The notes below the pieces were generated by a model, which was not told the origin of the DNA, did not search any database, and saw nothing but the letters and a program-made list of their open reading frames with translations. This document shows, in pieces, positions 1-64,000 of a stretch of DNA of 64,000 nt. The translations under genes were made by a program, and so were the position numbers. The stretch comes from Gemmata massiliana (GTDB lineage Bacteria; Planctomycetota; Planctomycetia; Gemmatales; Gemmataceae), in NCBI RefSeq assembly GCF_901538265.1, contig NZ_LR593886.1:9879738-9943737 (forward strand), written 5' to 3'. Every line of letters starts with the position of its first letter. Position 1 is the first letter of the stretch.

Positions 1-422
1 CCCGGCTTGTGGATCATCGCAATCAGTTCCGGCGGAAGTGTTTTGGGCACAGCCGCTTTGAACGGGCCGGCCGGTGCCGCCGGGATCACATTCGCGCTGG
101 TTGGAACTTCGGGCGGTTGCGGTGCGCGGGGTGGCTCAGGTTTTGTGGTGCCGATCTCGGGAGGAATACTGGATGGTGTGGGCGCTGGTGGTGTCAGAGG
201 GACGGATTGCGGTGAAACTTCGACACCGACAACGTCTTCGACAAAACTCATCCGCACGTCCGGATCGGCTGACGCGCGCGTGTTGATTGCGACTTCGCGT
301 GTTTTGTGTTCGTTGGAACGCAACAGAACGAAAAGCACGCCCGCAACGGCAACGTGAATGGCGACAGATACGCACACCGCCCAGCGAAAGGCGACACGAG
401 TCGAGTGGGGGCGCGGCCTCAT
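1..422 (-). CDS. Membrane-anchored proline-rich (TonB-like) protein, N-terminal part
   Basis: The reading frame opens at ATG 422 and runs leftward off the window edge, so only about 140 residues are visible. A basic start (MRPRPHSTRVAFRW) is followed by one hydrophobic segment at about residues 15-35. Then comes a stretch rich in Pro, Ala, Thr and Glu (PLTPPAPTPSS, KPEPPRAPQPPEVP). This layout, a cytoplasmic anchor with a rigid Pro-rich periplasmic linker, is typical of TonB or of other envelope-spanning anchors. The C-terminal domain that would decide is outside the window. The gene lies 101 bp downstream of the kinase on the same strand and could be cotranscribed with it. The frame is well supported; the function is only suggested by composition. 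Confidence 0.65.
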   Translation of the reverse strand, partial: MRPRPHSTRVAFRWAVCVSVAIHVAVAGVLFVLLRSNEHKTREVAINTRASADPDVRMSFVEDVVGVEVSPQSVPLTPPAPTPSSIPPEIGTTKPEPPRAPQPPEVPTSANVIPAAPAGPFKAAVPKTLPPELIAMIHKP

Positions 423-523
423 GGCCCGCGGAATATCGATGCGGGCGAAAAAAGGGAAGGCCGAAGCGAACGATTGAACGATTTTTCTGGGACGCGAGTG
501 TCGAGGTTCCGACCCAAAATGGG

Positions 524-3500
524 TCAGTTCTTCGTGGCGTTGCGTTGTTGAATGACGGCCTCGCGCACTTTGGCGAAATCCGGATCGCGCCGGTTGACTG
601 CTTCCCACTCCGGGGTAGCGAGTGCGCCCGCGTCATGGAACCCTTCGTTGATCGCCTTTCGCAGCGCGGCCACGGCCTTCTTCGCGTCGCTGATCTTGGC
701 CGAATCGGTTCCCCGTGACGCGGCGGCGCACCCGGCGAACGTGTTTGCGATCGCAAACAAATCCTCAGCGGTCTTCGCGTAGCGCGCCAGTTCGTAAGCG
801 ACCGCGGCGGCTTCGGGCGGGTGGTCCGCACGCACTTCGAGCGTCGCGACCATCCGCAGCGCCAGAATCCGCGTGGAGTCGTATTTCTTGTCGGCGAGAT
901 TCTGAGGGTTGCTCAGACCGACCTTCACCGCCTCCAGAAACACGAGTTTCTCGTTCGCGAGTTGGGCGACCGGGCCGAGCAGCGGATCGTCTTTCATTCG
1001 TTGCACTTCGCTCAGCGCCTGCTCGTACCAGTCCTTCGCGGTGGACAGTTGCCGTATCTCGGCGTTGATGTCGCCGCACCGGATCAGCGCGAGCGCGAGC
1101 CGGCGCTGGCCGGCCTTGGTGCGCGTGTCCGCGTTACCCTTGAGCGCGAGCCATAGCGTGATCGCGCTGCGCGCGGACGCGAGCGCCTGGGGGCCGTTAC
1201 CGAGGGTCGCGTAGAACCCGGCGAGCCGCTCCCACGCGGTCGCCTCTTCTTCTTTCGCTTGGAAGTTCTTCTCGTCGAGCCGCGCGAGTTTCTGGAACCG
1301 GTCCAGCGAACTCTGCCACACGATGAGGGCGCCCGTGGGGTGGCCGTCGTTGGCGAGCACCTGGCCCCATTTGCCGTAAGCCAGGGCGACGTCGCGCTGG
1401 GCTTGCGCACTACCCGGGTTGGCGGCGGCGAGGCCCACGAGCATCTTCGTGGATCGGCTCGCGAGCTTGTTAGCCGGAACGGGTTTCCCATCCGCGCAGT
1501 GTGCGTCCGCCTGTTTGTACAGCGTCACCGCGAGGGCGCGCGTCACGGTCGCACACCCCTCGTCTTTGCCGCCCAATTCCTCAAGAATTCCCGCACCCTT
1601 CTGAAACGCGATTACGGCCCCCTTGGGGTCTTTGAGAGCGAGTTTGCAATCGCCGATGTACTCCCAACCGTGTGCGAGCTCGAACCGGGCCGCAGCGCTC
1701 TCGGTGTCGAGTTCCTGGAGCGCCTTCAGAAACGCAAACGATGCCTCGTACTCCGCCAAAGCGTCTTTGGTGTAGCCGTTAGCGAGAAGGGCATCGCCGT
1801 GGCGCTGGCGCGCGAGCGCGAGGTCGCGTTGAGCCTTCGCCGATTTGGAGTCGATCGCTTCGAGCGCCAGGCACGCTTCCTTTCCCTTTTTGGTGTTTGT
1901 GAAGGCCGTCGCTAAATCGCCGGTGCGAATTTGGACGTGCCCGAGCCGGCCCCACAGGAGCGCGCGATCGGCGGCGGCGCCCGCGTTCTGCGGATCGAGC
2001 ACAATCAATTCATCCAGAACCCGAACCCCGTCGTCGTAATCCCTGGCGGCCGCGCTCATTAGCGCGCAGTCAAAGTGAACTTCTCCCAGCCGGGCGTATG
2101 CGTCCGCGAGTTCGCGCCGAACGTCGGCCCGGTCGCGGGGAAATTGGGGCGCGAGTTCGCCCCGCAATTTCAGGCACCGCACCGCGTTCGCATTGGCACC
2201 AACGGTATCCCCGGTATGGAGTTGCAGGCCCGCGAGTGCGTCGAGACTGTCCGCGAACTCGCGCTGGCGATCGAGGCTCGCGGACGGCTGTCCGGATAGT
2301 TCCTTGCGATAGGCTAAGGCGCGCTCGCAGTCTTCTACCGCTTTGCCGATTTCCCCACGCTCTTTGAGAATCTGCGACCGGCGGGCGAGGGCCGCGGCGA
2401 GGTCTTGCTGGGCAACGGTATCGCTCTTGTCCGCGGCCAGAGCCTCGAAAATGGTGACCGCTTCGTTGATCGCACCGAGCGCGGACTTTGTGTCACCCGC
2501 TTGAACGTGAATGCCAGCCAGCTTGTCGAGCGACCGGGCGAGATCGCGGTTCGCAGCGCGGAGATCGGTCGCACGTGCCTCTGGGGTGCGTGCGTCGCCC
2601 ATTTCTGTTGCGAGCTGCTTCACGTCTCGGGCGATCTTCACCGACTCCAGGAACCGCTCGCGCGCCTGGGTCGTTTCGCCCACGAGCTGGTACACTTCGC
2701 CCATTTGTCGGTGCGCGGACACCAGCGTGCGGTCGGCCCCGATGTCGCCCTCGACCTTACCCTCGATAAGCTTTTTGAGGCCGTCGGTCGCGTTCAGCAG
2801 CAGCGTCTTCCGAATCGCCTGCATCCCGGCGCGGTCGGCGAGCTTCTTGTCGATGTCGTGAACGAGCGTGTTGTACGCTTCGACCGCCTTTTCGTAACGC
2901 GACCGGGCCACGTCTCGGGCTAGCCCAACGCGGACTTTTTCGGCCTCAGTCTTTTCTTTCTCCTTGGTGACCTGCACGAGCGCTTTGGCCGTCTCTTTCT
3001 CCTGCGCAGTCACCTTGTCGCGTTCCGCGGCCGTTTCCTTTTCCTTCTCGGTCACGAGGTCGAGCGCCTTCTGCGTGCTCTTGCGCCCCTCGTTCACGGC
3101 CCAGGCGATCCCCCCCGCCGCAAGTACGCCGGCGATGAGTAGCGACACCCCGGTCGCGATCCGAGCCGGGTGCCGGCGCGCCCAGCGCGCGAGGCGCGCG
3201 GTGAGTGGATCGCGGTACGCACTCACCGGTTCGTCGGAGAGCCACCGCTCTACGTCAACCGCCAGGTCCAGCGCGGTCGCGTAGCGGTCGTTCTGGTTCA
3301 GCGCCATCGCCTTGCGGCAAATCGCGTCGAGCGGTTTCGGGCACTCGGTGTTCACTGTGCCCGGCGGATCGAACGTGCCGCGCCGCACGAGTTCGATCGT
3401 CTCCAGCGCGCTCTTCCCCACGAACGGCGCGCGGCCGGCGAGGATGACGAACAGCGTGGCGCCGAGCGAGTACACGTCCGCACGCGGACCGACCTTATCG

Positions 3501-4690
3501 AGTTCCCCGGCCGCCTGCTCGGGCGGCATGTACGACGGCGTACCAACGGCGGTCCCGGCCATCGTCATGTGCGACGGGAGGTCGGTCGCTTCGGGGTCGT
3601 GGCGGAACCCGGCCTCGGCGTTGGCCCGCATGATGCGGTCGAAATCGGGGCCGTCCGACAACGACTTCGCCAATCCCCAGTCCACCACGAGCACTTCACC
3701 GAACTTGCCGACCATCACGTTCGCCGGCTTGATGTCGCGGTGAATGATCCCCTTGTCGTGCGCGTAGGCAATGGCCTTGCACACGTAAACGAAGCGCGAC
3801 AACAGGTTGCGGAACGCGACCGTGCGCGGAACGTCCTTTTCGCTCGGCGCGGGGGCCGGAGTTGCGCTGGGTTCGGCCGACTTCGATTCGCCCTTCTCGG
3901 TCTTCTCGGTCTTTTCGGCCCCCGATCCCTTAGCCGCGTTCGTGCCGTAGTAACGGTCGATTTCGTCTTTGAGCGTTTCACCGCGGATGAACCGCATCGC
4001 GTAAACGGGCCGCCCGCGGGCGTCGTTCACGAGACCGAAGACGGGCACCACGCCGGGGTGATCGAGGCGGGCCGTGAGTTCGGCTTCCGTCAGGAACCGG
4101 CGCCGGCTGCCCGGGTCGTCGGCGTAGCGCGACTTGATGCGCTTGACCGCGACCTCGCGGTTCAGTTCGGTGTCGCGCGCGGTGAAGACCTCGCCCAACC
4201 CGCCGCTCGCGTGCAACCCCCGGAGCGCGAACCGGCCGACCATCGTGCCGCTCGTTTGCGGCGCAAGGTTCGGCACGCTCGGCCCAGTGGACACGGAAAC
4301 GGGCGCGGTGTCGTGCGACAGGTCGCCAGAAATCCCACCAGAGATCGCGCCCGACGCGACGGTGCGGCCCGGAGGGGACGGTAGCGTCGCCCCGGGTTCC
4401 GCGACGTTCGAGCCGATCACCGTACCGGCGTCGGGGGCCGAACGCGCGCTCGCGATCTGGGTCACGTCCACGTCGTCGTTCGTGTCCCCTCGTGCCACGG
4501 GGCCAGCGGCGGAATCGAGGGTCGCGTCGGCGTCGGGCATCACGGGGTGCGCGAGCGTCGCGTCCGGAGCCCCCTGAAACGTTGGGGGAGGCGTAATAGC
4601 GGCAACCGGCGCCTCCGCGCGGGCGCCTTGTGGCGCTGCGCCCGGCAATAACGTCGGCTCGACCTCGTCCGGGTCGCTTGGCGAAGCCAT
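524..4690 (-). CDS. Membrane Ser/Thr protein kinase with long TPR-type sensor region
   Basis: Predicted transmembrane Ser/Thr kinase of 1388 aa. Residues 1-150 are a disordered tail rich in Ala, Pro, Asp and Thr. The kinase domain spans about 153-490: a Gly-rich loop (HASGGLGEVF), catalytic Lys in VAVKRIK near 184, the catalytic loop HRDIKPAN (317-324), DWG in place of DFG (338-340) and the activation-segment end GTPSYMPPEQ. A charged Lys/Glu insert of about 40 residues (250-288) lies before the catalytic loop. A single transmembrane helix at about 510-532 is followed by a coiled coil (540-610) and then about 750 residues of helical repeats of TPR character (repeated A..Y..A/AL..L patterns), presumably periplasmic and sensing or scaffolding. 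The start at 4690 follows a GGAGGA SD. DWG replacing DFG keeps the metal-binding Asp. The substrate is unknown. Confidence 0.9.
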   Translation of the reverse strand: MASPSDPDEVEPTLLPGAAPQGARAEAPVAAITPPPTFQGAPDATLAHPVMPDADATLDSAAGPVARGDTNDDVDVTQIASARSAPDAGTVIGSNVAEPGATLPSPPGRTVASGAISGGISGDLSHDTAPVSVSTGPSVPNLAPQTSGTMVGRFALRGLHASGGLGEVFTARDTELNREVAVKRIKSRYADDPGSRRRFLTEAELTARLDHPGVVPVFGLVNDARGRPVYAMRFIRGETLKDEIDRYYGTNAAKGSGAEKTEKTEKGESKSAEPSATPAPAPSEKDVPRTVAFRNLLSRFVYVCKAIAYAHDKGIIHRDIKPANVMVGKFGEVLVVDWGLAKSLSDGPDFDRIMRANAEAGFRHDPEATDLPSHMTMAGTAVGTPSYMPPEQAAGELDKVGPRADVYSLGATLFVILAGRAPFVGKSALETIELVRRGTFDPPGTVNTECPKPLDAICRKAMALNQNDRYATALDLAVDVERWLSDEPVSAYRDPLTARLARWARRHPARIATGVSLLIAGVLAAGGIAWAVNEGRKSTQKALDLVTEKEKETAAERDKVTAQEKETAKALVQVTKEKEKTEAEKVRVGLARDVARSRYEKAVEAYNTLVHDIDKKLADRAGMQAIRKTLLLNATDGLKKLIEGKVEGDIGADRTLVSAHRQMGEVYQLVGETTQARERFLESVKIARDVKQLATEMGDARTPEARATDLRAANRDLARSLDKLAGIHVQAGDTKSALGAINEAVTIFEALAADKSDTVAQQDLAAALARRSQILKERGEIGKAVEDCERALAYRKELSGQPSASLDRQREFADSLDALAGLQLHTGDTVGANANAVRCLKLRGELAPQFPRDRADVRRELADAYARLGEVHFDCALMSAAARDYDDGVRVLDELIVLDPQNAGAAADRALLWGRLGHVQIRTGDLATAFTNTKKGKEACLALEAIDSKSAKAQRDLALARQRHGDALLANGYTKDALAEYEASFAFLKALQELDTESAAARFELAHGWEYIGDCKLALKDPKGAVIAFQKGAGILEELGGKDEGCATVTRALAVTLYKQADAHCADGKPVPANKLASRSTKMLVGLAAANPGSAQAQRDVALAYGKWGQVLANDGHPTGALIVWQSSLDRFQKLARLDEKNFQAKEEEATAWERLAGFYATLGNGPQALASARSAITLWLALKGNADTRTKAGQRRLALALIRCGDINAEIRQLSTAKDWYEQALSEVQRMKDDPLLGPVAQLANEKLVFLEAVKVGLSNPQNLADKKYDSTRILALRMVATLEVRADHPPEAAAVAYELARYAKTAEDLFAIANTFAGCAAASRGTDSAKISDAKKAVAALRKAINEGFHDAGALATPEWEAVNRRDPDFAKVREAVIQQRNATKN

Positions 4691-5128
4691 ATCGACAATC
4701 CTCCGGGTGGAGGTGATTACGGGAACTGTTAGCGTAACCTTTCGCGGACCGATCGGGAACGGCAGCGGGTTAGAAAGAGTGGGGAAATGGGAAGTTTGGA
4801 CGGGCGCGACAAAACACCACCAGTGAATACGTAACCGCTGCCCCTGTCGCCAATTGAGTCAAGGTTTAAGTTGAGCGACTAAAGCAGGAGGCGAGAGGGC
4901 ATTGGACAGGCCCAACCGCATTACAACGCGGTGGCTCGCCCGAGCCAGCAGTATTCGTAGCCGTCACAGATTTGGTGTTGCAGACATAGTATACGAATGT
5001 TAATATTTTAGGGAATTGCCTTTACGGGGTAGGGTCCGCTTAGTCGGGTATCCGCAGAAAACATGATGAGCGTGCCAAGCCCCAAGTCGGTGGCTCTCGG
5101 TGACCACACAGGGAAGCCAACCCGAAAG

Positions 5129-5240
5129 GTTAGCGTTTGTTAGCCGCCAACCCTAACCATCTGAAAAATAAGGAGATCCGCACTGCGGGAACGCCCATAG
5201 TGCGGATGAGGCGGGGTGTCAATGTTAGCGTTTGTTAGCC
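5129..5240. repeat. Two identical 17 bp GTTAGC-type direct repeats
   Basis: The 17-mer GTTAGCGTTTGTTAGCC occurs at 5129-5145 and exactly again at 5224-5240, 95 bp apart. Each copy is itself a direct repeat of GTTAGC with a 10 bp period, about one helical turn, which suits a protein bound along one DNA face. The first copy also faces CTAACC at 5152-5157, which makes an inverted arrangement. Related copies occur at 63303-63319 and 63435-63451. The function is unknown. Confidence 0.6.
5170..5207 (-). terminator. Probable intrinsic terminator after rho
   Basis: ATCCGCACT (5176-5184) pairs perfectly with AGTGCGGAT (5199-5207), and an inner GGG/CCC pair extends the stem. Read on the minus strand, the hairpin is followed by CTCCTTATTTTT. 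It lies about 120 bp beyond the rho stop codon. Confidence 0.45.
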
Positions 5241-5326
5241 GAAACGCGATAACGGCTCGGGAAAAAACACCGATACAATACTGAACAATCATTCAATTCA
5301 AATACCGATCAGTATCTTGCGCCGCG

Positions 5327-6484
5327 TCAGCGTCCCATTTTGCCCATCTGCATGAGGAACTCGGCGTTGGACTTGGTCTTCGCCAACCGCGTGACCAACC
5401 CCTCCATCGCCTCGACCGGTTTCTGCTGCATGAGACTGCGGCGCAGGAGCGTGATCTGATCTAGCATCTCCGCCGACAGGAGCCGTTCTTCCTTCCGCGT
5501 CCCGGACGCGCCGAGGTCGATCGCGGGGTACACGCGGCGCTCGGCCAGCGCCCGGTTCAGCACCAGTTCCATGTTCCCGGTGCCCTTGAACTCCTGGAAG
5601 ATCACCTCATCCATGCGGCTGCCAGTTTCGATGAGCGCGGTGCCCAAGATGGTGAGGGTACCGCCCTCCTCGAACGCACGGGCCGCGCCGAACAGGCGCT
5701 TCGGCACATCAAGCGCCTTGCTGTCCACGCCGCCGCTCATCGTGCGCCCGCTGCCGGCCGTCTTGTTGTACGCGCGGGCCAACCGGGTCAGGCTGTCGAG
5801 CAGCACGAGCGCGTCCTTCCCCTGCTCCGTCAGGCGCTTTGCGCGCTCCACCACCAGTTCCGCGAGCCGCGTGTGGTTGGCGGTGTTCTGGTCGGAACTG
5901 GACGCGATCACCTCGACCGGCGGCGGGGTTGCAGGGGCACCTTCGGTCGCCTTGCGGACGATGTTCCGCTTGATGTCGGTCACCTCCTCGGGCCGCTCGT
6001 CCACGAGCAGGATCATGAGGTGAACGTTCGGGTGGTTGGCGAGAACTGCCTGTGCGATGTGCGTGAGGAGGACCGTTTTGCCCGAGCGCGGCGGGGCCAC
6101 GATCAACCCCCGCTGCCCCATCCCGATGGGCGTGAACATGTCCATCACGCGCGTGGTAAGCGGTTCCGGGCCAGTTTCGAGCCGGAGCCACTTCGTGGGG
6201 TCAACGGGGGTAAGTTCGTCCCAGGCGCGGCGGCGGAACAGCTTCGGGTCCGCGCCCTCAATCTCGGTCACGGTCGCGAGCCGCGGACCCGATCCGCGCC
6301 GCGGCGGTTCGAGCGTGCCGCCGAGCATCACCCCTTCGGCGAGGTTCAGCTTGTTGATGAGCGGCCCCGGGACGTAGGCGTCGTTCGGCGTAGGGGTGTA
6401 GTTCTTAGCGGGGTTACGGAGGAACCCGTGCCCCCGTGGGTGCATCTCCAGCACGCCCAGCGCGCTGTTGCGAGGATCAGACAT
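5327..6484 (-). CDS. rho: Transcription termination factor Rho
   Basis: RNA-dependent hexameric helicase that ends transcription at C-rich sites. The protein is 385 aa, shorter than E. coli Rho (419). The N-terminal helical domain is short, while the RNA-binding fold and the ATPase core are complete. Visible features are Walker A APPRSGKT (130-137), LLVDERPEEVTD (about 159-170), Walker B around DALVLLDSLTRLARAYN (224-240), the Q-loop/R-loop region AGSGRTMSGGVDSKAL (about 243-258) and the arginine-finger stretch LGASGTRKEERLL (about 324-336). It stands alone, with large gaps on both sides. A terminator-like hairpin follows downstream. Rho genes are often autoregulated, but nothing specific is visible here. 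Confidence 0.97.
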   Translation of the reverse strand: MSDPRNSALGVLEMHPRGHGFLRNPAKNYTPTPNDAYVPGPLINKLNLAEGVMLGGTLEPPRRGSGPRLATVTEIEGADPKLFRRRAWDELTPVDPTKWLRLETGPEPLTTRVMDMFTPIGMGQRGLIVAPPRSGKTVLLTHIAQAVLANHPNVHLMILLVDERPEEVTDIKRNIVRKATEGAPATPPPVEVIASSSDQNTANHTRLAELVVERAKRLTEQGKDALVLLDSLTRLARAYNKTAGSGRTMSGGVDSKALDVPKRLFGAARAFEEGGTLTILGTALIETGSRMDEVIFQEFKGTGNMELVLNRALAERRVYPAIDLGASGTRKEERLLSAEMLDQITLLRRSLMQQKPVEAMEGLVTRLAKTKSNAEFLMQMGKMGR

Positions 6485-7042
6485 GCGGAAGCTCTACTCT
6501 CGTACAGGAACCGGGCACCCGGATCGGAGCCGAGTGCAGCGGAAACAGACAGCCAAGAGGAAAAACGACAGTATCGACCGCGGGACGGGTGCGAGCGTTT
6601 TCTCGGCAAGTGGGAGAGATTCTAACCCCCATTGTGGCCAAACGCGAGAGAGAAACAACGGGAGTTTGCGGATATCGAACCCGACCAAAGATCCACTCCG
6701 TTATGCTCCTCGATACGCGCGCACTTGAACAAAGAAAATTCCTCAGCACTCCGTTCCGACCTCGGCGCCCCGAACCGAGCGCATCTCGATGACACGACAC
6801 ATGAAACCGTTTTCGGCGGCGGTGGTGGTTTCGTTACTGATCGATGAATACTCGAAAACGCTCTCACATTAGCGTGGCCATGAGCGCGACGCCATGTATC
6901 TTGGACCTCCACAGATCCGACGCACATAAGAGCACGCTCGAAGACTCGACGAGCGACCTTTACACTCACGATCTCTTTCAGTCTCGATCAGGTCTTTTGT
7001 TTTCGGCCCAATCACCTTCTCGCACTGGGATTCCGGAACACT
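6485..7042. other. Divergent intergenic region between rho and a serine hydrolase
   Basis: This is a 558 bp gap between two genes that start away from each other, so it should contain both promoters. The short frames inside it have no SD and a composition unlike the neighbours. No repeat or strong hairpin was noticed. Confidence 0.5.
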
Positions 7043-8365
7043 ATGCACCATTTCTCGCGCCGCTCATTTCTCGCCTCCACTGCGCTCATTGCAACGGGGG
7101 GCCTCAGCCCCTCATTTGCCCGAACCCCAGATGTCCCCATGACGGGGACCACTAGCGAGAACCTCACCCCGTTCGACCAACTGTTTGCAGACTTCATTAC
7201 CGACCACAAGATCCCGGGGGCCTCGGTCGCGATCACACGAACCGGCAAACTCGTCTACGCCCGCGGATTTGGGTACGCCAAAGTCGCGAAGAAGGTCGAA
7301 GTTCAGCCCGACGCCCCCTTTCGCATCGCGAGCGTTTCCAAGCCGATCACCGGCGCCGCGGTCGTGGCGCTCGCCGAACAGGGCAAAGTGAAGTTTGATG
7401 ATCCGGTGCTCAAATACATGAAGCTCGACCCGTTTCTGCCCGGCGGGGCGAAAATCGATGAGCGGTGGGCGAAAATCACCGTCCGGCAGTGCCTCCAGCA
7501 CACCGGCGGTTGGGACCGCGACAAGCAGGGCGGGTTCGACCCGATCGCGACCCCGTGCCGGATCGCCCGTGAGATGAAGCTCCCGACCGAGGCACCGACC
7601 CCGAACGACATCGTGCGGTATATGCTGGGGCGCCCGCTCGATTTCGCGCCCGGCAGCAAGATGGTCTACTCGAACCTCGGCTACCTCGTCCTCGGGCGCG
7701 TGATCGAGGCCGTCACGGGCCAGAAGTACGAAGCGTGGGTCCAGAAGAACGTTCTTGCCCCGGCGGGCGCTCGGGGCATGTCGCTGGGGCGCGGGGTGCC
7801 GGAAAAACGGGCAAAGGGCGAGGTGTGCTACTACGACTCGAAGAAGCGCACCGGGCGGTGCCTGTACGCGCCGCGCGCCGGCGATCAGGTACCGCGGCCC
7901 GACGGCGCGGACAACATCGAAGGGTTCGAGGCACACGGCGGTTGGATCGGGTCGGCGGTTGATCTGGTACGGTTCGCAGCCGCGTTCGATTATGACAAGA
8001 AATCCCCAGTTCTCTCCACGAAGGCGATCACCGAAATGTGGGCGCGGCCCGACGGCGACGCGGGTTTTGGTACCGACAAACAACCCCGGGACGCCTATTA
8101 CGGCTGTGGGTGGAGCGTGCGCCCTGTGGGCAAGACGGGCAAAGCCAACACGTGGCACAACGGACTGATCCCCGGGACCAGTTCGCTCCTTGTCCGCCGG
8201 TGGGACGGCCTAAACTGGGCCGTGTTGTTTAATACCGACGCGACCGCCGGGGGGCAACAGCCGTCCGCGCTCATCGATGAGTTGATGCACACCACTGCCG
8301 GAACCGTGAAGCAGTGGCCCGAAAGCGATTTGTTTGAAAAATTCTCACCGCGCGAAAAGAAGTAA
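7043..8365 (+). CDS. Exported beta-lactamase-fold serine hydrolase
   Basis: Class C beta-lactamase/DD-peptidase-fold hydrolase of 440 aa. The N-terminus (MHHFSRRSFLASTALIATGG) looks like a Tat-type signal with an RRSF core, so export in folded form is likely. The catalytic pieces are present: S-V-S-K at 97-100 (nucleophile Ser97, Lys100), Y-S-N at 209-211, and a third-motif HNG in WHNGLIPG near the C-terminus, where true beta-lactamases have KTG. HNG/HxG is usual in esterase-like and peptidase-like members, so antibiotic hydrolysis should not be assumed. The substrate may be a peptide or an ester. It is monocistronic. Confidence 0.88.
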   Translation: MHHFSRRSFLASTALIATGGLSPSFARTPDVPMTGTTSENLTPFDQLFADFITDHKIPGASVAITRTGKLVYARGFGYAKVAKKVEVQPDAPFRIASVSKPITGAAVVALAEQGKVKFDDPVLKYMKLDPFLPGGAKIDERWAKITVRQCLQHTGGWDRDKQGGFDPIATPCRIAREMKLPTEAPTPNDIVRYMLGRPLDFAPGSKMVYSNLGYLVLGRVIEAVTGQKYEAWVQKNVLAPAGARGMSLGRGVPEKRAKGEVCYYDSKKRTGRCLYAPRAGDQVPRPDGADNIEGFEAHGGWIGSAVDLVRFAAAFDYDKKSPVLSTKAITEMWARPDGDAGFGTDKQPRDAYYGCGWSVRPVGKTGKANTWHNGLIPGTSSLLVRRWDGLNWAVLFNTDATAGGQQPSALIDELMHTTAGTVKQWPESDLFEKFSPREKK

Positions 8366-8617
8366 GGTCACTGACGTCAATGAGATGACACCGAATCGCT
8401 CCGGTGGGCGATTCGGCTGTTGTTCGCGCGCGCCCCTTGGTAAACTGAAATCGCATACAATCGAGAAAATTTTCCGACCAACGGAGCTGTTCGGGACAAG
8501 TAATTAGTGTAGAGAGTGGTGTGAAATTGTGCGGCGGGGTAAATGCCCCCACACCACTAACGAACAATAAGCACTACCGCCGCAAACGCTCCGTAACCTC
8601 TTGCCCGAGGGCTGGAT

Positions 8618-9115
8618 ATGCGACCTCTCCAGTTCCTGAAACAACACCCGATTGCTGCGCTCGGCGTGCTCGCTCTCGTGTTTGCAGTGTGGATCGGCAT
8701 GGATCTTCGCAAACCGAACTCCGAGTCGACTGAAACCGCCCCTTTCCCGGTGGGAACTGCTTTTTTGACGAAACGTTTCCCGGCCCCGCCGGAATTTGAG
8801 TACTCAAAACCAACGCCACAAGGAACGGCTCAGGTTCTGCCAAAACTCAAACCGGGAATGACCCGCATCGAAGTCGAGGGGCTTGTCGGTGCGCCCGTTT
8901 CCAGCGACGTCCATCCCGCAATGGTGGCAGGCGGACGGATCACGTATCACACGGCATACGAGGCAGACCTCGAACCGCTCTCCACGGTGCGCCCGATCCG
9001 GCACACTAAAGTGATCGGCCCAGCGCCGCCTCGCACATTGGTCACGTTAGAGTTTGATGCCACCAAACCCGGGCACCCGCTGGTCGAAATCCACTATCCC
9101 GACCCGCTGTTCTGA
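8618..9115 (+). CDS. Small membrane-anchored BamE/SmpA-like protein
   Basis: Protein of 165 aa with one N-terminal transmembrane segment (about residues 11-30) and a periplasmic remainder. The stretch LKPGMTRIEVEGLVGAP (about 85-101) matches the helix-turn signature of the BamE/SmpA/OmlA fold (L..Gm....v...lG.P). There is no lipobox Cys, so it is anchored by a helix, not as a lipoprotein. The C-terminal half has alternating beta-type residues and ends in IHYPDPLF. It lies upstream of secA but has its own terminator. A role in outer-envelope assembly is only a guess from the fold. Confidence 0.6.
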   Translation: MRPLQFLKQHPIAALGVLALVFAVWIGMDLRKPNSESTETAPFPVGTAFLTKRFPAPPEFEYSKPTPQGTAQVLPKLKPGMTRIEVEGLVGAPVSSDVHPAMVAGGRITYHTAYEADLEPLSTVRPIRHTKVIGPAPPRTLVTLEFDATKPGHPLVEIHYPDPLF

Positions 9116-9138
9116 TCCACAAGTTGCACAACTCACCC

Positions 9139-9165
9139 GCCGCCGGCGATGTCCGGCGGCTTTTT
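9139..9165 (+). terminator. Intrinsic terminator after the BamE-like gene
   Basis: GCCGCCGG (9139-9146) pairs perfectly with CCGGCGGC (9153-9160) around a 6-nt loop, directly followed by TTTTT. This is a textbook rho-independent terminator 24 bp past the stop at 9115. Confidence 0.88.
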
Positions 9166-9338
9166 CGTCCCATTACAATTAGCTCCGCCCGCGCCGATTG
9201 TGTCGGTTCTGCCGACGGCGCGAGCGGTCCGTATTGACCCATTTTTCCACGCTTCTTAGATTGGGAGTCTGGCGGGGTCCGCGGGCACCGGAGCGACGCG
9301 CAGCCCGGCGCGGGCATTCACGCTATGGGAGTTTGACA

Positions 9339-12300
9339 ATGGCGACAGCGCAAGCGGGCCTCGAACCGACCATCTTCGAGCGCCTGGGCGACCGGTTCAA
9401 CGCCTTCGTTGAGGGGTGCGTGCGCGCCATCTCCCGCATGCTGGGGGGGTCGACCGACGAGCGCCGAATCAAGGGCATCGGCTATATCCGCCCCCGGAAC
9501 GCGGAGGCGCACACGGTTCTCCCCGGCTCGGCCCTCGCGCGGGTGAACGAACTCGAACCGAAGATGCAGGCGCTCACCGACGAGCAGTTGAAGGCGCTGA
9601 GCACGGAGTTCCGGGACCGACTGAAGAAAGGCGCGACACTCGACTCCATTCTGCCCGAGGCGTTCGCCGCGTGCCGCGAGTCCGCGCGCCGCACCAAGAA
9701 TATGCGGCACTACGACGTGCAACTCCTGGGCGGTGCGGTGCTCCACGGGTACGGCACCGGGCTGGGCAGCATCGCGGAAATGAAAACGGGTGAGGGCAAA
9801 ACACTCGTCGCCACGCTCGCCGCGTACCTCAACGCGCTCGACGACCAGGGCGTTCACGTCGTGACCGTGAACGACTACTTGGCGCGCCGCGACTGTGAGT
9901 GGATGCTCCCCATTTACAACGCACTGGGCGTTTCGGCCGCGTACATCCAGTCCGACATGGACCCGGAAACGCGCCGCCGGGCCTACGAGTGCGACATCAC
10001 CTACGGCACCGCGTCCGAGTTCGGGTTCGACTACCTGCGCGACAACATGAAGATCGCGCGCTTCGACGACGAACAGTATCACCCGTACTACCGCCAGGTC
10101 CAGCGCGCGCACCACTACGCCATCATCGACGAGGTGGACAACATCCTCGTCGACGAGGCCCGGACCCCGCTCATCATCAGCGGCCCGGCGTTCTCCGACG
10201 CCAAGCGGTTCGCCGAGGCGGACAAGGTCACCCGCGCGCTGACGGAACTCGAACGCAAGGCGCGCAAGGAGCTGATCGCGGCCGGAACGGTTAAGGCGGG
10301 GGGAACCGAGGGCGACAACCTCACGATCCTGACCCCCATCGACCCGGCGAAGGTCGACCCGCAGAACCCACCACCCAAGGGCGTGTACTTCGAGATCAAG
10401 GAAAAGGAGCGCACCTGCCACCTGACCGACGTGGGCGTGCGCAAGGCGGAAGAGCTGGCCGGCGTCGAGAGCTTCTACACCGCCGGTAACATGGAGTGGC
10501 CGCACCTGATGGACAACGCGCTGAAGGCGCACCACCTCTATCAGCTCGACCGCCACTACATGATCGACCGCGACCAGCGGGAGAACAACGAACTCAGCAT
10601 CGTCATCATCGACGAACACACCGGGCGCGCGATGTACGGGCGCCAGTGGTCCGACGGGTTGCACCAGGCGGTGGAAGCGAAGCACCCGAAAGAGGGCGTG
10701 CAGATCAAGCAAGAAACGCAGACGATGGCCACGGTCACGCTGCAGAACTTCTTCAAGCTCTACACGAAACTCGCCGGGATGACCGGGACCGCGAAGACCG
10801 AAGAAACCGAGTTCTGGAAGATTTACAAACTCGACGTGGTCGCGGTCCCGACCAACCGGCCGATGCGCCGGATCGAGCACAAGGATCTCGTGTACCGCAC
10901 CGACAAGGAAAAGTGGGACGCGGTCGTCAAGGAAGTGGTGGAGCTGAGCAAGACCGGGCGCCCGATCCTGATCGGTACCAAGGACGTGGATCGCAGCGAG
11001 AAGCTCTCGCAGATGCTCCGGCGCCAGGGCATCAAGCACGAGTTGCTCAACGCGAAGCCGGAAAACGTGGGGCGCGAGGCCGAGATCGTCGCCCAGGCCG
11101 GGCGCATCGGCGCGGTGACCATCTCCACGAACATGGCCGGTCGCGGAACGGACATCATCCTCGGTGGCAACGCCGAAACCCTGGCGTGGGCGCGCCTCAA
11201 GCAACTCAAGGACTCCGACAACCGCCCGCTGTACCCGACGCGCCTCGAAGTGCCCAACGACGTCTGGACCTCGACGGTCAACGAGATCGAGTCCAAGGAA
11301 AAAATGAAAGAGGAAGGGCGCAAGGTCGCGGAGATGGGCGGGATGCACATCCTCGGCACCGAGCGCCACGACTCGCGCCGCATCGACAACCAGTTGCGCG
11401 GGCGCGCCGGGCGCCAGGGCGACCCCGGCTCCAGCCGGTTCTACCTGTCGCTCCAGGACGAACTGATGCGCCACTTCGGGGGCGAGTGGGTCGGTAAGGT
11501 GCTCACGCGACTGGGTATGGAAGAGGGCGAGGCGATCGAGTCCGGGATGGTGAGCCGGCGCATCGAGGGGGCACAAAAGAAGCGCGAGGAGATGCACTTC
11601 GATCAGCGCAAGAACCTCCTCGAATACGACGAAGTCATGGACCTCCAGCGGAAGCGCGTCTACGGCGCGCGCCAGGAGATTCTGGACGGCAAGAACCCGC
11701 GGCTGATGATCCTCGACATGATCCGCGTCCAAATCGCGTCCGCGAACGAGCGGTTCCTCGCGGACAATTATGGGGCGGCCAGTTTCGCTGAGTTCGCCAG
11801 TAACCGACTCGGCATGGAGTTCGAGGCCGGCGACTTCCGCACCTCCTCATACGAGGACGCCTCGCGCCAGGCGCTCGAACAGGCCATCGCGAACGTACCG
11901 ACGTTCATCCAGGAGCGTCTGGAAGAGAACCTCAACCCCGACGAGGAAGAAAAGGACTGGAAGTGGTCCGAACTGACGCGGGCGCTCAACGCGAAGTACG
12001 ACCTCAAACTGACCGAAAAGGAACTGCGGAAGATCGGATCGGACAAGCTCGCGGAAGCGCTCGTTCAAAAGGCCGAGACCGCGGTGAAGGCCGTGAACTT
12101 GTCCGACGGCGAGCGGTTCCTTTCGCGCACCTACGGCGCGAACGCCCTGGCCGAATGGTGCCGGCAGAAATTCGGCGTGAAGGTCACCGTCGAGGAGGTC
12201 CAGCCGCACAGCGGCGAAGACCTGACCGAGTACCTGTACCACAAGGTTCTGGCGACCTACCGGCAGAAGGACGTGGAGTTCCCGGTCCGCGTAGCGATGC

Positions 12301-13241
12301 AGAACTTCATGGCGGACAAGCCCGCGGCGGGGCAACAGCGGTACGACCGCGACGGCCTCGCACAGTGGGCGACACGGCGCCTGGGCACGGTTCTCGCCAC
12401 CCGTAAGCACGGGCCGAACGCGCTCGCCGACCAAGCCGGCTTCTTCGCGGCCGCCGACAAGTCGCTCGAAGAGGAAGGCTGGACCGACGAGTTCCTCCGC
12501 ACGGAACCGCGCTCCCGGCTCCGCGAGAAGCTCACGGAGATCGCGCCGAAGGCGATGCCGACGGCCGACGTCGGCGAGATCGACAAGCAACTCGAATCGA
12601 TCTACACCGGCGCGAAAGTGGCCGAGCAGGAAGACGCGAAAGAGTTGACCGATTGGGCGCAACGGGAGCTTAGCCTCACCCTCGACCCGGCCCGGATCGT
12701 TGGTAAGACTCAAGACGAGGCACGGCACGGGATTCTGAACGCCTACGACGAAAAATACCGCCCCGAGATGCACTCCGTGGAGCGCTCGCTGGTGCTGGAA
12801 CAGATCGACAGCGCGTGGAAGACGCACCTGCTCGTGATGGACAACCTGCGCAGCGGCGTCGGACTGGCCGGGTACGCGCAGGAAGACCCGAAGATCGTGT
12901 ACAAGCGCGAAGGGATGCAGGAATTCGACAAGATGTGGGCGGGGCTCCGCGACCGCACGACGGAGTCCGTGTTCCGCATGGAAGAAATGGGCGACGAGGA
13001 AGCTCAGGCCGCGCTGTGGGCCGGTGCCCGCGCTACACACGCGGCTGCGATCTCGGCGTCCCAGGCGCGCCAGGCGCAGGCCGACGCGAGCGAGCAACAA
13101 ACGAACGCGGGCGGCGAAGGCAAGAAGGTGGAGCCGATCCGTAACGAGGGAAAGAAAGTGGGCCGCAACGACCCGTGCCCGTGCGGGAGCGGCAAGAAGT
13201 ACAAGAACTGCCACATGAAGATGGAAGCGGGCAAGAAGTAA
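9339..13241 (+). CDS. secA: Preprotein translocase ATPase SecA, expanded form
   Basis: Motor ATPase that drives unfolded preproteins through SecYEG. ATG 9339 is chosen because GGGAG lies 7 nt upstream; the frame is open further upstream but lacks an SD. The product is 1300 aa, against about 900 in E. coli. Walker A MKTGEGKT is at 148-155, the [16 protein letters not shown] helicase motif at about 264-279, NMAGRGTDI at 598-606 and [15 protein letters not shown] at 685-699. The C-terminus carries the zinc-binding SEC-C motif [16 protein letters not shown]. About 260 extra residues lie in the helical region between LLEYDEVMD (about 760) and [14 protein letters not shown] (about 1151). They contain five copies of an LA.W-type unit (see findings). 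The gene has its own terminator downstream. Confidence 0.97.
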
Positions 13242-13282
13242 CGCGAGACTCGACCGCTCTTCGGAGTGCGAAGTCGAATCAA

Positions 13283-13308
13283 CGGCCGGGTTCGTCCCGG
13301 CCGCTTTT
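13283..13308 (+). terminator. Intrinsic terminator after secA
   Basis: CGGCCGGG (13283-13290) pairs with CCCGGCCG (13296-13303) across the 5-nt loop TTCGT, followed by CTTTTG. Its position argues against starting the next gene upstream of it and supports the ATG at 13335. Confidence 0.82.
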
Positions 13309-13334
13309 GTAACTCGACTGGGAACGGATTCCCA

Positions 13335-14780
13335 ATGCTCCTCAACCTCGTCTACCTACTCGCGCTTACGATCCTCTCACCGTGGCTGATGTGGCGCGCG
13401 GCGCGGACCGGGCGCTACCGCCAGAACCTTACCGCGAAGCTATTCGGTCGCACCCGCCTTGCACCGCTCGCAAAAGGGCCGGTCGCGTGGTTCCACGCGG
13501 TCAGCGTGGGCGAGGTGAACCTGCTCGGTACGCTCGTACCCCAATTCCGGAAGCGCCACCCGGACTGGCACGTGGTCGTTTCGTCCACTACCGATACCGG
13601 GCTCGTAGAAGCACGCAAGCAGTTCGCAGATCTCGACGTAATCGCGTGGCCGTTCGACTTCACCTGGGCCGTTGCAACGGCACTCGATGCGGTCAATCCG
13701 TCCCTCATCGTGCTCACCGAAAGCGAACTCTGGCCGAACTTTCTCGCCGCAGCGAGCACACGAAACGTGCCAGTAGTCGTTGTGAACGCGCGCCTCAGTC
13801 CGCGAAGCTTCCGGCGCCTGAAGCGCGTCGCGGGTTTTGCCCGGCGCATGCTGTTCCAACACGTTACCCGATTCGCGGTTCAAGAAACCGAATACACCGA
13901 GCGCCTTCAACAACTCGGCGTACCGGCCGCGAAACTCGTCACCACGGGATCGATCAAGTACGACGGGGCCGCGGGCGAACGGGATACCCCGAAAACGCGC
14001 GCACTGAGGCGCGCAATCGGGCTTGGGGAACCTACCCCTCCGTCCCCCCTCCCTGAAGGGAAGGGGGAGCTGGCGCGCGAAATCTCTGTGTCTGAAACTT
14101 TGCTCGTTAAGCGTGAAAGTTCGGTCTCCCCCTTCCCTTCAGGGAGGGGGGACGGGGGGGTAGGTTATCTTTGCTCCCCCCTGATTCTCCTCGCGGGCAG
14201 TACGCACGCCCCCGAAGAAGCACTTATTCTCACAGCCTTCGCGCGCCTCCACGCGCAGTTCTCTCACCTGCGACTGATCCTAGTTCCGCGACACCCAGAC
14301 CGTTTCGAGGAAGTCGCTCGCCTCGTCGAAGACTCACGGCTCTCGTTTGTGCGTCGGAGCTGCATCACTGCCCCGCTGCCCGAAATGCCCGCGGTGGTGC
14401 TGCTCGACACGGTAGGCGAACTCGGCGCCGCGTGGGGGCTAGCGGACGTGGGATTCACCGGCGGAAGTCTCGACGGCAAGCGCGGTGGTCAGAGCATGAT
14501 CGAGCCGGCCGGGTACGGTGTGCCGTGCGTGTTCGGGCCGCACGTTTGGAACTTCCGCGCCGCCGCCCGGCGGTTGGTCGAAGTCGGAGGGGCCGTCATG
14601 GTAAAGGACGCGACCGAACTGGAAACCGAACTCACCAAACTCATCGCCGATGCAGACCGGCGCACGCGAATGGGGAACACGGCACGTGACCTCGTGCGCC
14701 GGCAACAGGGGGCGACGTCCCGCACGCTCGACGTGATCGATACCGTAATCACTTCCCCGGCACTCACTCGGGCAGCCTGA
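13335..14780 (+). CDS. waaA: 3-deoxy-D-manno-octulosonic acid (Kdo) transferase
   Basis: GT30 glycosyltransferase (also called kdtA) that transfers Kdo from CMP-Kdo to lipid A precursors on the inner face of the cytoplasmic membrane. The protein is 481 aa from ATG 13335. An N-terminal membrane helix (1-20) is followed by the family motif WFHAVSVGEVNLL (52-64), whose Glu60 aligns with the proposed catalytic base, then STTDTG, ESELWPN and, near the end, FTGGSLDGKRGGQSMIEPA. Residues of about 232-278 (PTPPSPLPEGKGE...SPFPSGRGDGG) are not part of the family. They are encoded by a palindromic DNA element inserted in frame between the two Rossmann lobes. The enzyme implies lipopolysaccharide-type lipid A with Kdo. 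Confidence 0.92.
   Translation: MLLNLVYLLALTILSPWLMWRAARTGRYRQNLTAKLFGRTRLAPLAKGPVAWFHAVSVGEVNLLGTLVPQFRKRHPDWHVVVSSTTDTGLVEARKQFADLDVIAWPFDFTWAVATALDAVNPSLIVLTESELWPNFLAAASTRNVPVVVVNARLSPRSFRRLKRVAGFARRMLFQHVTRFAVQETEYTERLQQLGVPAAKLVTTGSIKYDGAAGERDTPKTRALRRAIGLGEPTPPSPLPEGKGELAREISVSETLLVKRESSVSPFPSGRGDGGVGYLCSPLILLAGSTHAPEEALILTAFARLHAQFSHLRLILVPRHPDRFEEVARLVEDSRLSFVRRSCITAPLPEMPAVVLLDTVGELGAAWGLADVGFTGGSLDGKRGGQSMIEPAGYGVPCVFGPHVWNFRAAARRLVEVGGAVMVKDATELETELTKLIADADRRTRMGNTARDLVRRQQGATSRTLDVIDTVITSPALTRAA
14029..14166. repeat. Palindromic repeat inserted in frame within waaA
   Basis: Two 41-nt arms (14029-14069 and 14126-14166) are near-perfect reverse complements, separated by 56 nt. The whole is 138 bp, that is 46 codons, so the reading frame survives. 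The arms contain CCCCCCTCCCTGAAGGGAAG and its complement. The left arm codes for PTPPSPLPEGKGE and the right arm for SPFPSGRGDGG. It resembles a small non-autonomous or REP-like element that tolerates coding insertion. Confidence 0.85.
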
Positions 14781-14822
14781 ACCGGCTAGAATTGGTTCAC
14801 CTCAATTTATGGTCCGGGTGCG

Positions 14823-15449
14823 ATGATCCAGACCTACACGTTCAGCGCGGCAGGCGGTCACGCGGTCAACGAAGACGCATTCGTACTTTGTCCCACCACC
14901 GATAGAGGTGCGTGGATCGTGGCTCTCGCCGACGGGCAGGGCGGGCGCGCCGGTGGAGCACGGGCCGCGCAACTCGCGTGCGACGTTACCACTCAGCACG
15001 TCACCCGGGGCGAATCGCTCGATTGGGTCGAGATCCTGACACGCGCGGACCTCGCGGTCGCACAGGATCGTGAGGCCGGCTTCACGACCCTCATCGGTCT
15101 ATGCGTTCGCGCTGATCGTGTTGTCGGCGCGTCGTGTGGCGACAGCGCCGCGGTTGTGATGTGCGGCGATCAAGCGCCGCGCGTACTGACCTCCCGACAA
15201 TACAAAAATCCGCCGGTTGGTTGCGGGGACGCGAGCTTCGTCCCATTCGAGATGAAACTCACAGTCCCCTGGAAACTACTCGCAATCACGGACGGCGTGT
15301 GGAAGTACGCAGGGTGGGAACACGTGTGGGATTGTGTTGCTCGATTATCGGGCACCGAACTGATCGCAGAACTCCAAAGCGCGGCCCGACTCGCCCTGAC
15401 CGGCGAATTCCAAGACGACTTCACCGTTGTGTTACTGGAGAACGAGTAG
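14823..15449 (+). CDS. PPM/PP2C-family Ser/Thr protein phosphatase
   Basis: Single-domain metal-dependent phosphatase of 208 aa. Recognisable blocks are NEDAF (metal/phosphate region), the metal-binding LADGQGG (PP2C motif VADGMGG), a middle CGDSAAVV (GDS motif), ITDGVW and a C-terminal DDFTVVLLE that supplies another metal-binding Asp. All key acidic residues are present, so it should be active. It starts 42 bp after waaA and is followed after only 2 bp by a dual-specificity phosphatase, which suggests translational coupling. It probably counteracts one of the Ser/Thr kinases that are abundant in this group, but no partner is encoded nearby. Confidence 0.82.
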   Translation: MIQTYTFSAAGGHAVNEDAFVLCPTTDRGAWIVALADGQGGRAGGARAAQLACDVTTQHVTRGESLDWVEILTRADLAVAQDREAGFTTLIGLCVRADRVVGASCGDSAAVVMCGDQAPRVLTSRQYKNPPVGCGDASFVPFEMKLTVPWKLLAITDGVWKYAGWEHVWDCVARLSGTELIAELQSAARLALTGEFQDDFTVVLLENE

Positions 15450-15451
15450 CC

Positions 15452-15958
15452 GTGTACCGCATCACTCAGTGCCTCTCCGTCGGGCCATTCGCGTCATCAG
15501 AACGCGCAGAGAAGCTCCTCGCGGCCGGCGTCACGCACGTCCTGAACGTGTCCGATGTGCCGAGCCACGTCGCGGCCGGCGACAATTCGTTCGCAGACGT
15601 CGTGTGGGTGCCCATGTCCGACAGCCGGCGGCTGGCACCTGCAACTGTGATCCAAGCGATCAACGCGCTCCACGAACTCGCCTCAGCACCAGGCGCGCAC
15701 GTTTACGTTCATTGTGTCGCGGGGCAAATCCGCTCGCCAACGATTCTCTGGCTTTACTTGATGGCTTGTGGCGTCCCTCTCCAGGACGCGCGCGACTGGA
15801 TTGAAAAGCGAGCGAAAGACGCGGTTGCTGGACACTACCGCATGGTGGATCGCGAGCATGTATCGCTCGCGCAGAAGCACGGGTCGAAATACTACCTTCC
15901 GCACCCGCGCCCGGACGTAATTGTCCCGTTCCCGCTGTCGGAGGACGCCGAGGAATGA
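15452..15958 (+). CDS. Dual-specificity phosphatase-like protein
   Basis: Cys-dependent phosphatase of 168 aa. GTG 15452 is chosen as start: it lies 2 bp after the preceding stop, has GGAG upstream, and gives VYRITQCLSVGPFASSERAE, which matches the N-terminal strand of DSP folds. The P-loop HCVAGQIRSPT fits HCxxGxxRS with nucleophile Cys and phosphate-binding Arg. The general acid is likely the Asp in VPMSDSRR. The end overlaps the next start by 4 bp (ATGA). Pairing with a PPM enzyme could allow removal of phosphate from Ser/Thr and Tyr, but the substrate could equally be a small molecule. Confidence 0.82.
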   Translation: MYRITQCLSVGPFASSERAEKLLAAGVTHVLNVSDVPSHVAAGDNSFADVVWVPMSDSRRLAPATVIQAINALHELASAPGAHVYVHCVAGQIRSPTILWLYLMACGVPLQDARDWIEKRAKDAVAGHYRMVDREHVSLAQKHGSKYYLPHPRPDVIVPFPLSEDAEE

Positions 15959-16917
15959 GCGCGCCCTTGGCTTACCTCAACGGTCGGTTCCTGCCATTCA
16001 CGGAAGCCGTACTACCGCTACACGATGCCGGATTCGTCTCCGGTGCAACGATCGTCGACAACGCGCGCACCTTTCGTCACAAGCTGTTCCGCTGGCCGGA
16101 TCACCTCGCACGCTTCCGGCGCGACTGCGCCGCGTGCTTCGTTCCGCTCACCGCGACCGACGAGCACCTCACCGCGACCGCGGAGGAACTCGTCGCGCAC
16201 AACACTGCTCTGCTCACGCCGGGCAGTGAGCTGCAATTGGTTACGTTCGCCACCCCCGGGCCGCTCGGGTTCTACCTGGGTGAAGCGAACAACGGACCAC
16301 CAACGATCGGTATGGTGACGTACCCGCTTCCGTTCGCGCGCTACCGGCGATTCTTCACCGAGGGGGTGTCGCTTGCAGTAGCAGGAACACAATCGTCCGA
16401 TCCGGGCGACCTATTGCCGCCACGAATCAAACACCGCAGCCGGTTGTTCTGGCACATCGCAGACAAAACACTGAACGACCCCACAAGCCGTTATCACGCC
16501 CCAGGCGCGGTGCCGGTCGTTCTCGACCACGCGGGGACTGCAGACACCGCGATCGCGTGCGTCTTAGCTGTTGTGGACGATACCGTTATCTACCCACCAG
16601 CGGATCGCGTGCAAGACAGTATCAGTGCAAAGGTGGTTGCTGATTTGTGCGCCACAATCGGATTGAAGCACCGCACCGAGCCACTCGACTTTCGCCAGAT
16701 TTGCGAACCAAGTGAAAGTAACGGAAAGGATACGGCTCCCCTCAATCCGTCCGAACTGCTCTTAGCCGGCACCGGCTTTTGCATAGCTGGAGTGAAGCGG
16801 TTCGCACGCGCCGAACACGTGCGTGACTATTCGTGGCCGGGACCGGTGCTCAACCGGTTACTGACAGCGTGGAGCGATTTGGTTGGAGTGAGCATCGCGA
16901 AGCAGTTTACCGGGTAA
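15955..16917 (+). CDS. Class IV aminotransferase-like PLP enzyme
   Basis: Fold-type IV PLP enzyme of 320 aa, the family of branched-chain and D-amino-acid aminotransferases and 4-amino-4-deoxychorismate lyase. The N-terminal YLNGRFLPFTEAVLPLHDAG is typical. Lys159 in PPRIKHRSR aligns with the Schiff-base Lys (IKs/lKt motif). The following stretch, DHAGTADTAIACV, replaces the usual G.v.EG..sN signature: the Glu that contacts the PLP ring nitrogen is not in its normal place. Substrate class therefore cannot be named and the chemistry may be altered. The start overlaps the phosphatase stop (ATGA), so the genes are coupled. Confidence 0.78.
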   Translation: MSAPLAYLNGRFLPFTEAVLPLHDAGFVSGATIVDNARTFRHKLFRWPDHLARFRRDCAACFVPLTATDEHLTATAEELVAHNTALLTPGSELQLVTFATPGPLGFYLGEANNGPPTIGMVTYPLPFARYRRFFTEGVSLAVAGTQSSDPGDLLPPRIKHRSRLFWHIADKTLNDPTSRYHAPGAVPVVLDHAGTADTAIACVLAVVDDTVIYPPADRVQDSISAKVVADLCATIGLKHRTEPLDFRQICEPSESNGKDTAPLNPSELLLAGTGFCIAGVKRFARAEHVRDYSWPGPVLNRLLTAWSDLVGVSIAKQFTG

Positions 16918-17159
16918 CGAGTCTCGACTGTCTTGTTTACCACTTCTCGCATTACCGATCTGAGTGGGAAGTGGTCTGTTCGTCACAGTTCTTCACAGCC
17001 TCTTCTTTACACCCTTGACAGCTTGTGACATTTGTCACAAGCTACGGTCTCTGTCCCGACCGGGCCGCTGGTGGTGGTGACGCGCTTACCTCTCTCCACC
17101 CCGCCGACCTCGTGACCGGTTGGGTTTATTGCCGTCCGCTCAAGCGCCAGGATTGCCAC

Positions 17160-20102
17160 ATGTCCCTCTCTCGCTCTCGCGCACGTCGGCCGCGGTTCCC
17201 GTGGCTGCTCGCGCTCGTTTGTGCCCTCCCAGTTGGACTTCTTGGCGCGGCCCCCACGAGTCCGCTCGCGCTCTTTGGCGCGGGGTGGGAACCGTTCCTG
17301 TTCCTCACCTCCGACACTTACGGATTGGGTGAGAAGCTCGGGTTACTCGGGTGCCTCGTCGTCGCCGTATGTGGCCTGGGCTATGCCGCGTGGCTCATGA
17401 AACAGGTGTACGCGGCCGATACCGGTACGCCCGCGATGCAGAAAGTCGCGCTGGCCGTGCGCGAGGGTGCGAACGCCTATCTGCGGCGGCAATTCACCGT
17501 CGTCGGTGTGCTCATTGTGCTCCTCACCGGCGTCATCATCGCGTCGAAGTGGCCGTGGCACGTTGAACCCGGGGCGCACTCCGCAGGCGAACTGAAGACG
17601 ATCGCGGTCGGGCGCGGGATCGCGTTCCTGATGGGCGCCCTGTTCTCCGCCGCAGTCGGGTTCACGGGCATGCGCCTCGCGACTGCGGGAAATTTGCGCG
17701 TCGCGGCCGCGGCCCGCACGAGTTTCGGCAGCGCGATGCGGATGGCGTACAAGACCGGCACCATCACCGGCATGTTCACCTGCGGGTTGGGGTTGCTCGG
17801 CGGGACGCTGATCCTGCTCATGTTCGGCGAGCTCGCCTACGAAATCCTCATCGGCTACGGCTTCGGCGGGTCGCTCCTAGCGCTGTTCATGCGCGTCGGG
17901 GGCGGCATCTACACGAAGGCCGCTGACGTAGGCGCCGACCTCGTCGGGAAAGTGGAACAGGCCATTGCGGAAGACGACCCGCGGAACGCGGCCACCATCG
18001 CCGACAACGTCGGCGACAACGTCGGCGACTGTGCGGGGATGGCGTCGGACGTGTTCGAGAGCTACTCGGTGACGCTGGTCGCGTCGGTCATGCTCGGGTA
18101 CGCCGCGTTCGGCTACAAGGGCATGGTATTCCCGCTGCTGGTGCAAGCCGTTGGAGTGATCGCGAGCATCATCAGCACGTCGATGGTGGGGGCCGGGATC
18201 ACGACCGGCAACAGTTCCATCGCAATGGGTTCGATCAACCGCGGGTTCTGGCGCAGTGCGGTCATCAGCACGATCGGCTTCATGCTCTTCGGCCTCATCT
18301 ACCTCCGGTTCGATGCGGCCTACATCGTCGAGCGCGGCATCGATAAAGGCATGTACCAGGAACTGTACGACAACCAAGACGTGCGCAAGGAACTGAACCT
18401 CACTACCACCGGACAACACACGGTCGCGGACCAGGTAAAAGACCTGCGCGACCTGCGGAACGGGCCGGAGCGGAACTCGGACAAGACAGTGAAACTGGAA
18501 GAAGAAGTCGAGAAGTACCGCGCTGCGGCACTGGAAGCGTGGCGCAAGCTCGACCCCGCAAAGAAAGCCGAGTTCGCGGAGCGCAAGGTTCATGTCGCCG
18601 CCGCAAGCCGGGACCACGAGAAAACGCTCGTCACGGAATTGAAGGGCCGAGGACTGAACCAGGACGGCGAGAACCGCGGCACGGCCACACTGCTTGAACT
18701 GTCCCAGGCACGTTACCACGTCCCGCTGAAGCCGGGGCTGAACCTTTCGATTGCGTGGTGCTGCCTCATCGGGATTTTGCTCGCGGTCGCGCTCAACAAG
18801 TGTACCGAATACTGGACCAGCACCGAGTACAGCCCGGTGCGCGAGGTGGTGCGTTCGAGCAGCACCGGCCACGCGACCAACATCATTTCCGGCCTCGCGC
18901 TCGGCCTCGAAAGTTCGGTGTGGGCGGTGCTCATCATCTCGGGCGCGATCCTCGGCGCGGTGGCGGTATGTAACGACGCACAGAATCTTCTCTACATGGC
19001 GTTCGGCGTCGCGATGTGCGGCATTGGGATGCTTACACTCACCGGCGATACGATCAGCATGGACGTGTTCGGGCCGATCGCGGACAACGCGAACGGGATC
19101 GGCGAAATGGCGTTCAACCGCAACGCGGACGGCAAAGACCTGAAGGAAGGTGACGCCGGGTTCATGAGTGAAGCCGAGAACAAGGCCGCGCGCCAGATCC
19201 TCGCGGACCTCGACGCGGTCGGTAACACCACGAAGGCCATCACCAAAGGCGTCGCAATCGGTTCGGCGGTTATCGCGGCCGTCTCGCTGTTCGCCAGCTT
19301 CATCGCGGTGCTTGTTACCGGGAGTGAGGAGAAAATCGGGCAGTTGCTTATCGGCGACTTCACCGCGGGCGCGTCGAAATTGACCGTCGCGGAACCGCTC
19401 GTGTTCATCGGCATGTTGATCGGTGGCGCGGTGCCCTTCCTGTTCAGCGCGATGACGATTCGGGCCGTCGGGCGCGCGGCGTACCTCATCGTGTTCGAGT
19501 GCCGCAAGCAGTTCCGTGACCCGGAAATCATGGCTGGCACGAAGACGCCCGATTACGGGCGCGTCGTGGACATCTGCACGGGTACGGCCCAGCACGAGCT
19601 GATCGGCCCCGGGTTGCTCGCGATCGGTACGCCGCTCGTGGTCGGGTTCTTGCTCGGGCCGTTCGCGCTCGGCGGCTTCCTGGCTGGGATGATTCTGAGC
19701 GGTCAGCTCATGGCGGTGTTCATGTCGAACGCGGGCGGCTCGTGGGACAACGCCAAGAAGATGATCGAGGATGAGCCCAAAAGCAAGGAGCGGAACACCG
19801 GCAAGGGCAGCGAAAAGCACAAAGCGAGTGTGACCGGCGATACGGTGGGCGACCCACTGAAGGACACGTCCGGCCCCGCGATTAACCCGCTCATCAAAGT
19901 GATGAACATGGTGAGCCTGCTGGCGCTCCCACTGGTGATCCTGCACAACGTGAAGGACGGGACCGGCAACGTCGTCATCGGCCTTACGGTCGCGGTTGTG
20001 GCGGGTTTGGCCGTCGCGTGGGCGTGGTGGCAGTCAAAGAAGGATACCGCCGAAATGAACGCACTAAATCAAATGTCACCCTCAGAGACTGACACAAAAT
20101 GA
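17160..20102 (+). CDS. hppA: Membrane-bound proton-pumping pyrophosphatase
   Basis: Integral-membrane inorganic pyrophosphatase that couples PPi hydrolysis to ion export. The protein is 980 aa from ATG 17160, against 680-800 usual. The substrate-binding block YTKAADVGADLVGKVE with following DDPRN, DNVGDNVGDCAGM (about 251-295) is intact. So is DTISMDVFGPIADNANG (about 630-646). Lys692 in AVGNTTKAITKG is the residue that marks K+-independent enzymes (Ala in K+-dependent ones). K+-independent members pump H+. A soluble insert of about 140 aa (385-525), rich in Lys, Glu and Arg, sits between membrane segments, and an N-terminal signal-like helix is added. The gene is monocistronic. Confidence 0.95.
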   Translation: MSLSRSRARRPRFPWLLALVCALPVGLLGAAPTSPLALFGAGWEPFLFLTSDTYGLGEKLGLLGCLVVAVCGLGYAAWLMKQVYAADTGTPAMQKVALAVREGANAYLRRQFTVVGVLIVLLTGVIIASKWPWHVEPGAHSAGELKTIAVGRGIAFLMGALFSAAVGFTGMRLATAGNLRVAAAARTSFGSAMRMAYKTGTITGMFTCGLGLLGGTLILLMFGELAYEILIGYGFGGSLLALFMRVGGGIYTKAADVGADLVGKVEQAIAEDDPRNAATIADNVGDNVGDCAGMASDVFESYSVTLVASVMLGYAAFGYKGMVFPLLVQAVGVIASIISTSMVGAGITTGNSSIAMGSINRGFWRSAVISTIGFMLFGLIYLRFDAAYIVERGIDKGMYQELYDNQDVRKELNLTTTGQHTVADQVKDLRDLRNGPERNSDKTVKLEEEVEKYRAAALEAWRKLDPAKKAEFAERKVHVAAASRDHEKTLVTELKGRGLNQDGENRGTATLLELSQARYHVPLKPGLNLSIAWCCLIGILLAVALNKCTEYWTSTEYSPVREVVRSSSTGHATNIISGLALGLESSVWAVLIISGAILGAVAVCNDAQNLLYMAFGVAMCGIGMLTLTGDTISMDVFGPIADNANGIGEMAFNRNADGKDLKEGDAGFMSEAENKAARQILADLDAVGNTTKAITKGVAIGSAVIAAVSLFASFIAVLVTGSEEKIGQLLIGDFTAGASKLTVAEPLVFIGMLIGGAVPFLFSAMTIRAVGRAAYLIVFECRKQFRDPEIMAGTKTPDYGRVVDICTGTAQHELIGPGLLAIGTPLVVGFLLGPFALGGFLAGMILSGQLMAVFMSNAGGSWDNAKKMIEDEPKSKERNTGKGSEKHKASVTGDTVGDPLKDTSGPAINPLIKVMNMVSLLALPLVILHNVKDGTGNVVIGLTVAVVAGLAVAWAWWQSKKDTAEMNALNQMSPSETDTK

Positions 20103-20214
20103 GTGAGGCAGACCCGTTTCAACCTGACAATTAGATAAATTTCAGCCCTTGCCACTCGGACGGGTGTGACCGATACTGTCACTTTTCCCACTCCCCAAAG
20201 CGGCAGACCAGACC

Positions 20215-21282
20215 ATGAATCGCGAATCGGCGAATGCACTCAAGAGTGAAATTCTCGCGACCGTGTACGACCGATTCGGTCCGTCAGCCGTGGCTCAGGG
20301 AGTGGGTGCCCCCGAGCCAGCGACGCCTCTACTCGCTGTCGGTATTGAAGCGACGAGCACCGGGATCGCGAGGACGTTTCGGCCCGCCGTCCGGGTGCAG
20401 AAGCGATTTCTCCGCGACCTTCCCGAACTGATCGAAAAGAAACGCAAGGGCCAAATCGACCTCCGCTTTGTCGGTGAGATCGTTGCCCAGGCCCCATGGA
20501 ACCGGGGGCGCAACCGGCCACTCGAACCTGGGGTTTCGGTCGGCCATTACACCGGTCCGACCGGCACGTTGGGGTGCTTTGTCAGTAAAGCCGACGACCC
20601 GACATTTATCGGGGCGCTATCCTGTCAGCACGTTCTCTCGCAACTCTTAGCCGGCGCGCCCGGCCCGACGGAATTCACGATTCAGCCCGGTCTCGCGGAC
20701 GAAGGTCACTGGATCAACGACCGGATCGGATCAGTCGCGGTCACGGTTCCTCTCCCGAACACCGCGGGCTATCAGATCGACGGGAGGAGCACCCTGGATT
20801 GCGCCGTCGCCCGGGTCGATCCGACCCTCGCAACGGGCAATCGCAACGTGCTTCGCGGAATCGGCCCGATCACCGGCACTGTGGCCGACTTAGTCCCGTA
20901 TCTGGGCACTCGGTCCGAGCCGGTTCGCAAACTCGGGCGCACGACCGGGCTGACGACGGGAGTCGTCACCGCCCTGGATCTCGACGAGATCGTGGTGACC
21001 TACCGCGAAGGGTCGCAGATGAAGAAAGTGGCATTTACCGGCGTGTTCGAGATCGAGGAATTGAACGGCAGGTTGTTCTCGGATGGCGGGGACAGTGGGT
21101 CGGTAATTGTAGATCGGCGTGGGTTGGTTCTCGGCCTCTTGTTCGCCGGAAGCAAACGCGGCGGGACCAACAACCGCTCGCGGACCTTCGCCATCCCCAT
21201 CGCGCCGGTTCTCACGGCACTCGGAGTCGCTATTTCGCTCGGTCCCACCACAACTCCCACTGCCTCCACTCGCAGTGCTTAA
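20215..21282 (+). CDS. Trypsin-like (chymotrypsin-fold) protease, cytosolic
   Basis: Protein of 355 aa with a double beta-barrel serine protease domain. The triad is visible as His139 (ALSCQHVL), Asp195 (STLDCAVARVD) and Ser294 (DGGDSGSVIV). No signal peptide or membrane helix is seen, so it should act in the cytoplasm, unlike HtrA-type proteases, and there is no PDZ domain. Residues 35-100 form a separate N-terminal segment (LLAVGIEATS...PAVRVQKRF...VGEIVAQ) that resembles the small protein encoded next at 21482. A hairpin follows the stop codon. The substrate is unknown. Confidence 0.8.
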   Translation: MNRESANALKSEILATVYDRFGPSAVAQGVGAPEPATPLLAVGIEATSTGIARTFRPAVRVQKRFLRDLPELIEKKRKGQIDLRFVGEIVAQAPWNRGRNRPLEPGVSVGHYTGPTGTLGCFVSKADDPTFIGALSCQHVLSQLLAGAPGPTEFTIQPGLADEGHWINDRIGSVAVTVPLPNTAGYQIDGRSTLDCAVARVDPTLATGNRNVLRGIGPITGTVADLVPYLGTRSEPVRKLGRTTGLTTGVVTALDLDEIVVTYREGSQMKKVAFTGVFEIEELNGRLFSDGGDSGSVIVDRRGLVLGLLFAGSKRGGTNNRSRTFAIPIAPVLTALGVAISLGPTTTPTASTRSA

Positions 21283-21309
21283 ACCCCGGACGGGTCGGAG
21301 CGAATATAA

Positions 21310-21357
21310 CGCTCACAGGCGCCGTATCGCTTATCAGCGCCGCGCCGCCTGTGAGCG
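21310..21357 (+). terminator. Hairpin after the trypsin-like protease gene
   Basis: CGCTCACAGGCG (21310-21321) pairs perfectly with CGCCTGTGAGCG (21346-21357), a 12 bp stem 27 bp past the stop codon. No T-tract follows. It may act as a weak terminator or an mRNA 3'-end stabiliser, or be a small repeat. Confidence 0.45.
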
Positions 21358-21481
21358 CCCAATCCATTTATTATTGGGGGTTCCGGCCCGGCTGACGTTG
21401 AATCTTTTGGAAAAACCGTCCATCTTACTAAATGGATAGTGCGTCGGATATCGCGAGGCGAATATTCACGGAGATTTCACA

Positions 21482-21715
21482 ATGATAGCCAGCTATGACC
21501 AGGCCAAGAAGGCCCAACCCGTCGCCCGCGCTCTGTTCAGTAAGTTTGCACCTGTTCGGACCGTTTCGATCGTCCGGGTTCCCGATGGATTTGGTTTGCG
21601 CGTTGATGTTCAAGAAAATTTGCCAAGCGGGACTCAAGCACCCGAGAGTGTTGAGGGGGTTCCGGTAGAAGTATCCGTACGCGATGACGAAATTGAGGCA
21701 CAAGGTGAAGTCTAG
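21482..21715 (+). CDS. Small protein resembling the N-terminal domain of the protease
   Basis: 77 aa, start ATG 21482 with GGAG 9 nt upstream. The sequence has a hydrophobic beta strand (TVSIVRV), GFGLRVDV, a Pro-containing loop, GVPVEVSV and an end DDEIEAQGE. The order G.h....R-V-x-V......V-x-V...EI-x-AQ parallels residues 40-93 of the trypsin-like protease upstream (PAVRVQKRF ... VGEIVAQ). It therefore looks like a free-standing copy of that N-terminal domain. It could be a regulator, an inhibitor or a folding partner. The resemblance is by eye and would need profile comparison. Confidence 0.6.
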   Translation: MIASYDQAKKAQPVARALFSKFAPVRTVSIVRVPDGFGLRVDVQENLPSGTQAPESVEGVPVEVSVRDDEIEAQGEV

Positions 21716-22129
21716 TAACTAATTAGATCTGATAGCGCCAGTCGAAAAGTGCGATTGGTGCTGTTCGTTTTCGTGTGGCCTATTTGTATCCCACTTCGCG
21801 AACCCTTCCGTTGATGCAGAGATCGAAAATTGTCAGATCACGGCCGGTCCCGTGGGATCTTGGTCGTGGGAGCGATCGGGCAATTCCGTGTGGGCAGCAT
21901 TCAGCGCTGCTCGTCGATTCCGTTAAGCACCCAATAGCCTGAACAACTTCCACCGCGACAGGTACTCGCGCCCCTTAAGTAGGCCAGTAAAGTTTAGTCC
22001 GAACCGGATCCATACTGGTGGCAAGGTGAGCAATTAGCGACTGACAAACCCTCACAAAGGGCGTGATTCCCTTTCACTCGCCACATCACTACGCTATTCG
22101 CGTCGTACCCTCCCCACACGCGGCACAAC
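21716..22129. other. Intergenic region upstream of cstA
   Basis: A 414 bp gap with no supportable gene, hairpin or repeat seen. Part of it is relatively AT-rich (about 21716-21850). It presumably carries the cstA promoter. Confidence 0.45.
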
Positions 22130-24409
22130 ATGGACCTGTTCGCTGTTACACTTTACTCGCACGATCCCCATTCCGGGCGCTTGCTCCTGCACGCGATGCC
22201 GGTGATGGTCGTCGTGCTGTGCTGTCTCGCCATTGCCTATCGATATTACTCCGCGTTCCTCGCAGCGAAGGTCGCGGTACTCGACGATTCGCGTGTCACG
22301 CCCGCGCACCGCCTCAACGACGGTCAGAACTACCACCCCACGAACAAGTGGGTGCTGTTCGGGCACCACTTCGCGGCCATTTCCGGGGCCGGGCCGCTCA
22401 TCGGACCTGTACTCGCTATTCAGTACGGGTTCGCACCCGGGCTGGTGTGGCTGGTCATCGGCGTGTGCCTCGCGGGGGCCGTTCAGGACATGCTTGTGTT
22501 GGCCGCGAGCGTCCGACGCGACGGGAAATCGATCGCCGAAATCGCGCGCCACGAACTCGGGTACCCGGCCGCGATCATCGCATCAGTCGCGATCCTATTT
22601 ATCGTGGTGATCGCGCTCGCCGGTCTGGGAATCGTGGTGGTGAAGGCGCTCGGCGGCGAAGAGGTGAAGCTGCCCGCAGGGATGACCATCGAATCGCCAG
22701 AGCCACCAGCCCAACGCGAAGGTGTCTACCATTTCCCCGCGAAGTGCCGCGTCCGGTACTCGCCCGAAGCGCAGCCCACACTCCGTTCCGAGACGTTCCG
22801 CATCAGGTGCCCGGAAGCACCCGTGGTGTTGTCGGATTCGGCGCTGCCCGTGACTTACCGGCTCCCCGCTGGTTGCACGCAGGTCGTACCCGGCTCGTCG
22901 TGGGGCACGTTCACGATCGCGTGTACGATCCCGATCGCCCTGTTAGTCGGGTTGTGGATGTACCGCATCCGCCCGGGGCGCGTGGTCGAAGCGTCGCTCA
23001 TTGGCGGGTTCCTCACGCTCGCAGCGGTCGTGGCCGGCAACTGGGTTCCCGGTTCGCCGCTCGAACGCTTCTTCTCTCTCACGCGCGACCAGACCATCAT
23101 CACTCTGGGTGTCTACGGGTTCATCGCTGCAGTGCTCCCGGTTTGGCTGCTGCTGGGACCGCGCGACTACCTTTCCAGTTTTCTGAAGATCGGCACCGTC
23201 GGGCTGCTCATCGTGAGCGTGTGCGTCGCGAACCCGGCACTTCAGGCCCCGCCGATCAACGAAGTGTTTATTAACGGCGGACCAACGTTTCTCGGGGTTC
23301 CGGGGCTTTCCGCTCCGGTTTTCCCGTTCGTGTTCATTTGTGTGATGTGCGGGGCGGTCAGTGGGTTCCACTCGCTCGTTTCTAGCGGTACGACACCGAA
23401 GATGGTGGAAAAGGAATCACACATCCGCACCATCGGCTACGGGTCCATGCTGATCGAAGGGATCGTCGGAGTAACGGCGCTCGTTGCCGCCGCCGCGCTG
23501 CCACCGGAACTGTACTACGCGATCAACGTGCCCATCGACCGCACATCGGAATACCAAAAGCAACTCGACGAGGTGTACGACAAGTACGGCGTGAAGGTGC
23601 CTCCGGAGGGAAAAGACCCGGCGCACGCGACCAACGTGGATTCCCCGCAGCACCTCGATCTGGGCCGGGTGGAAGAGAAGGTCGGCGGCGAGTCGCTGCG
23701 CGGGCGCACGGGCGGCGCGGTCACGCTTGCTGTGGGCATGTCTGTCGTCTTCGAGCAGGCGTTCAACTGGGTCGGCGTTACAGGCGAGTGGCTCCTGAAA
23801 TACTGGTACCACTTCGCGATCATGTTCGAGGCGCTCTTTATTCTCACGACGATCGACGCCGGAACGCGCATTGCGCGATTCTTGTTACAAGAAAGTGTGG
23901 GGCGCGTTTACGCTCCGATGGCCAAACAGAACTGGTTGCCCGGAGCGCTCCTTGCCAGCGCCGTAGTTACTGGCGGTTGGTGCTGGCTCGTGTGGACCGG
24001 CAGCATCGATACCATTTGGCCCATGTTCGGCATCGCGAACCAATTGCTCGCAGTGCTGGCGCTCGCACTCGTAACGACGTGGATGGTAAACAACGGGCGC
24101 GGAAAGTACGCGGCCGTCACCATCCTCCCGATGCTGTTCGTGACCAGTACCACGCTCACGGCCAGTTTTCAGTTGGTCACGGGCCGGTTCGCACAGTTGA
24201 TCGAAACCGGGCGCGCGAAGGTGGCAGCGGGGGCGTCCGAAGTGGGGCAGAAAATGATCCTGACGGGTGTCCTCAACACGGCGCTCACGCTCTTCGTTGT
24301 CACGTGTGTCGTCACGCTACTGTTTTGGTCCGCCGCGCGTTGGCTGACGGTGTGGCTAGGTTGGGGTAAACCAGGCACCGCCCCCACGAACACGAACGGT
24401 GCGGCATGA
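22130..24409 (+). CDS. cstA: Carbon starvation protein CstA-type transporter
   Basis: Polytopic inner-membrane protein of 759 aa; family members import peptides or pyruvate. The conserved start of the family is present (AIAYRYYSAFLAAKV, then HRLNDGQNYHPTNKWVLFGHHFAAISGAGPLIGPV at about 60-95 and a QYGFAPG stretch). Later, GAVSGFHSLVSSGTTPKM (about 404-421) and LTTIDAGTRIARF (about 565-577) are equally typical. Two hydrophilic inserts are unusual: about 175-258, with three Cys and beta-type composition, and about 470-525, rich in charged residues. Both lie between membrane helices. The stop overlaps the start of the next gene by 4 bp, as with cstA and its small partner (YbdD/CstX-like) in other bacteria. 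That partner here is a different membrane protein. Confidence 0.93.
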   Translation: MDLFAVTLYSHDPHSGRLLLHAMPVMVVVLCCLAIAYRYYSAFLAAKVAVLDDSRVTPAHRLNDGQNYHPTNKWVLFGHHFAAISGAGPLIGPVLAIQYGFAPGLVWLVIGVCLAGAVQDMLVLAASVRRDGKSIAEIARHELGYPAAIIASVAILFIVVIALAGLGIVVVKALGGEEVKLPAGMTIESPEPPAQREGVYHFPAKCRVRYSPEAQPTLRSETFRIRCPEAPVVLSDSALPVTYRLPAGCTQVVPGSSWGTFTIACTIPIALLVGLWMYRIRPGRVVEASLIGGFLTLAAVVAGNWVPGSPLERFFSLTRDQTIITLGVYGFIAAVLPVWLLLGPRDYLSSFLKIGTVGLLIVSVCVANPALQAPPINEVFINGGPTFLGVPGLSAPVFPFVFICVMCGAVSGFHSLVSSGTTPKMVEKESHIRTIGYGSMLIEGIVGVTALVAAAALPPELYYAINVPIDRTSEYQKQLDEVYDKYGVKVPPEGKDPAHATNVDSPQHLDLGRVEEKVGGESLRGRTGGAVTLAVGMSVVFEQAFNWVGVTGEWLLKYWYHFAIMFEALFILTTIDAGTRIARFLLQESVGRVYAPMAKQNWLPGALLASAVVTGGWCWLVWTGSIDTIWPMFGIANQLLAVLALALVTTWMVNNGRGKYAAVTILPMLFVTSTTLTASFQLVTGRFAQLIETGRAKVAAGASEVGQKMILTGVLNTALTLFVVTCVVTLLFWSAARWLTVWLGWGKPGTAPTNTNGAA

Positions 24410-24864
24410 CGCGGCACGCGCGCGAGGCCGTTTCGCTCGCAGTTGCGGCGGCGCTGGGCGAGGTCGCGCTCGTCGCGTTCATGACCACCGACTGGTCCGC
24501 GGTCGGGGCGAACGTGCTGCTGCTCGCGTTCCTCGTCGGCCCGCCCCTCTTTCTCGCCACTACCACGTGGCGCCGGCGCACCCACCCGGCGCGCTCGCGC
24601 CTGCTCTTCGTGGTGGCAGTCGCGATCGCGGTCGGCGGACTGAGTGTGCTCGGCTGGGATCTCTACCGCTACAGCACGGACGCGCAGTTCCGCCGAACGC
24701 CGAACATGCACGGGTTGATCGTACCCATCGTTCAGTGGGTCGTTATTCTGGCGGCTTGGCTGGTTCTGGTGGTTCAGGAGGGCCGGGACAAACACACGGC
24801 CAAGAGCGCACCACTTCCCCTATCAGGGGCAGAAAAACAAGCATCAACGCGCCCACAATCGTAG
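24406..24864 (+). CDS. Small polytopic membrane protein coupled to cstA
   Basis: 152 aa with about four hydrophobic segments (near 10-28, 34-54, 65-84 and 102-125) and a polar C-terminal tail. The start codon overlaps the cstA stop (ATGA), so the two are translationally coupled. The sequence is not recognised as the short soluble CstX/YbdD partner. It could be an accessory subunit of the transporter, but that rests on position only. Confidence 0.7.
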   Translation: MTRHAREAVSLAVAAALGEVALVAFMTTDWSAVGANVLLLAFLVGPPLFLATTTWRRRTHPARSRLLFVVAVAIAVGGLSVLGWDLYRYSTDAQFRRTPNMHGLIVPIVQWVVILAAWLVLVVQEGRDKHTAKSAPLPLSGAEKQASTRPQS

Positions 24865-24962
24865 CCGCAAAAAATCGCACACAAAGCGCTTGACCCGAGC
24901 CGCACTTGACGGCATACCACGCGGCTCATTCCGTGGGAACAATCCGCGTCGGGGGACGGGTC

Positions 24963-25427
24963 ATGCGGCGAGCCTTACTCGCGGTGGGGGTGATGTGCGC
25001 GGTCGGGGTGACCGGCCGCAGCACGGCACAGTTCAACACGACGAGCGCGTCCAATAACAGCGGAACGACCATGCCGGGGCAGGTCGTGGGCGGGTACACC
25101 GGCCAGGTGCTACCCGTGGGGCAGCAAGCGCCCCAAGCCGCGCCGCAAGCGGGCCAGTCGATCACCGCGAACGCGATGCAGCGCCCCTACGATCCCAACC
25201 GCCCCTACGACGCATTCAAGGGCACGGGTATCGATCCGAAGAACGTGCTCGCACCACTCGTTGGTGCGGACGGGAAGCCGATTGCCACGCCGGACGCGCT
25301 CGACAAACTCTCGGAGCGGATCAAAGCGTTTTTCATTAAGAGCCCGCCGCCCCCGCGCCCGCCCTACACGCCGGGTATCACCCGCCGGGCTAAGGAACGC
25401 ACGAATCAGATGTGGCGCCGGGACTGA
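24963..25427 (+). CDS. Secreted low-complexity protein of unknown function
   Basis: 154 aa from ATG 24963. A signal peptide (MRRALLAVGVMCAVGVTG, cleavage near residue 23) is followed by low-complexity sequence rich in Gln, Ala, Pro, Asn and Thr (QQAPQAAPQAGQS, RPYDPNRPYD). The C-terminus is Pro/Arg-rich (SPPPPRPPYTP). No domain is recognised. An upstream in-frame start at 24906 exists but would bury the signal peptide. A purine-rich GGGGGACGGG stretch lies just before the ATG. Confidence 0.6.
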   Translation: MRRALLAVGVMCAVGVTGRSTAQFNTTSASNNSGTTMPGQVVGGYTGQVLPVGQQAPQAAPQAGQSITANAMQRPYDPNRPYDAFKGTGIDPKNVLAPLVGADGKPIATPDALDKLSERIKAFFIKSPPPPRPPYTPGITRRAKERTNQMWRRD

Positions 25428-25445
25428 TCGTGAATTAGGACGTGT

Positions 25446-25961
25446 CTATTCGATTAGCTGAAACGAGTCCAGAAACGCGGTCGATTCGTCCGAGGCCGCG
25501 TAACTGTCGGTGCCGAGCACCGTCACTTGGTACAGGCGCGTTCCGACGAGGTAAATCCGAGCACGGAGAACGCCGGGCTTGGGCTCCGTAACCCGCACCG
25601 AAAAATCCCGCCCGGGGTATTTACCCACGAGCGTGATATTCGTTTCCGATACCGCTTTGCCGCCCGCGGCTCGAATCATGTCGCCTTTGGCCGAATCCAG
25701 GTAGCGCGGGATCAATTCCGCTGGCTCGTCACCCTTGAGCGGAAGTTCCGTCGCGGCAACTGTGCGTGCTCCGTCTGTCGTCACAACGGAATACACGACA
25801 GAGCGCAAACCGCCGACCGTCTTCTCAACGACCTTCGGTTCACCACCGAACTGCACCTGGAACTTGTCACCCTTTGAGACGAATGCAGACGGGCGCTGCT
25901 GACAACCCGCTGCCAGCAACGCAGTAACAATAATCCCCGGGCACAAACGAATCGCGAACAC
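25446..25961 (-). CDS. Putative lipoprotein of unknown function
   Basis: 171 aa from GTG 25961, which places a short signal (MFAIRLCPGIIVTALLAAGC) directly before a lipobox LAAG-C. An ATG at 26006 would add 15 basic residues and cannot be excluded. The mature part has alternating strands and turns (GDKFQVQFGGEPKVVEK, ATELPLKGD, YPGRDFSVRVTEPKPG, RARIYLVGTRLYQVTV) and ends with AFLDSFQLIE. This pattern of a single alpha/beta domain ending in an F-L-D-S-F motif is common in small planctomycete exported proteins. Its function is not known. Confidence 0.68.
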   Translation of the reverse strand: MFAIRLCPGIIVTALLAAGCQQRPSAFVSKGDKFQVQFGGEPKVVEKTVGGLRSVVYSVVTTDGARTVAATELPLKGDEPAELIPRYLDSAKGDMIRAAGGKAVSETNITLVGKYPGRDFSVRVTEPKPGVLRARIYLVGTRLYQVTVLGTDSYAASDESTAFLDSFQLIE

Positions 25962-26042
25962 GGTGCCCACCTTCGGGTGAACGATGCGCCGGGGCGCTAT
26001 AAACACCCCGGCACCAATCGCGGGTTTGCGTCGCCCGCACTC

Positions 26043-27698
26043 CTAATTCTTTTCTATCGGGTCGGCCTCATTACGCTCGAGCGACGAAAAGAACGCTGGA
26101 GGGAGTATCCGCAAATTAATCGCGTACCGCACCTTCAACTCTTTTCCGCCGCTCACCGCGAGCGACATTGCGGAGACGAGTTTGTCTTCCTTGCCGAGCA
26201 CCCGCTCCACCTGAGCCGCGGGGCCACCGGTCTTCTCGACCAGTTTCACCAGACGGTCCGGGTTCACAACGATATCGATGACCGGCGCATCAGCGGCCTT
26301 TACTGTGAGTGCATCCTTCATCACCGTGACCGCGTCCGTGCCGACCGCCACGAACACGCCCTTCGGCGCGAACGCGAACGCGATCACGCACTTGTCACCA
26401 CCGAACGGCTTCGTGACGTCAAAGAAGTTCCCACCGGCCATCTTGTACGTGTGAATGTTGATGGTCCCGGCTTTATCCGCACTCCACTTGAACCGCTCTT
26501 GTTCGTTCTCCGGCGCGTTCTTCTCGACGAAGGCTTTGAATTCCTTTTCCAGCGCCGCGGTGTCTTCGAACGCACCCGCTGCGACCACGCTGAAGTCACC
26601 GTCCTTGTTCGGCCCGCGAACGGCACCGACAATATCGACCTCACCCGTCTTCACAGTGCGGATCAGCCCTTTAAATATCTCGTCCGCGAGCGCCTTGGCT
26701 GGATCGTTAGCGGGGACCAGTTTTTGCCCCTCTTCGAGCGACTTCGCCGCCCCAGCCTTCAATTCATCGTTGAAGAACGGGAGGCGCGTCTTGAACCCGA
26801 CGGCCGTGTCCGGCCCGAGCAACCCGGCGAACTTGTTGCCGACCGGTTTGAAGCCCGCGATCGCTTTCGACAAAGCTGAGTCCGGCTTCCCATTGAGTGT
26901 CGCTTCGACGCTCAGATCCCCGGTCGGCACGTCCAGATTGAGTCGCAGCGCTGCTGCATCCCCGCCACCCAGGAGGAGGAAGTAGCGCCCGACCATCTTC
27001 TCGAACTCTTCGACGAGCGGCTTGAAGACCGCCGCCTCCTGAGCGCCGATGCCGAGCCCCCCGCGCCCGTTCCCGAAGTCGAGTGCTCTCTTGAAGTCTT
27101 CGAGGCCCTTCGCCGCGGCCAGTTTCACTTCGGGCGTCAGTCGATCGAAGTGGAGTTTTCCGGCGAAAAGCGCCTGCTCCGCCGGGTCGTAGAGCTTGTT
27201 GACCGGAACGAGGGCCTTCGCCTCCAGCGCCGGTTCCGGCTTCGATCCGTAGGAGATGTAAGCGTACTGTTCGCTGAACCGCATCCGGGCCTTGTATTGT
27301 GGCTCCAGCGGCGGGAGCTGGTACAGTCCCTTACCCAAATCTTCGGGCTTGCCTTTATTGAATCGCTCGCACAGCGCGAGGAAGTCCTTTTCGTTGGTGA
27401 TCGGGAACGCGATCACCGCCGTGATGTCTTCCGGCTTTGGGGCCAAGTTCACGTACCCCACCACCGGTCGAATCATATCCAACCCGTTGAAGCCCTTTTC
27501 GCCGAAACGTTCTTTGATCGAATCGTTCAGCGCCTTGACCGCTTTTTCACCGCCGATGAGGTCGGCCGCGGCTCGCAGGTCGCCGAGCACGCGGTTGGCC
27601 GGTTGCGTTTGGAACGTGATCGGCGGGGCCGGCGGATCTGCGGAGAGGGCGATCGGTGCGAAGAGCGCGGCGGCGGTCAGAACCAGTGCGTACCGCAT
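26043..27698 (-). CDS. Secreted protein of unknown function
   Basis: 551 aa with a clear signal peptide (MRYALVLTAAALFAPIALSA) and an SD GGAGG before ATG 27698. The mature protein is soluble, with repeated alpha/beta blocks: a helix-rich N-terminus (RVLGDLRAAADLIGGEKA), FPITNEKDFLALCERF, SEQYAYISYGSKPE, KLHFDRLTPEVKLAAAKG, and later FAPKGVFVAVGTDAVTVMKD. FPITNEKDFLALCERF and SEQYAYISYGSKPE recall periplasmic proteins of the DUF3352 type, but no catalytic motif is evident. It is divergent from hemF and may share an operon with the lipoprotein gene downstream, 81 bp away. Confidence 0.75.
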   Translation of the reverse strand: MRYALVLTAAALFAPIALSADPPAPPITFQTQPANRVLGDLRAAADLIGGEKAVKALNDSIKERFGEKGFNGLDMIRPVVGYVNLAPKPEDITAVIAFPITNEKDFLALCERFNKGKPEDLGKGLYQLPPLEPQYKARMRFSEQYAYISYGSKPEPALEAKALVPVNKLYDPAEQALFAGKLHFDRLTPEVKLAAAKGLEDFKRALDFGNGRGGLGIGAQEAAVFKPLVEEFEKMVGRYFLLLGGGDAAALRLNLDVPTGDLSVEATLNGKPDSALSKAIAGFKPVGNKFAGLLGPDTAVGFKTRLPFFNDELKAGAAKSLEEGQKLVPANDPAKALADEIFKGLIRTVKTGEVDIVGAVRGPNKDGDFSVVAAGAFEDTAALEKEFKAFVEKNAPENEQERFKWSADKAGTINIHTYKMAGGNFFDVTKPFGGDKCVIAFAFAPKGVFVAVGTDAVTVMKDALTVKAADAPVIDIVVNPDRLVKLVEKTGGPAAQVERVLGKEDKLVSAMSLAVSGGKELKVRYAINLRILPPAFFSSLERNEADPIEKN

Positions 27699-27846
27699 TG
27701 GGGCCTCCGAACGAGTGTGGTAACCGGCTCACCTCAGAATACGGCCCCCAGATGTCGTTTGCCATCCGGGGCGCGATCAATTAGAACGCCCAACGGAGTG
27801 TATTCCGCGCCGGAGCTTGTGCCCCGGATTCCAGCCAGAGCCTCAC

Positions 27847-28731
27847 ATGCACGAACGCGCTTCGACCTATTTTCGGGGACTACAGGACCGGATCTGTGCC
27901 GCACTCGAAAGTGCCGACGGTACCGCCCGGTTCCGCGAGGACACGTGGACGCGGCCCGGCGGCGGCGGCGGGCGTTCGCGCGTGATCGAGAACGGCGCAG
28001 TGTTCGAGAAGGGCGGGGTGAACTTCTCCGAAGTGTTCGGCTCGTTCACACCTGAATTTGCGAAACAGATGCCCGGAGACGGGTTGGCGTTCACGGCTGT
28101 GGGCGTGTCGCTCGTTCTGCACCCGTGCAGCCCGTTAGTGCCCACCGTGCATGCGAACTTCCGCTACCTCACCCACGGCGCGAAGGCATGGTTCGGCGGT
28201 GGTGGCGACCTCACCCCGTACTACCCCATCAAGGAAGACGTCGTTCACTTCCACCGCGTCTGGAAGAAGGTGTGCGACACGCACGCGACAGTCGCCGATC
28301 ACGCAAAAATGAAGAAAGAGTGCGACGACTACTTTCACTTGAAGCACCGCAACGAGGCGCGCGGGGTCGGCGGTATCTTCTTCGACTACATGGACGCGAC
28401 GGACGCCGCGTTCGCGTTCGTGCAGGCGGCGGGTGATGCGTTCCTCGACGCATACCTGCCGATCGTGGAGCGCCGAAAGGCACTGAATTACTCGCCGGAG
28501 CAGCGGTTCTTTCAGGAGTACCGGCGCGGGCGCTACGTGGAATTCAACCTGGTGTACGACCGCGGTACGGTGTTCGGTCTGAAGACCGATGGCCGCACCG
28601 AGAGTATTTTGATGAGCCTCCCGCCCGTCGTGCGGTACATCTACGATTACCGCCCCGCGCCCGGATCACCGGAAGCAGAGCTGACGGAATACTGGCTCAA
28701 GCCGAACGATTGGGCCGCGATGGAGGGGTAA
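27847..28731 (+). CDS. hemF: Oxygen-dependent coproporphyrinogen III oxidase
   Basis: Converts coproporphyrinogen III to protoporphyrinogen IX with O2 in heme synthesis, in the cytoplasm. 294 aa from ATG 27847. The family signatures are clear: RSRVIENGAVFEKGGVNFS, HPCSPLVPTVHANFRY, WFGGGGDLTPYYP, then a HxxR-type HRNEARGVGGIFFDY and GRYVEFNLVYDRGTVFGL. Its presence fits an aerobic organism. The gene stands alone; it is divergent from the secreted protein upstream and ends 5 bp before a convergent gene. Confidence 0.97.
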   Translation: MHERASTYFRGLQDRICAALESADGTARFREDTWTRPGGGGGRSRVIENGAVFEKGGVNFSEVFGSFTPEFAKQMPGDGLAFTAVGVSLVLHPCSPLVPTVHANFRYLTHGAKAWFGGGGDLTPYYPIKEDVVHFHRVWKKVCDTHATVADHAKMKKECDDYFHLKHRNEARGVGGIFFDYMDATDAAFAFVQAAGDAFLDAYLPIVERRKALNYSPEQRFFQEYRRGRYVEFNLVYDRGTVFGLKTDGRTESILMSLPPVVRYIYDYRPAPGSPEAELTEYWLKPNDWAAMEG

Positions 28732-28736
28732 GCGAC

Positions 28737-29117
28737 TCAAACTGCTTTTGTCTCTGTTGTGTGTAGCGTATTTCGACGGTCGATGTTCTTTTGCGTCCCC
28801 GACTTCTCGCGTCCGGGGCGCGCCCACGCAATATCGCCGTCAGAATCCGCAGTCATCTGCGCATCACGGGCGTCATCCGTCTCGAATCCCCCGGCCGTTT
28901 TGAAACCCGCGTTGTTGCGCGGGCTGGCAAACATGTGATACACCACAACGGCCGTGGTCTTCCCAAACAAGTAATTCTGCACCAGCGTATCCGTTCCGCG
29001 AGCGTCGCCGACCACAAACGCATCTCCACGTGCCAGTGCCGCGTCGATTGCCGGACGGTAATGCACATCAAACTCGGTCGCGGTCAGGTTGAGGTGCCCA
29101 CTTACGAAATGCGTCAT
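28737..29117 (-). CDS. SLOG-fold (YspA/cpYpsA-like) nucleotide-binding protein
   Basis: 126 aa. The first half (FVSGHLNLTATEFDVHYRP, then ALARGDAFVVGDARGTDTLV) matches the Rossmann-like SLOG fold, with a G-D-A-R-G-T-D loop in the place where DprA and YpsA-like proteins bind a nucleotide-type ligand. The C-terminal third is polar and probably disordered. Enzymatic activity is not established for most such stand-alone members. It is the last gene of a leftward three-gene operon with the DUF6428-like and zinc-ribbon genes. Confidence 0.65.
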   Translation of the reverse strand: MTHFVSGHLNLTATEFDVHYRPAIDAALARGDAFVVGDARGTDTLVQNYLFGKTTAVVVYHMFASPRNNAGFKTAGGFETDDARDAQMTADSDGDIAWARPGREKSGTQKNIDRRNTLHTTETKAV

Positions 29118-29172
29118 GGAGTTCGTACCTAATTAGTGAGCCAACCTTCGCAACTTCTCCTACCACCTCTCG

Positions 29173-29631
29173 TTAGCAGCAACCGGATTTCGCCCCGTTC
29201 GATGCGGGTGCGCACCCACTGACGCCGCACTTGTCTGGTGCGAGGCAATCGGTGTGCTTGCGCCCGAGGTGGAACAACACACCCGCGGGCGTCATCTCTG
29301 CGAACGCGATCGGGAACTGCGAAACGGCATCGCGTTCGTATTCCACTTCGACCACCAGATCGTCCGAACCGAGCAACGGGGCCGCGAGGTTCAAGATGCT
29401 CGCGAGTTTCCCGGCAGTTAAACGGTGCGCGGTGTCGTTCGCGACCCACACCTGAAGCAAACACGAAACAACAGAGCGCCTCGTCCCTCCACAATCCATG
29501 AAGTCCTTCTGTACGCGCCCGACCTCGGTGACGTGAAAGTGCGCGGGCACGAAGTCACCGTCCGGGAGCATCAGGTGTAAAGCAGCACCCGGATCAGCCA
29601 GCAAGACAGCTCGAAATTCAGCCACGTTCAT
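29173..29631 (-). CDS. DUF6428-like protein with Cys-rich tail
   Basis: 152 aa from ATG 29631, which has GGAG 8 nt upstream (the ATG 6 nt earlier is too close to it). The sequence MNVAEFRAVLLADPGAALHL followed by LPDGDFVPAHFHVTEVG matches the small family DUF6428 as I recall it; homologues are often near arsenic or redox genes. A His in PAHFHVTEVG and an ordered Cys cluster at the end (DKCGVSGC ... SGCC) could bind metal. There is no signal peptide. It starts 14 bp after the zinc-ribbon gene, so the two are probably cotranscribed. Function unknown. Confidence 0.65.
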   Translation of the reverse strand: MNVAEFRAVLLADPGAALHLMLPDGDFVPAHFHVTEVGRVQKDFMDCGGTRRSVVSCLLQVWVANDTAHRLTAGKLASILNLAAPLLGSDDLVVEVEYERDAVSQFPIAFAEMTPAGVLFHLGRKHTDCLAPDKCGVSGCAPASNGAKSGCC

Positions 29632-29645
29632 TTGCATATCTCCAA

Positions 29646-30023
29646 TCAACCGGTCGTATACGACCAGCCGCACTGAGGGCACTTGCTCTCGCCGGCGGGG
29701 ATCGATCCGCGGCACGCGACGCACACGGACGGTTCGGACACGTCGTCCGGTTCCGGTGCGTCAGATACTTCCGGCACTTCGCTCTCCGGTTCGCCCGTAC
29801 CGAATTTCCAACCGTACACGATGTGACTGATCGCCGCTACGATCGTGCAGCCGAAGAGGAGCACTTCGCCCAGCGTGAGCGGCGCGGCGAGCAGGCGCGG
29901 GAGCATGAGCACCACCCCGGCCAGGCGCACCGTCCAGTCGCGTGCGAACAGGAGGAAAAGCCCCGCGACCGCAACGAACAGGAGCGCGTTGATGAACTCG
30001 GGGCCACCCACCGGGGCGGTCAT
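29646..30023 (-). CDS. Membrane protein with C-terminal zinc ribbon
   Basis: 125 aa from ATG 30023 with GGAGAG SD. Two to three hydrophobic segments (about 12-30, 34-48 and 53-70) are followed by an acidic linker (EPESEVPEVSDAPEPDD) and a zinc ribbon CVACRGSIPAGESKCPQCGW with two CxxC knuckles. The ribbon probably faces the cytoplasm. Such fusions are common in planctomycetes and no function is assigned. First gene of the small operon. Confidence 0.68.
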   Translation of the reverse strand: MTAPVGGPEFINALLFVAVAGLFLLFARDWTVRLAGVVLMLPRLLAAPLTLGEVLLFGCTIVAAISHIVYGWKFGTGEPESEVPEVSDAPEPDDVSEPSVCVACRGSIPAGESKCPQCGWSYTTG

Positions 30024-30146
30024 TTTTCTCTCCACTCTCCCAAACGAACTCGATCGATGCAGCCTATCGGGACCGGTACCCGTATGCAAGTTGGCACCAC
30101 GGTGGCGTCCCGCTCACAATGGACACCATCACCCCCGGAGTCTCGC

Positions 30147-30887
30147 ATGTCCACGTTTCGCAAAGTCGCACTCGTAACGGGTAGCGCCACCGGTGTCGGG
30201 CGCGCGTGTGCCGTCCGGTTCGCCAAGCTCGGGTACGCGGTCGTGGTGAATTACTCCAAGTCCGAAGCCGAGGCTCACGAAACACTCAAACTCGTTGAGG
30301 CCGAAGGGGTACCGGCGCTGTTGTGCAAGGCGACGGTCGCGGACGCGGGTGCGGTGAACGAAATGATCGCCGCGACGGAAGCGACATTCGACCGACTCGA
30401 CGTGCTCGTGAACAACGCGGGCACTACACACTTCGTCCCGCACACCGATCTCGACGCGCTCACCGATCAGGTCTGGGACGACATCTTCAAAGTGAACGTG
30501 ATGGGAACGTTCTACTGCACGCGGGCCGCGATGCCGCTCCTGAAGGCGAGTGGAGGGAACGTGGTCAATGTGACGAGCGTCGCGGGGTTGACGGGGCTGG
30601 GAAGCTCGATCCCGTACTGCGCGAGCAAAGCCGCACTGAACTGCATGACGCAGTCGCTCGCTCGCGCCTTCGGGCCGGAAGTGCGGGTGAACGCGGTCGC
30701 CCCGGGACCGATCCTCACGCGCTGGCTCGAAGGGCGCGAGGCCCACATCGCAAAGTTCCTGGAACAAGCCCCGCTCGGGCGCGCCGCCAGTCCCGACGAC
30801 ATTGCCGACGCAGTGATCTATCTCGCCACTGGCACCACACTGACGACCGGGCAGGTTTTGGTCGTCGATGGCGGCCGAACGATGTAA
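30147..30887 (+). CDS. SDR-family oxidoreductase (FabG-like)
   Basis: Classical short-chain dehydrogenase of 246 aa from ATG 30147 with CGGAG SD. NAD(P)-binding TGSATGVG is at 11-18 and NNAG at 90-93. The catalytic Ser144, Tyr157 and Lys161 (YCASK) are all present. The C-terminus has the usual VLVVDGGRTM. Substrate unknown. It is unlikely to be the housekeeping FabG, which is better matched by the gene at 33633. It is convergent with the tiny lipoprotein gene at 30898. Confidence 0.88.
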   Translation: MSTFRKVALVTGSATGVGRACAVRFAKLGYAVVVNYSKSEAEAHETLKLVEAEGVPALLCKATVADAGAVNEMIAATEATFDRLDVLVNNAGTTHFVPHTDLDALTDQVWDDIFKVNVMGTFYCTRAAMPLLKASGGNVVNVTSVAGLTGLGSSIPYCASKAALNCMTQSLARAFGPEVRVNAVAPGPILTRWLEGREAHIAKFLEQAPLGRAASPDDIADAVIYLATGTTLTTGQVLVVDGGRTM

Positions 30888-30897
30888 CGGAGCAACG

Positions 30898-31059
30898 TCA
30901 GTCCGTCTTTCTCGATATGGGGGCGATGGTCTTCATTTCTGTATTCTCGCCCCGAAGATCCTTCAGCGCTTCCTGCCACTGGCGCTTGTCATCGGGCGTG
31001 ATGCACCCGGTCGTGGTCACTAGCGCAGCGAGCACGACAAGTGTTAGAATCCGTCGCAT
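30898..31059 (-). CDS. Tiny lipoprotein
   Basis: 53 aa from ATG 31059, with purine-rich GGGGGAC upstream. The signal MRRILTLVVLAALVTTTGC ends in a lipobox Cys, and the mature peptide is only about 35 polar residues (KRQWQEALKDLRGEN is probably helical). It belongs with the many short lipoproteins typical of this group. Function unknown. Confidence 0.62.
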   Translation of the reverse strand: MRRILTLVVLAALVTTTGCITPDDKRQWQEALKDLRGENTEMKTIAPISRKTD

Positions 31060-31140
31060 AACATGTCCCCCGGCACGGCGAGCGAGCCCAATACCGCCGG
31101 GGATAGCATCACGCAACGAGAATTCGATTAGAACCGAACG

Positions 31141-32487
31141 TCACTTCTCGGGTACGGCCATCGGGATCGGGCTACTCGGTGGGCCGAGCGTTCCGGTGGC
31201 CGCGCGACCGGTGTCGGTGAGCACGGTTCCGGATCGGTACTTCGCGCCCTCGCCCGGTTCGTACCCGGGCGGCGTGATTCGCCACTTCACACCAGACTGC
31301 GCCCACTGCATGCCTTCATCGAACAAGCGCTTCATCTCGTGTGGATCGAAATCGGTGCTGGATAGCGGCGACTGCACCCGCTCCGGAATGACCGACACGT
31401 TGTAGTTCATCCCGGTCATCGTCGTGAGCAGGAAGAGCTTGTGCAGGTCGCTGCGCGTCTGGTCGTAAACGATGGTGGAGATCGCGTTGCTCGCGATGGC
31501 GAACGTGCGCGGTTTTACCGGCGTCGGGTCCGGGTACATTTTCCCCGCAACGAGGACGTACACCTCGGACCCGTGGAGCCAACCCGCCGGCAGTTTTTCG
31601 TGCTCGGCGTGCGGCACCCACGGCGGGGCAAAGAACATGGACGACGTGGTACCGCCGTCGATGTGGCGCTCGACGAACCGCTTGCCGTCCACCGTGACCG
31701 GAATGCGCACGGGCGGGAAGAAGCCCGGGATCGACGCGGACGCGAGGAGTACCTTGCGGAACAGCTCGCGGCTCTGTGGCGTGTCGCGTGCCGCGATCGC
31801 GCCCATGTCCCACACGACCGCCCGGCGTGCGTCGAGATCGGTAGTGCCGACGTAGAACCGGCGTCCCTTGCGGTGCTCGGCCGCGAATTGAGCGATGCGT
31901 GCATCCGTGGCGACTTGATGAATCACTCGGTTCAGCGGCGAACTGTCCGCGAGCGACTCTGACAACAGCGCGGGGATGAGTCGATTCTTGCGGTAGATGT
32001 CCGAACTGCGGAGCGTGGTATAGCACCGCTGCAATTCTGCATCTTCGGATGCCCCCAGGAACGCGAACGCACCAAGTAGTGCGCCGGTGCTAATACCGGT
32101 CACCACATCGAATTCGGGGCGCGTACCGGTTGCGGTCCACCCGACGAGAACACCCGCGGGGTACGCCCCGTAGGAGCCGCCGCCTGTGATAACCAAAATG
32201 TGCTTTTTGGGGAACGGGACGGGTGGTTTGACCGTGGCGCGAGCCTTCTCCGCGAACGCGAGCAAATCTTCCGTGCGAATGGTGCTGCGACCGGCTTCCT
32301 GGGCCTCTAAATCGAGCCACCCGACGGACGCTTTGAGTTCGGCCGGTGTACGATCACCCCGCGAGCGCAAGCGCCCGGGCGTGAGGCGATCGCCGACGGC
32401 ACTCGGGCCTGCGCACCCGAGCACGACAGCGCCCATGAGCAGCGCCAGCCCGAGAGCCGGCACCGGTCGCGTGAACGTGCGGACCAT
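31141..32487 (-). CDS. Patatin-like phospholipase, lipoprotein
   Basis: 448 aa from ATG 32487 (SD GGGGGGAAG). The signal ends in a lipobox with Cys25 (VVLGCAGPS), so the enzyme is probably lipid-anchored. The patatin fold has its three marks: an oxyanion loop GGGSYGAYPAG (about 102-112), the nucleophile elbow GISTG (131-135, Ser133), and the dyad Asp in HIDGGTTSS. A Ser-Asp dyad of this type hydrolyses acyl esters of phospholipids. It lies downstream of the 27-residue basic protein gene but is separated from it by a hairpin. Confidence 0.88.
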   Translation of the reverse strand: MVRTFTRPVPALGLALLMGAVVLGCAGPSAVGDRLTPGRLRSRGDRTPAELKASVGWLDLEAQEAGRSTIRTEDLLAFAEKARATVKPPVPFPKKHILVITGGGSYGAYPAGVLVGWTATGTRPEFDVVTGISTGALLGAFAFLGASEDAELQRCYTTLRSSDIYRKNRLIPALLSESLADSSPLNRVIHQVATDARIAQFAAEHRKGRRFYVGTTDLDARRAVVWDMGAIAARDTPQSRELFRKVLLASASIPGFFPPVRIPVTVDGKRFVERHIDGGTTSSMFFAPPWVPHAEHEKLPAGWLHGSEVYVLVAGKMYPDPTPVKPRTFAIASNAISTIVYDQTRSDLHKLFLLTTMTGMNYNVSVIPERVQSPLSSTDFDPHEMKRLFDEGMQWAQSGVKWRITPPGYEPGEGAKYRSGTVLTDTGRAATGTLGPPSSPIPMAVPEK

Positions 32488-32527
32488 TCTTCCCCCCAAG
32501 AATTTGAGGGGGATAACGTGAGGGCGC

Positions 32528-32557
32528 GAAACCCGCAAGAGAATACCGCCGGGTTTC
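32528..32557. terminator. Hairpin between the small basic protein and patatin genes
   Basis: GAAACCCG (32528-32535) pairs with CGGGTTTC (32550-32557) around a 14-nt loop. No T-tract follows on the minus strand. It could attenuate transcription from the small gene into the patatin gene. Confidence 0.4.
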
Positions 32558-32568
32558 GCAGAGACTGC

Positions 32569-32652
32569 TTATTTACGGTGCCGAATCCGGGAGCGCATCC
32601 GGCGCTTCTTCCGACCCACTTTCCGCCGACCGGTGCCGCGACGCCGACCCAT
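32569..32652 (-). CDS. 27-residue basic ribosomal-type protein
   Basis: MGRRRGTGRRKVGRK followed by KRRMRSRIRHRK: 17 of 27 residues are Arg or Lys. A very strong SD (TAGGAG) ends 6 nt before the ATG at 32652, and the frame is closed by TAA at 32569. The K-K-R-R-M-R..I-R-H-R-K core resembles tiny basic ribosome-associated proteins of the AURKAIP1/COX24 (bS22-like) type, or a bTHX/L41e-like peptide. The gene is short but is preceded by an AT-richer leader and followed by a hairpin, as expected for a true gene. It probably sits in the small subunit RNA; the family assignment is tentative. Confidence 0.6.
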   Translation of the reverse strand: MGRRRGTGRRKVGRKKRRMRSRIRHRK

Positions 32653-33054
32653 AATTCGCTCCTACCGTCAGAAATTGTCAGGGAGGTTTGTGTGTTGTTG
32701 CGAAGTCGTGATTCTAGCCACAAGCGAGCGAGTGACAAGTACCGATCGCGGCACCAAACCCGTCGCTCGCCCCAATCGCCCCAGTCGCCAGAATCAAATT
32801 ATGAGCCCCAAGCCGCTCGCGTGGAGCAATCTGGGCGCGGGCATTGAGCTTCTGACCTGGACACCGAATCTACTGGTTGCGCTTTCACGAAGATATGGGC
32901 ACGATACCTTCAACCAACACGCACAACTCACTTCAACAAGCGTGAGTTCGGGAGCGGTGTACCCGGAGGGGCGGATAGGGTTGTCCGCCTTCCGTTGCAG
33001 CCATATACTTTCTACTCTTATAAAGACAGCCTGCGGGCACGGAGTTCGCTGCGG
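32653..33054. other. Divergent intergenic region, fatty-acid cluster promoter side
   Basis: A 402 bp gap between the leftward small basic protein and the rightward acyl-chain cluster. It must contain both promoters. No gene is supported; short frames here lack SDs. AT-rich ATATACTTTCTACTCTTATA lies at about 33003-33022, just upstream of the first dehydratase-like gene, and may be part of its promoter. Confidence 0.45.
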
Positions 33055-33546
33055 ATGCGGTTCCACCTGATCGATCGAATCGACCGCTGGGAACCGGGCA
33101 AGACGCTGGCGGCCACCAAATACCTCGCGCTGGGGGAAGAGTACCTGGCCGACCACTTCCCGCAATTCCCGGTCATGCCCGGCGTTCTCATGCTCCAGGC
33201 GTGCGTGGAAGCTGCGACGTGGTTGTGGCGAGCGACGACCGACTTCAAACACCCGGTCATTGTGCTCCGGGAATTGAAGCCCGTGAAATACGGGACGTTC
33301 ATGCTCCCCGGACGCCGGATGGACGTGACCGCCGACCTGACGAAGTTTGACGCGGCGGCCAACACCGCGACGTTTAAGTGCAAAGGAATCAATGACGCCG
33401 GCGAATCGACCGTTAACGCGACCTTTATCCTCCACGGATACACGCTTGCGGATCGCGGACCGGCGGGAGCGGCGACGGACGCCCGGCTAATCGAACACTG
33501 GAAGAGCCGCTGGGCACTGTTAACCGGCGAGTTACGGAAGAAATAG
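33055..33546 (+). CDS. FabZ-like hot-dog protein, catalytic Glu replaced
   Basis: 163 aa from ATG 33055 (GGAG upstream). Hot-dog fold related to (3R)-hydroxyacyl-ACP dehydratase FabZ: DHFPQFPVMPGVLM keeps the catalytic His (HFP), but the next helix reads LQACVEAA where FabZ has LEAMAQ, so Gln replaces the catalytic Glu. The start MRFHLIDRIDRWEPG resembles the second hot-dog gene (34901), which has the full Glu. It may therefore be a structural partner of an active dehydratase, as in other paired dehydratases. First gene of the rightward cluster. Confidence 0.82.
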   Translation: MRFHLIDRIDRWEPGKTLAATKYLALGEEYLADHFPQFPVMPGVLMLQACVEAATWLWRATTDFKHPVIVLRELKPVKYGTFMLPGRRMDVTADLTKFDAAANTATFKCKGINDAGESTVNATFILHGYTLADRGPAGAATDARLIEHWKSRWALLTGELRKK

Positions 33547-33632
33547 GTGGCCCGCCGCCACATCTTTAAGATTCCGTTATCAGCAACCGGCACCGAATTG
33601 ACGATAAGTGTGCGGACCGACAGGACGAAGCA

Positions 33633-34397
33633 ATGATTTTGAAGGATCAAGTTGCACTGGTGACGGGCGGTAGCCGGGGAATCGGGCGCGGAATCGTGCT
33701 CGCCCTGGCCCGCGAAGGCGCCAAAGTGTCCTTTGTCTACCGCGGTAACGCGGAAGCGGCCCAGCAACTCGTTCAGGAAGTGGCGGCGATCGGCGGAACC
33801 GCGAAGGCGGTGCAAGCGGACGTGGCCGATCCCGCTGCGGGCGAAGCCGTTGTCGGTGGGATTCTGGCGGAACACGGCCGAATCGATATCCTGGTCAATA
33901 ACGCTGGTGTCATCCGCGACAAGCTGTTCCTCAAGATGGAAGCCGAAGACTGGAACACAGTCATCGGAACCAACTTGACCGGAACGTTCGCGTTCTGCAA
34001 GGCGGTGGCCCAACCGATGGCGTTCAAGCAACGGTCCGGGCGCATCATCAACGTGTCGAGCATCGCCGCCGAACACGTGAACAAGGGCCAGGCGAACTAC
34101 GCGGCGAGCAAGGGCGCGATCAACAGTTTCACGCGAGTTCTCGCGGCGGAACTGGCTGCTCGGAATGTACTTGTGAACGCCGTTGCCCCCGGCTTCATTG
34201 CGACCGATATGAGCCAGGCCGTGCGGAACATGGCCGGTGAAGATAACCTGAAGAAGCTTATTCCGGTGCGGCGGCTCGGTACACCGGACGACATCGCCAA
34301 CGTGATCCTCTTTCTCTGTGGTCCGGGCGCTGCGTACATCACCGGGCAGGTGATTACTGTGGACGGCGGCCTCAGCCTCGGGGCGGTGTCCGGCTGA
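33633..34397 (+). CDS. fabG: 3-oxoacyl-[ACP] reductase
   Basis: NADPH-dependent reductase of the beta-keto group of the growing acyl chain. 254 aa, standard FabG length. TGGSRGIG is at 11-18 and NNAG at 90-93. The catalytic residues are Ser143 (NVSSIAAEHVN), Tyr156 and Lys160 (YAASK). The C-terminal ITVDGGL motif is intact. Gene order around it (FabZ-like, FabG, ACP, FabZ, two KS) places it in a complete condensing-reducing-dehydrating set. Whether it is the only housekeeping FabG of the cell cannot be said from this window. Confidence 0.95.
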   Translation: MILKDQVALVTGGSRGIGRGIVLALAREGAKVSFVYRGNAEAAQQLVQEVAAIGGTAKAVQADVADPAAGEAVVGGILAEHGRIDILVNNAGVIRDKLFLKMEAEDWNTVIGTNLTGTFAFCKAVAQPMAFKQRSGRIINVSSIAAEHVNKGQANYAASKGAINSFTRVLAAELAARNVLVNAVAPGFIATDMSQAVRNMAGEDNLKKLIPVRRLGTPDDIANVILFLCGPGAAYITGQVITVDGGLSLGAVSG

Positions 34398-34421
34398 CCT
34401 GGCCGGCTGGAGAACTCAAAG

Positions 34422-34814
34422 ATGACGCGCGAAGATATTTTCGGAAAGGTCCGCACCACGCTCATCGACGCCCTCAGCGTCGACGACGACCAAGTGACGC
34501 CGACCGCACGACTCAAGGGCGACCTGGGCGCCGAGTCCATCGACTTCCTGGACATCGTGTTCCGACTGGAAAAGCAGTTCGGTGTCACGATCCCGCGGGA
34601 AGAACTCTTCCCCGAGTCCATTTTCCAGGGCGACGCCGGGTTCGTCTCCAACGGGAAAGTGACCCCGGTCGGGTTGGTTGAACTCGAAAAGCAGATGCCC
34701 TACGCCGACCTCACCGAATTCAAGAAAGATCCGCGACTCGATAAAGTCGAAGATCTGTTCACAGTCGACCTGATCGTGCGTTACCTGGAATCGAAGGTCG
34801 CCGCCAAGAAGTAA
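34422..34814 (+). CDS. Acyl carrier protein, extended form
   Basis: 130 aa, against 75-85 for the usual ACP. Ser39 in DLGAESIDFLDIVF is the phosphopantetheine site (normal DSL is here ESI). Helices I-II are normal. The extra roughly 50 residues fall between helix II and the final helix (VGLVELEKQMPYADLT ... VEDLFTVDLIVRYLESK), a charged insert of unknown role. Starts 24 bp after fabG, so the genes are cotranscribed. It is the natural carrier for the ketosynthases that follow. Confidence 0.9.
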   Translation: MTREDIFGKVRTTLIDALSVDDDQVTPTARLKGDLGAESIDFLDIVFRLEKQFGVTIPREELFPESIFQGDAGFVSNGKVTPVGLVELEKQMPYADLTEFKKDPRLDKVEDLFTVDLIVRYLESKVAAKK

Positions 34815-34900
34815 TCGTGTTAGCGATTTTGTGAAGTGGGTCCGCGTTTCGCGCCGGCCCACCGTTCGTTCTTCCCGCACCGCACGATAAAGCACTCAAC

Positions 34901-35389
34901 ATGCGCTGGACGTGGATCGACCGGTTCGTGACGTTCGAGTCCGGCAAGTCGGCCACGGCGGTGAAGAACCTCAGCCTGGCCGAAGATCACTTCGCCGATC
35001 ACTTTCCCGGCTTCCCGGTCATGCCGGCCCCTCTCATCCTGGAAGGTCTGGCCCAAACCGGCGGTATCCTCGTAGGCGAGGCCCGGCAGTACCGCGAAAA
35101 TGTAGTGCTCGCGAAAATCACCGCGAAGTTCCACTCCGAAGCGATGGCCGGCGAACAGTTGACGTACACAACCACGCTGCTGGACCTGAACGATACGGGT
35201 GCGAGAGTGTCTGCCACGGCGCACAGCGGTGATAGTCTCATCGTTGAAGCCGAAATCATGTTCGCTCACGCGAACCCGGCGCAACTCCCACCCGGACTGC
35301 CCGATACCAAGTTCGTCTTTAACGGCGAGCTGACTCACTTGCTCCGTATGGCGGCAGCCGTGAGTAAACCTCCTGCCCCCAGCGCGTAG
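34901..35389 (+). CDS. FabZ-like (3R)-hydroxyacyl-ACP dehydratase
   Basis: 162 aa hot-dog protein. DHFADHFPGFPVMPAPLI contains the catalytic His (HFPGFP), and LEGLAQTGG keeps the catalytic Glu that is absent in the gene at 33055. The usual PG of VMPGVL is PA here. N-terminal MRWTWIDRFVTFESGKSA is a paralogue-like match to the other hot-dog gene, so the two could form a heterodimer. Last gene before a terminator. Confidence 0.87.
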   Translation: MRWTWIDRFVTFESGKSATAVKNLSLAEDHFADHFPGFPVMPAPLILEGLAQTGGILVGEARQYRENVVLAKITAKFHSEAMAGEQLTYTTTLLDLNDTGARVSATAHSGDSLIVEAEIMFAHANPAQLPPGLPDTKFVFNGELTHLLRMAAAVSKPPAPSA

Positions 35390-35421
35390 TGCCTCAAACC
35401 AGCAATGCGACGGACCATAAG

Positions 35422-35450
35422 AAGCCCCGGACTGGGGCTTTCGACTTTTT
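35422..35450 (+). terminator. Intrinsic terminator closing the first part of the acyl cluster
   Basis: AAGCCCC (35422-35428) pairs with GGGGCTT (35434-35440) over a 5-nt loop, followed by TCGACTTTTT. It separates the FabZ/FabG/ACP/FabZ block from the ketosynthase block, so the latter probably has its own promoter. Confidence 0.7.
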
Positions 35451-35619
35451 CCTCAAGGCCCAAACAACCCAACTTACCCATTCCACCGAACCTTTCGCGC
35501 CAAAAACACTTGCGCTTCTGTTAAATCGGACGCAAGTAATCCGGGCGAATACACTACCACTTGAAATATAGCGCCATAACTGGCGCCATTATCCACGGAG
35601 TTCAGCACCGAGTGGCCAC

Positions 35620-36891
35620 ATGGTAAGTAACTCTCGCCGCACCGTGCTGACCGGGTTGGGCGTCCTCAACCCGATCGGGTCCACGCCCGAAGCGTTCTGG
35701 GACGCCCTCGTTGCGGGCGCCCGCGGCGTCCGCACGGTTTCGCTCTTTGATGCGACCGAACTCCCTTGCCACATCGCGGGCGAGATCCAGGGATTCTCCG
35801 CGAAGGCGATGATCGACAAGGGCTACCGCCGATCGCTCAACGCGATGGCCCGGACGGTCGAACTCGGGGTCATCGGCGCACAGCTCGGACTTCAGAACGC
35901 CGGGATCGCAAAGGGTACTGTCCCCGCACACCGAATCGGGATCGAGTTCGCCTCGCTAATGGGCGCAACCGACCTGAACGACATGGCTGCGGCGAGCAAG
36001 GTATCGTCCCCGGACGGCGAGACGATCGACCACGCCCTTTGGGGTTCGGCCGGTCTACCCGAAATCACGCCGTTGTGGATGCTGAAGTACCTGCCGAACA
36101 TGCCGGCGTGTCACACCACAATCCTGTACGACATCCAGGGTCCGAGTAACACGCAGATCCCGGGCGATACGTCGGGGTTGGTCGCACTGTTTGAAGCCGC
36201 CCGCATCCTCCGCCGCAACACTGCGGACGTGATGGTCGTGGGCGGGAGCGAAGCCCGCATCAACCCGATCACCCTCAGCCGGCACAACCTGTTCGTCCAA
36301 TTGTCACGCCAAAACGACAATCCGGGACACGCGGTTCGCCCGTTCGACGCGGACCGCGACGGCAGTGTGTTGGGCGAGGGAGCGGCTGTCTTCACGCTCG
36401 AAGAACTGACCCACGCTCGCAACCGGAACGCAACCATCCTGGGTGAACTGGTGGGGTGGGCGGCCGGGGTCGATCGTGGCAAGAAGGGACCGGGTCTGGC
36501 GCGAGTCATCCGCAACGCACTGACTGCCGCCGGCATCCAACCGCAAGACGTGGACCACGTTAACGCACACGGCACCGGTACCACCATCGGGGACTCGTTC
36601 GAGGCACGTGGGATCGCCGAAGTGTTCGGACGGGACGTGCCGGTTTTTGCGCCGCTGAGCCGGTTCGGGAACCTCGGTGCGGCTTCCGGATTGATGGAAC
36701 TGGCGTGTAGTGTGCTCGCTCTCCGGCACGGGCTGTTGCCCGGCACACTCAACCACGAGAAACCGGCCGCGGATTGTCCGATTGCGGTTCACGCGGGGGC
36801 ACCGCGTCCCGTGACCAAGCCATACGCGGTGAAAGTGAGCTACACCGACCTCGGTCAGTGTGCCGTGGCCGTCGTGAAGAAGTGGGAATAA
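35620..36891 (+). CDS. Ketosynthase-like protein lacking the catalytic Cys (KS-beta/CLF-like)
   Basis: 423 aa, beta-ketoacyl-ACP synthase fold (NPIGSTPEAFWDALVAGARG, VMVVGGSEARINPITLS, VNAHGTGTTIGDSFEA). The active-site segment reads GPSNTQIPGDTSG where active enzymes have GP....TACASG, so Asp183 takes the place of the nucleophilic Cys. His317 (NAHGT) is kept, but the second His is Asn351 (FGNLGAASG) and the usual Lys before it is lost. It therefore cannot catalyse condensation by itself. It sits directly before a complete ketosynthase, the arrangement of KS-alpha/KS-beta (chain length factor) pairs, though order is reversed. In that role it would set chain length or shape the active site. 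Confidence 0.9.
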   Translation: MVSNSRRTVLTGLGVLNPIGSTPEAFWDALVAGARGVRTVSLFDATELPCHIAGEIQGFSAKAMIDKGYRRSLNAMARTVELGVIGAQLGLQNAGIAKGTVPAHRIGIEFASLMGATDLNDMAAASKVSSPDGETIDHALWGSAGLPEITPLWMLKYLPNMPACHTTILYDIQGPSNTQIPGDTSGLVALFEAARILRRNTADVMVVGGSEARINPITLSRHNLFVQLSRQNDNPGHAVRPFDADRDGSVLGEGAAVFTLEELTHARNRNATILGELVGWAAGVDRGKKGPGLARVIRNALTAAGIQPQDVDHVNAHGTGTTIGDSFEARGIAEVFGRDVPVFAPLSRFGNLGAASGLMELACSVLALRHGLLPGTLNHEKPAADCPIAVHAGAPRPVTKPYAVKVSYTDLGQCAVAVVKKWE

Positions 36892-37007
36892 CCCCAAGAG
36901 ACACGATTGCAGCGATTTACAGCGTGGGCAGCGAATTCGAGAGCGAGACGCGGAGAGCGTGAAGCCCTCTAATCGGCTCGGGCAGCCGGTCGCCAAGAGG
37001 TAGTGTG

Positions 37008-38297
37008 ATGCGTAGACGAGTGGTAATTACCGGGATGGGCGTTATCAGCCCGCTGGGTCACAGCGTGGGCGAGTTGTTCGCCGCCCAAGTTGCGGGCCGA
37101 ACAGCGGTTGGGCCGATCGCGCACTTCGACGCCCGCACGTTCCCGACCACGTTCGCCTCCGAAGTGAAGGACTTCGACCTCGCGAAGTTTATTCCGGACG
37201 CAGACAAGTTCCGCAACTGCGGTGTGAACACCAAGTACGCGCTCGCGGCCGGCCGACAAGCACTTGTGGACGCCGGACTCCTCGAAGTGAAAGGCGATCG
37301 CTCACGGATGGGGGTGTACCTCGGCTCCGGTGAGGGTCAGGAAAACTTCGAGGCGCTCACGACCAGCACGTCGAAAGCCACGCCCACGGGCGAACGCACC
37401 GCGAACCTGCGTGAAGCCGCGGCCCTGTTACTCAAGCGACTCAACGGCCCGCAAGAAGCCGAAGCGGAGATGTACGCCCCGTCCGGCTACCTCGCCGACA
37501 CGTTCGGCCTTGATGGACCGTTCGCGTCGTGCCAAACTGCGTGCGCAGCGAGTTCACAAGCCATCGGTGAAGCGGCGGAGATGATCCGCACGAACGAAGC
37601 GGACGTCATGCTTGCGGGCGGATCGCACAGCATGATTACGCCCACGGGTATCAGTGGCTTCAACCGGCTCACCGCACTGTCGCAGCGAAACGACAGCCCA
37701 AAAACAGCGAGCCGCCCGTTCGACCTCACGCGCGACGGCTTCGTGATCGGTGAAGGTGCGGGTCTGATCGTGCTCGAAGAACTGGAACACGCGAAGGCCC
37801 GCGGTGCCAATATCGTTGCGGAATTAACGGGTTACGGTTCGACGGCCGATGCGTTCCGTATGACCGACCCGCACCCGGAGGGCCGCGGAGCAATTCGGTG
37901 CATGGCCGAGGCGCTGACCGACGCCGGCCTGAACCCCACCGACATCGGCTACATCAACGCGCACGGCACCAGCACCCAGGCCAACGACTCGGCCGAAACC
38001 GCCGCGATTAAGTCAGTGTTCGGCGATTACGCTTATAAATTGCCGGTTTCGAGCAGCAAGAGCATGCTCGGCCACCTGATCGCTGCTGCGGGGGTCGTTG
38101 AGCTGATTATTTCGATGATGGCGCTCCAGAAGGGCGTGGTTCCGCCGACGATCAACCTCGAGACGCCCGACCCCGTTTGCGACCTGGATTACGTTCCGCA
38201 CCAGGCCCGCGAGGTGCGATTTAAACACGTGCTGTCCAACAGTTTCGGTTTCGGTGGGCAGAACATTGCACTGATCGCTAGTGCGTTCCGGGGTTGA
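37008..38297 (+). CDS. Beta-ketoacyl-ACP synthase (FabF-like, KS-alpha)
   Basis: 429 aa condensing enzyme that extends acyl chains with malonyl-ACP. The triad is complete: Cys179 (SCQTACAASS), His319 (NAHGTSTQ) and His356 (KSMLGHLIAAAG), with Lys351 in place. The GTG 3 nt upstream of ATG 37008 could also start it; AGAGG lies upstream. It is 116 bp after the Cys-less partner on the same strand, so cotranscription is likely. Together they should form a heterodimer or parallel homodimers. FabF-type length. It should act in the cytoplasm on ACP-bound chains. Confidence 0.93.
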   Translation: MRRRVVITGMGVISPLGHSVGELFAAQVAGRTAVGPIAHFDARTFPTTFASEVKDFDLAKFIPDADKFRNCGVNTKYALAAGRQALVDAGLLEVKGDRSRMGVYLGSGEGQENFEALTTSTSKATPTGERTANLREAAALLLKRLNGPQEAEAEMYAPSGYLADTFGLDGPFASCQTACAASSQAIGEAAEMIRTNEADVMLAGGSHSMITPTGISGFNRLTALSQRNDSPKTASRPFDLTRDGFVIGEGAGLIVLEELEHAKARGANIVAELTGYGSTADAFRMTDPHPEGRGAIRCMAEALTDAGLNPTDIGYINAHGTSTQANDSAETAAIKSVFGDYAYKLPVSSSKSMLGHLIAAAGVVELIISMMALQKGVVPPTINLETPDPVCDLDYVPHQAREVRFKHVLSNSFGFGGQNIALIASAFRG

Positions 38298-38414
38298 AGA
38301 TTGGAGCCAGCATTCTGATAATGAAAGGTTGGTAATTGTAACAGGACGTTCCTCGTCACCGAGACGAGAGCTTTGCGGATCGGATGCCGCATCATTCTAC
38401 CCGGAGGGTTCGGG

Positions 38415-39410
38415 GTGGTTTTCTGGTTGTGGACCGGTATCGCGCTGCTCGCCTTCTTCCCCATTGCGGTGGGGTTGTTTTTGGCGATAGCGTACCTGTA
38501 CGTCCGCTGGAAATACATGGGCTTCCTGACGCGAATCTTTCAGGAAAAGCCCCTGTTCGTCGTCCCCCGGGGCGAACCGGACCCGCGCGCCGAAGAAGTC
38601 GCGATTCCCGCGGCCGACGGGCTGGCCCTCCGCGGGTGCTACTTCCGCACCAGCGCCCCCGAGCGCCGCGGGGTGATCCTGTTCGGCCTGGAGTTCGGCT
38701 CGAACCGGTGGGCCTGCCGGCAGTATTGCCAGGCGCTCATCGAAGCGGGCTACGACGTGTTCGCGGTCGAACCGCGGAACCAGGGCGAGAGCGAGCGCGA
38801 CCCGAACTACGAACCGCTCCAGTGGGTGACCGACCGGGACGTGTCCGACATGCGGTCGGCCGTTTCGTACCTGCGCTCGCGCCGGGACGCGGACCCGAAC
38901 GGCATCGGCATCTTCGGCATCAGTAAGGGCGGGAGCACCGGCCTGTTGATCGCCGCGTCCGACCCGTGGGTGAAGTGCGTTGCGACCGACGGCATGTACG
39001 GTACGCACACCACGATGGTGCCGTACATGCAACGGTGGATTCAGATCTACAGCGGGAACCGTCGCATCCAGAAGGCGCTGCCCGGCTGGTTCTACGGCAT
39101 GGTCGGCACCGTGGGTGTGAAGCGCGTGGCGCGCAACCGCGGGGTAACATACCCAAGCGTAGAAAAGGCCGCCGCCAAACTGAACCGGCCGCTCCTGATG
39201 ATCCACGGCGCGGGCGACACGTACATCAAGCCCGAAATGGCCACATCTCTCTTCGCCCGGGCCACCGGAACGAAGAAGCTGTGGCTGGTGCCCAAGGCAA
39301 AGCACAACCAGGCCCTGCACATTGCTGGGGACGAGTACAACCGCATGATAGTCGAGTTCTTCGACCGCCACTTGGCCGAAGAGAGCCGAGAGTTGGTGCC
39401 GGTAGGGTAA
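38415..39410 (+). CDS. Membrane-anchored alpha/beta hydrolase
   Basis: 331 aa from GTG 38415, with a strong GGAGGG SD 6 nt upstream. One N-terminal membrane helix (about 1-28) leads into an alpha/beta-hydrolase domain: the nucleophile elbow GISKGGS, an Asp in GAGDTYIKPE and a His in KAKHNQALH, in the right order for a Ser-Asp-His triad. Loop EFGSNRWACRQY suggests a cap or oxyanion region. Position after the ketosynthases suggests a thioesterase or an acyl-ester hydrolase that releases or remodels the chain at the membrane; this is inference from context. Confidence 0.82.
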   Translation: MVFWLWTGIALLAFFPIAVGLFLAIAYLYVRWKYMGFLTRIFQEKPLFVVPRGEPDPRAEEVAIPAADGLALRGCYFRTSAPERRGVILFGLEFGSNRWACRQYCQALIEAGYDVFAVEPRNQGESERDPNYEPLQWVTDRDVSDMRSAVSYLRSRRDADPNGIGIFGISKGGSTGLLIAASDPWVKCVATDGMYGTHTTMVPYMQRWIQIYSGNRRIQKALPGWFYGMVGTVGVKRVARNRGVTYPSVEKAAAKLNRPLLMIHGAGDTYIKPEMATSLFARATGTKKLWLVPKAKHNQALHIAGDEYNRMIVEFFDRHLAEESRELVPVG

Positions 39411-39542
39411 GAGGTTGGGACTCCGGCCGAAAGTTGACGGTCCAGTTACGGTTGATTGTGGGTCGTAATTCGTGTCTGCGAATCGCGACCATCCTACCGA
39501 CGCCCACGGCCCACCGTGGGCGTCGTCGCGCGCGGGTGAGTC

Positions 39543-41237
39543 ATGTCTCTGAAACGGTTCCTGCTCGTTCGACTCGGTCGGCTGCTGACGTACCCGGTGC
39601 GGAAGCAGTTGCGTCAGTTTGAGATCGCGTGCGAAACGCCCGAAGCGGTTCAGAACGCGCTCCTCTTCGATATCCTCCGCAAGCAAGCCGACACGCAGTT
39701 CGGGCGCGACCACAAGTTCGGCGCGATTACGTCCGTCGCCGAGTACCGCAATAACGTTCCGGTCGCACCCTACGAGTATGTCAGCCCCTACATCGAGAAA
39801 GTCCAAACGGGCGACACGCGGGCACTGCTAGCCGACCCGCGCGTGCTGATGTTCGCGCTCACCAGCGGCACCACGGCCAGTCGCAAACTCATTCCCGTAA
39901 CGGACTCCTACCTCGCAGCGTACCGGCGCGGCTGGAACATGTGGGGCGTGAAGATGTACCGCGACAACCGCGGTCGGCGGATCGCGATGCGCCCCATCGT
40001 GCAACTCGGCGGCGACCCAGAAGAGTTCCGCACGCCATCGGGCATCCCGTGCGGGAACCTCTCCGGCTACACCGCGATGGTGCAACGGCGGCTCATTAAG
40101 TGGATGTACACAGTCCCGCACGTGACCGGCAAAATCAAGGACGCGAAGGCGCGGTACTACGTCGCTCTGCGGTTCTCGATCGGCCGGAACGTGTCGCAGC
40201 TAATGGCCGCGAACCCGAGCACACTGGTTCAACTGGCCCGCGCGCTCGACGCGGAGAAAGAATCCCTCCTGCGCGATCTGCACGACGGCACGCTCCGCGC
40301 GGACCTCGACATCAGCCCGGAAGTTCGCGACTATCTCACCCCTCGCGCGAAGAAAAACCCAGTCCGCGCGGATGAATTGAGTGCGATCGCGGGGAAACTC
40401 GGGCGCCTGTACCCGATGGACGTGTGGCCCACAGACGCGACCGTCATCAACACGTGGACCGGCGGGAGCATGGGGCCGTACCTGCGGCAATTGCCGCAAT
40501 ACTACGGCGAACCTCCGGTTCACGATTTGGGATTACTCGCGAGCGAGGGGCGGTTCACGATCCCGCTTTCGGGCGGTACCGCGAGCGGCGTACTCGATAT
40601 CTGGTCGCACTACTTCGAGTTCATCCCCGAGGGCGAAATCGATTCGCCCAGGCCCACGGTACTCGGCGCACACGAACTCCGAGAAGGCGGGAGCTACTTC
40701 ATCCTGCCGACCACCTCATACGGGCTGTACCGCTACCACATTTCGGACCTCGTCCGCGTGACGGGCTTCCAGGGCAAAACGCCACTCGTCGAGTTTCTGG
40801 GTAAGGGGCACCGGTTCGCGAACCTGACCGGCGAGAAACTGAGCGAATACCACGTCACGAAGGCGATGGACGCGGTCGCACAGCGCATCAATCAGCCGAT
40901 CACGGCGTACAGCGTTAGCCCCGTGTGGGACGACAAACAGCCCTATTACGCGATCTTCCTCGAAGAACCGGATGTCGCCAACGAACCGGCGCTGAAACAC
41001 TTCCTCGCGGAGTTCGACAAACAACTCGGCGTCGAAAACATGGAATACGCCGCGAAGCGCGAGAGCGGGCGCCTCGGTTCGTTGCGTGCGATGGTGATCG
41101 CCGCTGGCACGTGGGCGAAATGGGACCGCGACCGGTTGTCGCAAACCGGCGGGTCGCCGGAGCAGTACAAGCACCCGTGTCTGATCGGTGACCTGAAATT
41201 CCGCGAAACAATGGCTGTGCTGCGCGAGGTCGTGTAG
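39543..41237 (+). CDS. GH3-family (auxin-responsive promoter type) acyl-adenylating enzyme
   Basis: 564 aa, full length for the GH3 family, which adenylates a carboxylic acid and transfers it to an amine or amino acid. The N-terminus MSLKRFLLVRLGRLLTYP contains hydrophobic basic helices. The phosphate-binding segment is MFALTSGTTASRKLIPV, then LPTTSYGLYRYHISDLVRV, and FLGKGHRFANLTGEKLSEY is characteristic of GH3. Bacterial members have no established substrate. Next to a fatty-acid-type cluster it may activate the cluster's chain for amide formation. It starts 132 bp after the hydrolase. Confidence 0.9.
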   Translation: MSLKRFLLVRLGRLLTYPVRKQLRQFEIACETPEAVQNALLFDILRKQADTQFGRDHKFGAITSVAEYRNNVPVAPYEYVSPYIEKVQTGDTRALLADPRVLMFALTSGTTASRKLIPVTDSYLAAYRRGWNMWGVKMYRDNRGRRIAMRPIVQLGGDPEEFRTPSGIPCGNLSGYTAMVQRRLIKWMYTVPHVTGKIKDAKARYYVALRFSIGRNVSQLMAANPSTLVQLARALDAEKESLLRDLHDGTLRADLDISPEVRDYLTPRAKKNPVRADELSAIAGKLGRLYPMDVWPTDATVINTWTGGSMGPYLRQLPQYYGEPPVHDLGLLASEGRFTIPLSGGTASGVLDIWSHYFEFIPEGEIDSPRPTVLGAHELREGGSYFILPTTSYGLYRYHISDLVRVTGFQGKTPLVEFLGKGHRFANLTGEKLSEYHVTKAMDAVAQRINQPITAYSVSPVWDDKQPYYAIFLEEPDVANEPALKHFLAEFDKQLGVENMEYAAKRESGRLGSLRAMVIAAGTWAKWDRDRLSQTGGSPEQYKHPCLIGDLKFRETMAVLREVV

Positions 41238-41248
41238 GCGAGAACGAA

Positions 41249-41344
41249 GAGCCACGGATGGCGCGGATAACGCAGATCGAAACCAAGAATGGAACCTGAT
41301 CCTGGTTTGGCCTTCATCCGCGTTATCTGCGTCACCCGCGGCTC
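41249..41344. repeat. Imperfect palindromic intergenic element
   Basis: The two 29-nt arms, at 41249-41277 (GAGCCACGGATGGCGCGG start) and 41316-41344, are imperfect reverse complements. The spacer contains AACCA and TGGTT, which also pair. The total is 96 bp. Similar ATCCGCGTTATC-type palindromes are, to my knowledge, scattered in GC-rich planctomycete genomes. It may act as a bidirectional terminator for the GH3 gene. Confidence 0.6.
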
Positions 41345-41447
41345 ATTTCTGCTCTCGCTATCATCGGCCTACATCTGTCATTTCTGACACGCGCACAGCA
41401 GTCGCTATACTCTACCTCAATTCACGCTTCCCCTTCGAGCCACAGCC

Positions 41448-42677
41448 ATGCCACCAGCCACAGCCACTACCCCGTCCGAGATCAAGTTCGATACCACAGC
41501 CGCGGTCCAGCGGCTCGTGCGGTTCCTCGGGATCAACGCGATCACCGGGCACGAAGCGCCCATCGGAAAGGAACTGGTCGCGGCGCTGAAGGAAGTCGGT
41601 GTCCCGGCAAAGGCCATCAGCTTCGACGATGCCCACACGCGCATCCCGGAACCGACGCCGATCGGCAACCTCATCGTGAAGTTACCCGGCACCGGTAAGA
41701 AGAGCGCGAAGCCGATCCTGTTCATGACGCACATGGACACGGTTCCACTGTGCGCTGGGGCGAAGCCGAAGGTGGTCGGCAAGCGCGTGGTGAACGAACT
41801 CGAAGGCACCACCGCGCTTGGCGGCGACAACCGCACCGGGTGCGCGGTGCTGGTCACGCTCGCGGCCGAACTCATCAAGCAGAATCTCCCGCACCCGCCG
41901 ATCACGATGCTGTTCACGGTGCGCGAGGAGAGCGGGCTGTTCGGCGCGAAGCACCTGAACCCGGCGGACCTCAGCGGGCCGACCGTGGGCTTCAACTTCG
42001 ACGGGCGCCGCGCCGCGGACGTCATCACCGGCGCCATCGGTGCCGATCGCTGGACCGTGGACATTCGCGGGAAAGCGGCCCACGCGGGTGTGGCCCCCGA
42101 GAAGGGCATCTCCGCGACGATGGTTCTCGCGCTGGCAATGGCCGAGGTCCACGCGGGCGGGTGGTTCGGCAAAGTGGTGAAGGACGGGCGCGAGGGAACG
42201 AGCAACGTCGGCTGGGTCGGTACCACCGATGGCAAGAGTGCCGGCGACGCGACCAACGTGGTCACCGATTTCGTCCACGTGAAAGGCGAGAGCCGCAGCC
42301 ACGACGCGAAGTTCGTGCGCGACATCACGGCCGCGTTCAAGGCCGCGTTCACCAACGCCGTGTCGAAGGTGAAGGACCACGAGGGTCGCACCGCGAAAGT
42401 GAAATTCACCTCGCGCCTGGACTACGTCCCGTTCCGACTGAAGCCCGACGCACCGGTCATCAAACTGGCCGAGGCCGCGGTCCGCGCGATCGGCCTTGAG
42501 CCGAACCTGCGCGTCACCAACGGTGGGTTGGATGCGAATTGGATGGTCAAGCACGGCATCCCGACCGTGACCTTCGGCGCCGGGCAGAACGAGATTCACA
42601 CGGTGAAAGAGTTCGTGGACCTGACCGAGTTCGAGAGCGGGTGCCGCCTGGCACTCGCACTGGCAACCGCAGAGTAA
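41448..42677 (+). CDS. M20-type zinc metallopeptidase
   Basis: 409 aa, peptidase T-like M20 family. Metal-binding and catalytic residues are visible: His95 and Asp97 (FMTHMDTVP), Asp127 (LGGDNRTG), Glu160-Glu161 (VREESGLFGA), Asp in FNFDGRRAADV and His in FGAGQNEIHTVKE. No signal peptide, so cytoplasmic. Likely an aminopeptidase that cleaves short peptides. Monocistronic, with a strong terminator. Confidence 0.9.
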   Translation: MPPATATTPSEIKFDTTAAVQRLVRFLGINAITGHEAPIGKELVAALKEVGVPAKAISFDDAHTRIPEPTPIGNLIVKLPGTGKKSAKPILFMTHMDTVPLCAGAKPKVVGKRVVNELEGTTALGGDNRTGCAVLVTLAAELIKQNLPHPPITMLFTVREESGLFGAKHLNPADLSGPTVGFNFDGRRAADVITGAIGADRWTVDIRGKAAHAGVAPEKGISATMVLALAMAEVHAGGWFGKVVKDGREGTSNVGWVGTTDGKSAGDATNVVTDFVHVKGESRSHDAKFVRDITAAFKAAFTNAVSKVKDHEGRTAKVKFTSRLDYVPFRLKPDAPVIKLAEAAVRAIGLEPNLRVTNGGLDANWMVKHGIPTVTFGAGQNEIHTVKEFVDLTEFESGCRLALALATAE

Positions 42678-42701
42678 AAGGGACTCATTCCCAAAACGAC
42701 G

Positions 42702-42730
42702 CGAACCCGGCCTTTGGCCGGGTTCGTGCG
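42702..42730 (+). terminator. Hairpin terminator between convergent genes
   Basis: CGAACCCGGCC (42702-42712) pairs perfectly with GGCCGGGTTCG (42716-42726) over TTT, then TGCGTTTC. It sits between the peptidase and the leftward stress protein and may serve both. Confidence 0.78.
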
Positions 42731-42752
42731 TTTCTAAACACTCACTTTGCGA

Positions 42753-43271
42753 TTACACCGAAGCGTTGAGCGCCGGAGTGGTGCGGTTGTAGCCGCCTGC
42801 CCGGTGCAGGACTGTCCACGCTTCGGCTTGCCGGTTCCCGGCTTCCACGGTCACGAGGAACCGTCCGCCGTGAACTTCGGACTCGTAGTATCGAGCGTCG
42901 TCTTCCGGGATGCCGACGCCGATCAGCGCGCCGACCAACCCCAGAATCGCAGCGCCACCGGCCGCGTTGAGCAACACTGTGCCCAACGTACCGACCGCGA
43001 GGACCGGACCAATCACCGGAATGGTGCCCGCGAGCACACCCAATCCCACGAGTGCTCCGGCCCCAGCCCCGATGACCGCACCGGCCGCGGCCCCCTCACC
43101 GGCGAGCGTTTCGTTGTTCCGCTCGTTCACCATATTGCCTTCGGCGTCGCGTGCGATCATGCCGATCGTGCTGTCCGCGAATCCTGCATCGCGCAGGTCG
43201 CGGATCGCCGATTCTGCTTCCGAGCGGGTGTAGAAGACGCCGACCACGGCGTTCGCTGTTGCCTTCTTCAT
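42753..43271 (-). CDS. Glycine-rich membrane stress protein (YflT-like)
   Basis: 172 aa from ATG 43271 (AGGAG SD). The N-terminal domain (ANAVVGVFYTRSEAESAIRD, GFADSTIGMIARD) resembles the general-stress YflT fold found in heat-induced proteins. It is followed by a long Gly/Ala-rich hydrophobic region (residues about 60-125, like a glycine-zipper membrane hairpin) and a C-terminal YYESEVHGGRFLVTVEAG. Probably a membrane-associated stress protein. Function unknown. Confidence 0.75.
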   Translation of the reverse strand: MKKATANAVVGVFYTRSEAESAIRDLRDAGFADSTIGMIARDAEGNMVNERNNETLAGEGAAAGAVIGAGAGALVGLGVLAGTIPVIGPVLAVGTLGTVLLNAAGGAAILGLVGALIGVGIPEDDARYYESEVHGGRFLVTVEAGNRQAEAWTVLHRAGGYNRTTPALNASV

Positions 43272-43411
43272 AATGATTCTCCTTGCGGTAACCGGGCCGC
43301 TTCGATGTGTCGGGCGACCCCGATCCGATTCAGACAAAGAGATTGGATGCACACGCGGTGCCGAACGACTACAGAACGATAGGCTCGCTATTCGCATGAG
43401 ACGATATGACG

Positions 43412-43453
43412 AAAAACGCAACGGGACGCGCACATATGCGCGTCCCGTTGCGT
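43412..43453 (-). terminator. Strong terminator after accC
   Basis: On the minus strand, ACGCAACGGGACGCGC and its reverse complement form a perfect 16 bp stem (43416-43431 with 43438-43453) around a 6-nt loop. The stem is followed by a run of T (complement of 43412-43416). It lies 32 bp past the accC stop. Confidence 0.88.
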
Positions 43454-43484
43454 GTCAGACTTTGTGCGCGCGGGTTACTTGTAG

Positions 43485-44837
43485 TTACGCCGTGCGCGGC
43501 AATAACACACGCTCAATAAAGGTGGTGTCCACCTTTCCTTCGATGAACTGTGGGTTGTCGAAAATGGTCTTCAGAATCGGGATCGTGGTGTGAATGCCCT
43601 CGACCACGAACTCGCGCAGGCAGCGCCGCATCACCGCGAACGCTTCGGCCCGCGTCGGCTGGTGAACGAGTAACTTCGCCACCATGCTGTCGTAGTTCGA
43701 CGGCACGCGGTACCCGGCACACACGTGCGAGTCGAGCCGCACGCCCGGGCCGCCCGGCGGGCGCCAGGTCTTTACCACACCGGGGCTCCCGCGGAAGTCA
43801 TTGGCCGGGTCTTCCGCGTTGATGCGCACCTCGATCGCGCACCCGCGCTGCTGGATGTCCTTTTGCGCGTAGCTGAGTTTCTCACCGGCCGCGACGCGGA
43901 TCTGCTCGCGGATGATGTCCACCCCCGTCACCAGTTCCGTGACCGGGTGCTCCACCTGCACGCGGGCGTTCACTTCGATGAAGTAGAAGTTGTTCTGCTG
44001 GTCCACGAGGAACTCGCAGGTGCCCGCGTTGTAATATTTGGCCTCCTTCGCGAGCCGCACGGCCGCGGTACACATCTCCTGGCGCACCTTGTCCGGCAGG
44101 TTCGGCGACGGCGACTCTTCCACCAGCTTCTGGTGCCGGCGCTGGAGCGAGCAGTCGCGCTCGAAGAGGTGAATCACGTTCCCGTGCTGGTCGCCGACGA
44201 GTTGCACCTCGACGTGCCGGGGGCGATCGAGGTACTTCTCCAGGAACACGCTGCCGTCTTTGAACGCGGCCTCGGCCTCGGCCCGCGCCGCGGCCAGCCC
44301 GGTCACGAGTTCCGCCTCGTCACGGGCGACGCGCATCCCGCGCCCCCCACCCCCCGCGGACGCCTTGACCAGCACCGGGTACCCGACGTTCCGGGCGAAC
44401 CGCTTCGCCTCGTCCTCGGACTCGATTAACCCGTCGCTCCCCGGGACGGTGGGCACCTTCGCGGCTCGCGCCACCGTCTTCGACTTGTCTTTGTTCCCGA
44501 GCCGGTCCATCGCGTCCACGGACGGCCCGATGAATTCGATGCCGGACGCGCGGCACTGCTCCGCGAACCGGCTGTTCTCGGAGAGGAACCCGTAACCGGG
44601 GTGAATGGCCTGCGAACCGGTCTTTTCGGCCGCGGCGATGATCCGCGGGATCTTAAGATAGCTCTCGGCGGAGACGGCCGGGCCGATGCACACGGTCTGG
44701 TCGGCGTGGTCCAACCACGGCGCGCCGCGATCGGCTTCCGAATAGACCGCGACCGCCTCGATGTTGAGATCGTGACACGCGCGGATCACCCGCAGCGCGA
44801 TCTCCCCGCGGTTGGCGACAAGAATCCGGTTGAACAT
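43485..44837 (-). CDS. accC: Acetyl-CoA carboxylase, biotin carboxylase subunit
   Basis: ATP-dependent carboxylation of the biotin on AccB, the first half of malonyl-CoA synthesis. 450 aa, normal length. [20 protein letters not shown] is the standard N-terminus; the ATP-grasp loop [10 protein letters not shown], the catalytic [14 protein letters not shown] and the carboxylase-specific RINAEDPA are all seen. Located directly after accB on the same strand, with an inverted repeat in between. It feeds malonyl-CoA to fatty-acid synthesis, including the cluster to its left. Confidence 0.97.
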
Positions 44838-44838
44838 A

Positions 44839-44922
44839 GTCGTAAAGTCGTAAGGTCGAAAGTCGTGGGGTCAGCCGCTCAGGTCTTCGACTTTACGACT
44901 GTCGACCTTACGACTTTCGACT
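44839..44922. repeat. Inverted repeat between accB and accC
   Basis: 44839-44865 (GTCGTAAAGTCGTAAGGTCG start) is mirrored by CGACTTTACGAC and GTCGACCTTACGACTTTCGAC in 44888-44922. The arms are built of GTCG(T/A)AAAG-type units, so several registers pair. It fills nearly the whole 90 bp accB-accC gap. It is probably a genome-wide repeat, but its place in the operon could affect mRNA processing. Confidence 0.65.
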
Positions 44923-44927
44923 CGTGT

Positions 44928-45467
44928 TTAGGAAGGGTCGACCCGGAACAGAACGGTGCCGAACTCGACGAAGTCCCCGCTCTGAACGCAGATTTCGGCG
45001 ATGGTACCGGCGCAGTCGGCGGTCACGGGGTTGTACGTCTTCATCGCCTCGATCGTACAGACGACGGTCTTGGCGTTGATCTTTGCACCGACCGTCACGA
45101 AGTCGGGCTTCTTCGGGTCGGGCTTGATGTAGAACGTGCCGACCATCGGCGACTTGATCTCGAGGTAGTTCTTGGACGCTGCGGCCGCGGCCGGTGCTGA
45201 TCCCGCGCTCGCTGGGGCCGAAGCCGGCGCCGGGGCACCGGGGGCGTGAGCGACCGGGTACGGGGCCACGTGTGCAACCGGAGCCGGGGCATAAGCCACC
45301 GGAGCGGCTGGCGGGGCGACCATCGCGGCGCGCTTGCGAAGGCGGATGCGCTGTTCCCCCTCCGTCAGATCTACCTCACCGAGATCGTGCTCGGTCATGA
45401 GCTTCAGGAGGTATTCGACCGTCTTGACATCGAACGGCCGGGGCGCATCCCGTTTGTCGTCGGCCAC
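44928..45467 (-). CDS. accB: Acetyl-CoA carboxylase, biotin carboxyl carrier protein
   Basis: Carries the biotin that is carboxylated by AccC. 179 aa from GTG 45467 (GAGGG upstream), within the usual range for BCCP; an ATG at 45572 would add 35 residues with poor SD spacing. The N-terminal helix VKTVEYLLKLMTEHDLGEVDL is followed by a Pro/Ala-rich linker (about 60-105) and the biotinyl domain, with the biotinylation site EAMK. Co-directional with accC. A small GC hairpin sits just before the start. Confidence 0.94.
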   Translation of the reverse strand: MADDKRDAPRPFDVKTVEYLLKLMTEHDLGEVDLTEGEQRIRLRKRAAMVAPPAAPVAYAPAPVAHVAPYPVAHAPGAPAPASAPASAGSAPAAAAASKNYLEIKSPMVGTFYIKPDPKKPDFVTVGAKINAKTVVCTIEAMKTYNPVTADCAGTIAEICVQSGDFVEFGTVLFRVDPS

Positions 45468-45489
45468 CACGAAACCCTCAATAACGAAA

Positions 45490-45506
45490 CCCCGGCGAGA
45501 CCGGGG
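45490..45506. promoter_or_regulatory. Small GC hairpin in the accB leader
   Basis: CCCCGG (45490-45495) pairs with CCGGGG (45501-45506) around CGAGA, about 23 nt upstream of the GTG start. It might influence initiation. It is too short to be certain. Confidence 0.3.
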
Positions 45507-45646
45507 AATATGAGGGGCTAGTGTATAAGTTGTGGTGCGAAGTGGCGCGGGGATGTCGTCAGTTGCGACCATATCCTGCCGGTCCCAAATTGGAGACTCG
45601 GCAGGAGAGATAACATCTGTCTAAAAATCAAATAGACAACAGGCGA

Positions 45647-46795
45647 TTAACCCACGTTTAGGGTCACGGGTTCGCGGGAAAGCGTGGTCAGAATCTTGCA
45701 GCCGTCGTGGGTGATGAGAACGTCGTCTTCGATGCGGATACCGCCCCACCCCGGGATGTAGATACCCGGCTCGATGGTGACGACCATGCCGGCTTCGAGC
45801 ACGTCTTCCGAGTTCGCCCGGATGCGCGGAGCCTCGTGAATTTCCAGCCCGATCCCGTGGCCGACGCCGTGGGTGAAGAAGTCGCCCAGCCTCAGTTCCG
45901 GGTACTTATCGAACTTGGCATTCGCGATCACCTTACGGGCCGCGGCGTCCACGTCCTTCGCCTTCACGCCGTGCCGGATCACCGCCATCGCCGCGTTCTG
46001 GGCCGCGAGCACCACCGCATAGAGCTTCTCGAAGTCGTAGCCCACGCGCTCCATCTTGTTGCGCCGGCTCGGGGACGTCCCGAACGGGCTCTTCAGCGTG
46101 CGTGTGATGTCGGACTTGTACAGCAGGTCCGCGCCCCAATCGACGAGCAACTTGCTGCCCTCGCCGAGCTGCCGGGCGGTCGGCTGAGCGTGGGGCAGCG
46201 CGCCGCGCTCGCCCACGGCCACGATCGGCGGGAACGACGTGCTCCGGGCTCCGGCGCGCCGGACATAGCCCTCAAGAGCGTCCACCATGTCCTTTTCGCT
46301 GTCGGCTTCGCGGAGCGTCGCCACGAACATCCGGAAGCCGCGCTCGGCCACCCGCACGGACTCGCGGATCTTCTCCACCTCGCCGGGGTCTTTTATCGCG
46401 CGCTGCTTTTCAACGACCCCGTCGACCGGAACGAACGTGATTTTCGGAGCGAACTGTTTGAGAGCTTCCAGTTCGCCGAGCGTGATCCGGTTCCCCTCGA
46501 CACCAACGGCCTTCGCACCAGATTTGGTCAGTGTTTCGGCCGCCGCCTCGATCGTCGTTTTGTTGTGCGGACGAATAACAATGTCCAGATCCGAGCACTC
46601 TTCCTTGATCTGCTCCTCGAACCGCGCGTCACCAATGATGACGTTGTTCTTCGGGAGCGCAGCGTAGAAACTGCAGTCTCCCGTGAACGAGCTCAAATAG
46701 GTTACGTTGGGGGCTGCGGTGACGAGGAACGCGTCCAGACCGTTTGCCTTAAGTGTCTGACCCAGGGCTGACCGGCGTTGTTGAAGGTAGTTCAT
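45647..46795 (-). CDS. M24 aminopeptidase (Xaa-Pro type)
   Basis: Pita-bread metallopeptidase of 382 aa from ATG 46795. Creatinase N-domain first (MNYLQQRRSALGQTL ... VTAAPNVTYLSSFTG), then the catalytic domain: metal ligands Asp in VDWGADLLYKSD (two), His in HGVGHGIGLEIHEAP, Glu in TIEPGIYIPGWGG and Glu in RIEDD. The pattern is that of Xaa-Pro aminopeptidases or dipeptidases. No clear SD. Cytoplasmic. It lies upstream of accB with a 179 bp gap on the same strand. Confidence 0.92.
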   Translation of the reverse strand: MNYLQQRRSALGQTLKANGLDAFLVTAAPNVTYLSSFTGDCSFYAALPKNNVIIGDARFEEQIKEECSDLDIVIRPHNKTTIEAAAETLTKSGAKAVGVEGNRITLGELEALKQFAPKITFVPVDGVVEKQRAIKDPGEVEKIRESVRVAERGFRMFVATLREADSEKDMVDALEGYVRRAGARSTSFPPIVAVGERGALPHAQPTARQLGEGSKLLVDWGADLLYKSDITRTLKSPFGTSPSRRNKMERVGYDFEKLYAVVLAAQNAAMAVIRHGVKAKDVDAAARKVIANAKFDKYPELRLGDFFTHGVGHGIGLEIHEAPRIRANSEDVLEAGMVVTIEPGIYIPGWGGIRIEDDVLITHDGCKILTTLSREPVTLNVG

Positions 46796-47063
46796 ACGAG
46801 AGAAATGGGTGCGAGGGGCTGGGAAGTACGAGTGATGTGCCACGCGTACAGGCACTTTAACCCGTCTAACCGGAGAAAAAAAGGGAGTCAAAGTCAGTTA
46901 CTATCGCCTTTGGCGCGAGAATTCAACAATGAACTGAATTAATTACTGCAAATCACGCGACAGACGAATCGTAGGACGAGTACGGACGTTAAGCCTGGTT
47001 CCAATTATCCTCATGTGACGTTTTAGGGCATTTTCTAGTTAAAACAGGAAATTCGAGCGCGGA

Positions 47064-47588
47064 ATGGCACATCAGAGAATAAGCGATCCTGCCCAAGTCG
47101 ACAGATTTTGGTTCGGGTACCATCCGCGGGCGCTGGCGCCCACGATTGTCGCGGTCGCGATCGTATCGATCGTGACGTGGACCGGGCGCTGGTACCTAGA
47201 CCACCTGTCGGAACTTGCGAACCGGTTGGGCGCACTGGCCCTGTTCGCGGTTGCGTGGGGGCCGTGGCCGGTATTAGTGACTGTATTCCTGTACCGCACC
47301 GTGACGTACTCGTACCGGCTCACGGACCGCGCGCTCGTGATCGATTTCGGCTTCTGGCACCGCCCCATCCCGCCCATACTTCTAGCCGACGTCACGAGCG
47401 TGCGCAACGGAACAACGCTAATTGGCAGCGCGCTGAGCGTGGGTTGGATTGAAGTTCAAACGATTGGGGGAAATATACGGCTTGTTGGCGTGTACCGCCC
47501 ACATGAAATTGCCGAACGCATCCGCACCGCGGTAACCACGAGCCGTGCAAAAGCGGGAACGGATGAAACGTCGTCTCCCGGCAAGTAG
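47064..47588 (+). CDS. Membrane protein with bacterial PH (YdbS-like) domain
   Basis: 174 aa. Two membrane helices (about 24-42 and 52-76) are followed by a bPH2-type domain: YSYRLTDRALVIDFGFWHRP, VTSVRNGTTLIGSALSVG and VQTIGGNIRLVGVYRP, ending in HEIAERIRTAV. Such proteins lie in the cytoplasmic membrane; no molecular function is established. Ends 6 bp from the convergent response regulator gene. Confidence 0.85.
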   Translation: MAHQRISDPAQVDRFWFGYHPRALAPTIVAVAIVSIVTWTGRWYLDHLSELANRLGALALFAVAWGPWPVLVTVFLYRTVTYSYRLTDRALVIDFGFWHRPIPPILLADVTSVRNGTTLIGSALSVGWIEVQTIGGNIRLVGVYRPHEIAERIRTAVTTSRAKAGTDETSSPGK

Positions 47589-47594
47589 AGACGC

Positions 47595-49052
47595 TCAATC
47601 GCCCGGGTCCGTGTCATCGTCCGCCACGCGCTCAACGGCCCGCGTAACAGTTAGCCCGAGTTCCCGCAAGCGCGCCCGGAGCGTCTTCCGCGTGATCCCC
47701 AACACCTCCGCGGCCTGTACCTGATTCCCGCCGGTGTGTTTAAGAACGAGGGGTAACAGAACCCGTTCGACCGCAGAAACCGTCTCCGCATACAAGCCGC
47801 GGCTGCCACCTTCCAAGCGCTCGCGGACGAACGCTTCCAACTCGAATTTGTCGCCCACGGGCGAGCCAGTTGCAGGAACCGAAGCCCGGAGCGATCCGGG
47901 CAGAAATGCCGGTAGCAGCAATTCTCCGCGTGCGAGCAGCAGTGCCTGTTTCAGCACACTTTGAAGTTCCCGGACGTTCCCCGGCCACGGGTACGCCCGC
48001 AGGATCTCCAGTGCGTCCGGCGCGGCATCGCGCACTTCCCGGCCCAGTTCCCGGCTGTACCGACCGAGGTAATGGCGAACCAGCAGCGGTAGGTCGTCCC
48101 CGCGCTCGCGCAGAGGGGGAAGGGCGACCGTGAACACCCCGAGCCGATAGTACAAATCCCCGCGAAACAGCCCCCGCGCGACCATTTCTGGCAAGTCGCG
48201 GTTGGTCGCGGCCAGTACCCGCACGTCCGTACTGATCGTCTCGTTCCCGCCGACGCGTTCGAACGCCTGATCTTGCAGCACGCGCAGCATCTTGGCCTGC
48301 GTCGCCAGCGGCATGTCACCGATCTCGTCGAGGAAGATCGTCCCGCCGTGGGCCTGCTCGAACCGCCCGATCCGGCGCCGGTCCGCGCCCGTAAACGCCC
48401 CCTTCTCGTGCCCGAACAGTTCGCTCTCCAGTAAATTTTCCGGGATCGCGGCGCAGTTCAGTGCGAGGAACGGCCCGGTCGCCCGGCGCCCGTGCTGATA
48501 GATCGCCCGCGCAATCACTTCTTTGCCGGTCCCGCTCTCGCCCGTAATGAGAACCGCCACGTTCTGATCGGCGACGCGACCGACGGCCTTGTACACCTCG
48601 CGCATCGCCGGACAGCGACCGATGATCGCATCCGTTCGGTCGTCGGTCGGGAGCGTGTCGGCCAGAATCGCGGGCTGGCGAACGAGTCGACTCACCTCCA
48701 AAGCCTGGGCGACCACGCGCTTGAGTTGCTCCAGTTCGACGGGTTTAAAGAGGTAATCAAACGCTCCCTCTTTCATCGCTTCAATGGCGGTATCCGTTCC
48801 GGCCGACCCAGTGATGAACACAACCGGGGTGCGCCGGTCCGCCGCTCGGAGCCGCCGGAACACGTCCAGCCCGGTCCCGTCCGGGAGGTGCATGTCGAGC
48901 AGCACCACGTCCGGCGGGGCATTCGCCGCCAGTGCCAACCCTTCGGTCGCGGACCGCGCGACGAGGAGTTCGGCCGGTCCGTCGCGTAGCGCATGCCGGA
49001 CCAGTTTCTGGAGCAGTTCCGGCTCGTCGTCGATCATCAGCACGCGGGGCAC
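47595..49052 (-). CDS. Sigma-54-dependent response regulator (NtrC family)
   Basis: 485 aa from GTG 49052, which has GGAG 7 nt upstream and gives [15 protein letters not shown], a typical receiver start; upstream GTGs (49109, 49073) are less good. Receiver domain 1-120 with phosphorylated Asp53 ([10 protein letters not shown]). AAA+ domain with Walker A GESGTGKE, the sigma-54 contact loop [10 protein letters not shown], Walker [12 protein letters not shown], and Arg finger RFEQAHGG region. C-terminal Fis-type HTH ([19 protein letters not shown]). It is divergent from the hybrid kinase at 49127, with a 74 bp gap, so the two are a likely cognate pair. Confidence 0.92.
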
Positions 49053-49126
49053 TGCCGGTCTCCGGACGGTCACGGATTGGGAGAGTACATTATCACCACG
49101 CACACTCACAGTTTCGAGATCAGCCC

Positions 49127-51838
49127 GTGACCGACGCCGCCTTCCGGGTTCTGGTCGAGCACGCCGCGGACCTGCTCGTCGTCACCGACGCCGCGGGCGT
49201 GATCCGGTACGTCAGCCCATCGGCCCGGCGACTCGGGTACTCGGGCGCCTGGACCGGGCGCCGGGTGGAAGAGGTCGTTCACCCCGACGACCGGTTCGCA
49301 CTGACCGCCGCGCTCGCGACCGCGACCCCGGTCGAGTGCCGGTTACCGCTCGTGTCCGGGGCGTGGCGGTTCGTGGAGGCGGTTGCTGCCGACTTACGAG
49401 CCGATCCAGTGGTCGGCGGGTTGATGATCGACTTCCGGGACGTGACCGACCGGAAGCGCGCGGAGGAACAGCTCCGCGCGCTGAACGACGACCTCGAACG
49501 TCGCGTCGCGGAGCGAACCGCAGAAGTCGCTGCCGCTCATACGGTCACGTCGTCGATCCCGGGCGTCGTCTACCGAATGCGGATCGATATTCCGACTCGA
49601 CGGGTTTTTCACGACTTCGTGAGCGAAGGCATCCGCGAACTGGCCGGGATCGCTCCCGAAGACGCGCTGGGCGACGCGACCGGGTTCATCGAACTGATCT
49701 ACCCGGACGATCGCCCGCGCATGGAAGCCCTTCTGATGGCGGCCATCCAAACGGGTACCGCGACCGATGTGGAGTACCGGCTCCGGCACAGCGACGGGCA
49801 CCTGAAGTGGGTCCGCGGGCGCCTGAAACTCTCGAGCACAACGCCCGACGGGTGGCTCGTGTTCGACGGCTTCGCACACGACATCACGTCCCAAAAAGAA
49901 ACCGAACGGCAGCTCCGGGAGAACGACGCCAAGTTCCGCGCACTGTTCGAGGGGACCAGCGCCGGGGTGATCCTGGTGGACGCGGAGCGGGACCAGATCG
50001 TTGATTGCAACGAAGCCCTACTCGGCATGCTCCGGTGCCGGCGCGAGGACGTCGTCGGGCAACCGGCGGCTCGATTCCGCGCCCCGATCCAAGCTGGTGG
50101 GGTACCGGTCGCCGAACTCCGCGCGCGGGTCGCCGAGCAAGTCACGCGGCAGGGCGGGTTGCACGAAGAACTCTCACTCCGCCGACCGGACGGAACGGAA
50201 TTCCAGGCGGAAGTGGTCATCAGCCCGTTCCGCCTGGACGGGCGACTCATGGCGCTCGGGGTCGCAACGGACGTGAGCGGGCGGAAGCGCGCGGAGGAGG
50301 CGTTGCGTCAGGCTGCTCAAGCGGCAGAAGCGGCGAGCCGCGCCAAGAGCGAGTTTTTGGCTCACATGAGCCACGAAATTCGCACGCCGATGAACGGCAT
50401 CATTGGACTGACGGCCCTCGCACTCGACGGCAACCCGCCACCCGAACAACGCGAGTACCTCGAACTGGTTCGCTCGTCGGCCGATGCCCTACTCGCCACG
50501 CTCAACGACCTGCTCGACCTGTCCAAGATCGAAGCGGGCAAACTCGACCTCGATTGCACCCCGTTCGCTCTCCGGCGGTTGCTCGATGAGAGCCTCCGAG
50601 CGTTTGCCGTGCAAGCACGCGGGAAGGGGCTAGAGTTCGCGTGCCACGTCGAACCCGATGTTCCCGACACACTCTCCGGTGATCCGCACAGGCTGCGTCA
50701 GATCCTCACCAACCTCGCCGCGAACGCGATCAAGTTCACCGAACGCGGTGGCGTGAGCGTGCGTATCGAGCCGGTTCCGGATGACGGTCGCGTCGGGCTG
50801 CGATTCACCGTGCGCGACACCGGAATCGGTATCCCGACTGACAAACAGGAGCACGTCTTCCGGGCGTTCGAGCAGGCCGACAACTCGACCACCCGGCGCT
50901 ACGGCGGAACGGGCTTGGGGCTGACCATCGCGGGCCGACTATCCGCACTGATGGGCGGGCAGATCGGGGTTCACAGTACCCCCGGTTTCGGGAGCACGTT
51001 CTTTTTCACAGTGCGACTCGACCGCGCCACAGAAAGTGTCTCGGAACCGCCCACCGCGTGTGCCACGAGTGCGCCGAATCGCACCGGGCGCCGGTTACAG
51101 ATTCTCGTGGCCGAAGATCACGAAGTGAATCAAATTTTGACGCGGAGGCTCCTCGAACGCGCGGGGCACGAGGTCGTGCTCGTAGACAACGGCCGGGCCG
51201 CGTTGGACGCCCTTCGTGGTCGTGAATTCGATCTCGCGCTCCTCGATATTCAGATGCCCGAACTCGACGGACTGGAAGTGGTCCGGCACTTGCGTGAGCA
51301 CGAACGCGAACACAAACTCCCGCGGCGCCCGGTACTCGCGCTCACGGCGTTCTCCATGAAGGGCGACCGGGAGCGGTGCCTCACGGTCGGAATGGACGGG
51401 TACCTGTCAAAGCCGATTCGCGCGGCCGAACTGTATGCCGCCCTCGATCGGTGCGCGACGTCGCGCCCCGCGGTCACAACAACAGCGCCCGCAACGGAAC
51501 TGCTCGACCGACCGACCATTCTCGCGGCGTGCGCTGGCGATCAGGAGTTGCTCGACGAAATCACCCAGGTGTTCCGCGACCGCGCGCCGACTCTCCTCGG
51601 TGCGGTTCGCGACGCGGTTGAACGGGGAGACGCCGACAAGCTGACCCGTTCCGCCCATGCGTGCAAGGGTGTCACCGCAACGTTCTCTTCTATCGCCGCC
51701 GCAACCGCTCGGAAACTGGAACACCAGGGGCACGCCAAAGACCTGACCGGCGCCAGCGAACTGTGCTCCGAACTCGCGGGGCAACTCGAACAAATCGCAC
51801 GCGAACTCGTCGGGTTGCGCGTCGGCACTCTGCGTTAA
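49127..51838 (+). CDS. Hybrid sensor histidine kinase (PAS-PAS-PAS-HK-REC-Hpt)
   Basis: 903 aa from GTG 49127 with only a weak SD. No membrane helix, so cytoplasmic sensing is likely. Three PAS domains at about 1-110, 142-255 and 265-390. HisKA contains phosphoacceptor His416 (LAHMSHEIRTPMNG), and the ATP-binding domain has DTGIGIP and GTGLGL. A receiver with Asp707 (LALLDIQMPELDG) and an Hpt domain with His844 (RSAHACKG) follow. This is a full phosphorelay in one chain (His-Asp-His), which needs a final receiver: the NtrC-type regulator encoded divergently is the obvious target. Signal unknown. Confidence 0.93.
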   Translation: MTDAAFRVLVEHAADLLVVTDAAGVIRYVSPSARRLGYSGAWTGRRVEEVVHPDDRFALTAALATATPVECRLPLVSGAWRFVEAVAADLRADPVVGGLMIDFRDVTDRKRAEEQLRALNDDLERRVAERTAEVAAAHTVTSSIPGVVYRMRIDIPTRRVFHDFVSEGIRELAGIAPEDALGDATGFIELIYPDDRPRMEALLMAAIQTGTATDVEYRLRHSDGHLKWVRGRLKLSSTTPDGWLVFDGFAHDITSQKETERQLRENDAKFRALFEGTSAGVILVDAERDQIVDCNEALLGMLRCRREDVVGQPAARFRAPIQAGGVPVAELRARVAEQVTRQGGLHEELSLRRPDGTEFQAEVVISPFRLDGRLMALGVATDVSGRKRAEEALRQAAQAAEAASRAKSEFLAHMSHEIRTPMNGIIGLTALALDGNPPPEQREYLELVRSSADALLATLNDLLDLSKIEAGKLDLDCTPFALRRLLDESLRAFAVQARGKGLEFACHVEPDVPDTLSGDPHRLRQILTNLAANAIKFTERGGVSVRIEPVPDDGRVGLRFTVRDTGIGIPTDKQEHVFRAFEQADNSTTRRYGGTGLGLTIAGRLSALMGGQIGVHSTPGFGSTFFFTVRLDRATESVSEPPTACATSAPNRTGRRLQILVAEDHEVNQILTRRLLERAGHEVVLVDNGRAALDALRGREFDLALLDIQMPELDGLEVVRHLREHEREHKLPRRPVLALTAFSMKGDRERCLTVGMDGYLSKPIRAAELYAALDRCATSRPAVTTTAPATELLDRPTILAACAGDQELLDEITQVFRDRAPTLLGAVRDAVERGDADKLTRSAHACKGVTATFSSIAAATARKLEHQGHAKDLTGASELCSELAGQLEQIARELVGLRVGTLR

Positions 51839-51868
51839 CGAGATCCGCCCATCACCCATTCTGAGCTT

Positions 51869-51932
51869 GGGTCGCGCGGACCCATCGTGGGTCTACGCGA
51901 CCCCGCGTTCTGGTGCCACCTGTCACCAGAAC
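51869..51932 (+). terminator. Tandem hairpins after the hybrid kinase
   Basis: The first hairpin is 51869-51903: GGGTCGCG pairs with CGCGACCC, and the inner GGACCCA pairs with TGGGTCT over TCG. The second is 51907-51932: GTTCTGGTG pairs with CACCAGAAC. Neither has a clear T-run. Likely transcript end or stabilising structure. Confidence 0.55.
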
Positions 51933-52090
51933 AGCGAAAATCTCGACTCTCTTTTCTCACACAAGCCAATACCACGAAATTACTTCCGCCAAGTGATTAA
52001 GAATAATTAACGAATAGGTACAGCGTTCGCTTTTCCATCTCGCATCTCAACCCGTCGCCCCGACTTCGCGGGGGCATCGCGAGGTGCGTC

Positions 52091-53239
52091 ATGAAGAAGA
52101 TCCCGATTCCGATCCTGGTTCTGGTGGTCGCAACTGGTGCCGCGGCCGCGTGGTGGTACTGGCCCCGGAGCAACGGACCCGAACAACTCCGGCTCCCCGG
52201 TACGGTCGAGATTCAAGAAGTCCGACTCGCCTCCAAAATCGGCGGTCGCGTCGCAACTGTGCAGGTCGCGGAGGGGCAGGTTCTGGAACCGGGCCAGGTG
52301 GTCGCGACGTTCGAGAAACCGGAACTGTCGGCCCGGTTAGAACAGGCTCGCGCCAAGTTAGAAATCGCCCGCGCGTCGCTCGATAAGGCCAATCGCGGAT
52401 CGCGTCCCGAGGAAATCGCGGAAGCGAAAGCCGCCGCTGCTGCCGCTCGCGCCCGGCTCGCGCGAATCAAAGCTGGAACCCGTGAAGAGGAAAAGGAACG
52501 CGCTCGAACCGAAGTTGAAGCCGCGGTCGCGGACGAACGGCAGGCCGAAGAAGAATACGTCCGGCTGAAGCAACTCAGCGACTCCGGCGTCGGCGCCCGA
52601 ACCGATTTCCTGGCTGCGATCACGACACGCGACCGAACCAAGGCCCACGCCGTCGCAGCTCGTGCGGCTCTCGCTCTGGCACTTGCTGGTAACCGACCGG
52701 AAGAAATCACCGAGGCCGAGGCCGAAGCTGCTCGCGCCGATGCCCGGTACGAATTGCTCCGCAAGGGCACGCGGGAAGAAGACAAGGCCGCGGCATACTC
52801 CGCGGTGACCGAAGCCGAAGCCCAACTCGCCGAAGCCGAGACGAATTTACGAGAGGCCACCGTCACCGCGCCAGAGCGGTGCGTGGTGGAGGTGCTGGCG
52901 GTCCGCCCCGGGGACGTGCTCCCGGCCGGGCAACCCATCGCCCGCGTGCTCCGGGCCGATGACCTGTGGGTGAAAGTCTTCGTCCCCTCCACCGACCTGG
53001 GCAAGCTGAAACCGAATCAGCCGGTCGAGGTGACCGTGGATTCGCACCCCGGCCAGCGCTTTCGTGGTGAAATCACCCAGATCGCGTCCACCGCAGAATT
53101 CACCCCGCGAAACGTGCAATCCGCGGACGAACGGAAGCACCAGGTCTTTGCGGCCAAGGTGCGAGTGACCGACCCGCATGGCGTGTTCAAGTCCGGGATG
53201 GCGGCTGAAGTGTTCGTCACCCCGACCGGGGGGCAATGA
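52091..53239 (+). CDS. HlyD-family membrane fusion protein of an ABC exporter
   Basis: 382 aa adaptor that bridges an inner-membrane exporter to the outer envelope. Membrane anchor at 1-24, a lipoyl-like first half ([20 protein letters not shown]...[15 protein letters not shown]), a long Ala/Glu/Arg-rich coiled-coil hairpin (about 75-260), second lipoyl half and a beta barrel ([19 protein letters not shown]). The hairpin repeats [11 protein letters not shown]-like units. It is directly followed by the ATPase and permease, which together form a YbhFSR-like ABC-2 exporter. SD GAGGTG. Confidence 0.9.
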
Positions 53240-53240
53240 C

Positions 53241-54161
53241 ATGGAACCGGCGATCACGATCGAGCGCGCCTCGATTCGGTTCGGCAAATTCACCGCGGTT
53301 GACGAAGTGTCGTTCGATGTCGGGCGCGGGGAAGTGTTCGGGCTACTCGGCCCGAACGGGTCCGGGAAAACGACTCTGATCCGCGCGCTGTGCGGGCTGA
53401 TCCCGTTCGCCTCCGGTCGGGCCGAGGTGCTGGGCCGGGACGTGAGCGCGGACCCCGAGGGCATCCGCCAGAACATTGGGTACATGTCACAGAAATTCTC
53501 GCTCTACGCCGACCTGACCGTTCGCGAGAACATGGACTTTTACGCCGGCATCTACGGGCTTCCGGGAACTGAAGCCCGCGCACGGCAGGCGGAGTTGGTC
53601 GAACTCACAGGGCTTCAGCCCTATTTAACGCGCCGGTCCGGGTTGCTCTCAGGGGGCTGGAAGCAGCGGCTCGCGCTGGTGTGCGCGCTGCTCCACCGCC
53701 CGCGGCTCGTGTTCCTCGACGAGCCGACCGCGGGCATCGACCCGGTCGCGCGCCGCGACTTGTGGGACTTGCTGTTCCGACTCGCGGCCGAGGGCGTCAC
53801 GCTGTTCGTCACCACGCACTACATGGACGAAGCCGAGCGGTGCGGCCGGGTGGGGTACTTGTACTTAAGCAAGCTGCTCACACTGGGCACGCCGGAAGAA
53901 CTCAAGCGCCTCCCGACCGTGACCCCGCCGGGCACGAAGCGCCTGGAAATCAGTGGGGGCGAAACAGCAGCAACTCTGGACCGACTGAAACGACACCCGG
54001 CGGTCCGCGAAGCCACGATCTTCGGTCAATCGGTTCACGCATTGGTCGCGGAAGGGGCTAACGCAGCCGACCTCGGACTGCGCCCCGATCAGGTGCGCGT
54101 CACCACCCCGAGCCTGGAAGACGTGTTCGTCACCCTCGCGAAAGCACAACAAGCCGCGTGA
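53241..54161 (+). CDS. ABC-2 exporter ATP-binding protein
   Basis: 306 aa ATPase. Walker A GPNGSGKT (37-44), signature [12 protein letters not shown] (LSGGQ with W), Walker [14 protein letters not shown] and the H-loop [11 protein letters not shown]. After about 215 a C-terminal domain specific to exporter ATPases of the drug/polysaccharide type is seen. Starts 1 bp after the HlyD stop, so it is translationally coupled. The energy unit of the exporter. Confidence 0.95.
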
Positions 54162-54194
54162 CCTCTCACGTGCGGCCCAGTGGAGAATTGCCCA

Positions 54195-55313
54195 ATGTCC
54201 CTGACGACTTCACTCCGCCGGACCGCATCGGTCGCCCGGAAGGAGTTCCTGCACATGTTCCGGGACCGCGGGACGTTGTTCTTCGCGCTCGCCATCCCGG
54301 TACTCGAACTCATCATGCTTGGGTACGCCGTTGATACCAACGTGCGACACATCCGCACCGTGATTTTCGACGCAGCTCAAACCCAGGAGAGTCGCGAGTT
54401 GCTCCGCGCGTTCGAGAACTCAGACGACTTCGATGTGGTGGAAATGGTGTACCGCGATGACGATCTGACCCAGCGAATTGTGGCCGGGAAAGCCCACGTC
54501 GCGGTGAAGATCCCGGAGAACTACTCGCGCCAGTTACAGGCCGGGCAAACGGCCCAGCTACTCGTTCTCGTAGACGGGTCCGAGTCGAGTGTCGCTTCGA
54601 CCGCTCTGAACGTGAGCAACGCGATCGCGCTCCAGGAGTCACTGAAGCTCGCACTGAGCAACCGCGTACTGCCGGTCGAGAGCCGCCCGCGGATCTTGTT
54701 CAACCCGGACACACGCTCGGCCAACTTCTTCATCCCCGGGTTGATGGTCTTTCTGTGCCAGATGATGGCCTCGATGCTGACGGCCAACGCGATCGTGCGC
54801 GAAAAGGAACTCGGCACACTGGAACAACTCTTCATGACCCCGGTTCGCCCGGGTGAGTTAATGGTCGGGAAACTGGTGCCGTATCTGGTACTGTCCTTCG
54901 TGCAGTTCCTCACCGTCGCCAGCTTGATGCGTGCGGTGTTCCAGGTGCCGATCGCCGGGAGTTTCCCGTTACTCCTGGCGATCAACCTGCCGTTCGTGGT
55001 CGCGGCTCTGGGGATCGGGTTACTCATCTCGGCGAAGTCGAACACGCGCGAGGAAGCCGGGCAGAAGGTGATGGGGAGCGTGCTTCCCTGCGTGTTCCTC
55101 TCCGGGTACATCTTCCCGATCGAATCGATGCCGGCGCTGCTCCGGCCGATCTCTCACGTGATCCCGACGACGTGGATGATCGACGCGGCCCGCGGGGTGA
55201 TCCTCCGCGGTGCGGGGTGGGCGGAATTGTGGCAGAACGCCGCGATCCTCAGTGCGATGGCGTTCGTGGTTATTACGCTCGCGGCCGTGCAATTCAAAAA
55301 GCGCGTGTCGTGA
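54195..55313 (+). CDS. ABC-2 type exporter permease
   Basis: 372 aa from ATG 54195 (GGAGA SD, 8 nt). One N-terminal membrane helix, a large periplasmic domain (about 50-180, VRHIRTVIFDAAQTQESREL...), and five C-terminal helices in the order typical of ABC-2 permeases (FFIPGLMVFLCQMMASML, KELGTLEQLFMTPVRPGEL, GSVLPCVFLSGYIFPIESMP). The motif EKELGTLEQL..TPV identifies the YbhS/YbhR family. Substrate could be drugs or lipids. Last gene of the operon; a strong terminator follows. Confidence 0.94.
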   Translation: MSLTTSLRRTASVARKEFLHMFRDRGTLFFALAIPVLELIMLGYAVDTNVRHIRTVIFDAAQTQESRELLRAFENSDDFDVVEMVYRDDDLTQRIVAGKAHVAVKIPENYSRQLQAGQTAQLLVLVDGSESSVASTALNVSNAIALQESLKLALSNRVLPVESRPRILFNPDTRSANFFIPGLMVFLCQMMASMLTANAIVREKELGTLEQLFMTPVRPGELMVGKLVPYLVLSFVQFLTVASLMRAVFQVPIAGSFPLLLAINLPFVVAALGIGLLISAKSNTREEAGQKVMGSVLPCVFLSGYIFPIESMPALLRPISHVIPTTWMIDAARGVILRGAGWAELWQNAAILSAMAFVVITLAAVQFKKRVS

Positions 55314-55344
55314 AGCACTCTGACGAATTGAACGCCACAACAAA

Positions 55345-55382
55345 ACAAGCCCCACTCGCAAAAACGAGTGGGGCTTGTGATT
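55345..55382 (+). terminator. Strong terminator after the ABC-2 exporter operon
   Basis: ACAAGCCCCACTCG (55345-55358) pairs perfectly with CGAGTGGGGCTTGT (55365-55378), a 14 bp stem, followed by GATTTT. It ends the HlyD-ATPase-permease operon 32 bp past the stop. Confidence 0.9.
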
Positions 55383-55440
55383 TTGACGCGCCGGCTCGGT
55401 CTACTACCTGACCTGGTTCGCGGAAGGCTCACGGCACTGC

Positions 55441-55629
55441 CGCCCGGAACCGGCCGGTGCCCGGCACGGAACCACGACTAGCGGGGTTGTTCCAGACCGT
55501 GCCGGGCACCGGCCGGTTCCGGGCGAAAGCGGTGCTGGAACAGCCTTCCCCGAGGCGAGTGCAACGGTATGCGCTCGGCTGACGCAACATCAGCCTGCTG
55601 TAAAACAGCGAGCTAAACCAACTCGGCTC
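55441..55629. repeat. Composite palindromic element
   Basis: A perfect 29 bp inverted repeat (55441-55469 and 55497-55525, arms CGCCCGGAACCGGCCGGTGC...) encloses a 27 bp loop. It is followed at 55577-55629 by three small hairpins: GGCTGA/TCAGCC, GCTGT/ACAGC and GAGC/GCTC. The two parts are probably one repetitive unit. It sits in the 355 bp gap between the exporter operon and the leftward sulfatase and has no reading frame. Confidence 0.7.
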
Positions 55630-55668
55630 GTCGGGTGCATTGTACTCTCTTATGGCACGGGCACCTAC

Positions 55669-57402
55669 TCACTTCTTCGCCGGACCGAGGTACTCCAGCG
55701 TCAAGTGAGTCACGGCGCGGTTGCCTTTGTCGAAGGTCACGTTCGCCGAGAGGCGCGTCGATCCTGCCGGCAGGTTGGCTTCCATCGAAATCGAATCCGT
55801 ACCCTTCGCTTGGACGTCAAAGAGTTCCCCAGAGGTGCTCATGGTCCCGCGTTCCAGTTTACCGGGAGCATGGAACGTCACCTTGTACCGCCCGGCCCGG
55901 GCGATCTCGACTTCCCAGTGGCCCTCACTATCCGCGTTCCATCCGGCCTTTGGCCCGCGCCAGTCCTGGCGGCTCAAGCAAACGGGGTTCTCCTTTTCCG
56001 AACCGACCACGATGCGCGGAGGCTCAAAACCCTTCTTCGTCACGTCCGTGAACCACGCCTCATATTCACGCTTGAGCTGCGCGACTTCCTCCGGCTTGTC
56101 GGCCGCGAGGTCTTTCTCCTCGAACGGGTCGGCCGCAATGTCGAAGAGTTCGTATTTCGGTGCCCACTTCGCGTTCGGAGCCACGCCCGCGGACTGCACG
56201 AGCTTGTACTTCGGCCCGCGTGCCGCGAACGCGCGGTACTTCTCCGGTTCGTCGCCGCGGTGCCACTGGACGAACAGCGTGCGACCCGGCCAGTTTCCCG
56301 GTGTGTTGGCGAGTTGCCGCGCGAAACTCCGTCCGTCAAACGCAGCACCCGAGTTCGTGCCACACAGTTCCAGTAGCGTCGGCGTGATGTCGATGTGTGC
56401 GAGCGGCGTATCGATCGCCTGCCCGCCTCTCACTTTCGCCGGGTAGCGGACGTAGCACGGCACGCGAATACCGCCCTCATACACGGTGCCCTTGCGGTTC
56501 CGCAGCCCGGCGTTCCAGCGCACGCCGCCGGGACCGTTGTCCGTCAGGAAGACGACGATTGTGTTGTCCTTGAGCTTCTTGTCCTCCAGTGCTCGCATGA
56601 GTGCGGCAAAGTTGGTGTCGATGTTCTCAATCATGCCGTAAGCCTTCGCGATCTCGTCGGTGTTCAGCTTTGGTACGGTCCACGGCTGACCGGTCTTCGG
56701 GAAATTCTTCTCGGTGAGGTCGAGCTTCGCGTACTTCGCGGCGAATGCGTCCGGCACCTGATACGGAGCGTGCGGTGCGTTAAACGCCACGAACGCGAAA
56801 AACGACTTGTCGCTCTCGGTCGTAATAAACTTCACCGCGGCGCTGGTGAACACGTCGGTGCAGTAGCCTTTTGTTTTCACTGCCGCGCCGTTCTGCTTCA
56901 GCACCGGATCGAAGTACGCGGTCTTCGGGTCCGCGTCCGGCGGGTCGCTCGGCTGCGCGAGCCCGCCGCCCGCGCTCCACAGCGTTTGCTGGAACCCGCG
57001 GTCTTCCGGGCGCAGCGGGTAGTTGTCACCGAGGTGCCATTTTCCGAACAGCCCCGTGCGGTAGCCGGTTGCGGCAAGATGTTGCGGAAGTGTCTTCACA
57101 TCGGGCCGCATCAGCGAGCGCCCGAGGTACGTATCCACCACACCAGTACGGTAGTTGTAAAGCCCGGTCAGGAGGCTCGCCCGCGTGGGCGAACACACCG
57201 GCGACACGTAGAAGTTTTTGAGCCACACCGATTCCTTCGCGAACGTGTCCAGGTTCGGCGTTTTCAGGATCGGGTTACCGTGCGCGCCGAGGTCGCCGAA
57301 CCCCTGGTCGTCGGTGATGACGACGAGAACGTTCGGTGGGGTATCGGCCGCGAGCAGGGAGACAGGAAGTGCCAGAATGAGAGCGGAGAGGAGCCAGCGC
57401 AT
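55669..57402 (-). CDS. Secreted arylsulfatase-family sulfatase
   Basis: 577 aa from ATG 57402, with a signal peptide (MRWLLSALILALPVSLLA). The S1 sulfatase core has metal-binding Asp31-Asp32 (VITDDQGFGDLG), Cys70 in VCSPTRAS (CxPxR, the site converted to formylglycine) and GKWHLGD. A C-terminal extension (about 460-577) of beta type, LDRGTMSTSGELF, WDV-like, is not part of the catalytic core and may bind substrate. Planctomycetes have many such enzymes for sulfated polysaccharides. It needs a formylglycine-generating enzyme encoded elsewhere. Substrate unknown. Confidence 0.93.
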   Translation of the reverse strand: MRWLLSALILALPVSLLAADTPPNVLVVITDDQGFGDLGAHGNPILKTPNLDTFAKESVWLKNFYVSPVCSPTRASLLTGLYNYRTGVVDTYLGRSLMRPDVKTLPQHLAATGYRTGLFGKWHLGDNYPLRPEDRGFQQTLWSAGGGLAQPSDPPDADPKTAYFDPVLKQNGAAVKTKGYCTDVFTSAAVKFITTESDKSFFAFVAFNAPHAPYQVPDAFAAKYAKLDLTEKNFPKTGQPWTVPKLNTDEIAKAYGMIENIDTNFAALMRALEDKKLKDNTIVVFLTDNGPGGVRWNAGLRNRKGTVYEGGIRVPCYVRYPAKVRGGQAIDTPLAHIDITPTLLELCGTNSGAAFDGRSFARQLANTPGNWPGRTLFVQWHRGDEPEKYRAFAARGPKYKLVQSAGVAPNAKWAPKYELFDIAADPFEEKDLAADKPEEVAQLKREYEAWFTDVTKKGFEPPRIVVGSEKENPVCLSRQDWRGPKAGWNADSEGHWEVEIARAGRYKVTFHAPGKLERGTMSTSGELFDVQAKGTDSISMEANLPAGSTRLSANVTFDKGNRAVTHLTLEYLGPAKK

Positions 57403-57494
57403 GAGTTGTGTTCCCCGTTTAGCGATGGCCCCGGCGGAGCCACCGCTAAACTGAACACAGCAGGTGTTCAAGATCAACACGGAAACAGACTCTC

Positions 57495-58115
57495 ATGCCC
57501 GACCCGATCCGAATTGCGGCCCTCGTGAGTGGAGGCGGCACCACGCTCCAGAACCTCATCGACTTGATCGCACGCGGGGCGCTGAACGCCCAGATTGTGG
57601 GCGTGGTGTCCAGTCGCGCGGATGTGTTCGGGGTGACACGCGCGGAGCGAGCGGGAGTTCCGGTAACCATCGTGGAGAAGGCCCCCGGTCGATCGCCCGC
57701 GTTCGCGGATCGCGTGTGGGATGCCGTGCGTGGGTTCGCGCCCGATCTCGTGTGCCTCGCTGGGTGGTTGCACTTACTGCCGATCGCGGCCGATTTCCGC
57801 CACAAAGTGCTGAACATCCACCCGTCGCTGTTGCCCGCGTTCGGCGGGAAGGGAATGTACGGGCACCACGTTCACGAAGCGGTGCTGAGCTACGGCGCGA
57901 AGGTGTCGGGCTGTACGGTTCACTTCGCCGACGACACCTACGATACCGGTCCGATTCTGGTGCAGAAGTGCGTACCTGTCAAAGACGGCGACACGCCCGA
58001 CACGCTCGCCGCGCGCGTCTTCCAAGCCGAGTGCGAAGCGTACCCAGAAGCCATCCGCTTGATCGCGGACGGCCGGGTTACGGTGCAAGAACGACGAGTG
58101 GTGATTTCAGGCTGA
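57495..58115 (+). CDS. purN: Phosphoribosylglycinamide formyltransferase
   Basis: Transfers a formyl group from 10-formyl-tetrahydrofolate to GAR in purine synthesis. 206 aa. The N-terminal IAALVSGGGTTLQNLID holds the phosphate-binding loop; the catalytic region contains NIHPSLLPAFGGKGMYG with the family Asn and His, followed by SGCTVHFADDTYDTGPI, where the conserved Asp sits. Convergent with purD, with 7 bp between the two stop codons, so this purine pair is not in one operon but may share termination or antisense effects. Confidence 0.96.
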   Translation: MPDPIRIAALVSGGGTTLQNLIDLIARGALNAQIVGVVSSRADVFGVTRAERAGVPVTIVEKAPGRSPAFADRVWDAVRGFAPDLVCLAGWLHLLPIAADFRHKVLNIHPSLLPAFGGKGMYGHHVHEAVLSYGAKVSGCTVHFADDTYDTGPILVQKCVPVKDGDTPDTLAARVFQAECEAYPEAIRLIADGRVTVQERRVVISG

Positions 58116-58122
58116 AGTGCGA

Positions 58123-59502
58123 TCAGTTCGCCGGCTTCTCGCCGCTCGTGTCGCTGGTGCCCGGCTTGCGGAACTTCGCCGGCAGTTTCGGTGCTTCCGT
58201 GGGGGCCGCAACCGGCTTCACCTTGAGTGCCTTGTCCGCGATGTCTGTGCGGTAGTGCATCCCGGTGAAGTTGATGAGCTTCACCGCTTCGTAGGCACGG
58301 GCCTTCGCGTCCGCGAGCGTGTCACCGAGTGCGGTCACCCCCAGCACGCGCCCGCCGTCCGTCACGAGACGGTCGCGCTCATCGATCTTCGTGCCCGCGT
58401 GGAACACCTTCACGTCCGGGAGCCGGTCCGCGTCCGCGATCCCGGTGATCGGCTTGCCGTTGTCGTACTTGCCCGGGTACCCGCCCGCACACAGCACGAC
58501 GCACACCGCGGGGCGCGTGTCCCACACGATCTTGTCCTCGAACTCCTGCAGGCGCTCGTCGGCGACCGCTTCGAGCAGGTCGAGCAGGTCCGTCTTCAGG
58601 CGCATCATGACCACCTGCGTTTCGGGGTCACCGAACCGGCAGTTGAACTCCAGCACCCGCGTGCCCTGGTTGGTCAGAATGAAGCCGCCGAACAGCACGC
58701 CCTGGAACGGGTAGCGCCCGCGTTTCATCGCGTGAATCGTGGGGAAGAAGACGGTGCGGTCCCACTCCTTCATCAGTTCCGGAGTCGCGATCGGGGCCGG
58801 GCAGTACGCGCCCATGCCACCCGTATTCGGCCCGGTGTCACCGTCACCCACCGCTTTGTGGTCCTGGCACGCGGGGAGCGGCAAAAAGGTGCGCCCGCTC
58901 ACGAGCGCGAGAACAGAAACTTCCTCGCCGTCGAGTCGCTTCTCCACCACGACGTTCCGACCGGCCTTCGACCCGAACTCCGCGTCCGTCATGATCCGGC
59001 GCACGGCCGCGACCGCTTCCGGCCCGGTCTTGCACACCACCACACCCTTACCCGCGGCCAGGCCGTCGGCCTTCACCACCACGGGGTAGTCGCGCGTCTC
59101 GATGTAGTCGCGTGCGGGCTGCGGGTGGTCGAACACCCGGAACTCCGCGGTGGGCACGTCCGCGTGGCGCATCAGCTCCTTCGCGAACACCTTGCTCGAC
59201 TCGATCCGCGCCGCCTCCTTGGACGGCCCGAAAACCTTGAGCCCCTTCCCGCGGAGGAAGTCCGCGAGCCCGGCCGCGAGCGGGTCTTCGGGACCGATCA
59301 CCACCAGCCCGATCTTCTCGCGCAGGCAGAACCGCTGGAGCTTGTCCGTTTCGGTGTATTCGATGGCCACGTTCGTGATGCCGTCGCTCGCCGTGCCCGC
59401 GTTCCCCGGAGCACAGAAAATCGTGCCCGCGCGCGGCGATTGTTTCAGCCGCCATGCCAGCGCATGCTCACGACCGCCCTTACCAATCACCATCACGTTC
59501 AT
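58123..59502 (-). CDS. purD: Phosphoribosylamine-glycine ligase
   Basis: ATP-dependent formation of GAR from phosphoribosylamine and glycine, the purine step before PurN. 459 aa from ATG 59502: MNVMVIGKGGREHALAW is the standard start. ATP-grasp residues are seen in KADGLAAGKGVVVC and LEFNCRFGDPETQVVM. A non-conserved tail of about 30 residues rich in Pro and Lys (APTEAPKLPAKFRKPG) follows. The open frame extends 23 codons upstream, but no SD supports it. Confidence 0.97.
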   Translation of the reverse strand: MNVMVIGKGGREHALAWRLKQSPRAGTIFCAPGNAGTASDGITNVAIEYTETDKLQRFCLREKIGLVVIGPEDPLAAGLADFLRGKGLKVFGPSKEAARIESSKVFAKELMRHADVPTAEFRVFDHPQPARDYIETRDYPVVVKADGLAAGKGVVVCKTGPEAVAAVRRIMTDAEFGSKAGRNVVVEKRLDGEEVSVLALVSGRTFLPLPACQDHKAVGDGDTGPNTGGMGAYCPAPIATPELMKEWDRTVFFPTIHAMKRGRYPFQGVLFGGFILTNQGTRVLEFNCRFGDPETQVVMMRLKTDLLDLLEAVADERLQEFEDKIVWDTRPAVCVVLCAGGYPGKYDNGKPITGIADADRLPDVKVFHAGTKIDERDRLVTDGGRVLGVTALGDTLADAKARAYEAVKLINFTGMHYRTDIADKALKVKPVAAPTEAPKLPAKFRKPGTSDTSGEKPAN

Positions 59503-59684
59503 GATTTGTGCTTCGTGTTTTCGTATTTCGTGCAGTTCCGTCATTTTATCCGCACTCGAACCGAAAGCCACGCGCGAGAAGGTTGGCGCAATTTCCTCTC
59601 GACTTCGGCAATTGCTTCGTGTAACCTAAATACACAATTAGCCTCAGCTACTTAGCATAAGAAGTTAGTCGTCCGGAGGTCCGA

Positions 59685-61115
59685 GTGAGTACCGAGAACG
59701 CCCTGGGGGACGAGCGAAACGACCCACCTTCTACCCCACCCGACGCGGGCACCCTCTCCCTGGAAGGCTTGAACAGCACCGTCGCAATACCGCCCGAAAA
59801 TGCGAGCTTTTGGCGCCAGTATCGTGCGTTCGTTGGCCCGGCGTTCCTCGTGAGCGTGGGCTACATGGACCCCGGGAACTGGGGAACGGACCTCCAGGCC
59901 GGCGCGAGCTACCGCTTCGACCTGCTGTGGATCGTCGCGCTGTCGAGCTTCATGGCGATCATCATGCAGGTGTGCTCCGCGCGCCTGGGAATCGTTACGG
60001 GAAAAGATTTGGCACAAGCGTGCCGCGACTATTTCCCGGCGTGGACCCGGTGGCCGAACTGGTTGGCGTGCGAGATCGCGATCGGGGCGTGTGATCTGGC
60101 CGAAGTGCTCGGGAGCGCGGTGGCGCTCAACCTCCTCTTCCACATCCCGCTGTTCTGGGCGGTGCTCATCACCGCGTTCGACGTGCTGCTGATCCTCGCG
60201 CTCCAGGGATTCGGAGTGCGATTCATCGAGGCCGTCATCCTGGCACTCGTCGCCACTATTGGCGGGTGCTACTTCGTCGAAATCTTCGTGCTGCCACACA
60301 CAACGCCGGACTTCCTAGAAATGGGGGCCGCGCTCATCACTCCGGGGTTCCGCCGCGAGGGAATGATCGTGGGGGCGATCGGTATCATCGGGGCGACCGT
60401 GATGCCGCACAACCTGTACCTGCACTCGGCCTTGGTTCGCACGCGGCAAATCGGGTTCGACGAATCGACGATCCGCCGGGCGATCAAGTTCAACACCATC
60501 GACACGGTCGGGGCGCTGTCGCTCGCGTTCTTCGTGAACGCATCCATCCTGGTACTCGCGGCCACAACGTTTTACGGTCGCGAGAGTGTCGAATTATCGA
60601 GCGGAGAAATCATCCCGTTCAGCGACGACGCGGACTGGATTCGCGTCGCGTATCTGACGCTCGCACCGCTGCTAGGGGCGACGTCGGCGAGCGTCCTGTT
60701 CGCAGTTGCGCTGCTTGCAAGCGGTCAGAGCAGCACCATTACGGGAACGCTGGCGGGACAGGTGGTGATGGAAGGGTTCATGCACTGGCGGCTGCGCCCG
60801 TGGGTGCGCCGAATCATCACGCGCCTGATCGCCATCCTTCCGGCGATCATCATTATCGGGATTCGCGGGAGCGGGAGCGTTACGGATCTGCTGGTACTGA
60901 GTCAGGTTGTGCTGGCGATGCAGTTACCGCTGGCGCTATTCCCGCTGCTGTACTTCACCAGCTCGAAGAAGCTAATGGGGAAGTTTCGCAACGGCTGGTT
61001 CCTGCTCACCGTTGGGTGGACGTCCTGCCTGCTCATCACCGCCCTGGATTTCTACGGGTTGCCGGACACGATGCAAAAGGCGTGGGTGGTAATCGTGGGG
61101 AAGTCTGGCGAGTAA
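59685..61115 (+). CDS. mntH: Nramp-family divalent metal transporter
   Basis: Proton-coupled importer for Mn2+ or Fe2+ in the inner membrane. 476 aa from GTG 59685 with GGAGGT SD. The soluble N-terminal extension (about 40 aa) precedes the helices. Signature GYMDPGNWGTDLQAG carries the metal-binding D-P-G-N in helix 1, and VMPHNLYLHSALV the M-P-H of helix 6. 11-12 membrane helices expected. The 180 bp leader was searched for a Mn or Fur-type box; none is convincing. Confidence 0.93.
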   Translation: MSTENALGDERNDPPSTPPDAGTLSLEGLNSTVAIPPENASFWRQYRAFVGPAFLVSVGYMDPGNWGTDLQAGASYRFDLLWIVALSSFMAIIMQVCSARLGIVTGKDLAQACRDYFPAWTRWPNWLACEIAIGACDLAEVLGSAVALNLLFHIPLFWAVLITAFDVLLILALQGFGVRFIEAVILALVATIGGCYFVEIFVLPHTTPDFLEMGAALITPGFRREGMIVGAIGIIGATVMPHNLYLHSALVRTRQIGFDESTIRRAIKFNTIDTVGALSLAFFVNASILVLAATTFYGRESVELSSGEIIPFSDDADWIRVAYLTLAPLLGATSASVLFAVALLASGQSSTITGTLAGQVVMEGFMHWRLRPWVRRIITRLIAILPAIIIIGIRGSGSVTDLLVLSQVVLAMQLPLALFPLLYFTSSKKLMGKFRNGWFLLTVGWTSCLLITALDFYGLPDTMQKAWVVIVGKSGE

Positions 61116-61125
61116 CTCAACGCTT

Positions 61126-61164
61126 GTGCGGAGGGTTGGCCCAAAAGCGGGCGTCCCTCCGCAC
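61126..61164. terminator. Bidirectional terminator between mntH and the ECF-WD40 gene
   Basis: GTGCGGAGGG (61126-61135) pairs with CCCTCCGCAC (61155-61164). An inner GCCC/GGGC stem is possible in the loop. Located in the 63 bp between two convergent stop codons. Confidence 0.68.
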
Positions 61165-61178
61165 GAGATTCGTTAGCA

Positions 61179-63014
61179 TTACTCTTTGAACTCCCACACC
61201 CTAACCGTTTTGTCACTGCTCCCCGTAACGATCATCTCCCCACCGGGGTTAAACGCCACGGTGGTCACCGCGTCCGTGTGCCCCTTCAACACGGCCCGTT
61301 CCTTACCGGTTTCGGCGTCGTAAACACGGGCGGTCTTGTCCGCGCCACCGGTAACGACCTGTTTGCCATCAGCGCTAAAGGCGATCGCGTTCACCGCGTC
61401 TTTGTGTCCCTTCAGCGTGGCCTGCACCTTACCTGTAAGTCCCGCGTAAACGCGAACCTCGCCGTTCTTTCCACCAACCGCAATCGCCTTGCTGGACGGG
61501 CACACGACCAGCACCGTCGCCTCGAACTTTTCCAACTTCTCTTCCCAGACGGGTTTGGCTTGCGTCTTATCCCACCGCCGGAGCACGCCATCGGAGATCG
61601 TGGCGACCACGTCCGCTTCGCCTGCTGCGGCCAGGTCCACTTTCTCCTTGTGCCGGAACGTGCCCTCGTTTTCGCTCGTAAGCACGTTGTTCGCGAAGTT
61701 GTTTTTGAGCAGTCGCAGGTTTTTGTGTTCGTCGCTGGCGCTGGTCTGGAGCCAGTATTCGCCGTCCGCGGTCACGCCATAAGCCTTGAAGTTCTCGTTC
61801 CCACCGGTCCCGGGAAAAATCCGGTCCTTCTTGGGAACGCCAACCTGGTGTCGATTCGCGTTGTCATTGGTCATCAGGTACAGCCAGGCACTGTCCGGGG
61901 AAATCTGAAGGTGATTGATTGGCTTGGCCGCCTCAGCCCCTTCGAGCAACGTTTCCGATTCCTTACCGGTCATCGTGTCCCAGAGAATCAACACCCCGTC
62001 TACGTCACCGGCCGCGACGAGATCCAAGCCGAACACAACGGCCGTGACTGCGCTCTTGTAGGTGAAGGTGTATTTCGTGCCCCATCCCTTTGTCGCCGCG
62101 GGTGCAGCAAGCGGTGCGGCCGTGGTTTGTGCGGGAGCAGGCGGATCGGCCGCAATAAGAGCGTGAAGACCAAACGCGCCCAGCGCGAGCGCGACGCCGG
62201 TTACCCCGGCCGCGAACAGTTTGAACGTGGTGGTGTGCATGGGAACCCCTTGAACCAGGGCGGCCACCGGCGCGGGAATCCCGTCCCCGGCAGTTACCCC
62301 GACCGCGACGAGTACCGCGGACCGGAACGTTGACGCGGCCAGTTGCGCTGGCACAGTTGCCAGAGCCGCCGACGCCGGTAACAGCACACCCAACCCCGCC
62401 GCCGGAACCGCGACGCCACGACGCGAGAGCCGATCGGCGAGCAGCTTCCGGGCACGCGAGAGCCGGCCCGAGAGCGTCCCTTCGCTCCACCCGAGTAGCC
62501 CCGCGGCCTCCGCACGCGACCGCTGTTCGAGATCGCACAAGACGATCGGAGAGCGATACTTGGTGGGAAGCCCCGCGAGCACGTCGTCGATCTTCGCCCG
62601 CAACGCGGTCACGTCCGGATCACTCGCATCCGAGGGCACCGGAACGCGAGTGAAATCGACCGCGGCCGACGAAACGAGCTTCCGCGCCCACGCTCGCGCC
62701 TTCTTCGCCACGTGAACCGCGACCCCGTACAGCCACGCCCCGACGCGCTCCGGTGGAGACACCGTTGCGGCCCGGGTCGCGAGCACGAGGAACGTCGCTT
62801 GGAAGGCGTCGTCCGCGGTGTGAACGTCGGGGTGAAGAACACGCCGACACGTGGCGAGTACCATCGGCCCGTGGCGCCGAACCAGTTCGGCGAACGCGAC
62901 CTCATCGCGGGCTTCCGCGAACCGGCGCACGAGTTCGCCGTCGTCCGCGTTCACTTCGGCGGAAGCGATCGTGACCGGAGCGGCTCGGAACCAAGCTCGC
63001 AGGCGTGCGGACAT
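61179..63014 (-). CDS. ECF sigma factor fused to a membrane helix and WD40 repeats
   Basis: 611 aa from ATG 63014 (GGAGGG SD). Sigma-70 region 2 at about 27-95 (ELVRRHGPMVLATCRRVL, DDAFQATFLVLA) and region 4 at about 135-190 (LPTKYRSPIVLCDLEQRS, LGWSEGTLSGRLSRAR). One membrane helix at about 262-284, then a linker and a C-terminal beta-propeller; the last repeats are classic WD40 (LKGHKDAVNAIAFSADG, LKGHTDAVTTVAFNPGG). The design, a sigma factor tethered to the membrane with an extracytoplasmic sensor on the same chain, dispenses with a separate anti-sigma factor. Such fusions are known in planctomycetes. No regulated promoter is identified. Confidence 0.93.
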   Translation of the reverse strand: MSARLRAWFRAAPVTIASAEVNADDGELVRRFAEARDEVAFAELVRRHGPMVLATCRRVLHPDVHTADDAFQATFLVLATRAATVSPPERVGAWLYGVAVHVAKKARAWARKLVSSAAVDFTRVPVPSDASDPDVTALRAKIDDVLAGLPTKYRSPIVLCDLEQRSRAEAAGLLGWSEGTLSGRLSRARKLLADRLSRRGVAVPAAGLGVLLPASAALATVPAQLAASTFRSAVLVAVGVTAGDGIPAPVAALVQGVPMHTTTFKLFAAGVTGVALALGAFGLHALIAADPPAPAQTTAAPLAAPAATKGWGTKYTFTYKSAVTAVVFGLDLVAAGDVDGVLILWDTMTGKESETLLEGAEAAKPINHLQISPDSAWLYLMTNDNANRHQVGVPKKDRIFPGTGGNENFKAYGVTADGEYWLQTSASDEHKNLRLLKNNFANNVLTSENEGTFRHKEKVDLAAAGEADVVATISDGVLRRWDKTQAKPVWEEKLEKFEATVLVVCPSSKAIAVGGKNGEVRVYAGLTGKVQATLKGHKDAVNAIAFSADGKQVVTGGADKTARVYDAETGKERAVLKGHTDAVTTVAFNPGGEMIVTGSSDKTVRVWEFKE

Positions 63015-63567
63015 GAGCGGAACCCTCCGCCCTCGCGTCGCGAGAGCATTCATGCAGGGTAGGGAGTGTGTTACCGCCTCCCTTTCCCTCAAGGGGCCTT
63101 AGCGCGTACACGATTTTCCCAAATTTGCGAAAACAAAGCCAACCGCAAGAATTCCGTACCGCAGAGCCTCACACGGCCCACTCGGAAAATACCGATCGAA
63201 AATCCAGTTGTAAAATTTAGTCCACTAGTTTATATTATTGATTGTGACGGATAGTCGGCGGCTCCACTGGAGGTCGAGAAAACGTGCTTCGGAGGGTGTC
63301 GATGTTGGTGATTGTTAGCCAAATGCCGCCCCATCACCGTGGGTGTTTCGACCATACAATGCAGTTGATCTGCTTGAAATTCCGGCAAATTGATGTCGTC
63401 GCCGCGGAGTACAGCCCTCGAACCGGCCCGAATTGTTAGCAAATGTTAGTGTGGTGACCGTGCGGGAGGCCGACCGAAATTTCCGAGCAAAAACGCCCTC
63501 ACGTCAAAATGCCGATCGGTCGCGAGCGTATTCCCGGTGTACCTCGCGGCTCCATTCAGGAAAAACG
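63015..63567. other. Divergent intergenic region with GTTAGC-type motifs
   Basis: A 553 bp gap between the leftward ECF-WD40 gene and the rightward ABC ATPase. AT-rich at 63190-63245 (TTTATATTATTGATTG). It contains two variants of the 17 bp GTTAGC motif seen near 5.1 kb. No gene is supported; short frames here have no SD. Confidence 0.5.
63303..63451. repeat. Two diverged copies of the 17 bp GTTAGC motif
   Basis: GTTGGTGATTGTTAGCC (63303-63319) and GTTAGCAAATGTTAGTG (63435-63451) match the pair at 5129/5224 with 4-5 differences each. The 10 bp period between the two GTT half-sites is kept. They lie about 290 and 420 bp upstream of the ECF-WD40 start and 250 and 117 bp upstream of the ABC ATPase start. 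Confidence 0.45.
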
Positions 63568-64000
63568 ATGCTCTTTCGATTGAGCAACGTCACCAAAACA
63601 TACGGCCCCGTCACGGCCCTGCGCGGGCTGACGGTCGAGGCCGCTCCCGGCGCGGTGGGACTGCTCGGTCCCAACGGGGCGGGCAAAACCACCCTCATCC
63701 GAACGCTCCTGGGCCTCATCAACGTCGATTCCGGCGGCGGTGACGTCCTCGGACTGGACATCCACACCCAGCGCCTGGACATCCGCCAGCGGGTCGGGTT
63801 CATGCCCGAGGACGAGTGCCTGTTCCCGGCCGTGCCCGGCGTCGGGTTCGTGTCCTACGCCGGTGAGTTGTGCGGAATGGCACCCGCCGACGCGATGCAA
63901 CGGGCACACGAAGTTCTCAACTACATCGGACTCGACGAAGCCCGTTATCGCCCGGTCGAATCGTACTCCACCGGCATGAAGCAGCGGCTCAAACTCGCGG
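63568..64000 (+). CDS. ABC transporter ATP-binding protein, N-terminal part
   Basis: The frame opens at ATG 63568 (AGGA upstream) and runs off the right edge after 144 codons. Walker A is GPNGAGKTTL; the D/Q-loop region reads FMPEDECLFPAVPG; the signature YSTGMKQRLKLA is the exporter-type variant of LSGGQ. The sequence resembles ATPases of ABC-2 exporters. The rest and its permease are outside the window. A typical ATPase of this type would be about 300 aa. Confidence 0.92.
   Translation, partial: MLFRLSNVTKTYGPVTALRGLTVEAAPGAVGLLGPNGAGKTTLIRTLLGLINVDSGGGDVLGLDIHTQRLDIRQRVGFMPEDECLFPAVPGVGFVSYAGELCGMAPADAMQRAHEVLNYIGLDEARYRPVESYSTGMKQRLKLA

Follow-up and report, generated by a model that had tools for sequence, protein, structure and literature searches.

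In-frame palindromic elements are best known from Rickettsia and Wolbachia. In Rickettsia they have been described, in excerpts of PMC10969869 and PMC3767692, as elements of 100-150 bp that belong to several families and of which many lie in frame in unrelated protein genes. Orthologous Rickettsia genes carry inserts at the same locus, sometimes from different groups of Rickettsia palindromic elements (RPEs), and the excerpt of PMC3767692 leaves open whether different palindromes at one site reflect a hotspot or the divergence of one insert. For RPE-4, RPE-6 and RPE-7, divergence of one old insert is one of the options that have been proposed. Intragenic REPs are known as well, and the relevant section of PMC3733652 reports such units, encoding 20-30 residues, in Opitutus terrae (Verrucomicrobia), Thauera and others. 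MITEs are normally intergenic, according to part of PMC10969869. Among the papers listed in our literature search, no report of such palindromic elements in Gemmata appeared, and the excerpt of PMC4672568, on Gemmata, treats CRISPR only.

Here we describe a palindromic segment in the waaA gene of Gemmata, located in a stretch of 64 kb that was analysed as a whole (the window). The segment is very probably a copy of a dispersed, apparently non-autonomous family, termed family A, whose behaviour resembles that of the palindromic elements found in protein-coding genes of Rickettsia. What is added to the known cases is a planctomycete with a 10-Mb genome, in which core genes hold many such copies in frame and a host site persists longer than the palindrome in it. 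The features of the locus are as follows.

13335 to 14780, + strand: waaA (Kdo transferase), the host gene, stop included; the ATG at 13335 is the chosen start
14029 to 14069, + strand: left arm, with a short hairpin of its own around CCCTGAAGGG; encodes PTPPSPLPEGKGE
14070 to 14125, + strand: spacer, with the motif GGCGCGCGA near the left arm, which recurs in many copies
14126 to 14166, + strand: right arm, reverse complement of the left arm, with the end GGTAGGTT; encodes SPFPSGRGDGGVG
14167 to 14181, + strand: right outer flank ATCTTTGCTCCCCCC, similar to GYCTTTGYTCCCC, with which several other copies are flanked on the outside

The ORF that holds waaA extends from 13266 to 14780, and its translation contains EPTPPSPLPEGKGE and SPFPSGRGDGGVGY. 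Pfam identifies the host as WaaA (PF04413, E 9e-54), its C lobe matches the PDB chains 4bfc and 2xci, and an AlphaFold model built on a 31-sequence alignment has a pLDDT above 90 across most of both lobes. The insert corresponds to residues 232-278, and pLDDT is below 50 at residues 236-278. As had been stated in the original prediction, the 138 bp (46 codons) are free of stops in the waaA frame and lie between the two lobes. Their position is exactly at the linker that joins the lobes. This linker was delimited by a fixed anchor residue on either side and compared in 80 homologous loci from named genomes, of which 10 were assigned to the Gemmata group by identity, titles and tree and the other 70 were taken as outgroup. 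Its length is a multiple of 3 in 80/80 loci. In the outgroup, the linker measures 9 nt (3 residues) in 62 of 70 loci and 0, 6, 21, 24 or 30 nt in the other eight; none of the 10 Gemmata-group loci has the 9-nt form. Distant WaaA proteins thus do not share the segment as a conserved part of the enzyme, a finding that would have spoken against the original prediction, and since the outgroup linker is so short, the 138-bp segment is, as judged from this comparison of loci, an insertion. Within the genus, 18 genomes have WaaA, our own included. Their linkers measure between 15 and 252 nt, and 17 of them have a length divisible by 3; the sole exception, from the relative G009, contains N.

The palindrome at 14029-14166 has two arms of 41 nt each, which are 98% complementary, and a spacer of 56 nt. 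This agrees with the dimensions given before, and the arm peptides had also been quoted correctly. The predicted RNA fold of the segment reaches -108.7 kcal/mol, whereas shuffled sequences average -57.3 (z -12.5), and none of the 200 shuffles folded as well. Within the 64-kb window, a 22-base arm core (up to 3 mismatches) was found in the two arms only (expected 0.00). The right edge is not sharp: the 9 nt past the right arm (ATCTTTGCT, three codons) are missing from G009 and are similar to the outer flank of several other copies, and the stretch 14167-14181 is possibly element-derived. In waaA of G009 (L007), where the element has an N gap inside, the part of the spacer beside the right arm matches the window copy in reverse complement, as would be expected if the sequence between the arms had been flipped.

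Further copies in the same genome, which the original prediction had asked for, were found in large number. When up to 3 mismatches are allowed, a 20-base core of the arm is found 124 times (63 + 61) in the 10.1-Mb genome, against 2 (1 + 1) for the reversed control pattern. Of the 124 places, 100 were listed. At least 67 sites were clustered, and 63 of these 67 were read, window included, on the basis of 60 stretches around the sites plus the window; 35 partial matches stood outside the copy classification. At least 37 near-complete family A copies of 129-138 bp were obtained, with their ends extrapolated to the window copy, and most of them are in frame. With the 138-bp segment as query, matches were found in 15 of 58 relatives besides our own genome, 13 of them in the same genus (18 searched) and 2 in other genera.

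Of the 37 copies, 34 have no stop in frame +2 and 35 have none in frame -2; the remaining four frames are stop-free in just 2-7 of the 37 copies each. Either orientation encodes a peptide close to PTPPSPLPEGKGE-spacer-SPFPSGRGDGGVG, with nearly the same ends. Family A is a frame-symmetric element, the length of which is usually a multiple of 3, which usually has one open frame per strand and which keeps its codon phase whichever way round it lies. The codon phase is identical in 34 of the 36 ORFs that span a copy, because the other frames hold stops.

The coding context was assessed by a codon-usage score trained on 27 ORFs of the window, where the left and right 300 bp were scored separately. 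For 27 of 37 copies, the two flanks agree on strand and frame, and the element is open in that frame (p 6e-14 against a chance of 1 in 6). Since waaA belongs to the training set, the window copy does not count as independent here. The motif of another palindrome family, P, is present in a 300-bp flank of 11 of these 27 copies, where the repeat can itself favour a stop-free frame, and is absent from both flanks in 16. In some of the 27, the score on one side is low or negative. Ten copies fail the two-flank test, including four of 130 or 133 bp; the MnmE copy is also among them, yet it is a clear in-gene case by homology. A length that is a multiple of 3 was found in 26 of the 27 two-flank copies compared with 6 of the other 10 (Fisher p 0.014). 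The spacer runs along the gene in 18 of the 27 and opposite to it in 9.

By codon usage and by the Pfam domains of the hosts, family A is located in frame within unrelated protein-coding genes, and more than 20 genes other than waaA carry it in this way. The domains found in host ORFs belong to housekeeping-type genes and are RarA/MgsA, MnmE, MoeA, SelB, AIR-synthase-type and PP-loop (TilS-type) as well as PNKP-ligase, sulfatase, AMP-binding and amine-oxidase. Copies are placed inside or between domains, for example in MnmE, MoeA, RarA and SelB, and several host domains appear as two stretches, which is consistent with splitting by the insert.

Compared with the described systems, family A is closest in kind to the RPEs. 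Like these, it consists of imperfect palindromes within 100-150 bp (129-138 bp, n=37, with the strong fold of the window copy), lies in frame in unrelated genes and has same-site inserts in orthologues. Unlike the RPEs, it has a planctomycete host with a 10.1-Mb genome, C/G-rich arms and a frame-symmetric structure, and the occupants of one site here include families with unrelated arms. The best WaaA homologues are titled Gemmata, Gemmataceae or Planctomycetes, which places the host outside the Rickettsiales. As the host is not Rickettsia and the likeness is one of described features, we refer to the element as RPE-like and not as an RPE; the analogy with Rickettsia drawn in the original prediction is right in kind. 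In common with MITEs, family A is short, has no gene of its own, is dispersed and has long terminal inverted repeats, which are also present in the waaA element. No target duplication was found, where the comparison included no clean empty site and the near-empty ones keep neighbouring repeats or residues, and no parental insertion sequence was found among the 100 of 124 core places listed: arm pairs spaced like an insertion sequence occur there only between two separate copies. We infer the mobility of family A from its dispersion. The target duplication that the original prediction had asked for was readable at none of the sites compared. A plasmid search and an Rfam search gave no match.

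The WaaA linker carries strong palindromes in 10 of 20 Gemmata-group sequences, our own copy included. Nine of these fold with z values of -5.5 to -14, and the tenth, from G009, has its arms around an N gap. The arms are of family A or A-like in L001, L002, L003, L004 and L008, octamer repeats in L005 and L006, D-like (GGGGGGCGTGAGCCCCCC) in L097, and of the type CCCTCTCCCCCTGAGGGAGAGGG, which may be a distant A-like type, in L125. On the WaaA tree, the three A rows group together (1 change), and all arm labels together need 9 changes. Despite their length of 81 and 75 nt, the linkers in L017 and L018 were rejected as palindromes (z +1.1), and that of L020, from another genus of the family, has 57 nt, which is below the length for the fold test; long linkers are thus not all palindrome-derived.

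MnmE and RarA also have palindromes at a common site. Among the species in which both flanks of the MnmE site are present, 10 of 17 have one (z -3.3 or lower), and for RarA the count is 10 of 14 (z -4.8 or lower), in both cases including our own copy. The arms differ, and in RarA three unrelated arm types occur at one position, A-like, D-like and TCCCTGACGGTCGCGG. These same-site counts cover WaaA, MnmE and RarA; for MoeA, the anchors fell in neighbouring repeats and the linker was obtained from our own copy only. The extracted MnmE and RarA linkers are multiples of 3, except for G009 in both genes and G007 in MnmE. Unrelated arms at one WaaA and one RarA linker, in 14-20 species, make the question of hotspot versus divergence testable. 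The RarA insert of G007 (L193) is long and was rejected for its weak fold (z -1.1). In G005, the RarA insert (L196) contains one palindrome half twice in direct repeat (SGRREPAGESP / SGQREPAGESP), after which comes a single reverse arm. Frame shifts or stops surround the palindromes in MnmE and RarA of G009 (L173, L199, L207), unlike in most other species, and either assembly error or real gene damage is possible.

Individual sites were compared in the two relatives G009 and G012. From 36 copies with a spanning ORF, 28 probes were kept, as three hosts were studied separately and five copies were below the length or coding threshold; L046 was dropped as repetitive, and the remaining 27 probes located 26 sites in G009 and 24 in G012. 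The occupant of a site was taken as the best BLAST match, short matches included. On this basis, the G009 sites hold A (10), A together with P (12), P only (3) or none of them (1), and those of G012 hold A (6), A together with P (5), P only (8), D (2) or none (3), so that 10 of 24 sites in G012 match another family and not family A. Palindromes with an arm of at least 16 nt occur at the homologous gaps in 12 of 24 G012 and 13 of 26 G009 sites, inherited copies included; from the rest of the same loci, 0.026 (G012) and 0.018 (G009) would be expected per site. The net length difference is a multiple of 3 at 21 of 24 sites in G012 and at 8 of 26, the chance level, in G009, the closest relative. 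Since N is present in 5 of the 26 G009 site segments, assembly error in long G/C runs is suspected as a likely cause of the frame breaks in this draft relative.

At L038, both near relatives lack A and retain the neighbouring P. A short remnant, GTAGGTT or GCAGGTT, is also left there and can be read as the scar of a deletion. Short residues ending in GGTT, GTAGGTT or GCAGGTT were also seen at L014 (G018 waaA), L202 (G016 RarA), L271 and L246, where relatives have the whole palindrome, and they too look like deletion scars.

Family P has 60 matches in our own genome, the 44 longer ones of which form 40 clusters. No fewer than 22 of these 40 lie within 250 bp of an A core, against 0.16 expected for the 67 A sites, and in several hosts P is read in frame beside A (GEGLQP). 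Many A-P junctions are identical (GGTT followed directly by GTGGCTGTAACCCC), so A and P may travel or be inherited as one block. The two families also have hairpin sequence in common, which, with the often identical junction, means that an old mosaic from which different parts were lost may account for the differences between them. Cores of family D number 79 in G000, 96 in G003, 167 in G012 and 70 in G009 (control 0), and 0 to 4 in the other five genomes searched. In G013, the waaA insert has an octamer pattern that was found again at about five further places of that genome and at two in G008, with a control of 0; the waaA insert of G008 itself is a different octamer. In both inserts (L096 for G013, L006 for G008), the arms are tandem 8-bp units, of the GGGACACG type in G013 and the GGAGAGTG type in G008.

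If family A is an RPE-like mobile family, as we consider most probable, an enzyme acting in trans would have placed its copies into their sites. Insertions that break the frame or fall into a rigid part of a protein would be purged, and in-frame copies at permissive sites would remain, where their peptide may form a disordered loop. Such sites would be used again, with palindromes of the same or another family landing in or beside an existing one, and palindrome modules would be lost again with short scars left behind; re-use and loss together would keep orthologous sites occupied while the occupant changes. The linkers of housekeeping enzymes would in this way be repeatedly rewritten by mobile DNA. 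Evidence that speaks against this reading comes from the frequent frame breaks in G009, from the ten copies that fail the two-flank test, and from the searches for a target duplication and for a RAYT transposase, neither of which was found. It is quite possible, although short of probable, that tolerance alone accounts for the pattern, with frequent random insertion, no targeting and only a few loops per genome that accept about 45 extra residues. Several sites are indeed inter-domain linkers, and unrelated families occur at common sites. However, the density of palindromes is modest (4 in the 64-kb window), and the 0.018-0.026 expected per site compare with 13/26 and 12/24 found. Moreover, A adjoins P far above chance, although this could also result if both use the same permissive sites or are transferred together. 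A more far-reaching reading is in our estimation unlikely. In it, the core genes of Gemmata would have conserved docking sites that are targeted again and again, each palindrome or its hairpin attracting the next, so that unrelated families replace each other at one protein position throughout the history of the genus; if it were true, these sites would be the fastest-evolving parts of core enzymes, written by mobile DNA.

Somewhat unlikely, too, is that each site received one ancestral insert or mosaic which then diverged, its arms being kept complementary by templated repair and its modules being lost differently. Sites are shared across the genus, the arms of A, P and L002-L004 have a C-rich frame AACC..CCCCC..AGGGAAGGGGG in common and may be one superfamily, and residues like GTAGGTT resemble scars of older copies, all of which would fit such a history. 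Local divergence should not, however, yield a match to a dispersed family, and therefore the following cases count against it: family D is present at two G012 sites where G000 has A, with D cores dispersed in the same genomes, and the octamer pattern of G013 waaA recurs elsewhere in G013. In addition, D-like arms and the TCCCTGACGGTCGCGG type hold the RarA site in other species. The D and octamer families at homologous sites indicate that new arrivals contribute. Least likely among the alternatives, and very doubtful to us, is that the element is a REP/REPIN of the GTAG type, mobilised by the tyrosine transposase RAYT. Family A shares with REP, BIME-like and REPIN elements (GTAG and CGTC families) the inverted pairs of small hairpins with a spacer and the mosaic blocks. 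REPs have been described from planctomycetes, and cases within genes are known from Opitutus terrae and others (section of PMC3733652). Family A has a GTAG near the arm end, which lies within the long stem and does not directly adjoin the foot of the small hairpin. The arms are longer than in REPs, and about 44-46 residues are encoded. Most near-complete copies are read in genes (27 of 37), whereas REPs are mostly intergenic according to the same section of PMC3733652. A search for RAYT (PF01797) gave 0 matches in our own genome and was positive in 5 of 14 control genomes.

Finally, the 64-kb window contains 4 palindromes (6.25 per 100 kb), compared with 6.26 per 100 kb in 70 other planctomycete loci. 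With a density so similar, a saturation of the genome by palindromes seems unlikely. One of the others in the window, at 55435-55531, is a strong palindrome with 35-nt arms (91%) and a 27-nt spacer (CACTGCCGCCCGGAACCGGCCGG...), and two shorter ones are found near each other at 44844-44917 (23-nt arms, AAAGTCGTAAGGTCGAAAGTCGT) and 43414-43455 (21-nt arms).
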